Source of the DNA: Spartinivicinus ruber
Lineage (GTDB): Bacteria; Pseudomonadota; Gammaproteobacteria; Pseudomonadales; Zooshikellaceae
NCBI RefSeq assembly: GCF_011009015.1
Contig: NZ_CP048878.1
Coordinates: 1,167,501 to 1,231,500 of the forward strand
Direction: 5' to 3'
Length of the DNA stretch: 64,000 nucleotides
Under the pieces are notes generated by a model, which saw only the letters and a list, made by a program, of their open reading frames with translations, did not search any database and was not told the origin of the DNA. A program made the position numbers and the translations under genes. This document shows, in pieces, positions 1 through 64,000 of this stretch (position 1 is its first letter; each line of letters begins with the position of its first letter).

Positions 1-227
1 CTAAACCATAGGAAATACTCGTTTAGGCTAATGAAAGTTTCTATAATTTTTTTTGTTATATACTTGATTATTAAGGGAATTATTTTTCATTTTTTTTCAG
101 TTCTCATGTGATGCTTGCTATGAAAAGGTGGTGTTAGCCCGAGTTAATAATCGGTAAGCCCTGTTTAAAAATGGGGAATTAATAAAACAAAAAAAGACAA
201 CACCCAAAACAGAAAAGGAACCGCATA

Positions 228-1694
228 ATGATGAAAAAAAAATTCCTAGCAGTAGCGGTACTTGCCGGTTTATCCGCTGGCTCTCACGCAAAAATCTATC
301 CAGATCAGTTAGTCAAAGACTCGTTAGGTGATGATGTTTGTCGCAGTGGTTATCGACCTATCGACCATTTTGAAGCCAGCACTCACCGTGATTATCTTGT
401 AGCACGGATGGGCCAATGGGAGGTTGCTGGATTAAAAGATAACTGGGTCATTATGGGGAGTGGCTATAACGGAGAAATAAAACAAGATTATCCAAATAGT
501 AATACCTGGTGCCATCCTGTTTCTGATCAAGCAAAGCTGCCAGAGTATTCGCCACGTTCAGTTGAGGAGGGTAGTGAGCTGGATGTGCAGTATAGCCTGG
601 TAAATAACTTTGGCTCTTTCGTGAGGCCCCTAAGCTACCTTGCCCATAATTTAGGTTATGCGTGGCTGAGTGGCAATAATGGGCAGTATGTCGCTGAAGA
701 TATGAATGTATGGCGTTCTGGTGATAAATGGTATATCCAGGGGAATAATAATGGCTCATGCAGTGGGTATCGCTGTGATGATAAAACCAAAATCACCATA
801 AATAACTTCGCTTACACCCTTAATGAAAAGGACTTTTGGCATGGACAAGTGGTGGAGTCTGGTAAGCAACTGGTTAAAACCCTCCATGCCACTGCAATTA
901 ACCATAACGATACACCACAACAAGTAGTGGTGGACTTGAAAGCGGATGAGTCAACTAACTGGTCAAAAACTAATACCTTTGGTTTTGCTGAGAAAGTGCA
1001 AACTGAAAATACATTTAAATGGCCATTGGTAGGCGAGACTAAGATAGCTATTTCTTTAGAGGCTAATCAAAGCTTTTCTAATACTAATGGTGGCTTAAAT
1101 AGTGAACAGGTAACTTTACAAGCACGTCCGATGCTACCAGCTCGCTCAGCAATGCCTATTAAAGTGGAGTTATACCGCTCAAGCATTTCTTATCCATACC
1201 GGTTTGGGGCTGATATCAGCTACGACGTTAACTTTAATGGCTTCCTGCGATGGAGTGGCAATGCTTGGCATACTCACCCTGATAACCGCCCTTATAAAAG
1301 TTATACCTTTACGATGGGTCGCTCAAGTGCACCTGCTAATGACATCCGTTACCAATGGAATCATCGTTATATTCCCGGCGAAGTGAAATGGTGGGACTGG
1401 AGTTGGGCCATTGAACAAAATGGTTTAAGCAGTATGCAATATGCCGCTGGTAGGAGTTTACGTCCATTTTATTCACACGTATCTGGTGACTTTTATGCGG
1501 AGTCACAATATGCAGGCACTATTGATCTTGGTAAAGCCTATAAAATTGGTGCTAAAACGCGTGTCCAACGCTCAGAGCCTTTACGAGGAGAAAATGCTGG
1601 TGGTGGTATTGAAATAATTAGCAACTTTGATGCTGAGGAGCTAAAAGCACTTGGCTTTGGGAATGCTGAGTTTACAGTTAAGCCTGTAGAGTAA
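228..1694 (+). CDS. aerA: Aerolysin-family pore-forming toxin (protoxin)
   Basis: Secreted beta-barrel pore-forming toxin. Family members bind GPI-anchored glycoproteins, are nicked near the C-terminus, and assemble into heptameric pores. The 488 residues match the length of Aeromonas proaerolysin. A signal peptide (about residues 1-21) ends in SHA before KIYPDQL. The N-terminal lobe has LGDDVCRSGYRPI, MGQWEVAGL and NWVIMGSGYNGEIK. The large lobe has GYAWLSGNN, NWSKTNTFGFAEKV, FKWPLVGET, GNAWHTHPDNRP (about residue 344) and YIPGEVKWWDWSW, all very close to aerolysin. A basic stretch at about residues 442-454 (AKTRVQRSEPLRG) sits where the activation loop lies, ahead of a C-terminal propeptide of about 35 residues. 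An AGGA site precedes ATGATG; either ATG could start. It is alone in its transcription unit and followed by a hairpin terminator. The family call is firm; the host target is unknown. Confidence 0.94.
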   Translation: MMKKKFLAVAVLAGLSAGSHAKIYPDQLVKDSLGDDVCRSGYRPIDHFEASTHRDYLVARMGQWEVAGLKDNWVIMGSGYNGEIKQDYPNSNTWCHPVSDQAKLPEYSPRSVEEGSELDVQYSLVNNFGSFVRPLSYLAHNLGYAWLSGNNGQYVAEDMNVWRSGDKWYIQGNNNGSCSGYRCDDKTKITINNFAYTLNEKDFWHGQVVESGKQLVKTLHATAINHNDTPQQVVVDLKADESTNWSKTNTFGFAEKVQTENTFKWPLVGETKIAISLEANQSFSNTNGGLNSEQVTLQARPMLPARSAMPIKVELYRSSISYPYRFGADISYDVNFNGFLRWSGNAWHTHPDNRPYKSYTFTMGRSSAPANDIRYQWNHRYIPGEVKWWDWSWAIEQNGLSSMQYAAGRSLRPFYSHVSGDFYAESQYAGTIDLGKAYKIGAKTRVQRSEPLRGENAGGGIEIISNFDAEELKALGFGNAEFTVKPVE

Positions 1695-1732
1695 ACTCAA
1701 ATCTTTGGAAAAGAGGCCTTCTGATCACTAAT

Positions 1733-1770
1733 AAAGAAAAAGCGGTGGAAAACACTCACCGTTTTTCTTT
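1733..1770 (+). terminator. Hairpin terminator after the aerolysin gene
   Basis: AAAGAAAAAGCGGTG pairs with CACCGTTTTTCTTT around a short loop, with one bulged G. The T-run in the right arm and A-run in the left arm let it act on either strand. Confidence 0.75.
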
Positions 1771-1946
1771 ATTGAGAATGACCTAGACCTACATGGCGCT
1801 TCGGCTTGATGCGTATGGACCACTACACTAGCCTTGTAATAATCCAGAAACCAACTATAAACATATAAGGCCGCTGCTGTTAAGCAACCTTAATACTTGC
1901 TTTTTAGTCAGTATCTCTGGCAGCAGCTGGCTTTAGTAATTAATTG

Positions 1947-2141
1947 CTAGTCCACTACACGAACATTGACAGCACATGGGCCTTTCTTACCTTGGCCTAC
2001 TTCAAACTCTACTTTGTCGCCATCTTGCGGCTCTGGCCCTTTAATTTCTGACATATGAAAGAATAGGTCTTTGCCTTCGCTTGGGGTGATAAAACCAAAG
2101 CCTTTGGTTGAATCAAAAAACTTAACTCTGCCTGTGCTCAT
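1947..2141 (-). CDS. Cold-shock domain protein (CspA family)
   Basis: Single-domain nucleic-acid-binding protein of 64 residues, expected to act as an RNA chaperone. RNP1 is KGFGFI (about residues 13-18) and RNP2-like DLFFHMSEI follows. The start MSTGRVKFFD is usual for the family, and AAGAGA lies just upstream of the ATG. The second motif has FF where many CspA proteins have VFVH. It is monocistronic. The AT-rich 240 bp upstream could hold the long 5' UTR typical of csp genes, but I see no defined element. Confidence 0.93.
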   Translation of the reverse strand: MSTGRVKFFDSTKGFGFITPSEGKDLFFHMSEIKGPEPQDGDKVEFEVGQGKKGPCAVNVRVVD

Positions 2142-2382
2142 TATTTTCTCTTAATTGGTGTTAGTGTAGGTAAATTTATAAGGGGGAATTCATAATAAAT
2201 CAAATGTATTCAACAATAGTTAACAAAATATTCAAGCATTTTCAAATGCTATCTAACCGACAGCAGCGCAAAGCTGAACTGAAACAAGTCATTCACCAAA
2301 AGTAGTTAGACAAGATTCAACAAGCTAATATCAGCTTTGTAGAGCTTGACTCATAAAGTATAAAACTTATTAGTTAGTATTT

Positions 2383-2862
2383 TTACTTTAAATGATTTAA
2401 CGGTAAAGCTGTTTTATTAACCACCTGCTGTAGTACGAAACTTGAGTGTACGCCTGTAACTCCCTTTATGCGAGTGAGCTTGCCCAACAAAAAAGACTGA
2501 TAGTAGTTCATGTCAGGTACGATTACTTTTAACTGATAGTCAGCCGCTTGACCGGTGATAAGTAAGCACTCTAATACTTCGGGTAGCTCGCGGATACTGT
2601 CTTCAAACTGCTTAAAACGGTCAGGCGTATGACGGTCCATAGAGATTTGAATAAGTGCAATTAACTTCAGATCAAGCTTTTCTGCATCCAGCAGAGTGAC
2701 ATGTTGTTTGATAATACCAGATTCTTCTAACTGCTTTACTCGACGTGAGCATGGGGAGGGGGAAAGCCCCACTTGTTCTGCCAGTTCTAGGTTACTGATT
2801 CGACCATCTTGTTGCATGGCCTCTAAAATACGTCTATCAGTACGATCTAATGATGCTGTCAT
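2383..2862 (-). CDS. Lrp/AsnC-family transcriptional regulator
   Basis: Leucine-responsive-type regulator of 159 residues. The N-terminal winged HTH (about residues 5-60: LDRTDRRILEAMQQDGR, LAEQVGLSPSPCSRRVKQLE) is followed by an alpha/beta ligand-binding (RAM) domain (about 65-150: EVLECLLITGQADYQLKV type). Family proteins bind DNA as octamers and sense amino acids. It is transcribed divergently from leuA with 352 bp between the starts, so control of leuA in response to leucine is plausible but inferred. A C-terminal tail of about 10 residues follows the RAM domain. Confidence 0.9.
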   Translation of the reverse strand: MTASLDRTDRRILEAMQQDGRISNLELAEQVGLSPSPCSRRVKQLEESGIIKQHVTLLDAEKLDLKLIALIQISMDRHTPDRFKQFEDSIRELPEVLECLLITGQAADYQLKVIVPDMNYYQSFLLGKLTRIKGVTGVHSSFVLQQVVNKTALPLNHLK

Positions 2863-3214
2863 GCTAATGCCTGGTTTTAATAAGGTGAATTATGCTAATA
2901 AAATCATATATATTGGTTAACTATTGCTGAAATGGGTTTTAATTGAGGATATTTGCAATCATTCACCCTTGCAAGTGAATTATACTATTCATCGTCAAGA
3001 GGTGAGCTAACCCATGGTAAGCCCACTCCACCCACAAGGTGTCCCCAGTCTTAGTCAAAGCAAATGACATAGCCCAAAAGGTAGACGAGCTTAGTTTAAG
3101 TACCCCAAAAGGGAATGATGACGTAAGCAAAAGCAGCAGATAACAGATGCGGCACACATTAGTTGAAGTGGGTCGCATTGCACCATTAATAGGGTAATCA
3201 CTTGGTTTATAATC
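2863..3214. other. Divergent promoter region between Lrp-type regulator and leuA
   Basis: 352 bp with no credible gene. The half next to the regulator is AT-rich. The half next to leuA (about 2998-3200) is noticeably richer in C, with runs such as CCCACTCCACCC and TACCCCAAAAGGG, which would suit a structured 5' leader. A 17-codon ORF at 3014 has only two leucine codons, so it is not a classical leu leader peptide. Confidence 0.4.
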
Positions 3215-4888
3215 ATGGCATTCGATCACACAAAATATAGCCCCTACCATCCTATCAATAAAACAGACAGACGCTGGCCGAATGCTACTATTGAGCATAG
3301 CCCAATCTGGTGTTCTGTTGATCTCCGGGACGGTAACCAGGCATTGATTGATCCCATGACGGTTGAGCAAAAAGACCAACTATTTAGCTTATTGGTTGAA
3401 GTAGGATTTAAAGAAATAGAAGTAGGGTTTCCTGCTGCTAGCCAGACAGACTTTGACTTTGTTCGAGGCTTGATTGAGCAAAATAAAATACCTGATGATG
3501 TTACTATTCAAGTTTTAACCCAGGCTAGGAGTGACTTGATTGAAAGAACATTCGAGTCCCTAAAAGGTGTTAAACAAGCCGTTGTGCATTTATATAATTC
3601 CACATCACCAACTCAGCGAGAAAAAGTATTTAAGTTAGATAAACAAGGCATTGTGAAAATTGCTGTTAATGGTGCAAACACGGTTAAGTCGCTAGCAGCC
3701 AACTACCCAGAAACAAATTGGACATTTCAATATTCACCAGAAAGTTTCAGTGCTACTGAACCAGAGTTTGCAGTGGAAATTTGTAATGCTGTGTTGGCTG
3801 CATGGCAACCAACCCCTGAACAGCCAGCCATAATCAATCTACCCTCCACAGTGGAAATGACCACACCTAATGTATTTGCTGATCAAATTGAATATATGCA
3901 CGAGAATTTTGCTTATCGTGATTCGGTCATCTTAAGTGTGCATACCCATAATGATCGTGGTTGTGCCGTAGCAGCTGCAGAGCTTGCAGTATTGGCAGGT
4001 GCACAACGGGTAGAAGGTACTTTATTAGGCAATGGTGAGCGTACTGGCAATATGGATATTGTCACTATGGCAATGAATTTATATAGTCAGGGTATTGATC
4101 CAACTTTAGATTTAAGTGGTGTCAGTAAAATTGTGCAAACAGTACAGGAGTGCACGCAACTACCAGTACACCCTCGCCACCCTTATGTGGGTGAGCTGGT
4201 TTATACCGCATTTTCTGGTAGCCATCAGGATGCTATTAAAAAGTGTCTGCAAGTACAGACAGAAAATGATCACTGGGATGTAGCCTACTTACCCATTGAT
4301 CCTACTGATGTAGGTCGTAGCTATCAAGAAGTGGTTAGAATTAATAGTCAGTCAGGTAAAGGTGGTGTTGCTTTTGTCTTGGAACAAAGCTATGGCCTGA
4401 AATTACCCCGTTGGATGCAAATTGCATTAAGCAAAGTAGTGCAGCAAAAAGCAGAAGGGATTGGTAAAGAAGTATCTGTAGATGAAATCTATAGTGTATT
4501 TGCAGAAACTTTTGTTCATAATGCTGGCAAAATATTGAGTTATGATATTCACCAACAACACGACAAGCAGCGTTTAGATGCTACCATTGAAACACCTAAT
4601 GGCGTAACTACCATTGTGGGTATTGGTAATGGACCACTAGAAGCATTTTTAAATGCGCTAATGGCCCATGACAGTGTTAGCTATGAAATTAGCGATTATC
4701 AAGAACATGCTATCGGAGCTGGTAGTAAAGCTGATGCAGCTGCTTATATTGCGATTAAATATGATGACAGTAATGGCTATGGTGTAGCTATTCAGCAAGA
4801 TAGTGTACTGGCATCATTGCAAGCTTGTTATAACGCGGTAGTCCAGGTTAAACAGGCACAGGATGGGCAGCAGCTGCAAGCAAGTTGA
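3215..4888 (+). CDS. leuA: 2-isopropylmalate synthase, long form
   Basis: Catalyses acetyl-CoA + 2-oxoisovalerate to 2-isopropylmalate, the first committed step of leucine synthesis. The 557 residues fit the long LeuA type, with a TIM-barrel HMGL-like domain (about 30-320) and a C-terminal LeuA dimer/regulatory domain (about 430-545). Visible motifs are CSVDLRDGNQALIDPM at the start of the barrel, SVHTHNDRGCAVAA (metal-binding HTHND) and GTLLGNGERTGN. The C-terminal domain supplies leucine feedback inhibition in this family. The start ATGGCATTCGATC gives the standard MAFDHxKY N-terminus although the ribosome site is weak (TAGGG). It stands alone, without leuBCD beside it. Confidence 0.96.
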   Translation: MAFDHTKYSPYHPINKTDRRWPNATIEHSPIWCSVDLRDGNQALIDPMTVEQKDQLFSLLVEVGFKEIEVGFPAASQTDFDFVRGLIEQNKIPDDVTIQVLTQARSDLIERTFESLKGVKQAVVHLYNSTSPTQREKVFKLDKQGIVKIAVNGANTVKSLAANYPETNWTFQYSPESFSATEPEFAVEICNAVLAAWQPTPEQPAIINLPSTVEMTTPNVFADQIEYMHENFAYRDSVILSVHTHNDRGCAVAAAELAVLAGAQRVEGTLLGNGERTGNMDIVTMAMNLYSQGIDPTLDLSGVSKIVQTVQECTQLPVHPRHPYVGELVYTAFSGSHQDAIKKCLQVQTENDHWDVAYLPIDPTDVGRSYQEVVRINSQSGKGGVAFVLEQSYGLKLPRWMQIALSKVVQQKAEGIGKEVSVDEIYSVFAETFVHNAGKILSYDIHQQHDKQRLDATIETPNGVTTIVGIGNGPLEAFLNALMAHDSVSYEISDYQEHAIGAGSKADAAAYIAIKYDDSNGYGVAIQQDSVLASLQACYNAVVQVKQAQDGQQLQAS

Positions 4889-4930
4889 TGAATAGCAGCC
4901 ATGGATGGTTGTTCAAATTTATATACGTTA

Positions 4931-5539
4931 CTATTTTTTTAATTGATATGTGATTTTTCTAGCTAATACATCCTGGGTGTAAAACTCATAGTCCACTGTC
5001 AGGTGTGAACCATGGATAGCAAAACGTCTGAAGGTTTCTTTTCTTAAACCATGTATTCTTATTTTTTGGACGAATTCTACTGTATTTGAAGAGAGTTTAT
5101 TGATTTCAACATTACCCGCATTGTTATTTGTTTCAATTCGTAAATAGTCTTTACTGCTGTAGAGCTTGAAATACTCTTGTATTGACTCCCCTTTGGTTTG
5201 TTCATCTAATGTTGAATTAATTTCTATATCCCCCTGGGAAAATTCTCTAACTCTAAAATCTACAATATAATTTGATTGTTCTTTTTTAGGTGAGTTTTCG
5301 GTGCCAAAGCATTCGATTTCTTTCGCTGTGCCTCGCCAATTACCCTCAAGGTTTTCAAACAGTAATGATATTTTTTTCTGATAAAATTTTGATAGTTTGG
5401 ATGCTGTAACTGGTGTGAAAGTTTTTTTACCCTGTTGGCTGCTTGGTGAGGGGGTAAAGCAATCTAAGGCAAAGCCTGGTGGTAGCCAGATTAGGAGTGC
5501 TGTTATTAGTGCATGGCATTTGCGGGTTGGCGATAACAT
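4931..5539 (-). CDS. Secreted protein of unknown function
   Basis: 202 residues, not recognised. A hydrophobic segment at about residues 9-24 (LITALLIWLPPGFA) followed by LDCF looks like a cleavable signal peptide. The mature part is mixed alpha/beta with only two cysteines, many Lys/Glu, and strand-like alternating stretches (DYLRIETNNNAGNVEIN, HLTVDYEFYTQDV) that suggest a small beta-rich, lipocalin- or THAP4-like fold; this is a guess from texture. It converges with leuA across 42 bp. Confidence 0.6.
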   Translation of the reverse strand: MLSPTRKCHALITALLIWLPPGFALDCFTPSPSSQQGKKTFTPVTASKLSKFYQKKISLLFENLEGNWRGTAKEIECFGTENSPKKEQSNYIVDFRVREFSQGDIEINSTLDEQTKGESIQEYFKLYSSKDYLRIETNNNAGNVEINKLSSNTVEFVQKIRIHGLRKETFRRFAIHGSHLTVDYEFYTQDVLARKITYQLKK

Positions 5540-5994
5540 TCCATTTAAATCTTGGTCTGCTTTTAATAATAAAAGATATAAATGTAATCCTTAGTATAGT
5601 GTAGTTGATTAGATGGCTATAATCAATGAGGCAGTTTACAGACCAAAGTAATACAATAGTCAAAGGTTTGTATACCAGCCGCGAATCATTTCTATGTTTT
5701 GTTATCATCGTTTCTAATCATCTATTTATATAGGCTCATGAGACTTCATCACTTGATGACCTCACCTAAAAGCCCTTCGTATTGGGTATATAAGCAGGAT
5801 TATTGAAAATAAAGTTATAGAGAATGAGTTTTTTGGAGGAGCTAACATAGTGTAAACAAGTTTTGTTTATGGAGAATGAAATCTTGTAAATTGAGAATAT
5901 TAACTGCTTGTAGTTTTCTTTACAATTCTGTGAGCCTTTAACTGCATCATTTAAGGGCTGAAGTTGGGTGGTACTAACATATTGTGGGAATAGT
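5540..5994. other. Intergenic region upstream of the MFS gene
   Basis: About 450 AT-rich bases between a divergent gene pair. A short imperfect inverted repeat around 5738-5766 (GACTTCATCACTTGATGACCTC) is the only local structure. No RNA gene or clear operator was identified. Confidence 0.35.
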
Positions 5995-7185
5995 ATGGAA
6001 AAGTATAAAGCAGAACTAAGTTCTAGCCTTATTTTTATTATAGTTGTAGCAGTTGCTGCAACGGCAGCAAATAATTACTACAATCAGCCTTTGTTACCAA
6101 GTATTGCAGATAGTTTTGGTATATCATTCGATTTGGTTGGTTATGTGCCAGCTGCAACACAACTAGGTTATGCGCTTGCCTTATTTTTTATATCTCCATT
6201 AGGAGATAAACTTAATAGAAAGGTATTAATTCGGTTCCTTTCTATAGGGCTTGTTTTATCGTTGTTTTTAGCGAGTATTGCGGTAAATATTTATATGTTA
6301 ATATTGGCAAGCCTATTAATTGGTATATTTGCTAATATTACTCAACAACTAATTCCATTAGCAGCAAGTTTATCCAATAAAAGCTCAAGAGGACGTATAA
6401 TTGGAATTGTCATGACTGGGTTAACCATTGGATTATTATGCTCAAGAACCATAAGTGGTTTTGTTGGTGAACACTTTGGTTGGCGTACCATGTTTTTGGT
6501 TGCTGCAGCGATTGCTGCAGTTATTGGGGGAATATTAGCCTGGCGGTTGCCTGCAACCCAACCGAGTACAAATGAGCGATATGCAGAGTTGATTAAGTCA
6601 ATGTTGCGTTTATTTAATCAGCTACCTGAGTTAAGGCAAGCAGCAGTGCTTGGGGCTTTGTGGTTTGCCGCGTTTAATAGTCTTTGGGCCACGTTGGCAA
6701 TGCATGTTACCTCTGAGCCCTTTTTGCTGAGCACTCAGCAGGCTGGTTTATTTGGTTTGGTAGGTTTGGCTGGTGCTGTTGGGGCGAGACGAGCAGGAAT
6801 CATGGCCGACCGCTATGGTACAAATCCCGTGATTTCGTTAGCGTTATTAATGATACTATCAGCATTTGTTTGCTTATACATTTCAAAATCAAGCATCATT
6901 GGTTTAGTTATAGGCGTTATTATGCTGGATTTAGGCGTATTTGTGGCTCAGATCCCCAACCAAGCTAGAGTTTTTTCGCTTAATCCTGAGGCTCGAAGCA
7001 GAATTAATGGAATGTATATGCTGGTCTACTATTTAGCGGGTGCTTTAGGTTCTTATTTAGGAGCTGCTGCCTATGCTTATGGTGGCTGGACATGGAGCTG
7101 TTGGGTTGGGCTTGTTTGTATAGTGCTTGGTATCTCAGTTCATTTTAAGCAACAAAAAATGTCACTAAGTCTATCTGGTTTGTAA
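5995..7185 (+). CDS. MFS transporter (drug/metabolite efflux type, 12 TM)
   Basis: Inner-membrane secondary transporter of about 396 residues. It has the N-terminal NNYYNQPLLPSIADSFG motif common in YnfM/arabinose-efflux-like DHA1 carriers, then a motif-A-like loop SPLGDKLNRKVLIRF between TM2 and TM3, a second such loop (GIMADRYGTNPV) in the C-terminal half, and about 12 hydrophobic segments. I place the start at the ATG at 5995 (MEKYKAELSS) rather than the GTG at 5968 because the charged N-terminus then leads straight into TM1; neither has a strong ribosome site. The AraC-type regulator follows 130 bp downstream on the same strand. The substrate is unknown. Confidence 0.88.
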   Translation: MEKYKAELSSSLIFIIVVAVAATAANNYYNQPLLPSIADSFGISFDLVGYVPAATQLGYALALFFISPLGDKLNRKVLIRFLSIGLVLSLFLASIAVNIYMLILASLLIGIFANITQQLIPLAASLSNKSSRGRIIGIVMTGLTIGLLCSRTISGFVGEHFGWRTMFLVAAAIAAVIGGILAWRLPATQPSTNERYAELIKSMLRLFNQLPELRQAAVLGALWFAAFNSLWATLAMHVTSEPFLLSTQQAGLFGLVGLAGAVGARRAGIMADRYGTNPVISLALLMILSAFVCLYISKSSIIGLVIGVIMLDLGVFVAQIPNQARVFSLNPEARSRINGMYMLVYYLAGALGSYLGAAAYAYGGWTWSCWVGLVCIVLGISVHFKQQKMSLSLSGL

Positions 7186-7315
7186 AAACGTCCTTTGCGC
7201 TACTATTTTTAATATAAAGACAGCTAGTTGTACTTCTGATTGAATTTTAATGCTGTATGTATTGTTTATGATATTTTCAACTATTATTTTAGCTGTAAGT
7301 AGATAAGGTTATCTG

Positions 7316-8212
7316 ATGGTTGTCGCTTCATCTCCCCTTAATGATTTATTGTCTGTTTTTTCAATGCATGCATTTGTAGTAAAAAACCTGCATACTTGTG
7401 ATGGTTTACTATTGTCTCCACCTTCTAGAAACTATGGTAGAACATCCTTTCACTTGGTATCAGAGGGGATTTGTAACTTAGAAATAACCGGTAAGAAGAG
7501 TCTTCAACTGAAGGCTGGTGACTTGGTGCTATTTCCAAGGCAAATGCCGCATAAACTTTATGATGTAGAAAAAAATAATGCTTCCAATAAAGCAGGTGCT
7601 TTGTGTGCCTATTTATCATTTGATAATCCTCAAGTGAATAGCTTTCTGGACGTATTACCTGATATTGTGTTAGTTCCTTATATAGAAAAAACCAAATCTT
7701 GGATAGACCCTTTATTGAAGTTAATCATTATTGAAAGCGATTCCCCAGAATTGCCTTTAATAATTAATAAACTTTCTGAGATTCTTTTCGTCAGGATATT
7801 AAAATACTATATTGATAACCATCAGTCGCTGGGGATATTGGACTTGTATACCGATTCATTAACCTCAAAAGCTTTATCTGCAATACATAAAGATATTGCG
7901 AAAAACTGGCAGCTCGAAGAGCTGGCAGGTTTATGTTCAGTATCAAGAACCACATTAGCAAATAGGTTTAAAAAACTATCAGGTATGTCACCCATGGAGT
8001 ATTTAGTCTGGTGGCGTATGCAAACAGCCTGGAAAAAACTAAAAAATAGGGAGGCAGTTATTGAAGTGGCTGAAACCGTTGGCTATCAATCTGTATCTGC
8101 CTTTAGTAAAAACTTTAAAAAAATTTTTGGTGTTGGGCCTGGAGAAGTCAGAAGACAACACTTTGCTGAGTTTGATCCGACTAAAGTTGAAAATAATCAA
8201 AAAAATACTTGA
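7316..8212 (+). CDS. AraC-family transcriptional regulator with cupin sensor domain
   Basis: 298 residues. The N-terminal half is a cupin-like ligand-binding domain (about residues 15-130, with KSLQLKAGDLVLFPRQMPHKL). The C-terminal double HTH (about 195-285) has WQLEELAGLCSVSRTTLANRFKKLSG and VAETVGYQSVSAFSKNFKKIFGVGPGEVRR. Regulators of this cupin type often control an adjacent MFS transporter, and here the MFS gene is immediately upstream. AAGG eight bases before the ATG supports the start. A perfect palindrome follows the stop codon. Confidence 0.9.
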   Translation: MVVASSPLNDLLSVFSMHAFVVKNLHTCDGLLLSPPSRNYGRTSFHLVSEGICNLEITGKKSLQLKAGDLVLFPRQMPHKLYDVEKNNASNKAGALCAYLSFDNPQVNSFLDVLPDIVLVPYIEKTKSWIDPLLKLIIIESDSPELPLIINKLSEILFVRILKYYIDNHQSLGILDLYTDSLTSKALSAIHKDIAKNWQLEELAGLCSVSRTTLANRFKKLSGMSPMEYLVWWRMQTAWKKLKNREAVIEVAETVGYQSVSAFSKNFKKIFGVGPGEVRRQHFAEFDPTKVENNQKNT

Positions 8213-8274
8213 GCTCCCTCATCCAGTCTGATTATTGTTGTTATTCATAGGGTTGAAACTTCATATAATTCATA

Positions 8275-8308
8275 TCCCTCAAACCATGAAATACCATGGT
8301 TTGAGGGA
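8275..8308. terminator. Perfect inverted repeat between convergent genes
   Basis: 14-bp perfect arms (TCCCTCAAACCATG and its complement) around a 6-base loop, between the AraC gene and the convergent subtilase relic. No strong T-tract follows on either strand, so termination is likely but not certain. Confidence 0.6.
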
Positions 8309-8319
8309 AAATGAAAAAA

Positions 8320-10363
8320 TTAGTTAATCAACTCTGCTTTAAGGGAAACATTACTATATGTTGACGCAGGTGCTATCATAATATGATAAAACTGGTCAGA
8401 AGTAGGATTTTTAATTTCAATAACATCGGTACTATTATCTTTTGTTGAAGAAAAGTCATTTTCAGTAGCAGAGGGCCAACCATTAACTGCTTCTGATACA
8501 TAAGGTCGGCATTTCCCTCACCATCAGTTAAAGATAACTTGAGAGTTTTAGTCCCAGTAGGTACAAAAACATAATAGTATTTATTATTTTGTTGTGATGA
8601 AATATTTGTTTTTGCGATACAGTTTTCTAATGCTCGAGGATCATCTAGGTAACCATTGTAGATATCATTGATTTTTGTTTCGCTAGAGTTGTTGAGGTCA
8701 CTGCTAAGTGCTTGCATAAGAGCATAGGCATCAACAACCCCGCCTGTTGAAGATAAGTCTGAAAAGTTGACTTTTTCATCATCCGCTCCAGGCTTTACGA
8801 CTTGTAGACGAGGACAGGCTCTTACAGTATTTAGTAGGTATTGCTTGAGCGTTTGAACATCAAGTTCTGGGTATTGTGACAAAGCAAGAGCTGCAACACC
8901 TAAGACAACAGGTGCAGCCATACTGGTACCACCATGCTTTTTATATTCATTGTTGGGGGGCGTAGAGAGAATGTCGTCACCTGGAGCAAATAAATCTACA
9001 CTTTTTTTGCTATAGTTAGAAAAACCGGCAGCGAGCTTATCAGGTTTAATAGCAGATGCACCAACCTCTAGCCAGTTATTTAAACTAACACCTAGTGATA
9101 TGTATTTGCTAGGATAGCTAGGATTCAAGTCTATATTTTCGCTATCATTACCTGCTGCATGAACAAGCAACACACCTTTGCTTTCAGCGTATTGAAAGGC
9201 TTCGATAACAATTTTTTTATGCGGTGAATAACGCTTGCCAAAACTCATATTAATAATACGAGCACCATTATCTACTGCATAACGGATGGCGTTAGCAACA
9301 TCTTTGTCCCGCTCGTCCCCATTAGGAATTGCCCGTATTGCCATTATTTTAACGTTATTAGCAACACCACTTATACCGATATCATTATTTCTGTTCGCTG
9401 TAATTATACCCGTAACATGAGTACCGTGATCTTCATCAGGGCTAGCAGGAAGTACATTATTGTTGCCGTAACCTGTTTCCCTTAAGTTATTAGGGTCGTC
9501 TTTAACAATAGAGGCTCTTGAATCATGGTTTAAATCAAAATATCCTTTTAAGGACTTTACGTATTCATCAAGTGAGCTTAAGCTTCTACTATCTCTAATA
9601 AGTAATTTCTTTCTGCCATTACCTCACTATCAGAGTGAGAAAACTGCTCTATGCTAAATTTAGAGTAATCAGTGAGGCCATAGATAGATATAACTGATTT
9701 TGCATCATTAATATTTTCTTCAGTTTCCAGCCAATAGTTAAAGTCATACTCAGCGATTTCTTGATTGTATCTTTCTTCTACTTTTTGGAAATATCTAAGT
9801 TGCTCTTCAGATAGCGTTGTTCCTTATGCTTTATACCTGGCATACTCTCTAGTGACTGCTTTGGTATCAATTGTAACTTGGCTACCATCTGATCCACCAA
9901 TAAAGTTCCAGCCATGAATATCATCAATATAACCATTGTTATCATCATCAATCCCATTATCTGGGATTTCATCATTATTCACCCACATTTTACCTTGAAG
10001 GTCTTCATGATGAATATCTATACCTGAGTCAATTACTGCAACAATGATAGGTGGATTGCTATTGTTCAGGTGTAAGTTGTTGTATACCTTGTTTATATTT
10101 GAACCTTCTATGCTATCCTGTTCAGGGTTTAAGTTAAACCAATCATTGGTGTTTATTGAATCTTGTAAAAGCGTATTGCGTTTAACTCGTCGTTTTTGTT
10201 TGCTGGGATGTTTGGGTTTACTGATTATTACCCCTTTAGCATTTTTGAGTGGTTTAAATACTACAGTTTTGGGGTCATTTGTTGGTGCTGCAAAACTACT
10301 GGCTGAGACTACTGATAAAAATAATGCGGATAATGGAAATAGCTTTGTTTTATTAAATTGCAT
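8320..10363 (-). pseudogene. Secreted subtilisin-like (S8) serine protease, broken in three places
   Basis: Reassembled across lesions, this is a secreted subtilase of about 680 codons. A signal peptide (SVVSASSFA) leads the N-terminus, the catalytic Asp is in AVIDSGIDIHHEDL (residue 112), His in HGTHVTGI (about 9400), the oxyanion Asn in HAAGNDSEN, and Ser in GGTSMAAPV (about 8925). A C-terminal PPC-like domain ends in KAELIN at 8320. Three lesions break it. There is an in-frame TAA at 9824-9826 after REYARYKA, with the same frame continuing GTTLSEEQLRYFQKVEERY. There is a one-base frameshift near 9603-9615 (exit frame AERNYL, entry frame KLLIRDSRSL). A second frameshift lies near 8500, where restoring one T gives ADLYVSEAVNGWPS. 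All catalytic residues survive, so decay is recent or part of it is sequence error. Confidence 0.88.
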
Positions 10364-10689
10364 TTGTAGTCCTGAAGGCTATACGTTATAAAATGTGTGT
10401 AATTAATCTTATATAAGTTTTTGTATATACATTGTTTGGCTTCTATGTCTCCTATAGTCTTTACATAAGGAGAGTAGAGTGTCTGGATGTTACTGATAAG
10501 TAACGAGTGGTTTCAATACTTTTTATGGAAGAATCGTATAAATACTTATTTATTTACAGTAATTACTGTTTTGTAAATTGGCTTTTATTGGATTTAAATG
10601 AGAAGTATTTAACTACCTTGAATCTTGAATTATACTAGTACTTATTCAGGGTATAATATAAAATGATAATTGTCTGTATAAGGTAGTTG
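10364..10689. other. Intergenic region, nothing recognised
   Basis: About 325 very AT-rich bases between two minus-strand genes. It should hold the subtilase promoter at its left end and the 3' end of the nitrilase-like transcript at its right. I see no hairpin, repeat or ORF worth naming. Confidence 0.4.
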
Positions 10690-11631
10690 CTAAACCCCCT
10701 GAGCACCGGTAGGTGGTGGTAGCCACTCAGGTTTATGCTGTTGTAATATCTCTCTAGGTACATGTGCTAGTAAGAGTTCTTTAAGGCGTTGCTTCGGCAT
10801 GAACTTATTACGAAGCTCTTCAGGAAGGTATTCTCTTAATAATTTCATTGGGTCTTCTGGCTTCGGCTCGGGTGGTAGTTTTTCAATGTGCCGAGACCAT
10901 CCTTCACCATCACAAACGACAGTTGATCCACCAATTTTGGTATTTTTAAAAGGGTCACCGATTTTGCTTGAAAGCACCAAATTTAGATCAATCTCGGAAG
11001 CGGGAGAAGACTTATACTTATCATCAATACCATTATCACTGCATATTTCTATTCGTACATTTGTATCTTTAAAATTAATATCAAAGCCTGCTTGCACACC
11101 CTCTCCCCATTTTAGAGCAGGGAATGTTTTGCTTTCATAGTCAAGGTCAAGTTTGTCGTATCGGTCCAGTCCATTTGAACTTTGAAGTTGCTCGCCATTT
11201 AAAAACACAAATACTGAATTATGTACCACACCTTTGTTGTCATTATCGCTCCAGACAATGGTACCAGGTATGACAAGTCTATCTTGCTGACCTTCACTTA
11301 ATATTCTCAATTGTTCAACCAGTTCATCTTTCTGTTCAGTGCTGAAAGGAGTGAGCTCATCGCCATGTTGATTCCAGTAGTATTCTGGGGCAATAAAAAC
11401 ATCGTTTTTCGATTGTTCAAGTGCTTGAGCAATCAGGCTTAGACGTACATCAAACGTTCCTTTAGTGTCATCTAAATTAGCAACGCTTGGGCTCCAGGCA
11501 GTCACGCCTAAATGGCTGCCAGCAAGTGAGTCAAACTGTGAAATATTATTAATAGTGGTAGAGAAGCTTGTCTCGACTAGTGGAGCTTGCTCTATTGATT
11601 TAAAACTAGGGTGAGATATTGTATTTGGCAT
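10690..11631 (-). CDS. Carbon-nitrogen hydrolase (nitrilase-fold) protein with proline-rich tail
   Basis: 313 residues. The three nitrilase-superfamily catalytic positions are all visible with correct spacing: Glu83 in FIAPEYYW, Lys160 in RYDKLDLDY, and Cys197 in IEICSDNGID. Family members hydrolyse or transfer amide or nitrile groups through the Cys. Residues 245-313 are unusual: a Pro/Lys/Glu-rich segment (LPPEPKPEDP) followed by amphipathic repeats with LREYLPEEL and LLAHVPREIL and the ending PPPTGAQGV, not part of a normal nitrilase. No signal peptide is seen. The substrate is unknown, and whether it is cytoplasmic or exported by another route cannot be judged. Confidence 0.75.
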   Translation of the reverse strand: MPNTISHPSFKSIEQAPLVETSFSTTINNISQFDSLAGSHLGVTAWSPSVANLDDTKGTFDVRLSLIAQALEQSKNDVFIAPEYYWNQHGDELTPFSTEQKDELVEQLRILSEGQQDRLVIPGTIVWSDNDNKGVVHNSVFVFLNGEQLQSSNGLDRYDKLDLDYESKTFPALKWGEGVQAGFDINFKDTNVRIEICSDNGIDDKYKSSPASEIDLNLVLSSKIGDPFKNTKIGGSTVVCDGEGWSRHIEKLPPEPKPEDPMKLLREYLPEELRNKFMPKQRLKELLLAHVPREILQQHKPEWLPPPTGAQGV

Positions 11632-11823
11632 AATATTTTTACTTAGTTGTAGCTAATTAATTTTATTTGAATAAATGGTTTTTATTAATTGGTGATATAC
11701 ACAATATATGGAGTTATTATTTTTTGTTCATAATTGGGTTTGATATTTTATAACAGGTTTTAATTGAGCGAGCTATCAATAATTGTTTTGGTTTAACAGT
11801 CTGATAGGGAGGGCTATGTTTCA

Positions 11824-12779
11824 GAAGGTGTTTTAAAATAAAAGCTTAAGCGATTCTCCTGACTAAAATATGTAACATGGCAATCTGTATCATTGCTTCA
11901 CTATTTTTTGTTAGAACCTCATAGTCTTTAGCATGTCGTCTATAGTTAATTAGCCAAGAAAAAGTACGCTCAACCACCCAGCGCTGTTTAATAACATTGA
12001 ATCCTTTACCTGCCCTTTCAACCACCTCTAGAATAATTTTTCGAGTAGCTTGATGAAAGTCTTTAACCCAATCAATAATAGGCGTGCCAGAATAACCGCT
12101 ATCCAGCCAAATTTTGAGTAAACTCGTCATGCCTTTTGCAACATAGCCCTTAAGTAGCTGTTTTAATCCCTCTCGCTCACCAACGGCAGCTGAAGTCACT
12201 ACAACACAGATAATAATACCAAGCGTATCAACTAAAATATGACGTTTGCGACCTTTTACTTTTTTACCACCATCAAAACCAACATGAATACCTTGCGTAT
12301 GAGTTTTAATACTTTGACTATCAATACAACCTGCACTGGGATCGGCTTTTCTTCCTACTTTTTCACGATAGCATTTCCTGAAGGTATCCATAATGGTTTC
12401 CCAAACCCCCTGCTGGCTCCAGGAATTAAAATAACCGTATACTGTCTGCCAACAGCCAAAGTCTTTAGGCACCATTCGCCACTGACAGCCAGTTGTTAGG
12501 ACATAAAGCAATAGGCGTCTATTAACGGGTGGTCTGCCTCTATTGCCAGGTTGCCATTTGGATGCAGGTAATACAGGGCTCAGTATTTCCCATTGTGTAT
12601 CAGTTAAATCTGTTGGATAATCCATTTAGGCTCTTTTTATTGTTTATCTTTGATTTTTGCGAAACCAATAATAAACAGTAAGGGAGCCTATTCCTATATG
12701 CCCGCCGTACGAGTAACCCCTTGGTAGTTATCTCTTACAATACAACTTTGTATGCATTCACTCTTTTTAAAACACCTTC
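11824..12779 (-). mobile_element. IS5-family insertion sequence, complete
   Basis: A 956-bp element bounded by perfect 15-bp inverted repeats GAAGGTGTTTTAAAA (11824-11838 and, inverted, 12765-12779). It is flanked on both sides by TCA (11821-11823 and 12780-12782), a TNA target duplication that suits the IS427-like group of IS5. One transposase ORF fills it. About 140 bp between the transposase start and the right repeat hold the promoter. No recognisable gene is interrupted; it sits between the nitrilase-like gene and the coiled-coil gene. Confidence 0.9.
11846..12625 (-). CDS. IS5-family transposase
   Basis: 259 residues, full length for the single-ORF IS5 type. The N-terminal DUF4096-like part (LTDTQWEILSPVLP, GRPPVNRRLLLYVLTTGCQWRMVPKDF) precedes a DDE domain with Asp in CIDSQSIKTHTQG, Asp in KIWLDSGYSG, and Glu in VVERTFSWLINYRR. 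No frameshift or stop is seen, so the element is probably active. Confidence 0.95.
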   Translation of the reverse strand: MDYPTDLTDTQWEILSPVLPASKWQPGNRGRPPVNRRLLLYVLTTGCQWRMVPKDFGCWQTVYGYFNSWSQQGVWETIMDTFRKCYREKVGRKADPSAGCIDSQSIKTHTQGIHVGFDGGKKVKGRKRHILVDTLGIIICVVVTSAAVGEREGLKQLLKGYVAKGMTSLLKIWLDSGYSGTPIIDWVKDFHQATRKIILEVVERAGKGFNVIKQRWVVERTFSWLINYRRHAKDYEVLTKNSEAMIQIAMLHILVRRIA

Positions 12780-12974
12780 TCAGGGTTAGTACTTGGCTAA
12801 ATATTGAAGTCATTAAGTAAGGTCAGTAACCTTTACTTGTTTTACCTGGCAGTCATCCAAACGACATGTGTGCGTCACTAACTCCATGATATTTGATGCT
12901 TTATTGACCGATCTTAGGCCTGAAGCTAGTCTTTTTCTATATAAATAGGTGCAGAGTATTTGACGGGGCAGAGA

Positions 12975-13958
12975 ATGAAAAGATGGCTAGGAGTGTTAGT
13001 GTTGTTGGTGACATTCCACACCCATGGTGCGTTGCTGACTGCCGAAGAGGAAAAGAGCAAAACCACTATCTATGAAAAGTACGACACTGAATCCATTTTG
13101 ATAGAAATCAATGAGGTGCAAAACAGGCGTCGTAATCTGGAGCTGGAGAGGAGAGAGAAAGCCAAGCGACTGGTTGAGTATAAGGAACGATATAAACAAA
13201 AAATTCAGGAGCTTGAAACAACTCTGTTGAAGAGTAAGCGAGCTGAAATTACCAATGAGCTACTTTCATCGGTTGAAAGTACGCCTAAAGTGTTGTTTCA
13301 AGACCTTGAAGATTTGGCTACAAATATTAGCCGGTTTGAGATCAGTGAGGCCTCAACAAATCAGCAACTAACCCAGTTTACAACCAAGTTGGATGCTTTA
13401 AAGCGTAACTTTAAACGTACTCGTAATCAAAAAGATATCCAATTATTGGCCTTACGTGAAGTGATTCTGGATCGATATACGAAAGAAGTGTCAACAGCTA
13501 AAACCTTGGACTATAAGGGGACTTTTAGCTGTGGTACTCGGGTCAGTATCCATGATTGTATGGGATTGGTGCCACTTAAAAAACTGATTTTGGCTAAAGC
13601 ACAGCAGAGCTTACCTGTCGCTAAAGTCGATATACTAGAGCATAGTTTTTCAAGTTTTTCATTGGATTTGAGTGGAAATGCTAAGTTTGCTGTAAATGTG
13701 CGTTTCACTGGCACGTTTAGTAATGATATTAATGAGCAGATTAATCGAGCATTAGGTATTAATGCATTTGAGGTAGTGATATTAAGCAATCGTGATGATG
13801 CTGAGCATTTTGTTAATGGTGATTACGTTGGTAAAGGCAAGCGAGTATTGACCAAAGTGAATGCAGGGCAGAATGCATTTTATTCCCTGGCAGCAAACAA
13901 GAAAGAGTCGGTGGTTGAAATGATTAGTGATAATCAGAAGCTAACATTCAACTTTTGA
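12975..13958 (+). CDS. Periplasmic coiled-coil protein with C-terminal PEGA-like module
   Basis: About 327 residues from the ATG at 12975, preceded by GGGG. The alternative TTG at 12960 would spoil a clean signal peptide (KRWLGVLVLLVTFHTHGA). Residues about 30-160 are rich in Glu, Lys and Arg with heptad-like spacing and should form coiled coil. A Cys pair (FSCGTRVSIHDCMG) sits near the middle. The end (VNGDYVGKGKRVLTKVNAGQ) resembles PEGA modules, which occur in surface-associated proteins. No specific function is recognised. Confidence 0.65.
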   Translation: MKRWLGVLVLLVTFHTHGALLTAEEEKSKTTIYEKYDTESILIEINEVQNRRRNLELERREKAKRLVEYKERYKQKIQELETTLLKSKRAEITNELLSSVESTPKVLFQDLEDLATNISRFEISEASTNQQLTQFTTKLDALKRNFKRTRNQKDIQLLALREVILDRYTKEVSTAKTLDYKGTFSCGTRVSIHDCMGLVPLKKLILAKAQQSLPVAKVDILEHSFSSFSLDLSGNAKFAVNVRFTGTFSNDINEQINRALGINAFEVVILSNRDDAEHFVNGDYVGKGKRVLTKVNAGQNAFYSLAANKKESVVEMISDNQKLTFNF

Positions 13959-14194
13959 TTCTTTATTTCCTCTAATCCAAATATTGTATCTAGTGTTAAA
14001 AAATATTTTCCAATTGGTTTATACCTGAAAAATAAGTGTTCTGGCGCTATGTTTAGGCAAAATAGCCTACTTCTGTAAAATACAGTAAGATGGTCTTGTA
14101 ACGAAGTGGCATTAAGTGATAATACCCAATGTGATGGGTATATACTTGATTGCATGAGCAGTCTAATAGTAACTGACATCAGGAAAAGTATAAA

Positions 14195-14710
14195 ATGCTG
14201 AAAGTATTGTGCTCTGGTATTTTTCTTTTATTTTTTATTTGCACGCAGGCCTATTCAATTGATTTTGATTATAAAAAGGTTAGTGATTTTAAAAAACTCA
14301 GTGATTTTAGCTCTGTTGAAAAATTTGAAAGTGAATTAGCAAAGTATGTTGAGGACTGCTTAGCTAATACTGGTGGTGGTACTGGTGGGTTACGTTGTTA
14401 TATTGGTTCTAATGTATGGGATAGGGAACTTAATATTTATTACCAGAAACTCAATTCAAAACTTAGTCAACAAGAAAAAACATTGCTCAAAAAATCCCAA
14501 TTAACCTGGCTAAAAAACCGAGATGATACCATTGAGTTTGTGACTGAGTTTTTAGTAAACAGATACCCAAGACAAGGCACTATGTTTCGGTTGATGCAAG
14601 CTGGTGATCTGGATGCTGTAATGACTCCATTTATTAAGCAGCGAGCCTTGTTTCTGAAAAGATGGTTTGAGTTTGAAAGCCAAGCGGAACCAGAGCCTGT
14701 CAAGGGTTGA
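14195..14710 (+). CDS. LprI/DUF1311-family secreted protein
   Basis: 171 residues with a signal peptide (VLCSGIFLLFFICTQAYS). The rest fits the LprI N-terminal family of lysozyme-inhibitor-like proteins: paired cysteines (DCLANTGG...GLRCYIG), WDRELNIYYQKLNSKLS, and KKSQLTWLKNRDDTIEF. Some members bind or inhibit lysozyme; here that is family knowledge only. Spacing from the upstream gene is 236 bp, so it probably has its own promoter. Confidence 0.8.
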   Translation: MLKVLCSGIFLLFFICTQAYSIDFDYKKVSDFKKLSDFSSVEKFESELAKYVEDCLANTGGGTGGLRCYIGSNVWDRELNIYYQKLNSKLSQQEKTLLKKSQLTWLKNRDDTIEFVTEFLVNRYPRQGTMFRLMQAGDLDAVMTPFIKQRALFLKRWFEFESQAEPEPVKG

Positions 14711-14766
14711 CAGGCTTGAGATAAATAACTTGAAGACTCTTTGAAAATTCACATTTAGAAGTGCAT

Positions 14767-15699
14767 TTAAAACTCTTTATTAAAGGAAAATGACTGCAAT
14801 TCCTTAGCAAGTGAGCGTTGAAAAATAACAGGACCAACCCAACTATAAATGCAGAAGGCCAGCCAGACGAAAGTGCTAATAATTGCTGCATTGCCCATTT
14901 CTAAATCGCTAAATAACTGATTGCCTAACCGATAGAGAAAATATAAGCTGATCAGAATCAGAATTTGCTTTGCTTCACCAATTTTGGCCATAAAACTATT
15001 GAAACGCCACCATAGTCCCAGCCAGGGACTTTGCTTGGCTTTAATGGCGCTCATTAAAAATAATGGTTTTACTGCCATTGCATTATGGCTTAGTGCCCAT
15101 AATGCGTGGTCTTTTGCTTCTTGCATATTCCCTAGATGTAAATGAATAGACCCCATTAGGGTAATGGCATCCTGATCATCAGGGTCTAAATGCATGGCAT
15201 CTGTGGCATAAGCTTGTGCCTGTTGATAGTCACCTTTTTCCAGATGATATTCACCAAGGGCTACATGACAGCCGACCAATTCGGGTTGGATGGCAATAGC
15301 TTGCTCTAATATAGGTAACACCTGTTTGGTTTTCCCGGTTAGCTCCAGCAGGTTTGCTTTTGCCAATAAATAAGTAGCATTGGTAGGCTCTAGTTGTGTG
15401 GCCTGATTTAAATTATCTTCAGCCGTAACAAACTGGCGCGCAGCAGTTAAGATAACCCCTTGGGCATAATGGCAAAACCCTAAGTCTGGGGCTAGTCGTA
15501 AGGCAATAGCCGCCTCATGTTTTGCTGCTTCCAGACGCTTGTTATCAAATAAACAAATGGCCAGTAGCGCATGGGCTTCAGCGATATCTGGCTCATAAGA
15601 CAGGAGCTGTTTCAGACTATCAATGGCGCCATGGGTGTCACCATGATGAAGTTGTTGGTCGGCGAGTGTAAGCAGCCGTTCAAATCGATTGTCGTTCAT
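14767..15699 (-). CDS. TPR protein with two C-terminal membrane segments
   Basis: 310 residues. Residues about 1-205 are six or so tetratricopeptide repeats (for example AIDSLKQLLSYEPDIAEAHA and QAQAYATDAMHLDPDDQDA). Residues about 240-300 hold two hydrophobic helices (ILILISLYFLYRLG and AAIISTFVWLAFCIYSWVGP), so the TPR part would be anchored to the inner membrane. The ATG lies two bases after the stop of the upstream gene, whose last codons contain its ribosome site (AAGGTAAG): translational coupling. It is the third gene of an apparent AAA+/membrane/TPR operon. Confidence 0.82.
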   Translation of the reverse strand: MNDNRFERLLTLADQQLHHGDTHGAIDSLKQLLSYEPDIAEAHALLAICLFDNKRLEAAKHEAAIALRLAPDLGFCHYAQGVILTAARQFVTAEDNLNQATQLEPTNATYLLAKANLLELTGKTKQVLPILEQAIAIQPELVGCHVALGEYHLEKGDYQQAQAYATDAMHLDPDDQDAITLMGSIHLHLGNMQEAKDHALWALSHNAMAVKPLFLMSAIKAKQSPWLGLWWRFNSFMAKIGEAKQILILISLYFLYRLGNQLFSDLEMGNAAIISTFVWLAFCIYSWVGPVIFQRSLAKELQSFSFNKEF

Positions 15700-15701
15700 A
15701 C

Positions 15702-16169
15702 TTACCTTAACACCAAAAAAATAAAACTGGGTAATAGCTGATGAAGAGAGATCTGTTGAAATACAATAACCATGGCGATAAATGGAATGGCACCATTACT
15801 GATGGTTTCTTGATAATACTCAAACAGCTCGAAACTGCGGTTTTGTAATACAAATACTTTATAGGAAATGGCAAGTTTCCAAATTGTCAGCACAATAAGC
15901 AAGTAAGGAATAGTGGGCTTATCAATAAGGCCTTGGCTAAGCGCGGCAATAATGGCAAATACACCAAAGGTGGAGCCTAATAAGCCTACTATAATCCAGC
16001 CGATTTCTTTTTTTAAGTAAGGGCTGCCTTGAAAGAAACCATTGGCAATAAACCACAACCAGGAAATGCCAGTATTGACAAACATTAAAGTAAATAATGG
16101 CCACATTGGCCTTACAGCAAGTTTGGCCTGGGCTGTAGGGGTAGGCTCGTCAGGTATTGTATAAGTCAT
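15702..16169 (-). CDS. Integral membrane protein, unknown function
   Basis: 155 residues with about four hydrophobic segments (WPLFTLMFVNTGISWLWFIA, IGWIIVGLLGSTFGVFAIIAAL, IPYLLIVLTIWKLAISY, and a C-terminal one ending LPSFIFLVLR) after a short Pro-rich cytoplasmic start. No family is recognised. It is 38 bp downstream of the AAA+ ATPase and 2 bp upstream of the TPR gene, so the three are very likely co-transcribed and functionally linked. Confidence 0.7.
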   Translation of the reverse strand: MTYTIPDEPTPTAQAKLAVRPMWPLFTLMFVNTGISWLWFIANGFFQGSPYLKKEIGWIIVGLLGSTFGVFAIIAALSQGLIDKPTIPYLLIVLTIWKLAISYKVFVLQNRSFELFEYYQETISNGAIPFIAMVIVFQQISLHQLLPSFIFLVLR

Positions 16170-16207
16170 AGGTAGTTTAATTGTCGATTAATATTCAGGC
16201 TAGACAT

Positions 16208-17605
16208 TTAATATTTGCCGTGTTTTTTCATAAAACTCAGTACATCGTTATATAGGCCCGATTCGTTGGCATATTTTGCATAGTTGCGAGCTGAAGTGAG
16301 CCAGTCAATGGTAGTGGCTTTCACTTCACCCATTGCCTGTTGTAGATGTTGTTGGTTTAGGAGAACATCCTCTTGGCTGGTAATTGAGTCTTCAATTGCA
16401 TCGTCGATTGCTGTTTCCACTAGGTTTTGTAGGTCGGCACCAGAAAAGCCGCTGGTAGATTTTGCCAAAGAGGATAAATTTAGATTGCTTTCTGTTGGGC
16501 GATCTTTGAGTAAAATATTAAGAATATTTTCCCGGGCTGTTTGATCGGGAGGTGGAATAAAAATCAACCGATCAAAGCGACCAGGCCTTAAAAAAGCAGA
16601 GTCAATTGCCCAAGGCACATTGGTTGAGGCTAGCACCAAAACCCCATGATTATTTTGGGCAAATCCATCTAGCTCGGATAAAAATTGGCTAACTAATTTG
16701 GACGAAGTGCTTTCCCTTGAATATTGACGTTTACCACCAATGGCTTCTACTTCATCAAAAAAAACTACGGCAGGTGACTGATTACGAGCCTGTTCAAAAA
16801 TAGAGTGCAACCTTTTTTCTGACTCACCAATATACATATCAAGAATGTCGGCAAGTTCAACATTAAAAAAGTTAGCGTGGCACTCACCAGCAGTTGCGCG
16901 AGCTAACAGGGTTTTACCACATCCTGGTGGGCCATATAGCAAAATCCCTCCACCCACGCGCTTGCGAAAACGCTGAAAGAGTGAGGGCTTTTGATAGGGG
17001 AGTATGATTTTTTTATTAATTTGTTTTTTAACCTCGGCCAAACCACCAACATCAGCAAAAGTCACTGGTTTTTCAGCAGGGGCCAGAATTCGCTTTAGCT
17101 CTGTCACATTGGTATCGTCATTAGCAATGACTTTGAGCTTAGGGCGGCCTTCTTGGTGTTCATCGTCATTCATACCCAGTCTGGTTTCTAATGTTTTATC
17201 CTGTAAAGCAGAACTGGCTTCAATGGCCTGTTGATAGTGGATTTTAGCCCGCTCTGGATTACCACAGGCAAGCTCAGTTTTACAGAGTAAAAGCTGGGTT
17301 GATGGGGTATCACTGATGCAAAACTGTTTAGTTTTTTCTGGCAGCCCAGCTTCTAGGTAGGCTTTGGCAATAGTCAATTGGTCCTCAACATTAGTAACTA
17401 CCTCTGGCGTGAGGTGGCTAAGGTGATGGATTGCCTGATCAATACCATGTAGTTGTTTGCTTTCGCGGAAAACCGTTAATCTGAGGGGTAAGTTATCGGG
17501 TGATACAACTAAAGCATCAATTAACGATTGGAGCGTCTTGTCATCCACAACAGTTGTCATCCATAGGTGTGTATTGATTGAGAGCATTTTAACTGAAATC
17601 AACAA
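16208..17605 (-). CDS. AAA+ ATPase (VCP/26S-protease-subunit-like) with TPR-like N-terminus
   Basis: Up to 465 residues. The N-terminal ~150 residues are helical and TPR-like (LTIAKAYLEAGLPEKTKQF, LACGNPERAKIHYQQAIEAS). A classical AAA module follows: FADVGGLAEVKKQI, Walker A YGPPGCGKTLLARA (about residue 225), Walker B VVFFDEVEAIGG, and second region of homology with arginine finger FLRPGRFDRLIF. There is a C-terminal lid, but no protease or ClpP-docking signature. The start is uncertain: TTG at 17605, ATG at 17587 and ATG at 17560 are all possible. It heads the trio with the membrane and TPR genes, suggesting a membrane-associated remodelling machine. Confidence 0.88.
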   Translation of the reverse strand: MLISVKMLSINTHLWMTTVVDDKTLQSLIDALVVSPDNLPLRLTVFRESKQLHGIDQAIHHLSHLTPEVVTNVEDQLTIAKAYLEAGLPEKTKQFCISDTPSTQLLLCKTELACGNPERAKIHYQQAIEASSALQDKTLETRLGMNDDEHQEGRPKLKVIANDDTNVTELKRILAPAEKPVTFADVGGLAEVKKQINKKIILPYQKPSLFQRFRKRVGGGILLYGPPGCGKTLLARATAGECHANFFNVELADILDMYIGESEKRLHSIFEQARNQSPAVVFFDEVEAIGGKRQYSRESTSSKLVSQFLSELDGFAQNNHGVLVLASTNVPWAIDSAFLRPGRFDRLIFIPPPDQTARENILNILLKDRPTESNLNLSSLAKSTSGFSGADLQNLVETAIDDAIEDSITSQEDVLLNQQHLQQAMGEVKATTIDWLTSARNYAKYANESGLYNDVLSFMKKHGKY

Positions 17606-17740
17606 TAGAACGAAAGTTAACTTACAGTTTTAGTACGGGAAGGCAAAACTATCTACTTGGTAGCTACTAGCTGTTAGTGGTTTACAGGAGAGAGTATATA
17701 CTTGACTATACAGTTTATAAAATAAAGGCTTACATTGATT

Positions 17741-18163
17741 ATGGAAATGCAAGGTCAGTCGCTTATTGATAGCTTTGTTGTCGAGCACAGGGCTATTCAG
17801 CGTTTGTTGGATGAAGCTATGTATGAAGGGGTTGGTTCAGCACAGTGTAAAGCAAAGTTATATAAAGCTAAACAGTTAATTTTATCTCATTTACAAAAAG
17901 AAGATGATCTATTATATCCTGTTTTAATGGAGCATCACTTCAGCGAGCTAGCAGAAAACTACGCTCAGGATATGTTAAGTATTTCCAAAGATGTGTTGAA
18001 TTTTTTTGAAAAATTTGAAAATGGTGAATACGAAAATCAAATTATGGAATTTGCCAAAGCCTTAGGTAATATTATTGGCGTTTTGGGGCACCGAATTCAA
18101 ACAGAAGAAGTGATGCTTTACAAAAGATATATTGAGTGTATTGAAAAAGCACCACCGAAATAA
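17741..18163 (+). CDS. Hemerythrin/HHE-domain protein
   Basis: About 140 residues, all-helical, with the di-iron ligand pattern of the HHE family: VEHRAIQRLL near the start, then SHLQKEDDLLYPVLMEHH, then GHRIQTEEVMLYKRY. Such single-domain proteins bind oxygen or nitric oxide or protect iron-sulphur proteins; the exact role is not predictable. I prefer the ATG at 17741 to the TTG at 17735. It diverges from the AAA+ gene and is followed by an elaborate inverted-repeat structure. Confidence 0.82.
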   Translation: MEMQGQSLIDSFVVEHRAIQRLLDEAMYEGVGSAQCKAKLYKAKQLILSHLQKEDDLLYPVLMEHHFSELAENYAQDMLSISKDVLNFFEKFENGEYENQIMEFAKALGNIIGVLGHRIQTEEVMLYKRYIECIEKAPPK

Positions 18164-18180
18164 TTTGCGAATAACAATTA

Positions 18181-18283
18181 ATAAAACGACAAGCAAAGAG
18201 GGGGTCGCAAAAGGTCAGGAGCGCAGTAGTTTTGCGACACCCTCTAAAGGGAAAGTGGGAAGCCCTTTATTTGTCGTATTTAT
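18181..18283. terminator. Nested inverted repeats, possible three-way-junction terminator
   Basis: Three stems nest here. The outer arms ATAAAACGACAA (18181-18192) and TTGTCGTATTTAT (18271-18283) pair. Inside them GAGGGGGTCGCAAAA (18198-18212) pairs with TTTTGCGACACCCTC (18230-18244), and AAAGGG pairs with CCCTTT (18246-18269). It lies between the convergent hemerythrin and nemA genes, so bidirectional termination is the simplest role. The complexity is more than a terminator needs. Confidence 0.6.
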
Positions 18284-18293
18284 AAAAGTACCT

Positions 18294-19406
18294 TTAAGCT
18301 AGCTCTGTTACAGGCTCTAATAATGGATAATCAGTATAGCCTTTTTCATCTCCTCCATAGAAAGTCTCTGGCTCTGGAGTATTAAGTTCCGCCTGCCGCT
18401 GGAATCGTTCTACTAAATCCCCATTAGCTATATAGGGTCGGCCAAAAGCCACTAAGTCGGCCAAGCCTTGTTGAATTATTTGTTCTGCTTTAGTTTGAGT
18501 ATAAGCGCCACAAACAATAATAGGGCCATTAAACGTTTGGCGTAACTGCTGCCTAAACTTATCACTATAAGGCACTCCATTATTCCAGGTGGGTTCATTA
18601 ATGTGAATATAGGCTATTTGTCGTTTATTAAGTTGTTCGGCTAAATAAATAGCCATTGCTTCAGCTTCAGTATCAACAATATCATTAAATTCGCCTTTTG
18701 GTGATAACCTAATCCCTACTTTTTGAGCGCCTATCGCATCGATGAGTGTGTCAATGATTTCTAAAGTAAAGCGTGCTCGGTTAGTAATAGAGCCACCATA
18801 TTCGTCAGAACGTTGGTTAGTGTTAGTGGCCAAAAACTGGTCAGGTAAATAGCCATTGGCTGCATGCAGCTCAACTAAATCAAAACCAGCTTCCATAGCA
18901 TTAATTGCAGCTTGTCGGTAGTTGGCGATAATTGCTTGAATTTCTTCAATGGATAATGCTCTAGGTGTATCGGTGCTGATACGAGTTAATTGACCCTGCT
19001 GTAAGTTATAGCTTCTGCCGCTTTCAGCTTTGATGGCAGAAGGAGCAACGGGTGGCTGGCTATCTGGTTGGAAAATTCGATTGGAAATACGCCCTACGTG
19101 CCATAGCTGGATAGCTATCCGCCCTCCTTTCTGGTGTACAGCTTGGGTAACTTGTTGCCATCCAGTGATTTGTGCTTGGCTGTAAATGCCGGGTGTACAA
19201 GCGTAACCCTGGCCCTGTGGCGAAATTTGGCTAGCTTCAGAGATAATTAACCCTGCTGAAGCTCGTTGGGCATAATATTGCGCCATCAACTGGTTGGGCA
19301 CATCACCAGTACTAGCTCTGGATCGGGTAAGGGGGGCCATGATGACACGGTTTGGTAATTTTAAGTCGCTTAACTGAAATGAAGAAAGTAGCTTGCTGTT
19401 TGACAT
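18294..19406 (-). CDS. nemA: Old-yellow-enzyme-family alkene reductase (NemA-like)
   Basis: FMN-dependent NAD(P)H reductase of 370 residues acting on activated alkenes, quinones and nitro compounds. TIM-barrel motifs are NRVIMAPLTRSRA at the N-terminus, QLWHVGRISN, the substrate-binding His/Asn pair in ELHAANGYLPDQFLATNTNQRSDEYGG, VGIRLSPKGEFND, and FGRPYIANGDL near the C-terminus. Directly upstream is a palindromic operator (19421-19436), and a TetR-family gene precedes it in the same direction by 92 bp, as in nemRA of enteric bacteria. Confidence 0.94.
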   Translation of the reverse strand: MSNSKLLSSFQLSDLKLPNRVIMAPLTRSRASTGDVPNQLMAQYYAQRASAGLIISEASQISPQGQGYACTPGIYSQAQITGWQQVTQAVHQKGGRIAIQLWHVGRISNRIFQPDSQPPVAPSAIKAESGRSYNLQQGQLTRISTDTPRALSIEEIQAIIANYRQAAINAMEAGFDLVELHAANGYLPDQFLATNTNQRSDEYGGSITNRARFTLEIIDTLIDAIGAQKVGIRLSPKGEFNDIVDTEAEAMAIYLAEQLNKRQIAYIHINEPTWNNGVPYSDKFRQQLRQTFNGPIIVCGAYTQTKAEQIIQQGLADLVAFGRPYIANGDLVERFQRQAELNTPEPETFYGGDEKGYTDYPLLEPVTELA

Positions 19407-19420
19407 TTGTTATTCCTTAG

Positions 19421-19436
19421 TAGACCAGTCGTCTAG
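19421..19436 (-). promoter_or_regulatory. NemR-type operator in front of nemA
   Basis: TAGACCAGTCGTCTAG lies 15 bp before the nemA start. It differs by one base from the site in front of the regulator gene (20110-20125), so both genes are probably repressed by the same TetR-type protein. It matches the remembered TAGACC-type core of the E. coli NemR box. Confidence 0.82.
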
Positions 19437-19498
19437 TGCTGGGTTGAAAAAAATGAGGCTGGATATTAATTATTTCAAGCCTCATCAACTTAAGAAGT

Positions 19499-20089
19499 TT
19501 ATTTGGTTAAAATACCTTTAGTTAAGGCCATTGCATTGGTAATGGCAGATTCATCATGTCGCACTTTAGTGATTAAGCTAGCACCAATCCACTGCTGGTA
19601 TAAGGCAAGTGCTGCATCTTGTGGGTCTAATTGTTCAGGTAGAGAGCCATCATCAACGCCATGCTGAATACAAGAAGCAATTTTTTTAATAACAGAGTCA
19701 ATGCCTGTTTTTAAGATTAAGCGCATATCGTCGGATAAATCGGATACTTCAGCTGCAAGCTTGACAGCCATACACTGTTTATCACAACAAATAGTCGCTT
19801 GATTATCAAACCAACGTTGCCAATATTCCATTAACATTTGCTTACCAGTTTTTTCTGGCTGATTAAATAGCTCCATTAGCAGCTTGTTATAATTGTCAAA
19901 ATAGCGTTTAAGTAGTTCTACGCCAAATTGTTCTTTGGAACGAAAGTAATGATAAAACGAGCCTTTTGGCACTTTTGCTTGCGCTAAAATTTGCGCTAAC
20001 CCTACTGCAGAAAAGCCTTTGCTGAGAATTAACTGTTCACCAGCATTCAGGATAATCTCTTGAGTCTCTTGATGTTCACTTTGTATCAT
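19499..20089 (-). CDS. TetR-family repressor, NemR-like
   Basis: 196 residues. The N-terminal HTH (about 10-55) contains ILSKGFSAVGLAQILAQAKVPKGSFYHYFRSKEQFG. The ligand-binding domain holds a cysteine cluster, ICCDKQCMAVKLAAE, at about residues 99-112. In E. coli NemR a conserved Cys in this region senses electrophiles and hypochlorite; by analogy this protein would release the shared operators when alkylated or oxidised. It precedes nemA on the same strand with matching operators before both genes, implying autoregulation. Confidence 0.87.
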   Translation of the reverse strand: MIQSEHQETQEIILNAGEQLILSKGFSAVGLAQILAQAKVPKGSFYHYFRSKEQFGVELLKRYFDNYNKLLMELFNQPEKTGKQMLMEYWQRWFDNQATICCDKQCMAVKLAAEVSDLSDDMRLILKTGIDSVIKKIASCIQHGVDDGSLPEQLDPQDAALALYQQWIGASLITKVRHDESAITNAMALTKGILTK

Positions 20090-20109
20090 GTATTTATATT
20101 ACATCCAAT

Positions 20110-20125
20110 TAGACCGGTCGTCTAG
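20110..20125 (-). promoter_or_regulatory. NemR-type operator in front of the regulator gene
   Basis: TAGACCGGTCGTCTAG lies 20 bp before the TetR-family start codon and is identical to the nemA operator except one central base. This is consistent with autorepression. Confidence 0.82.
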
Positions 20126-20220
20126 TAAAGAGCGTAAGCTTTATTATATCAAATAGGATTAAGCCTCTTTAAAGTTCATTATATCCTTCTTAAATTAATT
20201 TTTTGGGTTTGCTGTTGTCT

Positions 20221-21077
20221 CTACAAGCCATTTGCTTTGGATATATAAGGGGAAGGCTTCTCATCTCTGGGGGTAGGGCCAAATAAAATAGAACGGATGA
20301 TATTTTGCTTTGACATATCCCCCCGGGTAAGTAGCGTACGTAAACGACTTTCATTACCCAGTAGCTGCTGAGTAATCGCTTTTATTGAGTGTCCTTTGCG
20401 GTGTAAGTAACGAGCTTGGTCTTCTAGCTCCAATAAGTAGGCCAGTTTCTGTTGCAGTGCTTGTTTGCCTTGGTTCATGATAGGGCGATGAGCGCAAAAT
20501 AAATCTGCAAATTCTAAAGTCACCAGCCGCTTTAAGCTTTCAATGGTTTTAGCAAAGTCCTCATCACCTCTAAAAAGCTTTATTTTGTCGGCTAAAAAAG
20601 CATCACCTTTGAAAATAACCAACCCTCGTTTGCTTCAAAAAAAACTACTTGGTCATCACAATGGCCTGGTGCAGGAATCACTTTGAACTGGTAATGATCT
20701 GTTTCGATGACATCGTCCAGACAGTCAACTAGTACAGTAGGTGCTTTTCCCCATACCATTTGATGATAGAGTTTGTATTTAAAACCGCTGGCCATTTTGG
20801 CTGCACTGGCAGGTGAAGCAAGTACTGAAAAGCCCGCATCTACTAAAGCGCTGGCGCTGCCTGTATGGTCTTCGTGGTGATGGGTAATAATGGTTTGGCG
20901 AATGGCTTGTTCATTAGCAAACTTTAAAACCCGACGATGCTTGCTATAAATCCCTGTATCTATCATAACGCCGTCAATAGCATAACATCTGACCGTCATT
21001 ACAGGTGGAGCTATTTTGAACATGGGTTTTCCCATGTGTAATGCGGTAACGGGGCCAAAATTTTCGATGCAGTCCAT
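20221..21077 (-). pseudogene. Metallo-beta-lactamase-fold hydrolase, frameshifted
   Basis: Two overlapping reading frames make one MBL-fold protein of about 285 codons. The N-terminal part has DGVMIDTGIYS, the metal motif THHHEDHTGSASALVDAG (HxHxDH), and IPAPGHCDDQVVFF. The C-terminal part carries GDAFLADKIKL (the GDxxF segment) and a helical extension. The frame changes within GGTTGGTTATTTTCAAAGG near 20625; one more T gives GWLFFKGDAFLAD without a break. Glyoxalase-II-like enzymes and lactonases share this fold, so the substrate is open. The break is a one-base loss in a T-run, so a sequencing error is as likely as real inactivation. Confidence 0.8.
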
Positions 21078-21217
21078 GGCGTATCAAATACCTGTAATGA
21101 ATGTCTTTTAATATTCTATACAAGATATAACGGTGAGAACATAGTTTTTAACGTGGTGATGGCAATGGGTTGTCAAACAGCTTGTTATGTAATTGTTATC
21201 AAAGTTAATTAACTGCT

Positions 21218-21985
21218 TTATGGAGAAAACTCAATGTTCATATTGTACTTATTTCGTAGAGTTTCTATTAGTCTGGTTTCAGACGCTAAAAACTGATTAA
21301 ATGTTTCAATTATTTTAGGATGTTTAATGGTGGATAGACAGTAAGCACTTTTGATATAAGGTAATTTGTTATTAAATACCAATGCTTTAGGTGAATGGAT
21401 AGTATAGTTTAAGTGATATTTAGCAACTGCAATATTCACATAAGCACCATCTAATTCACCAAACATTACTTGTGATAATAGTTCAATAATGCTTTCACTC
21501 TCATGTAAGTGTACTTTTCCTGATTTAATTAAGTCGTGATATCCCCATGGAGTAAAGTTTTTTATAGTACCTAAGTTTTTTAAAAAGCTTAGTTCTTTTG
21601 ATTTTGCAGCAGGCATGACGATAATGCCATCGATATATGAGCTTACCGAATCACTGTAGTATATTTTTGTATCCTTTTTTCCTGCGGTATTCCATTGTGG
21701 GTTGTCGGGGTATTTAAAGTCGATTGACTGGTTTTTTAAAAGCGCTGCATACAGTTGGCTGACAGATAATAGGCGATATTCCACTGTGTAATTATTGGTT
21801 TTAGCAAAAGCATCTAATACTTCGCGGGTATAGCCTATGAGATCGCCTTCTTCAAAACTATAATGGGGGAGGTAGCTAAGCTTTTCGACACCAATAATTA
21901 AGTGGTTAACGTCTGTTGCATGACTTATTCCATTGAGTAACAACAAGCTAAATGACTTATAAAAAAATTTGAAAAAACTAGCCAT
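21218..21985 (-). CDS. Periplasmic SBP_bac_3-type solute-binding protein, solitary
   Basis: 255 residues with an N-terminal hydrophobic export signal (FFYKSFSLLLLNGISHA). The fold follows amino-acid-binding proteins: LIIGVEKLSYLPHYSF opens lobe 1, LIGYTREVLDAFAKTNNY follows, and ELDGAYVNIAVAKYHL lies in lobe 2. No permease or ATPase gene adjoins. It belongs to a set of nine full-length relatives in the window but is the most distant from the others by eye. Ligand unknown; such solitary proteins can also serve chemosensory partners. Confidence 0.78.
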   Translation of the reverse strand: MASFFKFFYKSFSLLLLNGISHATDVNHLIIGVEKLSYLPHYSFEEGDLIGYTREVLDAFAKTNNYTVEYRLLSVSQLYAALLKNQSIDFKYPDNPQWNTAGKKDTKIYYSDSVSSYIDGIIVMPAAKSKELSFLKNLGTIKNFTPWGYHDLIKSGKVHLHESESIIELLSQVMFGELDGAYVNIAVAKYHLNYTIHSPKALVFNNKLPYIKSAYCLSTIKHPKIIETFNQFLASETRLIETLRNKYNMNIEFSP

Positions 21986-22151
21986 ATACTACTGATTAGA
22001 AGCCAAGTTACCCATAAGTTTATAAGTGTAGGGGGAATACGAAAAATTTTCCTTGTGTGCGCTGTTGAAACAATTGCTTGTTAGCGTGGGTCTTAGTTAC
22101 TTACTGGAATCACCTTTTCGTGACGCTGCTGTTTAGTAGGGGGGCTATAGT

Positions 22152-22982
22152 ATGTTTAAGTCTTGGTGGCAGCTGAGTATAACGATTGCTTCATTACTAG
22201 TTGTATTGGTTGTATCTGGTTATCAATGGGTTCAATTGGTCCAAGCATCAGCGAGCGTGAATACTAACTCTTATTTTCTAGGTTCAGAGCCACAGCGGTT
22301 GCACTATGTTAAAACGGGCAATCCAGATGCGGCTGTGCGTGTGATATTTATCCATGGAACACCAGGAAAATGGCAAAACTATTCTCATTATTTAGCTGAT
22401 AAACAGCTAATGAATCAAGCGGAGCTCGTTGCTGTGGACCGTATTGGCTTTGGCCTTTCATCTTCCACCGTTAATACCTCATTAGCTGACCACGCAAAGT
22501 TGATACAGCCGCTACTAGAGACTAATAAGCAAGTGCTGTTGGTTGGACATTCACTAGGAGGGTCCTTAGCGGTCAAAATGGCAATTGACTATCCTGATCA
22601 AGTAAACAATATTCTGTTGATTGCAGCCTCTTTGGACCCAAGCTTGGAATCTCCTCGCTGGTATAACTGGGTAATTGAATGGCCAGTAATCCGTTGGTTT
22701 GTGCCAGACAAGCTACTAAAGGCTAATCAAGAAATATTTGGGTTAGCGAAAGAACTGGAAAAAATGGCGAACGATTGGTCAAACCTAAGGGCTAAGGTAC
22801 ATATTATTCATGGAAAAGAAGACATGTTAGCCTATTTTGGTAATGCTGAATATGCAATACAGCAATTACCGGGAAAAGCAGTTAGCTTGAATGCTGTTGC
22901 TGAAGAGGGGCATTTTATCTTATGGGAAAATGAGCGACTTATAAAAGAGGATTTGTTAAGGCTTATCCAGACGTTATTATAG
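22152..22982 (+). CDS. Alpha/beta-hydrolase, membrane-anchored
   Basis: 276 residues. One N-terminal hydrophobic helix (ITIASLLVVLVVSGYQWVQL) acts as an anchor or uncleaved signal. The hydrolase core follows: VIFIHGTPG (oxyanion region), LVAVDRIGFGLSS, nucleophile Ser in LLVGHSLGGSLAV, Asp in IIHGKEDMLAYF, and His in EEGHFILWE. The catalytic triad is complete. The substrate cannot be told. It is 27 bp before the DUF1244 gene and probably co-transcribed with it. Confidence 0.88.
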   Translation: MFKSWWQLSITIASLLVVLVVSGYQWVQLVQASASVNTNSYFLGSEPQRLHYVKTGNPDAAVRVIFIHGTPGKWQNYSHYLADKQLMNQAELVAVDRIGFGLSSSTVNTSLADHAKLIQPLLETNKQVLLVGHSLGGSLAVKMAIDYPDQVNNILLIAASLDPSLESPRWYNWVIEWPVIRWFVPDKLLKANQEIFGLAKELEKMANDWSNLRAKVHIIHGKEDMLAYFGNAEYAIQQLPGKAVSLNAVAEEGHFILWENERLIKEDLLRLIQTLL

Positions 22983-23009
22983 CTACTTAAAACTTAACAA
23001 GATTAGTGA

Positions 23010-23327
23010 ATGAGCATGGAACATACAAATAAACAGACTGAAATTGAAGCAGCGGTATTCAGACGACTAGTCGCGCATTTAGATAGCCGTAAAGATGTAC
23101 AAAATATCGACCTAATGAATTTAGCTGGTTTTTGCCGTAACTGTCTTAGCAAGTGGTATGTTCAAGAAGCAAAAGAGCAAGGCATAGAAGTTGAGTATGA
23201 GCATGCCAGAGAGATGGTATATGGTATGCCGTATAGTGAATGGAAGCAGCAATTTCAGAAAGAAGCTACACCGGAACAGTTAGCACAGTTCAATCAAGCT
23301 AACACTGATAGTAATAAACACAAATAA
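23010..23327 (+). CDS. DUF1244 family protein
   Basis: 105 residues of the conserved proteobacterial DUF1244 family, with its hallmark LMNLAGFCRNCLSKWY (two cysteines) and YGMPYSEWKQQFQ. No biochemical role is known to me. The protein is soluble and helical. The start could be the ATG at 23010 or 23016. It follows the alpha/beta-hydrolase closely on the same strand. Confidence 0.9.
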   Translation: MSMEHTNKQTEIEAAVFRRLVAHLDSRKDVQNIDLMNLAGFCRNCLSKWYVQEAKEQGIEVEYEHAREMVYGMPYSEWKQQFQKEATPEQLAQFNQANTDSNKHK

Positions 23328-23455
23328 GCCGTAATCAAACAAGGACACGCCTAAAAATACACGCTGATATGTTGTTAGTTAGAGCCTGACCTGTAGAGCT
23401 GCCCTCTGTAGACAAGGTGTAGTGTTTTTAGGGATGACAATGGATTGTCATTACA

Positions 23456-24733
23456 ATGATTTCAAAGCGAAGATTACTATTTATACTGTTTTGGTTGTTA
23501 ATGCTACCTCTTTATAATGTCTCATTAGCCTCTGAGTATGGTTTCCCTATAAAGAATCCTTTTTTTGCGACTATTGCATCCTCACCTCCAGAATATCAGC
23601 CTAAGCTAATGAATGACAGTGACATCCAACAGCTGTTAGTAACGATTAAAGGGCCGAGAAAGAAGCTGCCTGGTAATTTATGGGATGTTGAAAGTTTAAT
23701 TGTTCCTGTCGCTTATCAACAGGTAGAAGCCCCATTAATCTTTGTTATTGCAGGCACAGGATCAAGTTATAAAAGCCAGAAAATGCAGTTTTTGAAGAAG
23801 ATATTTTATCAAGCAGGTTTCCATGTCGCCTTATTATCCTCTCCCACCAACTATGATTTTATTGTAGCAGCACCACAAGCAAGGCCTGGATTAAGCAAAG
23901 TTGATGCAAATGATTTATACAAGGTAATGAAACAAGTGGTGAGGCAACTTAAGAATAAAAACAAAGTAAAAATAACGGATTATTTATTAGTAGGTTACAG
24001 TCTGGGAGCGTTACAAGCAGCATTTGTGAGTCATTTAGATATAACAGAAAAACACTTTGAATTTGAGAAGGTGATTTTAATAAATCCACCTGTAAATTTG
24101 TATACATCATTGCAAACGCTGGACAAACTAACATTGGCAAAGGCATATAAGGTTAATAATGCAGAAGACTTCTTTAATTTAATTTTTGATAAACTAGCAA
24201 GCTTTTTTGGTAGCCAAGGTTATATTAAAATTGAAGAGGGCTTGTTTTTCGATATTCAAGGCTCTGGACAAGCGTTAACCAGAGAGGAAATGGCACTACT
24301 TATAGCCGCGAGTTTTCGCTTTAGTGTGGCTGAAATGAGCTTTATGGTTGATCAGCTAAATAAACATGGTGTTTATGTAGCTGAGAATATTGAGCTAGAC
24401 ATTAGCGCATCATTGACAGATTACTTTAAGCAAGCTCTATTATGTAATTTTGCCTGCTATTTAAATAAGTTTGTGATGCCCTATGTAGATAAGTCTTTAG
24501 CTGAAGTGATTAAGGAAAATAGCCTGGAGGCTCTCCAAAACTACTTGGCTCAGTCGAGTCATATCTATGTGATGACTAATAAAGATGATTTTATCCTTTC
24601 CAATCAGGACATTGAGTTTTTAATTAAAATCTTTGGTGAACGATTAACCTTATACCCTTACGGTGGGCACTGTGGTAATCTTAATTATCAAAAAAATGTT
24701 GATGATTTGCTCAAGCTATTGAAATCAAAATAA
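23456..24733 (+). CDS. Exported alpha/beta-fold protein upstream of mlaA
   Basis: 425 residues. A signal sequence (LLFILFWLLMLPLYNVSLA) precedes an alpha/beta-hydrolase-like fold: FVIAGTGSSYKS in the oxyanion position, GYSLGALQAAF with a GxSxG nucleophile at about residue 180, and YPYGGHCGNLNY with a likely catalytic His near the end. A long helical insert separates the last two. Genes of this type are often placed directly before an MlaA-like gene, as here with 36 bp spacing, suggesting a shared role in envelope lipid metabolism; this is inference. Confidence 0.68.
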   Translation: MISKRRLLFILFWLLMLPLYNVSLASEYGFPIKNPFFATIASSPPEYQPKLMNDSDIQQLLVTIKGPRKKLPGNLWDVESLIVPVAYQQVEAPLIFVIAGTGSSYKSQKMQFLKKIFYQAGFHVALLSSPTNYDFIVAAPQARPGLSKVDANDLYKVMKQVVRQLKNKNKVKITDYLLVGYSLGALQAAFVSHLDITEKHFEFEKVILINPPVNLYTSLQTLDKLTLAKAYKVNNAEDFFNLIFDKLASFFGSQGYIKIEEGLFFDIQGSGQALTREEMALLIAASFRFSVAEMSFMVDQLNKHGVYVAENIELDISASLTDYFKQALLCNFACYLNKFVMPYVDKSLAEVIKENSLEALQNYLAQSSHIYVMTNKDDFILSNQDIEFLIKIFGERLTLYPYGGHCGNLNYQKNVDDLLKLLKSK

Positions 24734-24769
24734 CAGCGTGGCAGCTGATTTCATAAAAGTATATTTAGT

Positions 24770-25549
24770 ATGTGTAAAGTAAAAAAATGGATATTAATTT
24801 TTATTTGGTTATTTGTCAGTACACTTTGCCTGGCAAGTGAGAGAGAGCATCCACTCAAGACTTTGGATTTTCACGAAGAAAAAACAGTAATAGCTGATTT
24901 GGAGGATGTTGCGTTTATAGATACATATGATCCGCTAGAGTCAACTAACCGACTGTTGTATAAGTTTAACCGGCGGTTTGATGAGAAAATCTATTTGCCA
25001 GCTGTTTCTGCTTATGAATACCTTGTGCCAATATTTATTCAAGATAGAGTGAGTAAGGTTCTTGATAATGTTTCTGAGGTATCGAACATTGTTAATAATG
25101 GTTTGCAATTTAATCTGAAAGGGACGCTGTATAGCACCGGACGTTTATTGATAAACACTACGGCAGGAATATTGGGAGTATTTGATGTAGCCAGTTATAT
25201 TGGAATTAAAAAGCAAACGGCTGATTTTGGTCACACTTTGGCCTTTTATGGAGTGAATGACGGTGCTTATATTGTACTACCCTTTGTAGGGCCAACCAAT
25301 CTCAGAGATATGACAGGGCTTATAGTAGATAGCTTTTTACTCAATGAGGTCAATTGGCTCACCATCCCTCGTACCACTATTAGTCATCCCGCTGTTTTTG
25401 CGCTAAATGCTGTAGATCGTCGCCATCAAATACCATTTCGCTATGGCTCTCTGGACTCTCCTTTTGAGTATGATATGGTACGATACCTATATAGACAATC
25501 ACGTTTGTTGAAACTAGAGGTGAATGAGCTAAGCAATCAACGTGAGTAG
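24770..25549 (+). CDS. mlaA: MlaA/VacJ-family outer-membrane lipid-asymmetry protein
   Basis: 259 residues of the MlaA family, which removes misplaced phospholipids from the outer leaflet of the outer membrane and passes them to MlaC. Signature segments are DPLESTNRLLYKFNRRFDE, LLINTTAGILGVFDVAS, the pore-loop-like DFGHTLAFYGV and GAYIVLPFVGPTNLRD. The N-terminus is hydrophobic and ends in STLCLAS; the Cys lacks an ideal lipobox (L, not A/G/S, before it), so lipidation is uncertain. No mlaBCDEF genes are nearby. Confidence 0.92.
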   Translation: MCKVKKWILIFIWLFVSTLCLASEREHPLKTLDFHEEKTVIADLEDVAFIDTYDPLESTNRLLYKFNRRFDEKIYLPAVSAYEYLVPIFIQDRVSKVLDNVSEVSNIVNNGLQFNLKGTLYSTGRLLINTTAGILGVFDVASYIGIKKQTADFGHTLAFYGVNDGAYIVLPFVGPTNLRDMTGLIVDSFLLNEVNWLTIPRTTISHPAVFALNAVDRRHQIPFRYGSLDSPFEYDMVRYLYRQSRLLKLEVNELSNQRE

Positions 25550-25610
25550 TTAGCCTCAAAAGCCTTCTACAGCTGTAGAGGAACCCTGAAGTATATAAGG
25601 AGTACTAGCA

Positions 25611-26327
25611 TTGCAAACGTACATTACTACCAATATTGAATTGTGGGAAAAGTTAAGTAATTATCAGGTAGCCGCTCCACAGCAGCAGTTATTTATCAAA
25701 AAGCTGCAAATGGAAACAGGCTGGGATAAAGGCTTCTGTTTAAAAGCTGTTGAAGAATATAAAAAATTCTTATATTTAGCTTGTGTCAGTAAAACCCCGG
25801 TTACCCCTTCTAAAGTCATTGATAATGTTTGGCATTTACACCTGACTTTTAGTCGTTCTTATTGGAATGATTTATGTGACGATATTCTACAGCGGCCGAT
25901 TCACCATGATCCCAGTGAGGAAAGTAATGAAGCATTAATGCAGGATCAGTATCAATATACTTTGCAACAATATGCTGATGAGTTTGGTTCTGAAGCGCCG
26001 GCAGATGTTTGGTTAAAGTGCTCAGAAAGACCCCAAAAAAAATACTTGGCTAAACTTTTGTTTCTTTCTAGCTTGTTATTTGGTTCTAGTTATGTTTATG
26101 CAGACTCAACTGAGTCGAAAATATCAATGTTTATTCTTTTGGTAGTTGTTATTTTTACAGTTTGGGGATTTCTGAGTGGTATTTTTAGCTCTTCTTCTAA
26201 AGGTAAAAGAGGTAAAAAAAAGGGAAAAAGTAATTGTTCATCAGGAGGGGGTGGCAGTTGTAGCAGTAGCTGTAGTAGTGGAGGGAGTAGTTGTGGAGGA
26301 GGTGGCTGCGGAGGTGGCGGTAATTAG
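25611..26327 (+). CDS. Glycine-rich-domain membrane protein with Gly/Ser/Cys tail
   Basis: 238 residues. The N-terminal ~135 residues are soluble with WHLHLTFSRSYWNDLC and RPIHHDPS, resembling the family annotated as glycine-rich domain-containing-like, and conserved His residues that may bind metal. One or two hydrophobic segments follow at about 145-185 (LFLSSLLFGSSYVYA, FILLVVVIFTVWGFLSG), then a basic KGKRGKKKGKS stretch. The last ~28 residues are almost only Gly, Ser and Cys (SCGGGGCGGGGN). The start is TTG at 25611, chosen because AAGGAG lies eight bases upstream. The stop overlaps the next start by one base (TAGTG). Confidence 0.72.
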   Translation: MQTYITTNIELWEKLSNYQVAAPQQQLFIKKLQMETGWDKGFCLKAVEEYKKFLYLACVSKTPVTPSKVIDNVWHLHLTFSRSYWNDLCDDILQRPIHHDPSEESNEALMQDQYQYTLQQYADEFGSEAPADVWLKCSERPQKKYLAKLLFLSSLLFGSSYVYADSTESKISMFILLVVVIFTVWGFLSGIFSSSSKGKRGKKKGKSNCSSGGGGSCSSSCSSGGSSCGGGGCGGGGN

Positions 26328-26851
26328 TGACTAAATATATGTCTCCACTAAAGTTTGTTACTATTTTGTTGGCGGTAATATTACAGTATGGCTGTCAGCA
26401 AAATAATACTGATGTCACTTGGTATAATGCCCGTGAATACACTTTAACGCTATATAATGGCAGTCAACCAATTTTAGAAGTAGATGTGAGTTACATTGGT
26501 AAAAAGCCATCGGCTAATGTCAAGGTCAAACACAACTGGCAGCAACAAGATACGGACTTTTATCAGGTTAAGTTTACTAATTTATTTCAAGAGTCTATCC
26601 ATTTTGAAAGTATTGTGTATGAATTAGAAAAAGGTAAGTTGCTAAGTAAAAAAGTAAAGAATAAGCAAGGAATAGCCGCTGATTGTGGTTTTGTTAAAAT
26701 TTTGCCAGGAAATTCAATGCTTAATGAAAGCGCTTATGTCTGGTCTTACGCAAACAGTAATACCTTACATCGATACTTTAACTTGACAGTAGCGGGTAAA
26801 AATCTAACTGTCGATTTTCCTCTTGTCTACCTAAAGTCTAAGTCACTTTAA
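26327..26851 (+). CDS. Small exported protein, possibly a lipoprotein
   Basis: 174 residues, family not recognised. The hydrophobic N-terminus ends in LQYGCQQN, a weak lipobox. The mature region is predicted beta-rich with Lys/Tyr and one further Cys (AADCGFVKI). The GTG start at 26327 overlaps the stop of the Gly/Cys-rich gene by one base, giving translational coupling; the ATG at 26339 is an alternative. Coupling suggests the two envelope proteins work together. Confidence 0.6.
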   Translation: MTKYMSPLKFVTILLAVILQYGCQQNNTDVTWYNAREYTLTLYNGSQPILEVDVSYIGKKPSANVKVKHNWQQQDTDFYQVKFTNLFQESIHFESIVYELEKGKLLSKKVKNKQGIAADCGFVKILPGNSMLNESAYVWSYANSNTLHRYFNLTVAGKNLTVDFPLVYLKSKSL

Positions 26852-27077
26852 CTTTATATTTCCATTATATTCTATTAATAAAGGGGATGCTGTCGATGTA
26901 TTAAACAGCTATGAGAGTAATTGATTTTAATCCTGCCTGTTTTTTTTCTAATTATCTGATATTTAAAAGCCTTCAACTGTCTGGCAAATAATTTGCTTTG
27001 GCTAGTGTGCATTTATTTTTATCTACCACTATTTACTCTTAGTGATTCAATTTGCTTTGATAGTTTGAGGTGAGCCA

Positions 27078-27335
27078 ATGTACCTGACAAGAGATAATAA
27101 GTTAGCCAATCAGGCATCCGATAATCAAAGTTTGCCGGACCAGATTATTTTAATTAAACAGCAATATGCCAAATTGTTGGATGAAAGCTTTTCCAAGTTA
27201 CCTGAGAAGAAGGTAGAATATAGTTTATGGTCTTGGCTAGTGGTGTATGAGGCCTTACAGCGAGTTCTAGATTATAATTTACCCGCTAAAAAATTTGAAG
27301 ATGAGTTAAAAAATGTTATTAGTACCAGGATGTGA
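27078..27335 (+). CDS. Small protein of unknown function
   Basis: 85 residues, soluble, mostly helical, no Cys. GAGGTGA upstream of the ATG is a strong ribosome site. Composition and codon use look native. No family is recognised. It is flanked by 226 bp of AT-rich sequence upstream and a 12-bp hairpin downstream. Confidence 0.6.
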   Translation: MYLTRDNKLANQASDNQSLPDQIILIKQQYAKLLDESFSKLPEKKVEYSLWSWLVVYEALQRVLDYNLPAKKFEDELKNVISTRM

Positions 27336-27381
27336 GTAGCATAGCAGTTATTGGATAATATAGTTGATGAGTTTTATGTAG

Positions 27382-27425
27382 GTAACTCACACAATTTTTA
27401 ACAGTATAAGGCCTGTGTGAGTTAC
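27382..27425. terminator. Inverted repeat between convergent genes
   Basis: GTAACTCACACA and its exact complement (27414-27425) enclose 20 bases, midway between the convergent 85-residue gene and yaaA. It is likely a shared bidirectional terminator although no long T-run follows. Confidence 0.6.
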
Positions 27426-27439
27426 GTAAAAGTTAATTG

Positions 27440-28207
27440 TTATGCTTTTCGGGTGAAAACCCACTCTTTCTCTGATGATAGCTCTGGTTGGTATTGATAG
27501 CCTGCCATATCAAATTGCTTTAATTTTTCAGGATGTTTGATTTTCTTTTTTACTAAATAATTAACCATCATGCCACGGGCTTTTTTGGCTAAGAAGCTAA
27601 TAACTTTATATTGACCATTTTTCCAGTCTTTGAACACGGGGGTAATAATATTTGCATCAAGTAGCTGGGGTTTGACTGCTTTAAAGTATTCATTAGAGGC
27701 TAAATTAATTAGAGGGCCTTTAGCGTCGGTCAATTGTTGATTCAACTGTTGGGTAATTTGTTCTCCCCAAAACTGGTATAAATCTTTTCCATTGGGATTT
27801 TCTAGTTTAGTACCCATTTCCAGTCTATAAGGTTGGATTAGGTCCAATGGTCTTAATACACCATAAAGTCCTGATAATATTCGTAAATGTCGCTGAGCAA
27901 ATTCCAGTTGTTTGTCAGTCAAACTTTCTGCTTCTAAGCCAGTGTATACATCCCCTTTAAAGGCTAATACGGCTTGTTTAGCATTAGTGGGCTTAAATGG
28001 CTGGCTCCACTCTTTAAAGCGAGCCACATTTAACCCTGCAAGCTTATCACTTAGTTTCATTAATTTAGCTAGTTGATCAGGGGTATATTGACGAAGGATT
28101 TTAACTAACGTTTCAGACTGTTTTAGCAACTCAGGCTGGGTGTACTCTGAGGCGGTGGGTGGGGTTTCAAAGTCTAAGGTTTTGGCTGGTGATATAACAG
28201 CTAACAT
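27440..28207 (-). CDS. yaaA: Peroxide stress protein YaaA (DUF328 family)
   Basis: 255 residues. It matches YaaA from the start ([16 protein letters not shown]) through [45 protein letters not shown] (split here by eye) and [16 protein letters not shown]. In E. coli YaaA limits damage from hydrogen peroxide by lowering free iron and belongs to the OxyR regulon; it also binds DNA. I see no obvious OxyR site upstream. Monocistronic. Confidence 0.95.
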
Positions 28208-28347
28208 ATATGGCTCGATGGGTTAGTCTAACAGATAATCTAGTCTAGCGAGCTATACAAAAGATGTATACTTATAGAGGTGATAGGGAAGGTATATAAT
28301 TCTTATGATGGATACTTCTTATATGGTGTATGGTAATACAGTACTGC

Positions 28348-28371
28348 CTTGAGTGCACAAGTGCACTCAAG
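28348..28371 (-). terminator. Hairpin after the PhoH-family gene
   Basis: CTTGAGTGCAC and its complement are separated by two bases, just beyond the phoH stop codon. The arms are perfect. There is no T-tract, so termination strength is uncertain. Confidence 0.5.
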
Positions 28372-28382
28372 AAGTATTAAAA

Positions 28383-29780
28383 TTACAGATTTTGCTCAGC
28401 AAATTCGGCCAATAATGACCTGGGAACCCCTCGTAGTTGAATATTTCCTCCATAGGCAAAGTTTTTAAAGCGTTCTGTTAAATAGGTTAGTCCTGAGCTT
28501 GTTGCGCTAAGATAAGGAGTATCAATTTGTGCCAGGTTGCCCAGGCAAATCACTTTACTACCATTGCCCGCCCGAGTGATGATCGTTTTCATTTGGTGAG
28601 GAGTCAGGTTTTGACACTCATCGATAATAATTAAACTGTGCTGGAAGCTTCTACCACGGATGTAGTTGAGTGACTTAAAATGCAGTGGCACTTTTTTTAG
28701 AATGTAATCAATACTGCTGTGGGTACACTCATCATCGCAGTGGAGTGCTTCCAGGTTGTCGGTGATAGCACCAAGCCAGGGCTCCATTTTTTCTTCTTCA
28801 GTGCCAGGCAAAAAGCCAATATCCTCATCTAATCCTTGCACGCTACGAGTAGCAATAATGCGACGGTAACGCTTGCTGGCAACAGTCATTTCTATCGCGG
28901 CGGCCAGTGCTAAAATCGTTTTTCCTGAGCCGGCAGCACCAGTGAGATTAACCAAGTGAATATCGGGATCTAGTAATAATTGTAGTGCCATTGCTTGATA
29001 TATGTCTCTAGGCTGTAACCCCCAGGCCTCTTGTTGCATCAAGAAATCATGGGAAAGATCCAGAATAGTCACTTCTGTGCTGGTTATGGACTTGATTTGC
29101 CCGATAAAGCCTTGCTCATCCAAAATAAATTTATTGGGGTATACCTCAATTGTCAGGTTATCTTTTGGGATAACGTGTAGTGTTCTGCCTTGCTCTTGAA
29201 TAGTCGACACCTGCTGTATTTGCTCCCAAAATGACCCAGTTACTTCCTGGTAGCCTTTGCTGAGAAATTCAACATCTGTGATCAACTGGTCATTATGATA
29301 GTCCTGTGACTCTATGCCGCAACCTCTGGCTTTTAGACGCATATTGATGTCTTTACTCACCAGGATAACTTTTTCATCTTGGCTAGTATGTTGTAGCGAG
29401 CAGATATGATTAATGATGATATTGTCGTTTGCAGGTGAAAGGAAAGAGACGGCTGGATCATTAGGAGGCATCATAATTGCCAGGGTGCCCAAAGGAGGGG
29501 ACTCATCGTAGCGGCGAATGGGCACGCCTTGCTCTACTTCCGCGGGAGGTGCACAACCAAGAATTTGATCAATAACCCTTATTGCTTGACGACAGTCTGC
29601 TGCGATGGTGTGTTTGCCTGTTTTTAACTTATCAAGCTCCTCTAAAACTGTAATGGGGATAATGACTTTATGTTCATCGAAATTCATTACCGCATTTGGG
29701 TCGTGGATGAGAACGTTGGTATCAAGGACGAAGGTGCGCTTCTGGCTCTTTATTAGCTCAAGCTGGATTGCATCTACCAT
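28383..29780 (-). CDS. PIN-PhoH fusion ATPase/ribonuclease (PhoH2-like)
   Basis: 465 residues. An N-terminal PIN domain (about 15-150) carries acidic residues typical of RNases: FVLDTNVLIHDP, VLEELDKLK, and SKDINMRLKARG. A C-terminal PhoH ATPase domain (about 245-460) has Walker A LTGAAGSGKTILALA, Walker B HSLIIIDECQNLTP, and GNLAQIDTPYL. PhoH2-type proteins are described as sequence-directed RNA helicase/RNases; the target here is unknown. Single gene. Confidence 0.93.
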   Translation of the reverse strand: MVDAIQLELIKSQKRTFVLDTNVLIHDPNAVMNFDEHKVIIPITVLEELDKLKTGKHTIAADCRQAIRVIDQILGCAPPAEVEQGVPIRRYDESPPLGTLAIMMPPNDPAVSFLSPANDNIIINHICSLQHTSQDEKVILVSKDINMRLKARGCGIESQDYHNDQLITDVEFLSKGYQEVTGSFWEQIQQVSTIQEQGRTLHVIPKDNLTIEVYPNKFILDEQGFIGQIKSITSTEVTILDLSHDFLMQQEAWGLQPRDIYQAMALQLLLDPDIHLVNLTGAAGSGKTILALAAAIEMTVASKRYRRIIATRSVQGLDEDIGFLPGTEEEKMEPWLGAITDNLEALHCDDECTHSSIDYILKKVPLHFKSLNYIRGRSFQHSLIIIDECQNLTPHQMKTIITRAGNGSKVICLGNLAQIDTPYLSATSSGLTYLTERFKNFAYGGNIQLRGVPRSLLAEFAEQNL

Positions 29781-30106
29781 AGGTGGGTACCTTTAAGTGC
29801 AAAAGACCGCTAACTAAGGAACACTTGCTCCTAAAGAAACTTGTTCCTGTTTCTTATGTAACTACAACTAAATGGCAGTAGCGTGACTAAAATTAACCTC
29901 CTTGTTTTGATATTAACTCAAAACAGCTAACCCTCAAGTTGAAGTGTTGTTTAAAAAGCAATCAAAAGATGTGTAAACATTTATATTATGCTGATTTAGG
30001 CTGGACGTTAAATTTTTGTAACTGTTGATAGTTAGACAGTGAATACCACCCATGACTTATTTTTAGGTGTAAAAAAACAGTAGGAATAGACTCTAAAAGG
30101 GTATAG
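29781..30106. other. Region upstream of the PhoH-family gene
   Basis: About 325 AT-rich bases. It should contain the phoH-type promoter near 29800-29880. The minus-strand terminator at 30107-30129 marks its right edge. Nothing else is recognisable. Confidence 0.4.
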
Positions 30107-30129
30107 AAAAAAGCCGGCTTGTAGCCGGC
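30107..30129 (-). terminator. Rho-independent terminator, minus strand
   Basis: Read on the minus strand: GCCGGC, five-base loop, GCCGGC, then six T. A textbook intrinsic terminator that does not follow any annotated gene directly; the next minus-strand promoter signal upstream is at 30383-30411. Confidence 0.85.
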
Positions 30130-30376
30130 AATAGTAGTACAGCTATTTAAGACATCTAGATCACAGGAGATCATGACGGCGTACTCTTAAATAGCTAATA
30201 GCGAGAGTAGATAGTCAATGCTTGAGAGCTGATGTTAACTGACTAGCCATTTCAATTTGTACCAGTGAGACTCTTTAAGGCACTAATACTATTAGCACCA
30301 ACACTATTGGGCTGATACAGATTGAGCTAGGCTTACACAGATGAAATGCAGATAAACACCACTAAGCAAAACTAAC
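30107..30376 (-). ncRNA. Candidate SOS-regulated small RNA (about 270 nt)
   Basis: A sigma70-like promoter with a LexA-type box over its -10 region (30376-30411) and a strong intrinsic terminator (30107-30129) face each other on the minus strand with no convincing ORF between. Only very short ORFs exist, such as an 11-codon one starting near 30247 (MASQLTSALKH) and two 9-codon hydrophobic ones with GTG starts. The layout recalls SOS-induced regulatory RNAs or tiny membrane toxins of the TisB/DinQ kind. No similarity to a known RNA is claimed. Confidence 0.5.
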
Positions 30377-30411
30377 TGTATGAATATACAGTATTATGTG
30401 TAGATAGTGAA
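30376..30411 (-). promoter_or_regulatory. LexA box overlapping a sigma70-like promoter
   Basis: CTGTATGAATATACAG at 30376-30391 fits the gammaproteobacterial LexA consensus CTGT-N8-ACAG with an AT-rich centre. On the minus strand TTCACT (30411-30406), a 17-base spacer and TATATT (30388-30383) form a promoter whose -10 lies inside the box, so LexA would block it. Confidence 0.72.
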
Positions 30412-30459
30412 GCACTACCAGTGATAAAATTTGAATTTGAATTAAAAAGGCAGCAACTG

Positions 30460-31920
30460 CTACCTTTTCTTTGGAGGATAGTGCTTCTTATGGTGCCCAG
30501 TTTTTTTATACTGCTTATGTGGTTTGCGATGGTGTTTCTTTATTGGGGATGGCTTCCCTTTAATGGGCAAGCTTTTATTTAGGTAGTCTTCTGGAGGCTG
30601 CTCAATTTTTAATGATATGCCAAGTAGCTGCTCTAGCTCAGGAAGTAAAAAGGCATCGGATTCGCCTGTTAAGCTAATGGCTACGCCAGTTGCCCCAGCG
30701 CGCCCCGTACGACCAATGCGGTGTACATAGTCTTCTAGGTCTTCAGGTAGGTTGTAATTGATTACATGGCTAATGCCATCAATATGAATGCCGCGTCCTG
30801 CTACATCGGTGGCTACTAAAACACGGATTCGACCTTCTCTAAAATCTTCTAGAGTACGCAGGCGCTTTTTTTGAGCTACTTCACCGGATAACAAGTCACA
30901 ACTAATACCAGCTTGGTGAAGTAGCTCCTGTAACTTGCGGGTTTGGTCGCGCCGGTTTGCAAAGACAATAATGCGGTGGAGGTCTTCTTGTAAGATCAGA
31001 TTAACCAGCAGTTTTGCTTTACTGTTTTCTTCAACCATATAGAAACGTTGAGTAACAGTGTCGGTCGTTACCTGCTCTGGTTCAATTTCTACTTTGACAG
31101 GTTGATAGGTCCACTGGTCGATTAAGCGTGAGACATCATCATTAAAAGTGGCGCTAAATAATAGGGTTTGCCTGTCTCCCTGCTTGGGGGTAGCTCTGAC
31201 AATGCGTCTGACTTGGGGGATAAAGCCCATGTCTAACATGCGGTCAGCTTCGTCGATAACCAGTATTTCCACCAAGTCCAGGTGAATATCTTGTTTTTCA
31301 TAGTAATCGATTAATCGGCCAGGTGTAGCAACCACAATATCTAAAAACTCATTATGTAAGTGGCGGCGCTGTTTGTCGTATTCCATCCCTCCCATAACTG
31401 TAGTGATATTAACTGGGCAAAACTTACATAGCTCTTTAGCATCATTGGCTATTTGAATCGCCAGCTCACGAGTTGGAGCCAATATCAATGCGCGTGGTTC
31501 TCCCGCGTAACGGGGGGATGGACTGGGGGTTTCGAGTAGTTGCTTGATGGTGCTGATGAGAAATGCAGCAGTTTTTCCCGTACCTGTTTGAGCACGGCCA
31601 ATTGCATCACGTCCGGCTAGAGTAGCGGCCAATACTTCTGCTTGGATTGGTGTGCAATAACTGAAGCCTAGGTTATGAATTGCTTGCATTAGAGCGTTTG
31701 GTAGCTCAAAGTCATGAAAGCGGGCCTTTTCTTCCACCTCTGGCACACTAAACTGGCTAATATCCCAGCTAGACTTCTTCTTCGCTTTAGCCGAAATAGT
31801 TTTTTTCTTACGGGCGGCTTCGGCGGGCTTCTTTGCTGACTCCTGACTTTCTTGCGGGGGAGGGGGGGCTACTGCTGTATGATGTTTGGGTTTGAATATC
31901 TTATTAAATAGTCTGATCAA
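30460..31920 (-). CDS. rhlB: DEAD-box ATP-dependent RNA helicase RhlB
   Basis: 486 residues. The N-terminal basic/Ala-rich extension (about 1-60) and a Lys/His-rich tail ([17 protein letters not shown] region) flank a full DEAD-box core: Q motif FHDFELP...YCTPIQ, motif I AQTGTGKT, Ib [53 protein letters not shown]. RhlB assists the RNA degradosome. The start is TTG (AGGTGA just upstream), giving [14 protein letters not shown]. Pseudomonas-type RhlB has the same architecture. Confidence 0.93.
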
Positions 31921-32279
31921 AATTCACCTACATGCTTAAGTCACTTAGCTGCAAGGCAACCTTGTTGATAGGATGCACCACTAACTGCTGGAAAATAATA
32001 CGTCTTTTATATAAGTTCGCCAACTTTTTAACACTGACTGTAATTTATCTTCATTAAATGAAGGTTAGCAGAAGAGAATGTGAACTGAGATGGGGGGCAA
32101 TAGGCATGAAAGGGTAACAGCAGTGCTGTTAAAGGAGGCAAGCAAAAACAGAAGTTAGTTTGCTAGAATATTGCTTTTCAAGTATGTAAGCAATTCCTTT
32201 AGCAAGCAATTTGACATTTAGTCATAAGCAGCATCCTTGCTGACATAGTGTTGTAATGCAAAGAGCTTAAGTAAAACTG
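31921..32279. other. Region upstream of rhlB
   Basis: About 360 bases holding the rhlB promoter and leader. There is a short inverted pair TTCATTAAATGAA at about 32050-32062. No gene is recognised. Confidence 0.35.
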
Positions 32280-32759
32280 TTATGCTAGACACTGGAAAGG
32301 AGGCTGAAACCCAACTGTAGGATTTAGTATAGCTTCAGTGGTTTCTCCTATTCGGCAAAACAGAAAGGGTTGTTTGATGGTATCTTGCTGATACTCTGCA
32401 ACTATTTCTATATTGCCTACCAGCTCCCTACTAAAGTTAGTTTGCTCTTCAATGGGAATACGGTATTCAGTGTGTTCAGGCCCGCCAATCCGTTTAACTT
32501 CAAACTGTTCCAGGTAGCTGGAAGCAATTTCAAGGCGAATCACATAGGCTTGCCCATGCTTGGGCAGGTACCATTCTTGAGCTATTTGTTTCGCAAAAGA
32601 CTCATGTAATAGTGGATAAAAAAACTTTTGGCCAAAAACATGTGATGGTATCTGGCTAAAACCAAGGTTCTTTAATGCTTCAAATTGCTCAGGCCCAATC
32701 GGCCGAAAAAGCGCTGTTGTTTTCATTTTGTGCCTGTCTGGAACAAGGTTCTCTTCCAT
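32280..32759 (-). CDS. Conserved hypothetical protein
   Basis: 159 residues; the true start may be the internal Met at 32726 (MKTTALFRPIGPEQF), which gives the N-terminus I associate with a small conserved family of unproven function, sometimes labelled as ADP-ribosylation/crystallin J1-related. Features: FGQKFFYPLLHESFAKQIA, VKRIGGPEHTEYRIPIEE, NFSRELVGNIEIVAEY. Soluble, no signal peptide. Function not assigned. Confidence 0.68.
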   Translation of the reverse strand: MEENLVPDRHKMKTTALFRPIGPEQFEALKNLGFSQIPSHVFGQKFFYPLLHESFAKQIAQEWYLPKHGQAYVIRLEIASSYLEQFEVKRIGGPEHTEYRIPIEEQTNFSRELVGNIEIVAEYQQDTIKQPFLFCRIGETTEAILNPTVGFQPPFQCLA

Positions 32760-33066
32760 TAGCTTGTAGTAAGTAGTATAGGGAATACGAATTAAAGTGC
32801 TGTGCGGCTGTTAATATTTTTTTATTGCCATAGTGAAATCATGTTTAAACTTGTTGCTAATTCTCACTGTTACTTGACTCAACTAAGCAGGCATATGCTA
32901 TTGAGCTGCTAACATTTGTTGGAATGTAGCGATAAGTATTAGTTTAGTGCTTTTTAGGGACTTCTACTCCTCATGAGTGATTTTTTTGCGCTAGCTTCAC
33001 GATAGTAAATTGTCATTTTTCTAGTTTGAGTGATAGATCACTATTTTCTGTCTTTGTTAACGTTAG
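32760..33066. other. Intergenic region, nothing recognised
   Basis: About 307 AT-rich bases between two minus-strand genes. No repeat, hairpin or credible ORF was noticed. Confidence 0.4.
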
Positions 33067-33912
33067 TTAATAGGCTGGTTTGGAAGTGATTACATTAATC
33101 TCTTTTGTCACATTAATTTGGGCTCTTGGCGGATTGCTTGATTTTGTGACAAGTAAGGCTTCATTAATGCTTTTAGTTAAACCTCTATCTCGTGGAATAA
33201 TATGTGTGGCACTATTTCCAGCTAGAGCAACATTACTCATGAAAGCAACATGAGATTGGTTACCAATAGCCAATGAAAATAGTTGTTTATTACCAATGTG
33301 CTTTTGAGCAAATTCCTGCAGTTGTTGATAACCAAGTTGACCATTGGAAAGTAAGATGATTTGGCTGCTCTTGATATCCTTTGGCTTAGACGATGACATG
33401 GTAAATTGCAGTGCTGATAGTAGGTTGCCTTTACCATTAATGACTAGTTCATCTACAAAAGCGATAGCATCAGCGATGCTCAGCATGTTTGCTCGTTGTG
33501 AGTTGGCAAATAATGGGGAGGCGTCGCTGTTGACTGTAAAAATATTGAAGCGGTCAGCAGGTGTAAGTTGTAGTAGGACTTTAACTAATAGCTGTTTAGC
33601 CACAGCTAAATCAGGTTTAGACATGAATTGCGAGTTATCGATAATAAATAATTGCTCTCTGGTTGCGAGGGAGTTTGCTATTGGTGTGGTGTTTTTCTGG
33701 TTGGTTATTGATCGATTACTAGCTCTAATTGTTTGTCCGTTTCGACTGAGGGCAAAGGGATGTAATGATGAGTCAGTATGAGCTACACCTGCTCGCAGGC
33801 TGGCAAACAGGGTCATTGTTATTGCCAAGACTAGGCAGCTATAAACTATATAACGCAGTTTATAGCTGATATAGGTTTCACCTTTACTTGGTTTCATCTT
33901 ATTAATATTCAT
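33067..33912 (-). CDS. Von Willebrand factor A domain protein with degenerate MIDAS
   Basis: 281 residues. One membrane helix near the N-terminus (about 22-42, YSCLVLAITMTLFASLRAGVA) is followed by a VWA domain (about 87-255) with QLFIIDNSQFM, LLVKVLLQLTPADRFNIFTVNSDA, IILLSNGQL and FSLAIGNQ. The MIDAS should read DxSxS; here it is DNSQF, so the last metal ligand is lost. It resembles the VWA part of marine VIT-VWA proteins but is truncated on both sides, with neither VIT domain nor C-terminal membrane anchor. Confidence 0.75.
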   Translation of the reverse strand: MNINKMKPSKGETYISYKLRYIVYSCLVLAITMTLFASLRAGVAHTDSSLHPFALSRNGQTIRASNRSITNQKNTTPIANSLATREQLFIIDNSQFMSKPDLAVAKQLLVKVLLQLTPADRFNIFTVNSDASPLFANSQRANMLSIADAIAFVDELVINGKGNLLSALQFTMSSSKPKDIKSSQIILLSNGQLGYQQLQEFAQKHIGNKQLFSLAIGNQSHVAFMSNVALAGNSATHIIPRDRGLTKSINEALLVTKSSNPPRAQINVTKEINVITSKPAY

Positions 33913-34220
33913 CTACTGTTGCCCCTTTTGACTCCCTGGTTTGTATATACTATGCATTTGCTCCACAAATGACGTTAAGGGCTGGTTGATCTTAATAGGC
34001 ACAAATACACAGAAAGTGTACTTTTTGAGCCGCTCTTTTTTGAAATAATTAAATCAAGTAACTCGGCCAGCCCAGAGACTAAATCAGGTAATCTGATGGT
34101 GAATTATGGCAAATTATGGCAGATAAAGTCTTTTTTTCAAAAAGATAAGCAAAATAGGGAGAATTGGAAGTGCAGGGATACAATAACTAGAAATAATAAA
34201 TCCAACACAGAGTGAGTTAC
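33913..34220. other. Intergenic region, nothing recognised
   Basis: About 308 AT-rich bases. A short tandem-like echo (GGTGAATTATGGCAAATTATGGCAG) lies at about 34096-34120. No gene or terminator was identified. Confidence 0.35.
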
Positions 34221-34418
34221 TCACGCTTTTTTGATGGGAAAAAGAAACACTAACTTTTGGTAGCAACTCGAACATAAATAACGGTATGGATAAAAACTAC
34301 CGCAGCTTTCTTCAACTAGTTTTAGTGAAAAAATTTTCCCGTTAATGGTAGTTGCACAGCTTTCGCAGTATAGCTTTTCAGTATTGTTTGCTTCAGGTTT
34401 AACCTTAAATAACCGCAT
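34221..34418 (-). CDS. Small zinc-ribbon-like protein
   Basis: About 65 residues from the ATG at 34418 (MRLFKVKPE), preceded by AAGG at good distance; this is preferred over the longer start at 34442. Two CxxC pairs, YCESCATTI and LCSSCYQKL, suggest one zinc-binding knuckle. No family recognised. Confidence 0.58.
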   Translation of the reverse strand: MRLFKVKPEANNTEKLYCESCATTINGKIFSLKLVEESCGSFYPYRYLCSSCYQKLVFLFPIKKA

Positions 34419-34723
34419 AATCACTACCTTAAAAAATTCCACTTTGTCTATATTTTATATTCGCTAGGTAGGAGTAGTATAGGAATCTTAGCTTAAACAA
34501 AGCTTAAACAGAGAACTAAGCTTTATTTAAGCTGGGTTGATTGTAATTTAATCAAAAAAGTGGGGTGACTTTATTGCTGAATGTTGTATGAATAGTTTTT
34601 TTATTTACTTTGCGCAGTAGGAACTGCACTGGTTCTTTTTACAATGAATTAGAAAGTGGTTTTAACTAGCAGTGGTGTATCAGTTAGCCACTTTGATTGT
34701 GAAGGCAGAAAAATATCAGAATA

Positions 34724-35014
34724 TTAGTGCCCCCAGAGTGAACACTTTATCTTTCCTACAGTGACTATCTCGCAATATTTTACCTTGCTTGTTTCTGTAT
34801 CAATAACCCAAATGCCTCGGTTATTTACCGAGCCAGGAGTTACTCCCATGTATCTTCCAGATGAAACAGGTTGCGAGCTGTCAATCGCTGGAGCCTTGTT
34901 GTCTTTATCTGTAGTATTGGTTTTGCTGAATACGTTATTACACGAAATAGCTAAAAAAATACTAAAGAATATTTTTATACGGTTTGTATAGATTTTTGTC
35001 ATAGTGCTTCTCAT
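34724..35014 (-). CDS. Small exported protein, unknown
   Basis: About 96 residues starting at MRSTMTKIYTNR; a longer reading from 35092 is possible but adds a low-complexity leader. The hydrophobic stretch IKIFFSIFLAISCNNVFS is a signal peptide or a weak lipoprotein signal. The short mature part (SGRYMGVTPGS, RGIWVIDTETSKVKYC) has a beta-propeller-like strand pair with two Cys near the end. Function unknown. Confidence 0.5.
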   Translation of the reverse strand: MRSTMTKIYTNRIKIFFSIFLAISCNNVFSKTNTTDKDNKAPAIDSSQPVSSGRYMGVTPGSVNNRGIWVIDTETSKVKYCEIVTVGKIKCSLWGH

Positions 35015-35427
35015 AATGGTAAAACCTGTGTTATTAGTATAGGTGCTTGTATGAACTTTGCGAGTCATCATCCAAAATATTAGTTCAATCAATTCAGTTT
35101 CTCTTAAAAGCTATTTTGCTACGAGTGAAAGTAATTAATACTTTAAAGTCGTTGTAGCATATATGGTGTTATTTGGTTGCAATAGTGTAATTAAATATGG
35201 GGTTAACTTATTAGTTAGGGTTTTGTAATTAAACTAGAATTAATAAAAAAATATTATAGATAGCTGCGTGAAATTAAAGGCAGGAATATTAGGATTAGCT
35301 TAATACATATCCAAATGGCTATGTGCTAGGGTATGAAGATGGTATCTCATTTGTTCTGTTTATTTGCAAAAAATACTATATATAATAGTTGCCGCTTTAG
35401 CCTTAAACTACAACGAGATAATTTAGT
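35015..35427. other. Divergent promoter region
   Basis: About 410 AT-rich bases between two divergent genes for small exported proteins. Only generic AT-rich promoter-like stretches are seen. Confidence 0.35.
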
Positions 35428-35844
35428 ATGATGAACTATAAAAAAATCCTGACAACGACTGCTTTAATTATCGTCAATATTCCTATTGTATTTGCTGATA
35501 CTACAAGTGTGTTTTGTGCCAACTCAGATGGATCTCATTGGGAATGGTTAGAGGATGACTCAAATAGTCAAGTAAATATAACTGGCTTATGGTCAGTTAG
35601 TGCTTTACCTAATCAAAAATACTTTAGGCATTTTAATATTTCTGAGGCTGAGTATTTGACAGTAAATGCTCTGTGCCAAGAGAAATACTCTTCAGAGTAT
35701 CGGGCACATCCAGCTGACAATCGTTTTAATGGTTGGTATTTATTCAAGGTGAGTAAGCCTAATGTTAATTTTTATTTTTCTGATGGTAAGTATGAGGTTT
35801 ACACGGTTAATCAGCTTGAGGCTAATTTTCAGTTAAGGGTCTGA
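35428..35844 (+). CDS. Small secreted protein, unknown
   Basis: 138 residues. A signal peptide (KILTTTALIIVNIPIVFA) precedes a mature part with two Cys (VFCANSD and ALCQEKYSS) that could pair, several aromatic residues and a C-terminal strand-rich region. No family recognised. It converges with the glutaredoxin-like gene across 42 bp. Confidence 0.6.
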   Translation: MMNYKKILTTTALIIVNIPIVFADTTSVFCANSDGSHWEWLEDDSNSQVNITGLWSVSALPNQKYFRHFNISEAEYLTVNALCQEKYSSEYRAHPADNRFNGWYLFKVSKPNVNFYFSDGKYEVYTVNQLEANFQLRV

Positions 35845-35886
35845 TAGGTGTTTGCTAGCCTTTTTAGAATAGGCTAGCTTGAAAAA

Positions 35887-36222
35887 TCATAAATTATAAT
35901 TTTCCATATATTGTTCTATTTCTCTTGGGTTGAGGCCAACTGTTACTTGATCGCCAATCAGTATGGTTGGTACACCTCTAGTGCCTAAACGTTTATAATA
36001 GTCATAAGCAACAGCATCTTTCTCTATATCTACTTCGCAATACTTGTAGTTTTTTCTGTCAAGATATTCTCCTGCACTTTTACAGACAGGACACCAGCTG
36101 GTTGAAAACATAATAATATCGCAGGTAGGGTTAACTTCTCTAGCTGTAAATGGAGCAGTACTGGGTTTGAGGACAAAAAATGCTGCTATGAGTACAATGA
36201 TAACTAATACGAATTTATTCAT
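35887..36222 (-). CDS. Membrane-anchored glutaredoxin-family protein
   Basis: 111 residues. One N-terminal helix (about 3-18) anchors or exports a glutaredoxin-like domain (about 34-108). The redox motif CPVC is at residues 44-47 (FSTSWCPVCKSAGEYL), the cis-Pro loop is RGVPTILIGD, and LNPREIEQYM lies near the end. It should face the periplasm, where it could reduce or oxidise thiols; its reductant partner is not evident. Confidence 0.85.
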   Translation of the reverse strand: MNKFVLVIIVLIAAFFVLKPSTAPFTAREVNPTCDIIMFSTSWCPVCKSAGEYLDRKNYKYCEVDIEKDAVAYDYYKRLGTRGVPTILIGDQVTVGLNPREIEQYMENYNL

Positions 36223-36882
36223 TAGATATAACCTACTTCTGATGTCAACTGCGCGAATAAAATGACTTTACTAACATTATTATAGCTTGACTGAGAGAGA
36301 ACTAATTATTCATCGGTTTTATATTTTTATAGAAATCTTAAATATTTAAAGGTTTTTATATCAGGTAAGGTATTCGATTAGTCAAATAATAGAGTAAAAG
36401 CAATATTCGATTGACTGCATTAAAATTGTTTTTCCTTACAAGCTAAAAGTAGTCAAATATGCTCATAGACATGATGAGTATGATTATTCATTGGAAACTG
36501 ACTGTCTGATTTTTGATCGCTCGTTTCAGATGATAACTGTCAAAGCTATGAATGAACGTTTGGCGATGGGTTTAACCAGATAAGTAATATCTTACTTATC
36601 TGGAGGCTTTTTTATGTAAGGGTAATAAAGAAAGTTTTAGTGGAAAGCTATCTAACTTTAAATATGTTATCCTCTGTAACTGACTATGTTTATTGGCGAC
36701 TTCTGTCTTAGAAGACCTAGCTACTTATGCCGCTAGCTTTGCTTATCTTCGCACTATTGAGCCGCACTTCTCAGATACCACCTTGAACTAGTCAATAAGT
36801 GGCTTTCTCTATCGAGCAATTTGTGTGTTTGGTTTTCGATAGTGTAATTCCAATCAACACACATGCTAATAGAGGATGATAT
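36223..36882. other. Long leader/intergenic region before the RRM gene
   Basis: 660 bases. A plus-strand intrinsic terminator is at 36576-36614. A 60-codon stretch without a start codon runs up to it (about 36405-36582, ending ERLAMGLTR) and might be a gene relic. Downstream, 36615-36882 probably contains the promoter and a long 5' UTR of the RRM gene, as is common for cold-inducible RNA-binding proteins. Confidence 0.4.
36576..36614 (+). terminator. Rho-independent terminator, plus strand
   Basis: CCAGATAAGTAA, four-base loop, perfect complement TTACTTATCTGG, then AGGC and six T. A strong terminator with no annotated plus-strand gene ending before it, which suggests an unannotated transcript upstream. 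Confidence 0.85.
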
Positions 36883-37158
36883 ATGAAAATGTATGTTGGC
36901 AATCTCTCATACAGTGTCACTGAAGGAGATTTGAAGGAAGTCTTTGCAGCATTTGGTGAGGTATCAAGCGTAGAGTTGATAAGCGATAGAAACTCTGGGC
37001 AATCCAAGGGGTTTGGTTTTGTTGAAATGGATGATAACTCTGAAGCAGATGCTGCCATCAAAGCACTTAACGGCAGTTTTCTTCAAGGGCGTAATATCAA
37101 GGTGAACCAGGCACAGCCAAAATCCAAAAGTAGTCGCCCACAACGTAGAAGATACTAA
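36883..37158 (+). CDS. RRM-type RNA-binding protein
   Basis: 91 residues with a single RNA recognition motif: RNP2 MYVGNL at the start, RNP1 KGFGFVEM at about residues 46-53, and GRNIKVNQAQP closing the fold. A short basic tail (SSRPQRRRY) follows. Bacterial proteins of this Rbp type are often cold-induced and bind mRNA. AGAGGAT lies upstream of the ATG. Confidence 0.93.
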   Translation: MKMYVGNLSYSVTEGDLKEVFAAFGEVSSVELISDRNSGQSKGFGFVEMDDNSEADAAIKALNGSFLQGRNIKVNQAQPKSKSSRPQRRRY

Positions 37159-37174
37159 TTCCGTATTGCGTTCA

Positions 37175-37221
37175 CCAGAAAACAGAAGCTGTAGTCTGGC
37201 TACGCTTCTTGTTTTCAGTGG
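37175..37221 (+). terminator. Imperfect stem-loop after the RRM gene
   Basis: GAAAACAGAAGCTGTAG pairs with CTACGCTTCTTGTTTTC with two bulges, between the RRM gene and the YaiI-family gene. Its position suggests termination or mRNA 3'-end stabilisation. Confidence 0.5.
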
Positions 37222-37251
37222 TTGTTAACGTATTGTAAGAAGGGGCATGTC

Positions 37252-37707
37252 ATGAAAATTTGGGTAGATGCTGATGCGTGCCCAGCAGTAATCAAAGATA
37301 TTTTATTTCGTGCGTCAATGCGAACCAAGTTACAGTTAACGCTTGTTGCTAACCAGCCTATGCGTATCCCTGCATCGCCTTTTATTAAGCGGCTTCAAGT
37401 GGAGCCGGGCTTTGATATTGCCGACAATGAAATTGTTAAAAGGCTGATGACCGGTGATCTTGTTATTACCAGTGATATTCCTTTAGCCGCTGAGGTGATC
37501 GAGAAGGGTGGGCTTGCGCTAAGTCCAAGGGGTGAGCTGTTTACAGAGGATAACATCCGGGCTCGCTTAAACATGCGGGACTTTATGGATACTTTACGGG
37601 CAAGCGGCATGGATACTGGTGGTCAGCCAGCGTTAAGCCAAAGTGACCGTAAAACCTTTTCTAGTCATTTGGATAAAATATTATCCAAATATGCAAGCAA
37701 GTCCTAG
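37252..37707 (+). CDS. YaiI/YqxD (UPF0178) family protein
   Basis: About 151 residues from the ATG at 37252, which has AAGGGG upstream; the longer reading from 37222 lacks support. Hallmarks are [11 protein letters not shown] at the N-terminus, [22 protein letters not shown] (here in parts) and [14 protein letters not shown]. The fold is PIN-like with conserved Asp residues; the biochemical role is unproven. Confidence 0.93.
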
Positions 37708-37772
37708 AAGCGGGAAAGGCTTGGGTCATGGTGCTGTAAGTGGCCCCATCAAGGTAAAATGCTGTATTGAGG

Positions 37773-38078
37773 TTATCTAATTACTTGAAAAAGTAGATAA
37801 AGCAGGCCAGCAATACACAAAAAGCAACTAACAGCTACCAGTTCTATAATGAATACTACTTTATACTGGCCGAGTTCGGGTTTACGAAGAAGCTTAGCAA
37901 TCAAGCCATACCAAACAACCAGTAGAACGCCAAACAGTACCAGTACGCTAAAATATAACATGGCTGGCAATATGAGTGCAGCCAGGGTAAGTGGCAACCA
38001 AAGAATAGCAAAATAAACGAGCTTTTTATTTATAGGGGGTGGGTTGTCTTCTAACTCGTTGCTATCTAGATGACTCAT
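37773..38078 (-). CDS. Small membrane protein, unknown
   Basis: About 101 residues starting MSHLDSNELEDNPP. Three hydrophobic helices follow (LVYFAILWLPLTLAALILPA, FSVLVLFGVLLVVWYGLIA, VVFIIELVAVSCFLCIAGLL). The charged N-terminus would be cytoplasmic. No family recognised. Confidence 0.65.
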   Translation of the reverse strand: MSHLDSNELEDNPPPINKKLVYFAILWLPLTLAALILPAMLYFSVLVLFGVLLVVWYGLIAKLLRKPELGQYKVVFIIELVAVSCFLCIAGLLYLLFQVIR

Positions 38079-38307
38079 TGGTAATAGTGTAACTCTAAGC
38101 ACGCTTTCTTACTTAAAATCTTAGTCAAACTGAAAGCTTTCATCTAATTAGTTGGCGGGCTGAGGCAGGTGACTGCTTCAGCTAAGAAGTGAGTAGCGAT
38201 CAATCTAAAAGTTGTTTGCAATACTATGGAGGGATCTTTTGGGCACTAGAATTATGAAGTTGGTAAACTTTTTGCCTTCAAATCAAAAGTGTATAGAAGT
38301 CATATTA

Positions 38308-38619
38308 CTAATACTGGTACTCTATAGGGAATGCACTATCAAGATTGGCCGATTTGAATAGTTTCTTGATATAGCTATTAGCATTAACAAATCGTATAGC
38401 ACTTTGGTTATTTCCTAAATATTGTTTTAAATTCACAAGCATTCCCAAAGCAGAGCTATTAATATACTCTGTTTTTGCTAAGTTAATAATGCATTGTGCA
38501 TCTTTTGAGTTAATGGTTGAGAAGGCTTCTAAAAACGTGCAAATGGTCTTTTGACTGAAATTTTTTTCTGCATGCACAACAACTTCAAAATTAATTATAT
38601 TTTCTTTAAGTTGTATCAC
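38308..38619 (-). CDS. STAS-domain protein (anti-sigma-factor-antagonist type)
   Basis: 103 residues forming one STAS domain. The phosphorylatable Ser is in YINSSALGMLVNLKQYL (Ser55/56). Such proteins are switched by an anti-sigma/HPK partner kinase and phosphatase; none is encoded close by. The family includes SpoIIAA- and BtrV/HsbA-like proteins used in biofilm or stress signalling in gammaproteobacteria. Confidence 0.85.
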   Translation of the reverse strand: MIQLKENIINFEVVVHAEKNFSQKTICTFLEAFSTINSKDAQCIINLAKTEYINSSALGMLVNLKQYLGNNQSAIRFVNANSYIKKLFKSANLDSAFPIEYQY

Positions 38620-39000
38620 TTTAATTTCTCCATAAATAATGATGTTTCCCTATATAGGCTTTGCTATAGAAATAACTCTTATTCTTGTTGTTTTTACATC
38701 AATGGATAAATAATAACCGTTATCTATGTTGTTAGATGATGTTTTTTGTCACAATATTTGTTATCAGGCGTTCGTTTATTTTGGTTTCGGTGTGAGAGTT
38801 CATTGTTCTGCTGAGAACTCCGTCTAGCATAATATCTGTTTTAGCTAATTTATGAGGGTTGTCTATACATGTCAGCTATCTTTGTTAGCTATTGACTTGC
38901 TTAGTAGATAACTGAATCATTAGCAGTGCTAACGCGGATAAATAACACTATAGGACACAATGTACTGTATATTCAGTATATAGCTTAAGGATAAGCCATA
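38620..39000. other. Intergenic region before the cytosine deaminase gene
   Basis: About 380 bases between divergent genes. Near the deaminase there is a small palindrome TACTGTATATTCAGTA at 38963-38978 that could be an operator. It is too short in the middle for a LexA site. Nothing else is recognised. Confidence 0.4.
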
Positions 39001-39438
39001 ATGGATAAATTCATGCAAGCTGCTATTGAAGAAGCTAAAAAAGGCCTAAAAGAAGGAGGGATTCCGATAGGTTCAGTCCTTGTGCATAACAACAAAATCA
39101 TTGGCTGTGGTCATAATAGAAGGGTACAGAAAGGTAGCGTGGTGCTTCATGGTGAAATGGATGCTTTAGAGAATGCCGGACGGTTACCAGCCTCTGTATA
39201 TAGAGAGTGTACTATTTATACAACTTTGTCGCCATGCTCTATGTGTACTGGGGCTATATTGCTATACGACATCCCAAAAGTAGTGATTGGAGAAAATACT
39301 ACTTTTATGGGAGAAGAAGCTCTACTTCGTGAAAAAGGTGTAGTAGTAGAAGTTCTTCAAGAGTCAGAATGTATTGATTTAATGGTACGTTTTATTAAGG
39401 TATCACCTGACTTATGGAGTGAGGATATTGGGGTGTAA
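39001..39438 (+). CDS. Cytosine deaminase, yeast Fcy1-like (CDA fold)
   Basis: 145 residues of the zinc-dependent cytidine-deaminase fold. Zinc and catalytic residues are His50 and Glu52 in VLHGEMDALEN and Cys79/Cys82 in LSPCSMCTGAIL. The closest pattern I know is yeast cytosine deaminase: EEGIPIGSVLV-like start, GCGHNRRVQKGSVVLHGE, YTTLSPCSMCTGAI, VIGENTTFMG, and a C-terminal DLWSEDIGV like its WFEDIG end. It would convert cytosine to uracil for pyrimidine salvage. The usual enterobacterial CodA is an unrelated amidohydrolase. No codB-type permease is adjacent. Confidence 0.88.
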   Translation: MDKFMQAAIEEAKKGLKEGGIPIGSVLVHNNKIIGCGHNRRVQKGSVVLHGEMDALENAGRLPASVYRECTIYTTLSPCSMCTGAILLYDIPKVVIGENTTFMGEEALLREKGVVVEVLQESECIDLMVRFIKVSPDLWSEDIGV

Positions 39439-39534
39439 ATAATTACTCAAATGATGGCTAACCAATAATATTCATTATGGCCGGATAAAACTTACTATCT
39501 GGAGCTTATTAGGCCATGGAAGTTATGCACCTTT

Positions 39535-39750
39535 TTAATAGGCTCTAGCCCAAGGATAATAATCATAAGCTACTTTATAACCTGCACGTCTAAAGGATTC
39601 AGAGATAACATGATGAATGAATCCACCATGCTTATAAATGTTGGATGACCAAGGGGGATATTCGCCGGTTGTGATCTTCACTCGCTTTTGTTCTTCTGAA
39701 TGATCGAAGAAACAAAGCCATAATAGCAAGATAACAGACAACCGTTTCAT
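39535..39750 (-). pseudogene. Truncated SBP_bac_3 protein (N-terminal relic)
   Basis: 71 codons: a signal peptide then KITTGEYPPWSS, YKHGGFIHHVISESFRRAGY and YYPWARAY, then a stop. This is closely similar to residues 1-70 of the intact protein at 61473-62240 (KITTGEYPPWSS, FKHGGFVLHVITEAFRR, YYPWARSY). The remaining ~180 codons are missing. The end coincides with no recognisable mobile element. Confidence 0.85.
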
Positions 39751-39920
39751 TTTAATGCAACTAACTGGACTTTTAACCAGAGTAGCAACACTTTCAAGAG
39801 TAGAAGCAAATATTTAATAAAATCTAAAGTTTTTTTAAATATTTCTAAATAGACTTACATAGTAAGCTAGAAGAAAGCGTTAATAGATAGCATAGTTATG
39901 TGTACTACATTATCATAGGG

Positions 39921-40211
39921 TTAAAATATTGCCTTTAATGTCAATATGTAAAACACTAACATTGCAATTGCGAGTGCTCGATAAATCATATAAACCCTTG
40001 ACATAAAAACAATACTGATCAATATGATAAAGTGAATGGAGCCCAATGTAATAGTCAGAAAAGTGTAAAGCTCTTCTGTTTTCCCAAACCTTATACCAGA
40101 CAGTAAAACAGCGCAGGCAATTAGGGAGCAGATGGTTGTAATAAAAAAAGAAAATTTATTGTCACCAATCTTGGCTTCAGCTTCAGCTGCCTCTATTCCT
40201 CGTATAGTCAT
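39921..40211 (-). CDS. Small membrane protein, unknown
   Basis: About 96 residues from the ATG at 40211; a TTG at 40223 would add four. After a charged stretch (GIEAAEAEAKIGDNK) there are three hydrophobic helices (FFITTICSLIACAVLLSGI, TFLTITLGSIHFIILISIVF, ALAIAMLVFYILTLKAIF). No family recognised. Confidence 0.55.
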   Translation of the reverse strand: MTIRGIEAAEAEAKIGDNKFSFFITTICSLIACAVLLSGIRFGKTEELYTFLTITLGSIHFIILISIVFMSRVYMIYRALAIAMLVFYILTLKAIF

Positions 40212-40428
40212 ATCAATACTCAACTTATATAAATGAAGATTTATTTAGCAATTAATATTCCAAATACAGAAGTTGAAATAAGCCTAGTTATAGTGGGTAT
40301 TAAGTTGAGACTGTTGGTTATGGTGTAGCTGTGCCGATGAGAAGTTAGTATAAAATTAACTATCGACACAAGTGTTAGTTGTAGCTATACCTGATAAAAC
40401 AATGCCTAAAGCAAGGGGAGTTGAATAA

Positions 40429-40686
40429 ATGTCAAAAGATGTAAAAAATTTGATCAGCCAAATACTTGAAATCATGAGTAACAGAACATTGCTTGATGCC
40501 GCTCTTGGTGCTGGACTTGGATTGTTGGGAAGTTTTTTCTGCTCAGGTGTTGGTTTAAGTGGCTTGGGGTTGATTGGACGATTTTTTTTGATGGTAATTG
40601 GTGGAGGGTTGGTAGGCATTACTGTTGGCTTAATTGCTGATTTTTATGCAAAAAATAACTCCAACTCTGATGACGAAGCAGGTTAA
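40429..40686 (+). CDS. Small membrane protein, paralogue of the one at 58429-58686
   Basis: 85 residues. It has a short helical start with SQILEIMSNRTLLDAALG, then two Gly-rich hydrophobic helices sharing SGVGLSG and RFFLMVIGG with its paralogue, then an acidic tail. AAGGGGAG upstream of the ATG is an excellent ribosome site. The alternation of Gly and hydrophobic residues would suit an oligomeric or holin-like membrane protein, but no family is recognised. Confidence 0.65.
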   Translation: MSKDVKNLISQILEIMSNRTLLDAALGAGLGLLGSFFCSGVGLSGLGLIGRFFLMVIGGGLVGITVGLIADFYAKNNSNSDDEAG

Positions 40687-40965
40687 AAAGTGGGACTAGT
40701 ATTGCAGTTTTATATTAAACTCATTTGAGAAAAAGTAGTTTCCCTATATCAATTTTTCACTTGATATAGGACTAAGGATACTACAGAAATATTATAATGG
40801 TGCAGTTAAGCGGAGTGTAGTAAAATATTAAATTTATAAGTCAATTATGTGATTATTTTTACTAATGAATATAAATATATTTCCCCAAAGCTGACTACTG
40901 AGTAAGAAACAAGAATTAGTAGTATCTTGGTGAACTTACTCTATTTGAAACTATTCTTAATAGTA

Positions 40966-41045
40966 CCTAATTATCACTATACCTAAGCCATTAACTGCTG
41001 TTCAAATATACAGCAGTTAATGGCTTAGGTATAGTGATAATTAGG
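40966..41045. repeat. Perfect 35-bp-arm palindrome made from IS1595-element ends (MITE-like)
   Basis: Two perfect 35-base arms (beginning CCTAATTATCACTATACC and ending ACTGCTG) surround a 10-base loop. The right 48 bases equal the right end of the IS1595-family element at 47221-47268 exactly, and the left arm is the same end inverted. The centre reads CTGTTCAAATATACAG, a LexA-type pattern. The 8-base flanks do not match each other. Confidence 0.85.
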
Positions 41046-41412
41046 AAAACAAATGAGTCAACTTCTTAAGTTTTAGCAAATCTACACTACTAGTGCGGTA
41101 AAAAAATTCACCCACCTCAAGTGGAAGTACCACCGCTGTTCCAGTATTAACTCAATCTGCCGAAAAAGAGTCTGAAACAATAGTTTGATTATCTCACTGA
41201 CCAGCAACTTCATGATGGCCGAAGCTTCATTTATTCTGGTACGAAAGTATTAAGTAAGTTTGAAGTAGTGTCTACCTTTTATACTTTATTTATTGATGCT
41301 GGAAAAATATACAGAAAAAGTTAACTAGATTATTGAGTTTGAAGGTATAAAGCGTATTACAGGTATCTTTGATGGTTTACTAAAAGGCTTATTTTGGCTG
41401 TAATGATGTCTT
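41046..41412. other. Decayed sequence beside the palindrome
   Basis: About 365 bases with broken coding character: short readable stretches such as LSDQQLHDGRSFIYSGTKVL and ITGIFDGLLKGLFWL in different plus frames separated by stops. Probably a gene relic; no family recognised. Confidence 0.35.
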
Positions 41413-42150
41413 TTAATTAAATAAATCATTTATTGTTTTGGTCAGCTTAGCTTCTGTGAAGATTTTATCAAAAGATATATCAAAACCTTCAATTATTTTT
41501 TTTATTCCAGACATTTTTTTTGACCAGCATACATAAATATATCCATCTTTAAAATCTGGACCTGCCGATACAAGCTCATGTTTAGCTCTGGTAAATTTGT
41601 TCTTATATTGATATTTTAATACTAAAGGGTTTTCAAGAATGACATCAACTCTGCTAAACTCAATTAACTCAAATAGTTGATATACTGAGTCAACCTCTAC
41701 TAAATGGATTTTATCTTCCGTGATCAACTTCTTGATAGTATCACTTAATGCAAAGTCTCGAATTATGCCAATTTTGCTTCCTTCTAAGTCTTTAGGTTTA
41801 TTTATCCTTAACTTTGAAGATTCTTTTTTCATGAAATGTGGGCCTGCATCAAGAATCTTTTTGGTAAAATAATAATAGTCCTCTCTTTCCTTTGTATGCC
41901 AGCATCCAAGTAGAGCATGGTATTTACCTGCTTTGGTAAGAGCCAAGGCCCGAGCCCATGGTAAAAAATCTACTGTGAGAGTGTGCCCAATGGGTTTAAG
42001 CGTTTCTTGTACTATATAAGTTAGAATTCCATTATTATCTAGCTTAGGAGAGTAAAAAGGAGGCCAGTCAGAAGTAGCCACTCTAATATTATCAGCATAT
42101 GTGATTATTGATAATGATATGCAAACGGCTAGTATTATTACAAATCTCAT
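41413..42150 (-). CDS. Periplasmic SBP_bac_3-type solute-binding protein, solitary
   Basis: 245 residues with a signal peptide (FVIILAVCISLSIITYA). Lobe 1 begins IRVATSDWPPFYSPKL, with NGILTYIVQETLKPIG and VDFLPWARALALTKAGKY; lobe 2 has EGSKIGIIRDFALSD and RVDVILENPLVLKYQY. The TSDWPPF...PWARAL pattern places it in the same subgroup as 61473 and 62227. No transporter genes adjoin. Confidence 0.88.
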   Translation of the reverse strand: MRFVIILAVCISLSIITYADNIRVATSDWPPFYSPKLDNNGILTYIVQETLKPIGHTLTVDFLPWARALALTKAGKYHALLGCWHTKEREDYYYFTKKILDAGPHFMKKESSKLRINKPKDLEGSKIGIIRDFALSDTIKKLITEDKIHLVEVDSVYQLFELIEFSRVDVILENPLVLKYQYKNKFTRAKHELVSAGPDFKDGYIYVCWSKKMSGIKKIIEGFDISFDKIFTEAKLTKTINDLFN

Positions 42151-42568
42151 TACTTCACTCCCTTTATTTAAAAATTAAGTAAATAAATTAAGTAGTTGAA
42201 AGGTACACAAGTATATTAGATTAGTATAGATGAAGTTTAAGCTACTATAGATAAAATGATTTGATATTCCCCATTTAATGGACATCCTTAAATTAAGGAT
42301 GATTAGCCAATGAGCCTTATTTTTTGACATGTTTTATGCTCCTATCTCTGCCTTTAGTATTTTGAAAAACTTAACCCTTTCTGATTCATCATCACAATTA
42401 CTGAGATAGTTATCAGTTGATCTTTAAATAAAAATCGTAGGCGACGGTCGCAAAAATTTAGAAATAATCAATTAAAATAATAGAGCTGAAATATACCAGG
42501 AAATATGTGATAGCTTTGTTTTAAAATTTAAATAGGATCAATGCAAGTGTTTGTATGTGAAGAGAAGA
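42151..42568. other. Intergenic region, nothing recognised
   Basis: About 418 very AT-rich bases between two solute-binding-protein genes on the same strand. No terminator, repeat or ORF stands out. Confidence 0.4.
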
Positions 42569-43351
42569 CTATTTTGAAGCACTAAAATATTTATGACTAC
42601 TAGCCTCGGTAACCTGATCCCTGTGCTTACCTACACTGGTCCAAAGTTGCTTCGCTAAATTAGGGTGATCCCCTACAAATTGATGACTGAATATTAGAAA
42701 ATAGTCTTTAGTTTTAATTGGTGGTTGAAGTTTCTTGACCTGTTTTATGCCAAGAGTCTTCAAGGATACATCAGCGGTGAAATCCTGTGCGGCATAGGCT
42801 GAGATTCTTCCCGACACCAATTTTCTTAGATTTTGCTCAGTGTTCATGGCTTCTTCTACAACAATACCTATTTTCCTTAAATCTCCGACTATGGAGTACC
42901 CCATATTAGCGCCTACCTGCTGGGATGTATTTATTAATGCTTTACCATTCCATGACACAGGAGAGTTTGTAGTTACGTAGAAATAATAACTCATCACAGC
43001 AATCCGACGACTGCTATCAAGCTTGCCATTGATCAAAGGGTATTGGCCCATCTCTTTGCGAGAATCTTTATAGGAGAATACAAAAGCACCATCGATCATG
43101 CCAGATTTAAGAAGCGTCTGCACCCGTTTGTTTGGATAACGACTCAGAACAATCTTAGCATCAATATCCCGAGCTGCCGCTTGTATAATCTCTACAGCAA
43201 TCCCTGGAGGGGCAGCAATTTTTCCTCCTTCACCCATTTGGTAGGGAAATACCTCTACATCAGAGTAGGATAACCTAATCGAAACTTCAGCACCCCAAAT
43301 GTGTCTGATAATAACCAAACAGACAATTAGAGCGATAATACGCATCTTCAT
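42569..43351 (-). CDS. Periplasmic SBP_bac_3-type solute-binding protein, solitary
   Basis: About 260 residues from the ATG at 43351 (TTG at 43357 and ATG at 43345 are alternatives). The signal peptide is IIALIVCLVIIRHIWG. Lobe 1 has IRLSYSDVEVFPYQMG and APPGIAVEIIQAAARDI; ISAYAAQDFTADVSL is in lobe 2. It is less similar to the PWAR subgroup. It lies 90 bp downstream of another solute-binding gene in the same direction. Confidence 0.82.
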   Translation of the reverse strand: MKMRIIALIVCLVIIRHIWGAEVSIRLSYSDVEVFPYQMGEGGKIAAPPGIAVEIIQAAARDIDAKIVLSRYPNKRVQTLLKSGMIDGAFVFSYKDSRKEMGQYPLINGKLDSSRRIAVMSYYFYVTTNSPVSWNGKALINTSQQVGANMGYSIVGDLRKIGIVVEEAMNTEQNLRKLVSGRISAYAAQDFTADVSLKTLGIKQVKKLQPPIKTKDYFLIFSHQFVGDHPNLAKQLWTSVGKHRDQVTEASSHKYFSASK

Positions 43352-43440
43352 CCCCAAGTAGAAATGGTGTTTCCGTGCAGTATAGCATCAATGCCTGACC
43401 ATAACCTATTACATGCCATCTGAAAAGATGCTTTGATGCT

Positions 43441-44163
43441 CTAAGTTGGGTTTTTATAGGAGTCAAAAACAGATTGATATTCGCCATTGGATTTAATTAT
43501 TTCTATTCTACTGTCAAAATAATCCCTTAATTTTCTGTTTTTAAATCCTGCGTGTTGATATATAGGGCCGTCAAATATGCGGTGAATCTTGTATTTTTTA
43601 ATTGTATTAATGCCTTTGAGACTTAGTTTGCTTTTCATCCATAAAAAAATTGCTAGGTCACAAACTAATACGTCAGTTTTTTTTGTCCAAAACATTTTAT
43701 TTTGGTGGTATTGTAGTGGCACCTCAAGCCACCTATGACGGTTCTTTTGAGCAAGCTTTTGATATTCCGTACCTAAGACTTTAGGTGCACCCTTCCAGGA
43801 TACGAGTGATAAACCATCAAGATCACGAATAGTCTTTATATTTAACTTTTTTTCTTCTAAAGTTATTGCAACATCATCAAAGGCTAGGTAGTTACTGGAA
43901 TAGTATAAATTTTTATATTTCAAATGTGTGATAGTTGAAATATCAATTTTAGATTTTCTTAGGGAGTAATCTATTTCTTCATTTTGTAGTGGTATAAATT
44001 TTAGTTTAAATTTTTGTTCATCGAAAACTTTCTTTAGGATATCTATAATAATTCCTTTATCTTGAAAAGAGTAGGGGGGCTTGTTTGTCGGTATCCCTAT
44101 GGATAAAGTGTCTTTTGCAAATGCAGTGAATGATAACAGTAGTAACAATAATCCTGCTTTCAT
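43441..44163 (-). CDS. Periplasmic SBP_bac_3-type solute-binding protein, solitary
   Basis: 240 residues. A signal peptide (LLLLLSFTAFA) precedes LSIGIPTNKPPYSFQDK, GIIIDILKKVFDEQKFKL, TIRDLDGLSLVSWKGAPKV and a C-terminal NGEYQSVFDSY typical of the family. Ligand unknown. It may share a transcript with the gene at 42569. Confidence 0.84.
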   Translation of the reverse strand: MKAGLLLLLLSFTAFAKDTLSIGIPTNKPPYSFQDKGIIIDILKKVFDEQKFKLKFIPLQNEEIDYSLRKSKIDISTITHLKYKNLYYSSNYLAFDDVAITLEEKKLNIKTIRDLDGLSLVSWKGAPKVLGTEYQKLAQKNRHRWLEVPLQYHQNKMFWTKKTDVLVCDLAIFLWMKSKLSLKGINTIKKYKIHRIFDGPIYQHAGFKNRKLRDYFDSRIEIIKSNGEYQSVFDSYKNPT

Positions 44164-44279
44164 TTTGTTTATCTCTATATCATCCCGATAAGTGTAATCA
44201 AACTGTCCTAAGCTTACACTATAAATAATAGCAAGTTATTATCAATAGCATAAAGCTTTATTTATACTGTAAATGTTTA

Positions 44280-44515
44280 GCCAACTACAAGCCTGTATCA
44301 TTGGAAACGACATGCGGGAATATATTAACGGGATTAAATACAGTCATACCAATATGAAACAAATTACAGATGCGAATGTACTGAAACTAACCTGTATTAT
44401 GATGAAATGAGCTGGTTATTAAAAAACATTGGTTCCAATGATCAAACCAGCCGGTTTGAATACGATAAAAACAACAATATGGGTGATGCATTAAAAAGTT
44501 GTTTGATCGTAAACT
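44280..44515 (+). pseudogene. Rhs/YD-repeat gene relic
   Basis: Two plus frames read as decayed YD-repeat sequence: MREYINGIKYSHTNMKQITD in one, then LYYDEMSWLLKNIG followed by SRFEYDKNNNM in another, which is the usual Rhs repeat texture. There is no start and frames switch, so it is a fragment. Intact Rhs proteins are large polymorphic toxins. Confidence 0.55.
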
Positions 44516-44820
44516 GACCTATTTTCCACTAATTGATTGTAAGTATAATAAACACACTAATGAGAATTTATTCAGTTTGTTGTTACTCACTCCAAGATAC
44601 TGATAAGCAAGCATAAGTTTGATACTTATTGTTTTATATAAAATATACGATTTTTGATTCTAAAAATATAGAGCAATAGAAATGCTAAAGTTGTAAATTA
44701 ATTCAAGATACTTTATAAAGTGCTACGACAAATGTCTAACTAAGTAGACTTAAGTTTGTTGGTATATATTTAAACAGTACAATAGTACATAGTAATAAAT
44801 TGAATTTAGGATGTTCAATT

Positions 44821-45291
44821 ATGATATTAAAAACAATTCTTCCTATCGCTTTGGCAGCAACATTAACTACAGCCGTCTCAGCTGACCCATGGAGTGATGA
44901 TTTTACTAAAGAATTTAAGCCCGAAGTTGCCACTTACTTATCTAAATGGTACGAAGATAATTACAGTAATTATTCTTATACTTATCGAAAATTCTGTTTT
45001 TGTCCTGATTCAGGAAAATCATTTACGGTTGATGTAAGGGATAATGAAGTCAAAAAAGTGACCTACACTGATACTAACGAATCAGTGCCAGAATCTTACA
45101 TGAGAACGTTTGATACCATTGATGGACTTTTTGCTTATTTAGTTAAAGCAAATAAAAGTGCTCACAAAATAAATGTTCAATTTAATGAGCGCTTTGGAAA
45201 CCCAAGTAGCGTTTACATCGATCATGATCCTCGGATTGCTGATGAAGAGACTGCTTATTCTATAGATCAAATTTATGTGATGTTGCCTTAA
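44821..45291 (+). CDS. Secreted DUF6174-like protein
   Basis: 156 residues from the ATG at 44821. A signal peptide (ILPIALAATLTTAVSA) precedes a mature domain with YSYTYRKFCFCPDSGKSFTVDVRDNEV, the Cys-x-Cys and following strand characteristic of DUF6174 as I remember it, then TFDTIDGLFAYLVKA and GNPSSVYIDHDPRIADEE. Function unknown; probably periplasmic or lipidless secreted. Confidence 0.7.
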   Translation: MILKTILPIALAATLTTAVSADPWSDDFTKEFKPEVATYLSKWYEDNYSNYSYTYRKFCFCPDSGKSFTVDVRDNEVKKVTYTDTNESVPESYMRTFDTIDGLFAYLVKANKSAHKINVQFNERFGNPSSVYIDHDPRIADEETAYSIDQIYVMLP

Positions 45292-45499
45292 ACAGCTTTT
45301 ATATAGTTTAGAATGGTGCCTCATGTATTTGTTTACCTTACTTAACCATATTTTCTAATTGAAAAAATAAGTAGAAGATAGATTGGTTTAAAACTAAACA
45401 TATTTATGAGGCATCACTAATTCTTGTGTATTACCCATAGGTACTGCTGCACCTTAGCCTGGTACATCATTATTATACCAGTTATATATCCAGGCCATT

Positions 45500-45750
45500 T
45501 TATACTACGTGCATAAAGGGTTATTTTAATATTCCTCTCAGCGACCAAGTTACCCACAAAATGAATACTTCTGTGGGGCTGATAGCTGCTTCTCCATTTC
45601 CATTGATCAACGACTTAGTCACTAGGTGATAGGATAGTGCTCCGAGCATGATTTGGGCAAATTAGTAGCGGTTGATTCACGACCATTAAAAGCAGTCATA
45701 CCACAGCATTGCCAAAAGGCTTGATTTAGAGCGATTTATGTTGTTAACAT
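45500..45750 (-). pseudogene. Prophage relic A: S49-peptidase start fused to baseplate-V end
   Basis: At the nucleotide level this matches the better preserved fragments of relic B. The part at about 45600-45750 matches the S49-like N-terminus at 60290-60442 (shared TGCTCGGAGCACT, GTTGATCAATGGA). The part at about 45500-45595 matches the baseplate-V C-terminal piece at 58900-58960 (shared ATTCATTTTGTGG, GGAATATTAA). The join lies in ATCAGCCCC, where both partners share ATCAGYCC, suggesting a microhomology deletion. All frames are broken. Confidence 0.6.
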
Positions 45751-46254
45751 TCAATCGCTTGTATTGTTACATGTAAAATGTTTGCAGTTTGAGACCTACA
45801 ATATTTCTTCAGCTTAAAGGCCTAACTGTTCGCGTAGTTCTTTATTCTCTTGTTTCAACTCTTTCACCGCTTCGATTAAAACACCAACAAGCCCTGCATA
45901 GTTAACTTGTTTTAGTGTCATTTCAGCTCCATTTTTATCAGTTACTTTGGAATTAAGTACCAACTCAGGAAATACTTGTTCTACATCTTGGGCAATTACA
46001 CCAATATCTTTTCCTTGGGGAAGGTGTTCGATATTGGTTTCACTAGGTTTTTTCCACTCAAAAGTAACACCTTTTAATTGAGATACTTTTTCTAGTGGAT
46101 TACTTACAGTAGAAGTGTTTTGTTTGAGGTTTTGGTCGCTCCAAGTCCATCCTAAGCAATCCCAGCCACAGCCTTTATCATCATCTTTTTTATCTTCTGC
46201 AAAAACAAAAATTGAACAGATACAAAGTAAAAAAGTACCTAATTATCATCATAC

Positions 46255-47190
46255 CTAAGCTATATTTAGTAGCTTACCTGGTAGTGGAGGTGTTCTCAGT
46301 GCTACAAATGCTAGCCTAGGAATAAATTCTACTAAGCTAAATCTTCGATTAAATCGATACTGAAATTCAGCAAGATAACGTTGTGCATATTTAGCGCGAA
46401 TAGCATGATAAGTACTACGTAAAGCACTTTTTAAGTTTCCAAGGATGGTGTTAACCCAATAAAATTCAGGTTCCTCTACTGATGCACGACCACCACCGCA
46501 TACAATTTTATCATGAAGACAACCTGCTTCTATGACACCATTAAAACAGGCCAGTCCATCGGAGATTACGGTACTGCCCTTGGCCAAATTCTGCCTACTC
46601 CAAGCCGTTATCTCTTCTTTATTAAACCCTTTTAAAATGCTCAGTTTAATTCGTGTCGGTTGACCTTGTTTTGTTGTTTCTACGGCTGCTACAAAAGGTA
46701 TTTTCCCATCTGCTCCCCTACCTCTTTTGCAACCTGTACGCTCACCACCAAGATAGGCATCATCAATTTCAATAAAACCCGACAATTGCTTGGTGCCTTC
46801 TCTTTCTTGCATCACTTTCATGAGCTTATGTTTCATTCTCCAGGCAGCTTGATAGGAAATACCTAAATGGCGATGTAATTCTATGGCTGATATACCTTTT
46901 TTGTCTTGGGAGATCAAATACATCCCTTGGAACCAAGTCTTTAATGGTAATTTGGTTGATTCAAAGATAGTACCTGCAGTTACAGATGTTTGCTGGTGAC
47001 ATTTATAGCACTGCTGAAGCTTTCTAGTAGTGAGTTGACAGCATTTGTCTTATCCACAATTGGGGCACTGAAAACCTTCTGGCCATCGCAATTTGTATAA
47101 GGTATTAAAGCATTGTTCTTCTGTACCATATTGTTTGAGAAACTCGTTTAAACTCAGGCCTTTTTGAAATTGAACTTTGTTGATAGCCAT
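46255..47190 (-). pseudogene. IS1595-family transposase with an in-frame stop
   Basis: The reading frame starts at the ATG at 47190 (AAGG upstream) with MAINKVQFQKGLSLNEFL, then a zinc ribbon (CPNCG ... CYKCH). It is interrupted by TAA at 47050-47052 directly after CPNCG; the same frame continues DKCCQLTTRKLQ and into the ISXO2-like DDE domain. That domain has Asp in EIDDAYLGGERTG, Asp in VISDGLACFNG, and Glu in YLAEFQYRFNRR. A 222-residue product from a downstream Met would lack the DNA-binding ribbon. It would have been about 311 residues. Confidence 0.88.
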
Positions 47191-47220
47191 TATTTATACC
47201 TTCTCAATTAAGTTTCCATG

Positions 47221-47236
47221 CTGTTCAAATATACAG
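47221..47236 (-). promoter_or_regulatory. LexA-type site at the transposase promoter
   Basis: CTGTTCAAATATACAG fits CTGT-N8-ACAG and is extended by GC on both sides. It lies 31 bases upstream of the transposase start; the minus strand contains TATATT inside it as a plausible -10, as in the promoter at 30376-30411. LexA control is inferred. Confidence 0.45.
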
Positions 47237-47293
47237 CAGTTAATGGCTTAGGTATAGTGATAATTAGGAAAAAGTAAGTAGTATTTTTTTCAC

Positions 47294-47850
47294 GATAGTT
47301 CGCCCGTACTTGATTTATGTCATTGTTTTCATCAGATTATGAATCTATACGGCACTGAAAGTATATGTAAATTATGAAACAAACTGTAACGTAATTTTAA
47401 TTTTTAATAGCCTTTTGAGTACCATTAACAGTCTTTAGGTTGAATATTTCTACTTACATAGTTTTGATAGTGTTTGCTTTGCCTATATCTAGCATAATTC
47501 AACATTTCCATAGAGGGATTAACCACAATAATGATGAAATAGTGGCTGGAAGTTTCCAAGTTTTTTGAATTTTTAATGAATATTATCAAGGTGTGGTTAA
47601 TTTAATGTATTAATCATGGTTGGCCACAACCTTATAATAATGACGCTCTTTATATTTTGAAGTAGATCTGCTAATTGGAAATAAAGGTCTTGCACTTGGT
47701 AAGTATACAGGTGGGATTCTTCCATGCAAATGCTATTAAACAGGATTGGTATTAAATGAAAGTGAAAACTTGAACTAGTGAAAATTATTTTTATTTTTAA
47801 GGGTATTATTATATAGATATTTTTTTCTGCTGAGCATATTTTACAGTATG
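47294..47850. other. AT-rich intergenic region, nothing recognised
   Basis: About 560 bases between the S74 gene start and the metalloprotease terminator. Promoter of the S74 gene must lie at its left end. No ORF, RNA or repeat was identified. Confidence 0.4.
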
Positions 47851-47889
47851 CCCTCTATACACTTGATGATTGAATAAGTGTATAGAGGG
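47851..47889 (-). terminator. Hairpin after the metalloprotease gene
   Basis: CCCTCTATACACTT and its perfect complement enclose 11 bases, immediately beyond the metalloprotease stop codon. No long T-run follows, but position and stem strength favour a terminator. Confidence 0.65.
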
Positions 47890-47901
47890 GTAGTAATGTT
47901 A

Positions 47902-49551
47902 TTATTTCTTTTTAGCTACTATTAAGTTATCAATGAGTAAAGTATTTCCTGTTGTGCTGGTTAATACTAGCCGAGCTGTAGTTATATGTTGAGGTAGTTT
48001 GATATCATTTTCTAGGATAGTAAAGCTATTACTATCAGTATTTGCTTCTCCAACTTTAAACCATTTTTGTAACGGTTTATCCGTTTCGGGATCGATAGCG
48101 GCTAGTTCGTAATAAAGCCATAAAACAGCAGTGGTTGCTTTCGTTGTTTTAATGTTGGCAGCTACTCGATATGTTTGTTCTTCCTCAACAGCACAGCTTA
48201 GCTCTAACCCAACGGCTGGAAAATACTGGCTATCTGTTACTTTAAGTAAGCTTTTCTCTTCTTCAACTTCAATTTTATTGCCTTGATCGTCAAAGTCAGA
48301 AACTTTCCCTAGTTGTTTTACTATTTCAAGTTTACTCGATTTATTCCAGCCAAATAGTCCTTTAATTTCATTATCTTCAAAGTCACTATAATAACCAGAA
48401 ACAAAATCGTACTGAGCAAAGATGTTTTCTAACTCAACATTATTCTTTACCTCATTTAATTTTTGACTAGGAACTATTTCGACTTGGTCGAAATTTAAAG
48501 CGAGTTCCGACTTTTCTCTTTTACTTGCCGAGCAAAAATTGGCAATTTCAGGTGCAGCTTGATTAAGCGATTTGCTGGCATTTTCTTCTTCAGAACCACA
48601 TTTGAGATTCTGTAACGTGCCATCAAGGTTTGAGCAGTGATTGTCAGGGCTTGAAAAGTAAGGAATGATATCATCTGCATATGACATAATAGTGCCATAT
48701 TCCTGCTCACCGGATTTAGCTGAATATCCCATTGAGTAACGATAAAGCCCACTTTCTTCTGTACTACGTTCTACTGCGGCTGCAACGTACTCTTCTTCTA
48801 AAGGAAAATTATTTTTTTTCAAATAAGCTTGGTAGGCAGGTGTGGCTTCTTGATCTGTAGGCCAATTACCTGTTTTTTTCTGGATTTCATCCTTAAAATC
48901 ATACAAGTCGAGTAGACCGCTGTCGTCAAGAGCCCAAGTATAAGTAGAGTGTTGAAGATCTTTAGTTGTTTTATGATCATGGCGAAGCCCCATTAGATGG
49001 CCCGTCTCATGCAAAAACGTCCACTTTCTTCTACGGTCTAGTTTTTCTGGGGTTTCTGGTTCAAACTCATTAGGTAATACACCCACAACAGCTACTGGGC
49101 TAATGCGATGCTCTATACTAAATTTACCATTTAAAGCCTGTTTGCCAACGTGTTCAGCTTTTCCGTTATAGTTTTCCGTTAGAGCAACAACTATGTCAGC
49201 GCCATAATAACTTCTGAGCTGGTGGGTACGTGATTTGTTATGTACAGCAGTAGGACTGTTTTTTGTAAGTTTTCCTAACCAGGGAGAGTGTGCTTGATAC
49301 ACGAGATTAAGTTCTATATTGACGTTGCTGTTATTGAATACCTGGTTGGAATAATCTATATAGCCTTTGATTTCTTCCTCTATATTAATTGAATTTTTTT
49401 CAAAATAGTCTTTTACCTCTGTGGGGTAAATTACCATAACGTCAACAGTGTATTGGGCTGCAAAAGCAGGTATTGATGTTGAGGTTGCCAAAAAAGCGCT
49501 AACTAAGCCTAAATTAGAAAGTAATGATTTAATTGTTTTATACATACTCAC
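47902..49551 (-). CDS. Secreted zinc metalloprotease (reprolysin/M12-like)
   Basis: 549 residues. A signal peptide (LVSAFLATSTSIPAFA) is followed by a metzincin catalytic domain. The zinc motif is HETGHLMGLRHDH (HExxHxxGxxHD, about residues 178-190) and the Met-turn is GTIMSYADDIIPYFSSPDN with the Met about 100 residues later. A C-terminal region (about 360-549) looks like a beta-sandwich with QTYRVAANIKTTKAT and a final LLIDNLIVAKK, typical of carbohydrate-binding-like modules. It should degrade extracellular proteins or act as a virulence-type factor. Monocistronic. Confidence 0.88.
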   Translation of the reverse strand: MSMYKTIKSLLSNLGLVSAFLATSTSIPAFAAQYTVDVMVIYPTEVKDYFEKNSINIEEEIKGYIDYSNQVFNNSNVNIELNLVYQAHSPWLGKLTKNSPTAVHNKSRTHQLRSYYGADIVVALTENYNGKAEHVGKQALNGKFSIEHRISPVAVVGVLPNEFEPETPEKLDRRRKWTFLHETGHLMGLRHDHKTTKDLQHSTYTWALDDSGLLDLYDFKDEIQKKTGNWPTDQEATPAYQAYLKKNNFPLEEEYVAAAVERSTEESGLYRYSMGYSAKSGEQEYGTIMSYADDIIPYFSSPDNHCSNLDGTLQNLKCGSEEENASKSLNQAAPEIANFCSASKREKSELALNFDQVEIVPSQKLNEVKNNVELENIFAQYDFVSGYYSDFEDNEIKGLFGWNKSSKLEIVKQLGKVSDFDDQGNKIEVEEEKSLLKVTDSQYFPAVGLELSCAVEEEQTYRVAANIKTTKATTAVLWLYYELAAIDPETDKPLQKWFKVGEANTDSNSFTILENDIKLPQHITTARLVLTSTTGNTLLIDNLIVAKKK

Positions 49552-50150
49552 TCCTTATGTTCAGCTCATAATCTTATATTGATTGAATGGTTAAAATAAG
49601 TGAGTACTTATACTGTGCCGTAATCTGTATGAGGTGTGTTAGAGGGGGCATTGACCAAGTTTGTTGATCTCACTAGACAAAGCTGCAAGCAGTTAGGCCT
49701 GAATAAAGGATAAAGGTTGTAAATGATCGGTATTCTCAGTATGGGTGAAGTCTTATCAATGGCTGTGGGAAGTGGTTAGAGTACCCACAATTCCAACTTG
49801 TTGATTTATATGTAGCTATTTGGCTAGTGCCACTTGAGCGCGGAAATTACATACAAAATCTCACCTGTAAGATTTGCAGGTTGAAGAAGTTATTGAGGTT
49901 GCAGATATAGAGAATAAAACGGGAAGAATGGGAGATTTCCCCCTATAAAATAAAGAGATAGGTCCTATGGCAGGCTCAAAACTGTCAGAATTATACTCTT
50001 TACATATTTTTTATACTGGTCTATATCCCTTAAGACACGATCTAAGGATACACAAACCATTTATCCTGTTTTAAATAATGTCAATAAAAGCAACTAGCCA
50101 AATACTTGAGTGTTTAATAAGTAATAGATTCAAAAAGGTTTGTATAACAA
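49552..50150. other. Divergent promoter region
   Basis: About 600 bases between the metalloprotease and a solute-binding-protein gene. There is a small hairpin ACCTGTAAGATTTGCAGGT at about 49864-49882. Otherwise nothing recognisable. Confidence 0.35.
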
Positions 50151-50933
50151 ATGAAATCTTTTAAATCACTTTCAATTTTATCTATATTCATCGCATTCCA
50201 TGTTTGTGTTCATGCTGGTGTGCTCAAGGTTGATGTTCGTCACCGCCCTCCAGAAATGGTTATTACACAAGATACTAAAGAAGGCCCACTTATTGATATC
50301 TTGAATGCCTTGGCTGCAAAAACGGATAATACGGTTAAGTTATCGGAGAGACAGTTTAGAGCTAGTTATATGCAGTTAGTTAAGGGCAATATTGATCTAT
50401 TACCTCGCACTATCTGCACACCTAGTAGAGCAAAAGAAATTGATTTTCTTGGTCCCATTGGCTATCAAGATAAGTTTGTTAGATTTTTTGTGAAATCAAA
50501 TGATGTCACTATCAATGAGTTTTCTGACTTAGCACGTTATAAAATAGGTGTTAAAAAGGGAACATTTTACTTTGATGAGTTTAATAATGAGATAAATATT
50601 CGAAAGATAGAGTCTTCGGATGATACCAGCTTAATCAAAATGCTTGAGAAAGATAGATTCGACGCGATGGCAGTTCTAGACAGTAAATCTGTAGAAGAGA
50701 CCTTAAAAAAAGAAAATATAGACAGTAGTCAATTTAGATTTGCTAAGTACCAGAAAGAAATCAACATCGGTAATTATTTTGGTATGAAAAAAAATCATCC
50801 ACTTAAAGCATCTTTACAAAAAACTGTTGAGGAAATGGTGTTATCTGGCGAAGTTGCTAAAGCCTATAAGCAATATAACCTACAACCACCTAAGTTTAAC
50901 ACTGATATAGGCTTCATTCCTTGTAGCTTCTAA
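50151..50933 (+). CDS. Periplasmic SBP_bac_3-type solute-binding protein, solitary
   Basis: 260 residues. The signal peptide (SILSIFIAFHVCVHA) is followed by LKVDVRHRPPEMV, GPLIDILNALAAKTDNTV, LLPRTICTPSRAKEIDFLGPI (in parts) and the family motif YKIGVKKGTFYFDEF. Lobe 2 has DRFDAMAVLDSKSVEETL. Ligand unknown; no ABC permease or ATPase nearby. Confidence 0.87.
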   Translation: MKSFKSLSILSIFIAFHVCVHAGVLKVDVRHRPPEMVITQDTKEGPLIDILNALAAKTDNTVKLSERQFRASYMQLVKGNIDLLPRTICTPSRAKEIDFLGPIGYQDKFVRFFVKSNDVTINEFSDLARYKIGVKKGTFYFDEFNNEINIRKIESSDDTSLIKMLEKDRFDAMAVLDSKSVEETLKKENIDSSQFRFAKYQKEINIGNYFGMKKNHPLKASLQKTVEEMVLSGEVAKAYKQYNLQPPKFNTDIGFIPCSF

Positions 50934-51126
50934 GTCTGTGTAAAAAATAGATATGGATTAAGTATAATTGTAGAGGAGATGCCTTTCAATCGAGTAGGCA
51001 GCTAATACTCATCTAGTAACCGATAAAGCTTTATTCTATTGATAATTTTCAACTGAGAAAGGCTATTAATTAATAGGTTAATGTTAAGTTGTTTCGTACA
51101 ATCTATGCATGATTTAGGCATATAAA

Positions 51127-51993
51127 ATGAAAATTTTTGTATTTTTTATTTGTATATTTATACAGCAGGTAGTAGCCATTGAGAGGAATGTTTTAGAAGT
51201 TATTTACCCTCCTAGAGAATCAAAAGAAGATACAAGAGATGATGATATAATAGAGCTTCTAAATATGATATTAGAGGCAACTGTATATGAGTTTGGTCCC
51301 TATACAATGAAACCCTTGCCATATTTCATGAATGAGGCAAGGTTTACCATACTACTAAAAAAAGAAATATCGTTAAATGTTATATGGAGAAGTGTAACAC
51401 CGGAGTATGAAGAAGAATTACTGCCTATTAGAGTACCTATACGAAGTGGTATTTTGGGCTATCGAATATTTCTTATTAACAAAGAAGATCAGAAAATATT
51501 TAATAAAATTGAAAATGTCGATCAATTAAAAAAACTAGTTGTTGGGCAAGGGCATACATGGAATGATGTTAAAATATTTGAAGAAAATAATTTTAAAATA
51601 GCAACAGGGACAACGTATGAGGGATTGTTTAATATGTTATCAAAAAAAAGATTTGATTATTTCTCTAGAGGGATAAACGAAGCATATAAAGAGATGGAAG
51701 AACGTCAAAGAATTTATCCAGAGTTGCATGTCGAGGAAACTATCTTGCTATATTACCCTTGGCCAAAATACTTCTATGTTGCTAAGGGGAATTATAAATT
51801 AGCAAAAAGAATTGAAAGGGGGTTTGAAATAATTAAATCAAATCAGTCTTATGAAAAGTGGTTTTGGAAGTATAATGGCAAGGATATTTTTAGAGCAGAT
51901 TTTAAATCTAGAAAGCTATTCAAGATCGATAATCCATTGTTACCTAAATCGGTGCCAATAAATGATGAGCAACTTTGGTTTAATCCTTTCTAG
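51127..51993 (+). CDS. Periplasmic solute-binding-like protein, divergent
   Basis: 288 residues, longer than the other relatives. The signal peptide is IFVFFICIFIQQVVA. The mature part starts NVLEVIYPPRESKEDT and keeps family landmarks (IENVDQLKKLVVGQGHTW, GLFNMLSKKRFDYFSRG, SNQSYEKWFWKY) with a C-terminal extension of about 35 residues. Lobe 1 lacks the aromatic PPW/PPF motif of other members. It follows the 50151 gene by 193 bp on the same strand. Confidence 0.78.
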   Translation: MKIFVFFICIFIQQVVAIERNVLEVIYPPRESKEDTRDDDIIELLNMILEATVYEFGPYTMKPLPYFMNEARFTILLKKEISLNVIWRSVTPEYEEELLPIRVPIRSGILGYRIFLINKEDQKIFNKIENVDQLKKLVVGQGHTWNDVKIFEENNFKIATGTTYEGLFNMLSKKRFDYFSRGINEAYKEMEERQRIYPELHVEETILLYYPWPKYFYVAKGNYKLAKRIERGFEIIKSNQSYEKWFWKYNGKDIFRADFKSRKLFKIDNPLLPKSVPINDEQLWFNPF

Positions 51994-52018
51994 GAGCCTT
52001 GTGTTTCTTTAAAAAATT

Positions 52019-52100
52019 ACTAATTATCATCATCCTTAAAATATTTTTAGTAGCTTGCCTGGTAACGGTGGTGGTCGGGTTTACATATAGGCTACCCAAC
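52019..52100 (-). mobile_element. Remnant of a second IS1595-type element
   Basis: Begins CTAATTATCATCATCC, close to the left end of the element at 46238. On the minus strand it encodes PPLPGKLLKIF, like the transposase ending PPLPGKLLNIA. Only about 80 bases are preserved. Confidence 0.72.
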
Positions 52101-52144
52101 AAGCCATTCATGCAACAGTTATTACCAAATGGCTTATCATTTCC

Positions 52145-52228
52145 CAACTTAGAGTAAAAAGAACAACGTTGGCAGCCTAATCCATCAAGCTACCAATATT
52201 GCGATCACAATATAGCTATGTCTCATTA
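52145..52228. repeat. Imperfect direct repeat, copy 1 (upstream of lectin gene)
   Basis: About 80 bases alignable by eye with 54167-54250: shared TAGAG(T/C)AAAAAGAAC, CAAGCTACCA, GCGATCACAA. The two copies lie in the upstream regions of the lectin gene and of the Cys-rich peptide gene. The rest of 51994-52752 is AT-rich and empty to my eye. Confidence 0.6.
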
Positions 52229-52752
52229 TTTTGCAAAATAACTTGAAATTTTCAATTGTTTTATTATCGAGGAGTGGTTCATGTATTATAGTATTTAAAA
52301 TACTCGTGGAAATAATACACAATTTATAAGAAAAAATGATAAACTTATTTTTATTTTTTAAACTGTATAATAGTCATTTCAAAACTAGCCGATAATCTTC
52401 ACTTATCTAAGGTATATGACGGTTTGGTTGTAAGTTAATCAATGATGTAAAAGATTAAAGGAATCAGCAAGATGGATGATGCCCCACTTTAAATAGTGTT
52501 ATATACATAGTTCAATATAGATCTAATCTGGATTTATTTAATGTCAATAGAAACCTAGAGAGTGCATAATCTTAATGTAAGTCCTCGGCGAAATCAGCAT
52601 ACCTTAACGGCTTACAAGCCAATTTAATACCTATTTACTTTCGTTTCAATGATTGGTAGGATTTTTCACCAGTTTGAGTGACTTATAGCCTATTTTTTCC
52701 TATTGAGCCATCATCCACATATTATCAATTGTTAAGTAATATTAATGTATAT

Positions 52753-53958
52753 ATGAATAAATTTATTTTAACAGTAGTTACAAGTAGTGTCATATTAAGT
52801 ACTACCTCTGTTTCAGCAGCTAATTATCAGCAGCTAAAAACACAAGATAATCAGTGTCTTGAAGTAGCTTATAACGAAGTTTTTCGTTGGGATTTTTCTT
52901 TACCTGTTTTTGCTAAAAAATGTGATGCTGCCAAGCAAACACAGTTTTGGAAAATGGATAATTCTGGAGTTATAAAACCAAAACTAAACTCAAGGAAATG
53001 TCTTGGCCCTACTATTCTTAAAGGAGAGCTGCAAATACGAAAAAAAATCCCGTTTAAATATGGTAATCTTGTTGTCGTTTCAGACTGTCACAGGCTTAAT
53101 ACACAGCGCTGGTTTTGGAAAAATAATACTTTAATCAATAGATCAAACACTAACCTTGCTATCAACATTGATGAGGAGGATAAAGCCAAGCTCAATTTCT
53201 CTTCCTTATCAACTAAACTTTACTGGACAACGACTGCAGGGTTTGACAGTCACCAACAAAGCTCTACCACTGTTAGTCGGGCAAATAGTAGAACTAATAA
53301 CAGCTACCCACAAAATGACGACACATTTGATACGCCTTCTTTTTCTCAGCGCTTTGTTAACAGCAAAAGTGGGTCACATTATGCTCATCTTATCTCTAAA
53401 TCTGGTTTTTGTGTTTCCCCTCCATCAACCTTAGATGCCGAGCTAGTAACTATGCTTCCGTCAAAGGGTTATTGTTTTGGATATTGGGCACTAACACACA
53501 ATGGTGAGCTTAGACCAAGCAACTACCCTGATCAATGTATAGAAGTAGGTAGTGTTATAAAAGATGGTACTCATGCCTATCTTGCCCCTTGTTCTGGTGC
53601 AACTTACCAACAATGGCTCTGGGAAAACAATAGCTTACGCAGTAAGAAAAACCCTAACTTTGCCTTGACACAGAACAGCTTTTCTTTGCAAGTGACTCCT
53701 TATACAAAAGCCAACACACAACAATTTTACTGGGGTAAGCAAGGTGAACGAATTAAAAATAATCATTCTATTAACAACTATCAGGTGCAATGTGATAGTT
53801 ATATTAAAAAGTCTATAGCATCAAAACTGACAGATAAAAAAATCGCCAAAGCTTGTAATACTGTGTGTGTTGGCAATAACGTTAGTTGGTCAGGCCAATG
53901 GTCACCCAGTAATAACCATGATGCAATTATTAATTGTGAGTGTAAACGTTGTAGATAA
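52753..53958 (+). CDS. Secreted ricin-type (beta-trefoil) lectin, two domains
   Basis: 401 residues from the ATG at 52753, which begins a good signal peptide (MNKFILTVVTSS ... VSA); the longer frame from 52678 is unlikely. Two ricin-B-like regions follow (mature residues about 20-135 and 190-325) with repeated QxW-like motifs: TQFWKMDNSG, TQRWFWKNNTL, FGYWALTHNGEL, YQQWLWENNSL, TQQFYWGKQ. A short Cys-rich end (AKACNTVCVGNNVSW, CECKRCR) may be disulphide-bonded. Such lectins bind galactose or GalNAc glycans and often accompany toxins; no enzymatic domain is present. Confidence 0.85.
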   Translation: MNKFILTVVTSSVILSTTSVSAANYQQLKTQDNQCLEVAYNEVFRWDFSLPVFAKKCDAAKQTQFWKMDNSGVIKPKLNSRKCLGPTILKGELQIRKKIPFKYGNLVVVSDCHRLNTQRWFWKNNTLINRSNTNLAINIDEEDKAKLNFSSLSTKLYWTTTAGFDSHQQSSTTVSRANSRTNNSYPQNDDTFDTPSFSQRFVNSKSGSHYAHLISKSGFCVSPPSTLDAELVTMLPSKGYCFGYWALTHNGELRPSNYPDQCIEVGSVIKDGTHAYLAPCSGATYQQWLWENNSLRSKKNPNFALTQNSFSLQVTPYTKANTQQFYWGKQGERIKNNHSINNYQVQCDSYIKKSIASKLTDKKIAKACNTVCVGNNVSWSGQWSPSNNHDAIINCECKRCR

Positions 53959-54518
53959 TATTAAATCCTTTTCCTAACCTTTTAAGCTCTTCGCGTCTTA
54001 GCGTGAATTAATCAAAAAGCAGGCGCGATTTGAGTAGATCTATCAAATCTTATAAGTGTTAAGTGTATACTATCTAGTTACTGAAATAGCCAATTGGTAT
54101 TGCATAGTCCCACACTTAACGGACTTTGACTTTAGCATTGTATTACCCTAAATGGATCGTTGTTACTCAATTTAGAGCAAAAAGAACTATACTGGTAGCC
54201 TTAACCGTCAAGCTACCAGCGATGCGATCACAAGGACGCCTTACTACAATTTAGTGTAAAAAAATAAATTTTTATTTTTTTAAAATACGAATAAGTATGT
54301 ACTAAAATTAAAGAGTGTTTAACTACAGTTGGCAGTGTAAATATAGAAGCAAAATAGAACTATTATTTTTTATAAATAGTTTGTTTCGGTTTTATTTAAA
54401 CCGAAACACTATACATATTGTGTATAGTTAGCAAATTAGCAGGTGATCCTAAATTAGTTAATGGCAGTATCAGAAGTGAAGAGTGGAAATATTTCTTTGA
54501 GTTATAAAAGGAATTGAT
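53959..54518. other. Region upstream of the Cys-rich peptide gene
   Basis: 560 bases. Holds copy 2 of the direct repeat (54167-54250) and a small inverted pair around AAACCGAAACA near 54386-54407 (GTTTCGGTTT ... AAACCGAAAC). No ORF of note. Confidence 0.4.
54167..54250. repeat. Imperfect direct repeat, copy 2 (upstream of Cys-rich peptide gene)
   Basis: Matches 52145-52228 (see there). Like copy 1 it is followed by very AT-rich DNA and then, a few hundred bases on, by a gene for a secreted Cys-containing protein. Confidence 0.6.
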
Positions 54519-54857
54519 ATGAAAAAGCCAAACCTTATTAAGAAGTGTATATCACCAATCAAAATAGCTATGTTCTGTTCATGTTTTATTTTAACCGGCA
54601 TGTCTAGTTATGCTGGTGAGTTAACGGATCAGCAAAACAACACTCTCAAACCCTACCAAGGCAACTCATTGCTATTGCTCCTCGCTAGAAACGACAGTAC
54701 CCCTTTTATTCCTAATGGGGGACGCACACTGTCTTATACTACCGAGGAATGTCAGCTTGGATGCCCTGTTAATAATTGTAACTCACAATGTCCAGACAAT
54801 TGTGTAAATTCGCCTCATGATTGTCATGTTAATCCTTCATGTTGTAATGGTGGATAG
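54519..54857 (+). CDS. Secreted cysteine-rich small protein
   Basis: 112 residues. AAGGAA precedes the ATG. A signal peptide ends near MSSYA|GELTD. A Cys-poor central part (about 35-75) is followed by a 35-residue tail with nine Cys in spacing EC-LGC-NNC-SQC-DNC-HDC-SCC. This suggests a disulphide-stabilised knot, metal-binding peptide, or a leader-plus-core precursor. No maturation enzyme is adjacent; DsbC is encoded 1.3 kb away. Not recognised. Confidence 0.62.
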   Translation: MKKPNLIKKCISPIKIAMFCSCFILTGMSSYAGELTDQQNNTLKPYQGNSLLLLLARNDSTPFIPNGGRTLSYTTEECQLGCPVNNCNSQCPDNCVNSPHDCHVNPSCCNGG

Positions 54858-54920
54858 CATTCCATTTTTTTGCTTTTAATACAGTAGAAGGAATTTTTTT
54901 GGAACATCAAAATAACAAGA

Positions 54921-55793
54921 TCAGGGCTGTGGAGTTAAGCCCGCGTCGGGGTTTTCAGGGGTGCCTTTTTCTCCCCTAAAACCAAAGGGTCCACGAGGCA
55001 GATAAATCGTGGACTCATTACCATTCTTATGGCGTATACGCACAGGGATCGATTCGCCAGCCTCTCCCTTCCGAATCTGTCGATATAAATCACTCATTGT
55101 GAAGACCCGTTCATCATCGTAACTCAGAATAATATCACCAGCCTTTAAGCCTGCCTTTTCAGAAGGAGAGGTTTCATATACCTCGCTAATTTTCACCCGG
55201 TTAGATTCGCCTGTTGCATACAGATAACGATCGTATGTCGTATCGCCTAATTCCTTGCGTACTGCTTCGCTGAAACTCGTTCTAGACTGCTTGGTGCCAG
55301 GATTACGGATGGCCTCGTAGTAACTCTGTAGCTGTTTCATGCGAATTTCATTAATCCGTTGAATAGTTTTGGGGTCAAAGCCCGCTTTTTCCAGTTGCTC
55401 GCGTTTTTTACTTCGATGGTGCTGCAAGGTGTGCGCTTCTTTGGCAGACTCGGCATCTGATTTTGATAAAAGTCCATGAGCTGTTGTCTGCATTGAGCCG
55501 GGCGTTTGTGTTTGAAGCACCTCTTCTATTAGCTTGGTCAGTTCTTGCTGCATACTTAGGCTCTGAGCAAGGTCTCGCTCCAGCGTACCAACCCGTTGTT
55601 CGAGTCGGGCGAGATCATGGGTTTCCACAACGGGGGCCGTAGCCAAAGGGATTGTTGTTGGGGGGCGTTGAGAAGCTGATACGATATGGGCGGGCGCTTT
55701 TTGTTCAGGTGAAGAAATGAATGTCAACGTTCCAACACCTATCCCCACCCCGATAAAAGCTCCACTCAGAAGTAGCACAACGGAATTTGACAT
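54921..55793 (-). CDS. Membrane-anchored PDZ-domain protein
   Basis: 290 residues. An N-terminal Gly-rich helix (VLLLSGAFIGVGIGVGTLTF) anchors it. A Pro-rich linker and a coiled-coil (about 55-100, LARLEQRVGTLERDLAQSL) follow, then a helical region, and a PDZ domain (about 195-275) with SEVYETSPSEKAGLKAGDIILSY (in parts) and GESIPVRIRHKNG. No protease domain is present. It likely acts as a periplasmic scaffold, resembling type-II-secretion or regulated-proteolysis PDZ adapters. Its base composition looks more GC-rich than its neighbours. Confidence 0.82.
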   Translation of the reverse strand: MSNSVVLLLSGAFIGVGIGVGTLTFISSPEQKAPAHIVSASQRPPTTIPLATAPVVETHDLARLEQRVGTLERDLAQSLSMQQELTKLIEEVLQTQTPGSMQTTAHGLLSKSDAESAKEAHTLQHHRSKKREQLEKAGFDPKTIQRINEIRMKQLQSYYEAIRNPGTKQSRTSFSEAVRKELGDTTYDRYLYATGESNRVKISEVYETSPSEKAGLKAGDIILSYDDERVFTMSDLYRQIRKGEAGESIPVRIRHKNGNESTIYLPRGPFGFRGEKGTPENPDAGLTPQP

Positions 55794-56123
55794 ATGTTCC
55801 TCACACTACCCACACTTATTCGTAGAAGCTGCTAAATGCAATAGGAGTAGCCTTAAACAGATTATAATACTTAAGGTGTTGTAAGTGATTAAGATTATGA
55901 TACAGCTTCTACTGTGTTGTCTTGTGATGCTTTAGCTTATATAGACCTTTCCTAAGACAGTAATAAACAGGTCACTGGTCTGTTTTGAAAGCTACCAAAT
56001 AAATGTGTCTGAGTAGAGTTAATCAGGGTACTGCTATAATCATCGACAAGAGATAATTTGTTGTTCAAACATTTTTCTTTAGACTTTCGAGTAAATGGAC
56101 TTTAAAAGACAAAAAGGATTTGT
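55794..56123. other. Divergent region before dsbC
   Basis: About 330 AT-rich bases between the PDZ gene and dsbC. AAGGAT lies just before the dsbC ATG. No other element recognised. Confidence 0.4.
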
Positions 56124-56852
56124 ATGAAACCCTTTCGTAAATTAACCCTTGGAATCATGATTTCATTAGCGGCAAGTTCCGCGATCGCTGATGCTCCTGA
56201 GCAGGTGATCAAAGCTAAGCTAAGCCAGTTGGGCGATAAAATGACAATAGACCGAATTACTGAAACACCAGTGAAAGGAATTTATGAAGTGCAGTTTTCG
56301 GGTGGCAAACTGGTTTATTCTAATACTGATGGTAGTTACCTGTTTAACGGGGATATGTTGAAAATTGAAGGTAATAAGTGGACAAACTTAACAGAGCAGG
56401 CACGTAGCAAAACGTTAGCTAAGTTAATTAATGCAATACCAAGAGAGAAGATGGTGGTTTTTTCTCCAAAAGGAGAAACTAAAGCGCATATCACTGTCTT
56501 TACCGATGTTGACTGTGGCTATTGTCGTAAATTGCATACGGAAGTACCTCAATTGAATGAGATGGGAATAGAAGTACGCTATGTAGCATTTCCAAGGGGA
56601 GGCAAGAAGTCAAAAGCTTATACCGTGATGGAAAATGTTTGGTGTGCTAAAGATCCTAAAGAGGCCATAACCACGGCGAAAAAAGGTCAAACAATTGCGG
56701 AAAATAAGTGTGATAATCCTGTAGAAGAGCAATATAAGCTGGGGTTACAAGTAGGGGTTAGAGGTACTCCCGCTTTAGTGTTGGCTGATGGACACTTAAT
56801 TCCTGGGTATAAGCCAGCTGAAAAACTGGCTGAGTTATTAGGTGTAAAATAA
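56124..56852 (+). CDS. dsbC: Thiol:disulfide interchange protein DsbC
   Basis: Periplasmic disulphide isomerase, 242 residues. A signal peptide ends SSAIADA. The N-terminal dimerisation domain (about 22-85) and thioredoxin-like domain follow. The active site is CGYC in FTDVDCGYCRKLH (about residue 131) and the cis-Pro loop is RGTPALVLADG. A second Cys pair (VWCAKDP ... NKCDN) matches E. coli DsbC. It is kept reduced by DsbD in other species. It would serve the Cys-rich exported proteins encoded nearby as well as general folding. Confidence 0.96.
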   Translation: MKPFRKLTLGIMISLAASSAIADAPEQVIKAKLSQLGDKMTIDRITETPVKGIYEVQFSGGKLVYSNTDGSYLFNGDMLKIEGNKWTNLTEQARSKTLAKLINAIPREKMVVFSPKGETKAHITVFTDVDCGYCRKLHTEVPQLNEMGIEVRYVAFPRGGKKSKAYTVMENVWCAKDPKEAITTAKKGQTIAENKCDNPVEEQYKLGLQVGVRGTPALVLADGHLIPGYKPAEKLAELLGVK

Positions 56853-56869
56853 TACGGGGTTGTCGTTTA

Positions 56870-56885
56870 GGCGGAATAGTCCGCC
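56870..56885 (+). terminator. Short hairpin after dsbC
   Basis: GGCGGA, four-base loop, TCCGCC, followed by TTACAAATT. A compact terminator candidate 18 bases after the dsbC stop. Confidence 0.6.
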
Positions 56886-57437
56886 TTACAAATTAGACAA
56901 CGGTTGAGAGTGTAGAGCTTTAACCGCTAGTTCAGGGTTAACATCAAAAATCCGAAATAATGCTTTTGCAGCAAAATCACTTTTAAGTGAATAAATACCA
57001 CTTAACCCACTTACTAAAAGCATATTCCATGTGGGCTCTAATCACTCTACCAGCAACCAACCATACAAACTGCTTGATAGAGAACAAGGATTGACAGGTT
57101 CATGAAAACAGCAAAGATTTGCAGTTCTGAAATTTCAGGAAAGAGAAAGTAGCGGATAGATTCTCTAAGCTTCTATCAAGACAGGACTTACTAATGAACT
57201 TAGTCAAGGGCTGATACTACCATGCTTTGACAACATTATCTCTTGTAATCTTTGATCTAATGCAGTGTTGATTTTTGTTCTATCTGGTGTAGTCAGATTC
57301 TTGAAAAGTATTATAAAATCAGTCAATTAGACTTTTGTATCGCGTTGATTAAACTTCGGGTGGCTGTTAGTATCTTCTCTAGCTTGCTAAGCACGATTTT
57401 TTATTTCACTCGGCTAGTATATAACCTGGAGTTCTAT
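56886..57437. other. Intergenic region with one short minus-strand ORF
   Basis: About 550 bases. A 45-codon minus-strand ORF (57023-56886: MLLVSGLSGIYSLKSDFAA and onwards, ending HSQPLSNL) reads like a protein fragment and may be a gene relic. The DUF4234 promoter should be in the right part. Confidence 0.35.
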
Positions 57438-57938
57438 ATGAGTGTTGATCAAAGTCCTTATTCGGTTCCTAACGCAAATTTAGAAGCTGATCTCTCAAAA
57501 GATAATGGAATATCACAGTTACCAAGATTCAGTGCTTGGTGGGTATTATTATTAACAGCTTTTACTTTTGGTATTTATGCCTTTATCTGGTTGTATAAGC
57601 GTACAGTTATTATCAATAAAATTCAAAATAGAAAAATTGAGCCTTGGTTAATAAATACGGCTATTTCTTTATTTATAATAAATAATCTACTTAGTTTCTA
57701 TACAGGTTATTCTGGAAACACTATCGACCCTGCTTTACAGATAGTATCGATGATAATGAGTTTTACTGGAGGTATATTTTCATTAGTCTGGATATTTAAA
57801 GTAAGAAATAGGCTGAATTACATTGGAAATGCAACTAAAGGCAGTAGAAATTGGATAGGAGGAATATTAACCTTTTTCTTTACTGTTATATACCTACAAT
57901 ATAAGATTAACCAAATGATTGATGATTGTCAATCTTAA
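57438..57938 (+). CDS. DUF4234-like membrane protein
   Basis: 166 residues from the ATG at 57438 (MSVDQSPYSVPNANLE), chosen because GGAG precedes it; a longer in-frame reading to 57345 lacks a signal. FSAWWVLLLTAFTFGIYAFIWLYKRT is the signature opening of DUF4234-type proteins, followed by three more hydrophobic helices. Function unknown. A strong terminator follows. Confidence 0.78.
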   Translation: MSVDQSPYSVPNANLEADLSKDNGISQLPRFSAWWVLLLTAFTFGIYAFIWLYKRTVIINKIQNRKIEPWLINTAISLFIINNLLSFYTGYSGNTIDPALQIVSMIMSFTGGIFSLVWIFKVRNRLNYIGNATKGSRNWIGGILTFFFTVIYLQYKINQMIDDCQS

Positions 57939-57951
57939 AAAATAGTTTGTT

Positions 57952-57980
57952 AACCCAGCTTATTTTAGCTGGGTTTTATC
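57952..57980 (+). terminator. Rho-independent terminator
   Basis: AACCCAGCT, six-base loop, AGCTGGGTT, then TTATCTTTT. Directly follows the DUF4234-like gene. Confidence 0.85.
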
Positions 57981-58012
57981 TTTTAGTATTAGGCAAGTTA
58001 ATAAACAAGTAA

Positions 58013-58370
58013 CTAAAATAATTTTGCCGAAACATCAGCGAACCCTTGTTTTGGCTTGAGTTCCTGAACTGAAGTATCACGGAAGTAGGGCATAAGTGGA
58101 CCCGTAATAGCTTTTTTATAATTTCTGGCAGAATTTTTCTCCTTAAGCTTGTCAACTTTTTGCAAGTACTCTTCCAGTAAGTCTCCTACAGTAACATTGT
58201 CATGGCATGTTTCACCGAACAGGGTGCATCGTTTTGATTCAGGAAAGTGGTTGGAGGACTTAATTGTTTGATGCTGAACTTCGTATATTATTAATACTCG
58301 TTTACTGTCGGCATAAACAATGCTTTTCTTGATTATCGGTGAGTGCCTTTCATGTTGTATGAGATTTTAT
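58013..58370 (-). pseudogene. Fragment of a phage-type tyrosine integrase (N-terminal part)
   Basis: An open frame without start codon reads KRVLIIYEVQHQ, then NVTVGDLLEEYLQKVDKLK, NYKKAITGPLMPYF and a stop after ADVSAKLF. The middle resembles the SAM-like core-binding domain of P4-type integrases; the catalytic domain is missing. It lies beside other phage relics. The domain call rests on texture and is moderate. Confidence 0.5.
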
Positions 58371-58428
58371 ATTTTAATTAAATTTACTTTAAAGTGATTA
58401 GCTATAACAAATGAATAAACCATAGAGT

Positions 58429-58686
58429 TTATTCATTATCGTGCTCAATTTTTTCTAAGCTATTTTCATAAAAGTCAACTAGCAGGCCTAAGGTAATACC
58501 GATTAGCCAACCAGCTATTACCATTAAAAAGAAGCGACTCAAAATACTAATCCCACTTAAGCCTACACTTGAACTAAAAAAGGTAGATAGGAGTGCAACG
58601 CTAGCTCCAATGCCTCCATCTATTAAGGTTCGAGTACTCATTAATTGGAGAGCTTGATTGAAAAAGGTTGTTATATTTTTTTTCAC
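58429..58686 (-). CDS. Small membrane protein, paralogue of the one at 40429-40686
   Basis: 85 residues, same length and layout as its paralogue. Shared segments: MSxRTL, SSVGLSG, SRFFLMVIAGWLIGITLG, and an acidic tail after DFYEN. Two hydrophobic helices. Both copies lie next to phage or IS relics, so a mobile origin is plausible. Function unknown. Confidence 0.65.
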   Translation of the reverse strand: MKKNITTFFNQALQLMSTRTLIDGGIGASVALLSTFFSSSVGLSGISILSRFFLMVIAGWLIGITLGLLVDFYENSLEKIEHDNE

Positions 58687-58730
58687 GACATGTCTGCCTT
58701 ACAACTTAAATACAGTACTATCATGTATAG

Positions 58731-59560
58731 CTAATACCCACGTTGGTGTCGATTATTAAATATGGAAGAAAGTTGCTGTTTGTTACTCGTCGGCACTGCT
58801 GTGCTGTGGCCAACAATATCATGTTTATGCCAGTTATAAGTATCCCGATCACCTTGCATGTTGCGGGTATGATCGGCGATATCTTGGGTTGTCTTAATAT
58901 TCCCCTCAACCAATAAATCATCCACAAAATGAATGGCCTTGGGACTGATTAGTTTGGCATTACATCCACTTGTCAACTTAATAGTTAATTCATCGATTTA
59001 TACTTTGACGCGAGTGCATTGGTGGTCTACTTGGTAAATGGTACCAGGGTGAATTAAGTTAACTAAAAGCCGGTAAAGCTCATTAACTCGGTAGTCATCT
59101 TTATGTGGTATTCCAATCTCAGGGGCGTCGCTACATAAAACCGTGGTGGGTGGAGTACCTTAATCTAGCCAAATAGAATCGCCAATATACAGACTCTGTT
59201 GCCAAGTCACTTCCCGCGCTTCATAGCCATCAGTATCTGGATTAAATATGGCTGGTCGACTTTGAATCGCTTCAGGCTCTGATATCTGATCTATTAAATT
59301 CCACCGATTTTTGCTTGGTTATATAGCACCAGCATAATCCCTGTCGCAAACTGGCGGGTTTCAATATGTCATGGATAGCACACACAAGGCAAACCATTCG
59401 CCTTGTAATAAATAACGTCCAACCCATTGCTGTTTATCTACCGTTAACTCATGACTACCTAAATAAATAGCGGTGCTTTCTATGCTTTGGCTGGGTGAAT
59501 AGGCGTGGGTACGATCAATTTTTTATCAAAGTGCTGACTGAAGGTAGCCAGCATTTGATG
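58731..59560 (-). pseudogene. Prophage relic B: baseplate assembly protein V and neighbouring phage gene, decayed
   Basis: Minus-strand pieces in order: YLGSHELTVDKQQWVGRYLL and VTWQQSLYIGDSIWLD (unassigned phage-like, near 59150-59500); VNELYRLLVNLIHPGTIYQV (near 59050-59090), matching the N-terminus of P2-type baseplate protein V; then a gap; then IHFVDDLLVEGNIKTTQDIA (58976-58731), matching the C-terminal region of the same protein with HKHDIVGHS for its usual His-rich end. Stops and an internal deletion show it is dead. Confidence 0.65.
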
Positions 59561-59575
59561 ATGGAATTTTTTAGT

Positions 59576-60178
59576 TTATTCATGTTTTGGTAAATGTTGT
59601 AATTGTATGTCGTGTGTTCTACTTAGTGTGATTAAAGCGATAACTGCACCTAATAAGGCAAGAGCCATATCAGTTTGTGTATCCCATACATAACCTTGAG
59701 TTCCTAAAAAAGCGTCTGCAGATTCTCCAGTTAACTCTGCCACCAACCATTCGATTAATTCATAAAATGCACTGAATGCAAGACAGATACAAATAATAAA
59801 AAAATTCCTCCAACTATTTCCATTAACTGCTTTTTTTCTAATAAGAATTTCTCGAGCAATCATTGCTGGGATAAAGCCTTGTGCAAAATGTCCCAGTTTG
59901 TCGTAGTTATTTCTTTCAAAGCCAAAAATTGACTTTAAATAGTCAAAAGCGGGCACTTCAGCATAGGTGTAATGACCTCCAACCATTAGCACTATACAAT
60001 GAATTAAAATTAATAAGTAAACTAACGATGTGAGCGGAAAGGATTTATAGGTATACCAAAGTAACCCAGCACCAATAATGACGGGCAGTACTTCTAAAAA
60101 CCATGTAAATTGATCTTTTGGGTTAACTGCAGACCAAACAAAAACAGCAGAGAGGACAAGAATCCAAATATACTTCAT
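59576..60178 (-). CDS. DUF2238 (YjdF-like) membrane protein
   Basis: 200 residues with five or six hydrophobic helices. Family landmarks: NNYDKLGHFAQGFIPAMIAREIL, FSAFYELIEWLVAELTGESADAFLGTQG (in parts) and YVWDTQTDMALALLGAV. Conserved His, Glu and Asp in these loops suggest metal binding. No function is established. It is intact although placed between two phage relics. Confidence 0.92.
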   Translation of the reverse strand: MKYIWILVLSAVFVWSAVNPKDQFTWFLEVLPVIIGAGLLWYTYKSFPLTSLVYLLILIHCIVLMVGGHYTYAEVPAFDYLKSIFGFERNNYDKLGHFAQGFIPAMIAREILIRKKAVNGNSWRNFFIICICLAFSAFYELIEWLVAELTGESADAFLGTQGYVWDTQTDMALALLGAVIALITLSRTHDIQLQHLPKHE

Positions 60179-60289
60179 ACACTCGCCTTATCAATAGTGA
60201 ATATATGCATAAGCATACACTTACTCATAATTCAAAGCATAATTCAGTTCTTGTTCTAACAAAGTAAAAAAAACGCTCTACGGCCTGCT

Positions 60290-60442
60290 TTAAGTGGCTG
60301 ATAGTTGCTTCTCTCCATTGATTAATGACTCAATCACTAGACGATCGGACAGTGCTCCGAGCATTACTTGGGCATAGCTGGGTTCGGTCAATAGTGGTTG
60401 ATTCTCGACCATTGCAAGTAGTCGTGGAAATTGCTTATGCAT
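60290..60442 (-). pseudogene. Prophage relic B: N-terminus of S49-type phage peptidase
   Basis: 50 codons starting at an ATG with GGAG upstream: FPRLLAMVENQPLLTEPSYA then VMLGALSDRL and a premature end after KQLSAT. It resembles the first residues of phage head-maturation S49 peptidases (FP..A..FNTPLL..P). The catalytic region is gone. A degraded copy is in relic A. Confidence 0.55.
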
Positions 60443-60625
60443 CGTAGATTCTCCAAAAATAGTTGATTTAGAGCGGTTTGTGGAATGATCGCGTAAGGTT
60501 TATCACTATTACATGTAACAGTGTTGACATAATATGGCCTTACAGGTAACATATCTGCAACTTGAGACATAAAATGTCTCTTCAACACAAAGGACTGAAT
60601 GTATTAGCTACAGCGAGGTAATCAA

Positions 60626-60730
60626 ATGTTTAATTTTCTAGATAATGGTTATGCAAAAGTGGGTTTGTTTTGTTTGGCAGTGTTTCTGGTAGTCAAGCTG
60701 GTTGAAAACTCAACTTTCTTAGGACTTTAA
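60626..60730 (+). CDS. Tiny membrane peptide (34 residues)
   Basis: MFNFLDNGYAKVGLFCLAVF then a hydrophobic run and ENSTFLGL. GAGG lies before the ATG. One transmembrane helix would fill most of it. It is directly upstream of two zinc-ribbon mini-genes on the same strand, ahead of a shared terminator. Real translation is likely but unproven. Confidence 0.5.
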   Translation: MFNFLDNGYAKVGLFCLAVFLVVKLVENSTFLGL

Positions 60731-60765
60731 GCATTTAATAACCTGATAAGGTTAAGGAGAAAAAA

Positions 60766-60933
60766 ATGACTCATAATAAACTTTCTAAAGAATTTGAAAC
60801 GGAAGTGATTTGTCCACAATGTTCAAATCGTGTGCTCAAGATTGACTTTGATATTATTGGGTGCCCTTTATGTAAAAATAAAAATGAGTTTAAAAAAGAG
60901 ATACCTAATTGGGAACTTGAACCCATGGAATAA
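60766..60933 (+). CDS. Small zinc-ribbon protein (55 residues), Com-like
   Basis: AAGGAGA immediately upstream of the ATG is an ideal ribosome site. CPQC and CPLC pairs (VICPQCSNRVLKIDFDIIGC region) form a rubredoxin-like zinc ribbon, similar in layout to the Mu Com family of small RNA-binding translational activators. It lies next to phage relics, which supports a phage origin. Confidence 0.62.
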   Translation: MTHNKLSKEFETEVICPQCSNRVLKIDFDIIGCPLCKNKNEFKKEIPNWELEPME

Positions 60934-60972
60934 AGTTAGAGTAGTTCCACTTTTAAATTTGAGAGAAATTAT

Positions 60973-61119
60973 ATGGAAAAACACCATGACATCATTGCGG
61001 CTACTTGCCCAAAATGTCAAGCCACTATCCATCGTTTCTATTATGATTGTTTTGGTTGTTACCATTGCGAGGAAACTGAAACAAATAATGAAAGTGACAG
61101 CGACAGCGAGGTAAACTAA
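60973..61119 (+). CDS. Small zinc-ribbon protein (48 residues)
   Basis: CPKC and CYHC pairs (ATCPKCQATIHRFYYDCFGC) form a second zinc ribbon, related in layout to the preceding gene. The acidic Ser/Asp/Glu tail (ESDSDSE) would be flexible. GAGA precedes the ATG. A terminator starts right after the stop. Confidence 0.6.
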   Translation: MEKHHDIIAATCPKCQATIHRFYYDCFGCYHCEETETNNESDSDSEVN

Positions 61120-61148
61120 GAAGCCCAATTATTTATTGGGCTTCTTTA
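61120..61148 (+). terminator. Rho-independent terminator
   Basis: GAAGCCCAA, seven-base loop, TTGGGCTTC, then TTT. It ends the three-gene mini-operon. Confidence 0.8.
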
Positions 61149-61472
61149 TCACGACTATTATTAAAACCTCCCATTTCTTGTTGTCCCAGCAATCGCTACT
61201 CAAAGAACTCTTGATAATCTTCCATATCCCTAAAAAATTTTTCCAAAAACCTCGATATTGTTTTACCAAATATACCAAATCATTAAAATTTAGGCTTGCC
61301 TTCTTTATTAATAACGAGAACAGAGATGACCCAAATTGAAATGGGGTCAGTGCATTCATCTATTAACTCTCTTATTTATTCTCTTAGGAAATAAAAATTG
61401 ACTAAAGTTACATAAATCAAAACAAATAAGTTGCTAAACTAATTATTAAACAAACTCTGATTTTTTATTGCA
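61149..61472. other. Intergenic region before a pair of solute-binding genes
   Basis: About 325 AT-rich bases. Promoter for the 61473-63015 gene pair must lie here. Open frames are present on both strands but look random. Confidence 0.35.
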
Positions 61473-62240
61473 ATGAAGATTTTTACAATACTAATTTTAC
61501 TTGTCAGCTTTTTTTCGAATGCAAAAGAAGCGGAAAAATTACTAAAGATAACGACTGGTGAGTATCCCCCTTGGTCATCGGTTGCGTTTAAACATGGTGG
61601 ATTTGTTCTCCATGTCATTACTGAAGCATTTAGGCGAAATAACTATGAGGTTGAGTTTGCTTACTACCCATGGGCAAGAAGCTATAAAGAGGGGGCGAAG
61701 GGAAAGTTTCATGCAACAGCCTTTTGGTTTTGTGTTCCCAAGCGACAAATAGATTTTTACTGTAGTGAACCTTTATTCCAAGAAGATTTTGTCTTTTTTC
61801 ACCTTAAGTCAACTGATTTTAAAAAATGGACCTCTTTAGAAGATCTTGAACAGTATAGAATTGATGCTACAAGAGAATATTCATATACACCGGAGTTCTG
61901 GGAAGCAAAAGAAACTGGTAGCTTAAATATAATTGTTAGCAATACCGATGAAATAAATTTTAATATGCTTTTCAAAAAAAGAATTGATTTATTTCTCATG
62001 TCAACTGTTGCAGGATATACATTAATGAACAAAAAATTTAGTAAGTCTATGTCTCAGATGGTTACAAATCACTATTTTCCTCTAGTATCGAATACTACTC
62101 ATTTGCTTTTTCCTCGAAACCGAGAAGACTCTTTTGAGCTTATAAATATTTTTAATAAAGGTATAAAATCATTAAAAGCAGATGGAACCTATGATAAGTT
62201 TTATGATGCTCTTCTAAGAGGCGATTATGAAAAAAAATAG
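61473..62240 (+). CDS. Periplasmic SBP_bac_3-type solute-binding protein, solitary
   Basis: 255 residues. Signal peptide IFTILILLVSFFSNA. Lobe 1: LKITTGEYPPWSSVAFKHGG, LHVITEAFRRNNYEVEF, YYPWARSYKEGAKGKF; lobe 2: YRIDATREYSYTPEFWEA, KKRIDLFLMSTVAGYTL. The last codons overlap the next gene by 14 bases, so the two are translationally coupled. The relic at 39535-39750 is its nearest relative here. Confidence 0.9.
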   Translation: MKIFTILILLVSFFSNAKEAEKLLKITTGEYPPWSSVAFKHGGFVLHVITEAFRRNNYEVEFAYYPWARSYKEGAKGKFHATAFWFCVPKRQIDFYCSEPLFQEDFVFFHLKSTDFKKWTSLEDLEQYRIDATREYSYTPEFWEAKETGSLNIIVSNTDEINFNMLFKKRIDLFLMSTVAGYTLMNKKFSKSMSQMVTNHYFPLVSNTTHLLFPRNREDSFELINIFNKGIKSLKADGTYDKFYDALLRGDYEKK

Positions 62241-63015
62241 TATTAGTATAATTGTGAAAATATATATTTTGTGTTTAAAAATACAATTGATATTTACTTT
62301 CTCAATAGTTATAGCATTTACTGCATTTAAAACCTATGCCCGGGATATAAAGATAGTAGGCACTGACTGGGAGCCTTTCTCTGCCTCTACATTAGAAAGT
62401 GGTGGAGTTTTAACTGAAATAGTGGTAACAGCATTTAAGCGAAAAGGATATAATGCAGAAATTCAGTGGTATCCTTGGAAAAGGTGCTTAGTGTTAACCT
62501 CCAAGGGAGAAAGGGATGTTTTAATGACAGCTTATTACAGTGAACAAAGAGCAAAAAAATATCTTTATAGTGATCCACTATTTCAAATTGATATTGGACT
62601 AGTCGCACTAAAGGAAGCAGGTATATCTTCATATAAGTCACTGAGAGATCTAGAAAAATTCACTATCGGTGTAACAAAAAACTGGGTCAATTCCGCAGAA
62701 TTTGATGCTGCTAACTACCTAAAAAAGGATGTATCACTAACTCATATCACAACGATGCGAAAGCTCTTTGGAAGGCGCATTGATATGATTGTTACATCAA
62801 TACCTGTTTTTCAATATGAAGTAAATCGGATGAAATACCATAGCTTATCAGAAGTGACTATTTTGGATCCAATATTAACTAAAAACAATTTACATATTTT
62901 ATCAGGATTTAAAGTGGCAGATTATAAGAAAATTATTCAAGACTTTAATGAGGGATTGTCTGAAATTAAGCAAGATGGTTCTTATGGGAAAATATTTTCA
63001 AAACATGGTTTCTAA
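62227..63015 (+). CDS. Periplasmic SBP_bac_3-type solute-binding protein, coupled to its neighbour
   Basis: 262 residues. An unusually long N-terminal hydrophobic leader (about 40 residues) ends in FKTYARD. Lobe 1: IKIVGTDWEPFSASTLESGG, LTEIVVTAFKRKGY, WYPWKRCLVLTSKGERDV; lobe 2: FTIGVTKNWVNSAEFDAA, GRRIDMIVTSIPVFQYEV. Same PW-(A/K)R subgroup as 61473 and 41413. Two different binders translated together with no ABC genes suggest a sensory or paired-ligand role. Confidence 0.89.
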   Translation: MKKNSISIIVKIYILCLKIQLIFTFSIVIAFTAFKTYARDIKIVGTDWEPFSASTLESGGVLTEIVVTAFKRKGYNAEIQWYPWKRCLVLTSKGERDVLMTAYYSEQRAKKYLYSDPLFQIDIGLVALKEAGISSYKSLRDLEKFTIGVTKNWVNSAEFDAANYLKKDVSLTHITTMRKLFGRRIDMIVTSIPVFQYEVNRMKYHSLSEVTILDPILTKNNLHILSGFKVADYKKIIQDFNEGLSEIKQDGSYGKIFSKHGF

Positions 63016-63053
63016 ATATACTTTCTGCTTTGTTCTTCAAAATAAAAATGGTG

Positions 63054-63179
63054 TCATTCCTTCTCTAGGCTTACTAACTTATTCAGTTTTTTATTAAGAA
63101 AAACCATCTCCCGCTTATCCTGCCGATGCTTATATTCCCAATTAACCACAACGGTAATCGTGGTCAGAATAATACCGAT
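63054..63179 (-). pseudogene. Relic of a small membrane protein, phage-like
   Basis: An open minus-strand frame of 41 codons with no start reads GIILTTITVVVNWEYKHRQD then REMVFLNKKLNKLVSLEKE and a stop: one membrane helix followed by a basic coiled coil, like phage lysis accessory or holin-type proteins. An in-frame TGA precedes it. Weak identification. Confidence 0.35.
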
Positions 63180-63310
63180 TCACACATTAGTCACTGAGGT
63201 GAAGAGGCTATCTAGCCTAGCGACCAAAGAGTGGGTCAGGTATTTACAATCGACAAGTTCATATATTGATATGGGAAAGGTTTTGCCCTTCCATGGCTTA
63301 ACTACTTTTT

Positions 63311-63619
63311 CTATTTTGTTAGTAGTTCTTCTGATAAGTTTAGGGTTTCTACTGCCTTTGATTTTTTATCCATAATACAAATTCCCTTAACTTGATATTT
63401 ACCAGCTTTACTGCCATAAAAGCCTTCAAATATTGCAACGCCATAAGATGTTGTGCCGAATGGGTCGACATTTACTTTCAAGTCTTTGAGATTTATAGAC
63501 TCTGTACATTTACTTTTAACATTTGTTTGAAAGTCATCCCAAGCATCAGGAGAGGAGGCTATACAAGTTGCAGTAAACAACAAGCTTCCCCAAAAAAAGA
63601 GCAGTCTTTTATGTACCAT
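63311..63619 (-). CDS. Small secreted protein, unknown
   Basis: 102 residues. A signal peptide (RLLFFWGSLLFTATCIA) leads to a short mature protein with two Cys (VKSKCTESINL and VKGICIMDKKS) likely disulphide-linked, and GFYGSKAGKYQVKG between. No family recognised. Codon use is like its neighbours. Confidence 0.62.
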   Translation of the reverse strand: MVHKRLLFFWGSLLFTATCIASSPDAWDDFQTNVKSKCTESINLKDLKVNVDPFGTTSYGVAIFEGFYGSKAGKYQVKGICIMDKKSKAVETLNLSEELLTK

Positions 63620-63717
63620 AGCGGATTAAATCCTAATCAATAATGAATTGGTATTATACTACTTCAGTACTATGTATCCAGAGACTAATAAGCTCTAAAC
63701 TTTAACGGTACTAAATG

Positions 63718-63742
63718 AAAAAACCAGGGCTGTAAGCCCTGG
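63718..63742 (-). terminator. Rho-independent terminator, minus strand
   Basis: On the minus strand CCAGGGCT, three-base loop, AGCCCTGG, then six T. It ends the S74-domain gene that enters from the right edge. Confidence 0.88.
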
Positions 63743-63761
63743 CTGCTAGATCAGAGAGAAT

Positions 63762-64000
63762 TTAAAGCCCTAACTGTTGACGCAGTGCTTCGTTGTCTTT
63801 TTTTAGTTCTTTTATTGACTCAATTAATACACCAACAAGCCCAGCATAGTTAACTTGTTTAAGTGTCACTTCAGTGCCATTTTTATCTATAATTTTGACA
63901 TTATGAACCAGCTCAGGAAAAACTTTTTCTACATCTTGTGCAATTACACCAATATCTTTTCCTTGGGGAAGGTGTTCGATATCAGTTTCATTAGGATTTT
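63762..64000 (-). CDS. Peptidase-S74 (tail-fibre chaperone) domain protein, partial
   Basis: The C-terminal 78 codons of a gene whose start lies beyond the window. NETDIEHLPQGKDIGVIAQD, VEKVFPELVHN, LKQVNYAGLVGVLIESIKEL and LRQQLGL align almost residue for residue with the IS-split gene at 45814-47293. This copy has an intact frame as far as visible and its own strong terminator, so it may be the functional paralogue. Whether it too lacks a fibre cannot be seen. Confidence 0.85.
   Translation of the reverse strand, partial: NPNETDIEHLPQGKDIGVIAQDVEKVFPELVHNVKIIDKNGTEVTLKQVNYAGLVGVLIESIKELKKDNEALRQQLGL

Follow-up and report, generated by a model that had tools for sequence, protein, structure and literature searches.

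Small proteins that consist of a predicted signal peptide, a short segment and a Peptidase_S74 domain, here called mini-S74 proteins, are encoded in Spartinivicinus ruber and its relatives by genes that are optional prophage cargo adjoining the endolysin gene. The long fibre or spike upstream of the S74 domain is absent from the short members of the family. We consider it about an even chance that these proteins are secreted precursors and that their product is a small disulfide peptide, released once the S74 domain has folded, trimerised and cut it off. The window, a stretch of 64,000 nucleotides from S. ruber, contains an interrupted copy of such a gene and part of a second copy at its right edge.

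A mini-S74 gene split by an insertion sequence

On the minus strand of the window, positions 45814-46236 encode the end of a hydrophobic signal sequence, followed by EDKKDDDKGCGWDCLGWTW and then by a domain that begins with SDQNLKQN. The start of the gene was located on the other side of an insertion sequence of 1031 bp, which contained an ISXO2-like transposase domain (PF12762), had 26-nt inverted ends at 46238-46263 and 47243-47268 that were 88% complementary, and was flanked on both sides by copies of AAAAAGTA. The features of the 2 copies in the window are as follows.

45814..46140, minus strand: Peptidase_S74 (intramolecular chaperone) domain with the Ser-Lys dyad and the C-terminal helix, including the stop codon
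46141..46197, minus strand: 19-residue segment with two Cys, the predicted released peptide
46198..46236, minus strand: remaining part of the signal peptide (TFLLCICSIFVFA), up to a putative cleavage position
46238..47268, minus strand: IS1595/ISXO2-like insertion sequence with 26-nt inverted ends and an 8-bp target duplication
47269..47293, minus strand: start-codon (GTG) end of the mini-S74 gene, split off by the insertion sequence (flank read separately)
47305..47324, minus strand: conserved leader AATGACATAAATCAAGTACG, common to two paralogues of this genome
63762..64000, minus strand: right-edge mini-S74 paralogue, which continues past the window edge and is complete in the genome

The insertion sequence cuts the gene within the part that codes for the signal peptide, between the S74-side piece and the GTG end. 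The window piece of 142 amino acids gave a full-length match to PF13884 (residues 33-94 of the piece, 3.8e-17, 62.7 bits compared to a cut-off of 22), which together with the reading frame confirmed the claim of the earlier note that a gene interrupted by an insertion sequence encodes a signal peptide and an S74 domain with only a 19-residue, two-Cys segment in between. The interpretation given there was supported in part, and missed the prophage-cargo nature of the gene, the prophage remnants that surround it and the probable death of this copy. The S74-side frame ahead of the domain contained no ATG, GTG, TTG or CTG codon, and one ATC and one ATT. As the S74 side lacks a usual start codon, the split copy is probably silent, and as read from its sequence it is probably dead; it is thus the family, not the window copy, that carries the story.

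The copy at the right edge had been taken in the same note as a sign that the family is duplicated in this genome. The second copy is real, and when read in the full genome it was found to be an open frame of 166 amino acids with a TTG start and no long fibre or adhesin upstream of the S74 domain, a feature whose presence had been named beforehand as counting against the reading. The word "duplicated" was nevertheless too low, as the genome (6.69 Mb in 4 contigs) contained 12 matches to PF13884, each of them over the family cut-off. Nine of the 12, with the window piece counted in, were short open frames of 132 to 172 amino acids, and the other three were a fibre gene of 516 amino acids, a gene cut by a contig end and a decayed copy.

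Conserved features of the mini-S74 family

The alignment comprised 30 short members from five Zooshikellaceae genomes, nine members from Pseudomonas and Enterobacter, and six longer relatives. Left out of the 30 short members were L144 (signal lost), L140 at 10004, L165 (contig end), L152 (long fibre), and the fragments L151 and L159. All 10 proteins scanned with PF13884 scored above its cut-off. The rows of the alignment had been picked by the S-D-x-x-x-K motif itself, and the Ser and Lys dyad was therefore recounted on domain hits to the S74 profile without selection for the motif. The dyad was present in 46 of the 46 hits from related and Pseudomonas loci that covered it (6 of 52 hits did not), and in 119 of 119 covering hits among named, viral and fibre-type relatives, in agreement with the earlier expectation that it is kept across homologues. 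Since the fibre-type relatives keep the dyad equally, its conservation alone is no pointer to peptide release.

Exactly two Cys residues were located between the signal peptide and the Ser in 26 of the 30 short members, counted by eye in the mature part, as a scripted count over the last 34 residues reaches into some signal peptides. Three members contained none and one a single Cys, and these four count against the reading as a disulfide peptide. In the Pseudomonas and Enterobacter set, two or four Cys residues were located ahead of the Ser. The S74 part was free of Cys in 26 of the 30 short members, and the segment between the predicted signal peptide and the S74 domain spanned about 9 to 46 residues. 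Apart from the window piece and L162a, which lack a usable start, all short members (28 of 28) were positive in a home-made signal-peptide heuristic, as were eight of the nine Pseudomonas and Enterobacter members, compared to 71 of 290 control frames that were given a similar start freedom.

Some related proteins differed in layout. A 292-amino-acid frame in Zooshikella ganghwensis (L162) consisted of two mini-S74 genes fused in one open frame, the first unit of which had no usual in-frame start codon ahead of the signal-like stretch. Six longer S74 proteins of 223 to 245 amino acids were identified in the genus (L147, L148, L149, L150 and L157), with a predicted signal peptide and a stretch of 107 to 127 residues that contained two Cys and a WYW or WHW motif. 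A similar-looking exported protein with no S74 domain and no Pfam match adjoined a prophage endolysin gene (L206:11083-11682).

The leader AATGACATAAATCAAGTACG ended 11 nt upstream of the GTG codon of the window copy, and was located 11 to 13 nt before the start of three mini-S74 genes, namely the window copy, the right-edge copy and L170. When the whole genome was searched with up to 3 mismatches, it gave 3 matches, all of them exact and each upstream of a mini-S74 gene, whereas the reversed control gave 1. Of the 29 short members tested, 13, as counted by eye, had an 18-nt core of the leader, with up to 4 mismatches, at a distance of 10 to 13 nt from the start. In a local promoter scan, the number found, 11, was not clearly above the 8.2 of shuffles (sd 2.9).

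Predicted fold and selective constraint

The AlphaFold model of the mature window protein (mean pLDDT 86, pTM 0.71, with residues 2-9 poorly defined) predicts that the protein has the ICA/S74 fold. The best solved matches in Foldseek were three chains of the ICA domain of MyRF (7dc3, best E 9e-7, TM 0.69), followed by the chaperones 3gw6 (E 1.1e-3) and 3gud (E 0.01), and a sequence search matched 6f45, 8jov, 7dc3 and 3gud. The C-terminal helix, at residues 100-124, could act like the coiled coil of MyRF.

Selective constraint was estimated with the Nei-Gojobori method by pooling 11 hand-picked pairs, of which two peptide pairs were saturated at synonymous sites. The pooled dN/dS values were 0.67 for the signal peptide, which is inflated because its dS is unusually low, 0.22 for the peptide and 0.17 for the S74 domain. 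One long relative supplied 125 of the 359 peptide codons, and the values with this pair removed were 0.73, 0.20 and 0.17, respectively. These ratios indicate that the peptide is under purifying selection. The peptide was conserved within pairs and strongly different between paralogue types, several of which aligned poorly.

Since the constraint on the peptide does not exceed that on the S74 domain, the peptide is not necessarily the product. The S74 trimer may instead be the working product, in which case the Cys residues of the N-terminal stub would lock the three subunits together and self-cleavage would be incidental or a trimming step. This would fit with the S74 domain being the most constrained region (0.17) and the part common to all members, and with the occurrence of the peptide in several types that cannot be aligned well with each other. 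We regard it as rather unlikely, given that a mere scaffold would not obviously need the dyad present in all 46 covering hits and that the constraint on the peptide nearly equals that on the S74 domain.

We also considered that the genes are functionless debris of tail-fibre genes, of which only the C-terminal end is left. S74 is a domain of fibre ends, and decayed copies exist (L012, L140 at 10004 and L144), but all 28 members that could be tested were positive in the signal-peptide heuristic, the dN/dS values were near 0.2, the leader is common to paralogues and related forms are present in two genera. On account of the signal peptides, the constraint and the paralogue-shared leader, this explanation was rejected as extremely unlikely.

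Mini-S74 genes in prophage lysis cassettes

Six cassettes (L203-L207 and L161) contained a mini-S74 gene downstream of the endolysin gene on the same strand. There were two S74 genes after the endolysin gene in L203, and a gene for a 79-amino-acid protein was located in between in L207. Five of the cassettes continued with a pair of same-strand holin genes, and L205 with genes for two other small proteins. Profile searches identified the neighbours in L203 as Amidase_2, GTA_holin_3TM, an HP1-type holin, a Bro-N/ANT antirepressor, terminase subunits, a lambda-type portal, an S49 protease and a Q-like antitermination protein; the neighbours in the other cassettes were recognised by resemblance. 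An S74 gene was located within 1.5 kb of 6 of the 25 intact endolysin genes of this endolysin family in five genomes, where intact refers to nearly full-length genes with no internal stops, and fragments and two distant long frames were excluded. Other lysis cassettes carried different genes or none at the place of the S74 gene, as in L243, where the endolysin gene was followed by a gene for an SBP_bac_3 protein. Small proteins of 102 to 106 amino acids were encoded between the endolysin gene and the next lysis gene in two further cassettes (L246:1395-1703 and L245:2096-2416); that in L246 had no Pfam match, and both resemble phage anti-defence proteins.

The location suggests another alternative, namely that the mini-S74 protein is a lysis accessory that serves the outer-membrane step of phage lysis in place of a spanin. 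The gene is placed downstream of the endolysin gene and, with the exception of L205, upstream of a same-strand pair of holin genes, and a home-made scan, uncalibrated on known spanins, flagged no lipobox (o-spanin-like) frame in any of the six cassettes. In the cassette copies themselves, heuristic scans indicated a cleavable Sec-type signal and no lipobox. Yet an S74 gene lies within 1.5 kb of only 6 of the 25 intact endolysin genes in the five genomes, copies persist beside decayed amidase or holin genes, and in three Pseudomonas genomes the copy adjoins a cysN-like gene, as judged by eye. A role in lysis is therefore clearly unlikely, and a core lysis protein was not kept as the main reading, given the 6 of 25 endolysin genes.

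A role in receptor blocking or superinfection exclusion, by which the exported S74 product or the peptide would mask a surface receptor for phages, would be in line with the late-region location as prophage cargo, the predicted export and the tail-fibre type of the domain. In the fibres that have been studied, S74 is the chaperone that is cleaved away and not the receptor-binding part, and we find this explanation very unlikely.

Persistence beside decayed phage genes

Six open S74 genes adjoined decayed remnants of amidase or holin genes, two of them in the window genome, three in G001 and one in G002. One of the three open copies in G001 had a holin remnant only, and the amidase remnant in G002 was weak (25% identity, E 1e-5). 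The S74 gene was also damaged in two further decayed places, in G001 (C11) and near 4.395 Mb in the window genome. The S74 gene is thus often, but not always, still open where the phage neighbours have decayed. The phage gene remnants near the 2 copies in the window were the following.

45566..45661, minus strand: probable S49-type protease remnant just downstream of the window copy (tblastn, 56% over 32 amino acids, E 4e-4)
60293..60442, minus strand: S49-type protease remnant (tblastn, 92% over 50 amino acids, E 1e-23)
63039..63152, minus strand: HP1-type holin remnant adjoining the right-edge paralogue (tblastn, 53% over 38 amino acids, E 1e-8)

A decayed amidase gene was located just past the window edge, near the right-edge copy, and a short match to a portal protein (E 0.008) further on. 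The remnants at the right edge were all on the minus strand and in the same order as in the intact prophages; traces of an antirepressor and a 3TM holin near this copy were not significant (E 0.06 and E 0.3). Beside the window copy, no amidase or holin remnant was found, and the S49 match was the only one. The window copy probably outlasted a prophage that decayed around it, and was itself split by the insertion sequence afterwards; the evidence is thinner than for the right-edge copy.

The window contained additional remnants and exported proteins. A remnant at 2204-2365 (plus strand) was similar to a 130-amino-acid protein of other lysis cassettes (57% over 54 amino acids, E 3e-12), and another at 8329-8651 (minus strand) was a piece of a reprolysin-type protein (E 7e-17). 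Three SBP_bac_3 proteins and a reprolysin-like metalloprotease were encoded near the S74 genes (43441-44163, 61473-62240, 62227-63015 and 47902-49551), and genes of these kinds were also located in or beside the prophage lysis cassettes L206, L243 and L240. This suggests that the exported prophage cargo is drawn from a shared pool.

Distribution of short S74 proteins

A profile search of 37 genomes of relatives, including the window genome, identified matches in six. Five of these belong to the family of the window genome, itself among them, and the sixth had only long frames (606 and 644 amino acids). Among 369 genomes drawn evenly from the class, 18 contained S74, the window genome included, and the smallest frame elsewhere was 207 amino acids. 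In 398 genomes of the phylum, S74 was found in 54, and frames of at most 171 amino acids occurred at eight places other than those in the window genome. Seven of these eight were read and had mostly other architectures: L214 combined a signal-like start with a membrane stretch, L215 was different, and L219 and L220 were cut by the contig start. L218 (G799) contained a signal-like start, a Cys pair (YCAAGVYRAGC) and a basic stretch, followed by an S74 domain with SDMMLK, and is possibly an independent case of the same layout. In L216:928-1284 and L217:782-1171, a short S74 protein had a start resembling a lasso-peptide leader (YVRPALTVFGSVRNLTGG and YVRPVLLYYGSVRNLTGG, respectively) in place of the signal peptide, with scores below the NCBIfam cut-offs (17.5 versus 19 bits for L216, 14.0 versus 33 for L217). 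In a draw of 119 genomes from the L216/L217 family, such short S74 frames were found in L216 and L217 only.

A second set was found in 7 of 199 Pseudomonas genomes drawn (the query's own included), in P. pudica and on an Enterobacter ludwigii plasmid. The residues CCPF were located immediately before the Ser in all nine Pseudomonas and Enterobacter members. Among plasmids, 138 records matched the Pseudomonas form, with a coverage of at least 80% in one, the Enterobacter plasmid.

Among the best 80 of at least 511 relatives in IMG/VR, as read by eye, none had a signal peptide and a short S74 domain, and the shortest frame not cut by the start of the locus was 214 amino acids, although many of the frames were cut in this way and hence not classifiable. 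A search of viral contigs with a CCPFSD-type DNA pattern gave no match. In INPHARED, 1063 records matched, 164 of which had a place that covered at least 80% of the query. Two records among the matches listed were read; Salmonella phage SSU5 had a long fibre and Marine virus AG-345-L05 was unannotated. Short S74 forms may thus be present in phage records.

Proposed mechanism

We propose that an intact mini-S74 gene would give rise to a precursor exported by the Sec pathway, composed of the signal peptide, a peptide of about 9 to 46 residues, usually with one Cys pair, and an S74 domain that cleaves itself. Once exported, this domain would trimerise via its C-terminal helix, the Cys pair would be oxidised, and the Ser/Lys dyad would cut just before the Ser, thereby freeing a small disulfide peptide. 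The freed peptide would be the product and would most likely be directed, beyond the cell that makes it, at competitors or at superinfecting phages. We infer the trimerisation, the disulfide, the cleavage and the release of the peptide, and its target is our guess.

What was observed is the architecture, the conservation of the dyad, the predicted fold, the constraint on the peptide, the location in prophages and the persistence beside decayed genes. The proposed reading is favoured by the retention of the dyad, the constraint on the peptide, the pattern of Cys residues and the fibre-free, MyRF-like domain. The Cys residues could also join subunits rather than close a loop, and no immunity gene was recognised adjoining the mini-S74 genes in an unsystematic look.

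More tentatively, and with somewhat less than an even chance, the S74 domain may have been recruited more than once as a handle that cuts itself and thereby releases a small exported peptide, namely Cys-pair peptides of prophages in Zooshikellaceae, peptides that end in CCPF in Pseudomonas and on the Enterobacter plasmid, a Cys-pair peptide in L218 and possibly precursors with a lasso-like leader in L216 and L217. If true, such a handle would be a strategy for peptide maturation with no separate protease.

Comparison with known S74 systems

S74 domains are known to help a large fibre to fold, after which they are removed by cleavage. In an exported, fibre-free protein that keeps the cutting dyad, the helper becomes a candidate device for peptide release. 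An optional cargo that is able to outlast the adjoining phage genes suggests a benefit to the bacterium, and the mini-S74 protein is a small, easily expressed system for a direct test of self-cleavage in the absence of a fibre.

The S74 chaperones of phages (endosialidase 3gw6, long tail fibre 6f45 and neck appendage 3gud) share the domain family, the fold, the SDxxxK dyad and the helical C-terminus with the mini-S74 proteins. To our knowledge, the known phage S74 proteins lack a signal peptide and have a fibre or spike ahead of the domain, whereas the mini-S74 proteins have only about 9 to 46 residues after a signal peptide.

The best fold match to the mini-S74 protein (E 9e-7) was the ICA domain of MyRF (7dc3), a eukaryotic membrane-bound transcription factor, in which an aromatic pair, Y-x-Y, aligns by eye with F-x-W in mini-S74. 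In the MyRF study, cleavage by the S74/ICA domain is reported to be independent of the upstream fold, the stalk takes no part, Ser587 and Lys592 are essential, and the coiled coil drives the formation of the trimer that is required for cleavage (PMC8326128). MyRF frees a large DNA-binding part from the membrane, whereas mini-S74 would free a short exported peptide.

The MAT fibres of Bdellovibrio, which belong to the S74 group, are similar to the mini-S74 proteins in that they are bacterial, have a signal peptide and form a multi-gene family. Self-cleavage of S74 has been demonstrated experimentally for Bd3182, and the MAT proteins form long adhesive fibres that are trimeric and in which the signal peptide is followed by a conserved domain of about 130 amino acids (PMC10769870). 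This beta-rich domain is absent from the mini-S74 proteins, in which the segment before S74 is too short for it, and the sections consulted of the MAT paper do not mention a fibre-free form (PMC10769870).

The mini-S74 genes resemble prophage cargo ("moron") genes in late operons in being optional extra genes beside the lysis genes and in having, in part of the family, a conserved upstream element. They differ in the kind of cargo, a putative exported S74 peptide precursor. In the open-licence literature, we recognised no description of a secreted fibre-less S74 protein or of S74 as prophage cargo. The S74 domain, its chemistry and the signal-peptide S74 fibres of Bdellovibrio (PMC10769870) were already known, and what appears to be new, going by the open-licence literature, is a fibre-free S74 protein with predicted export that is carried as prophage cargo.
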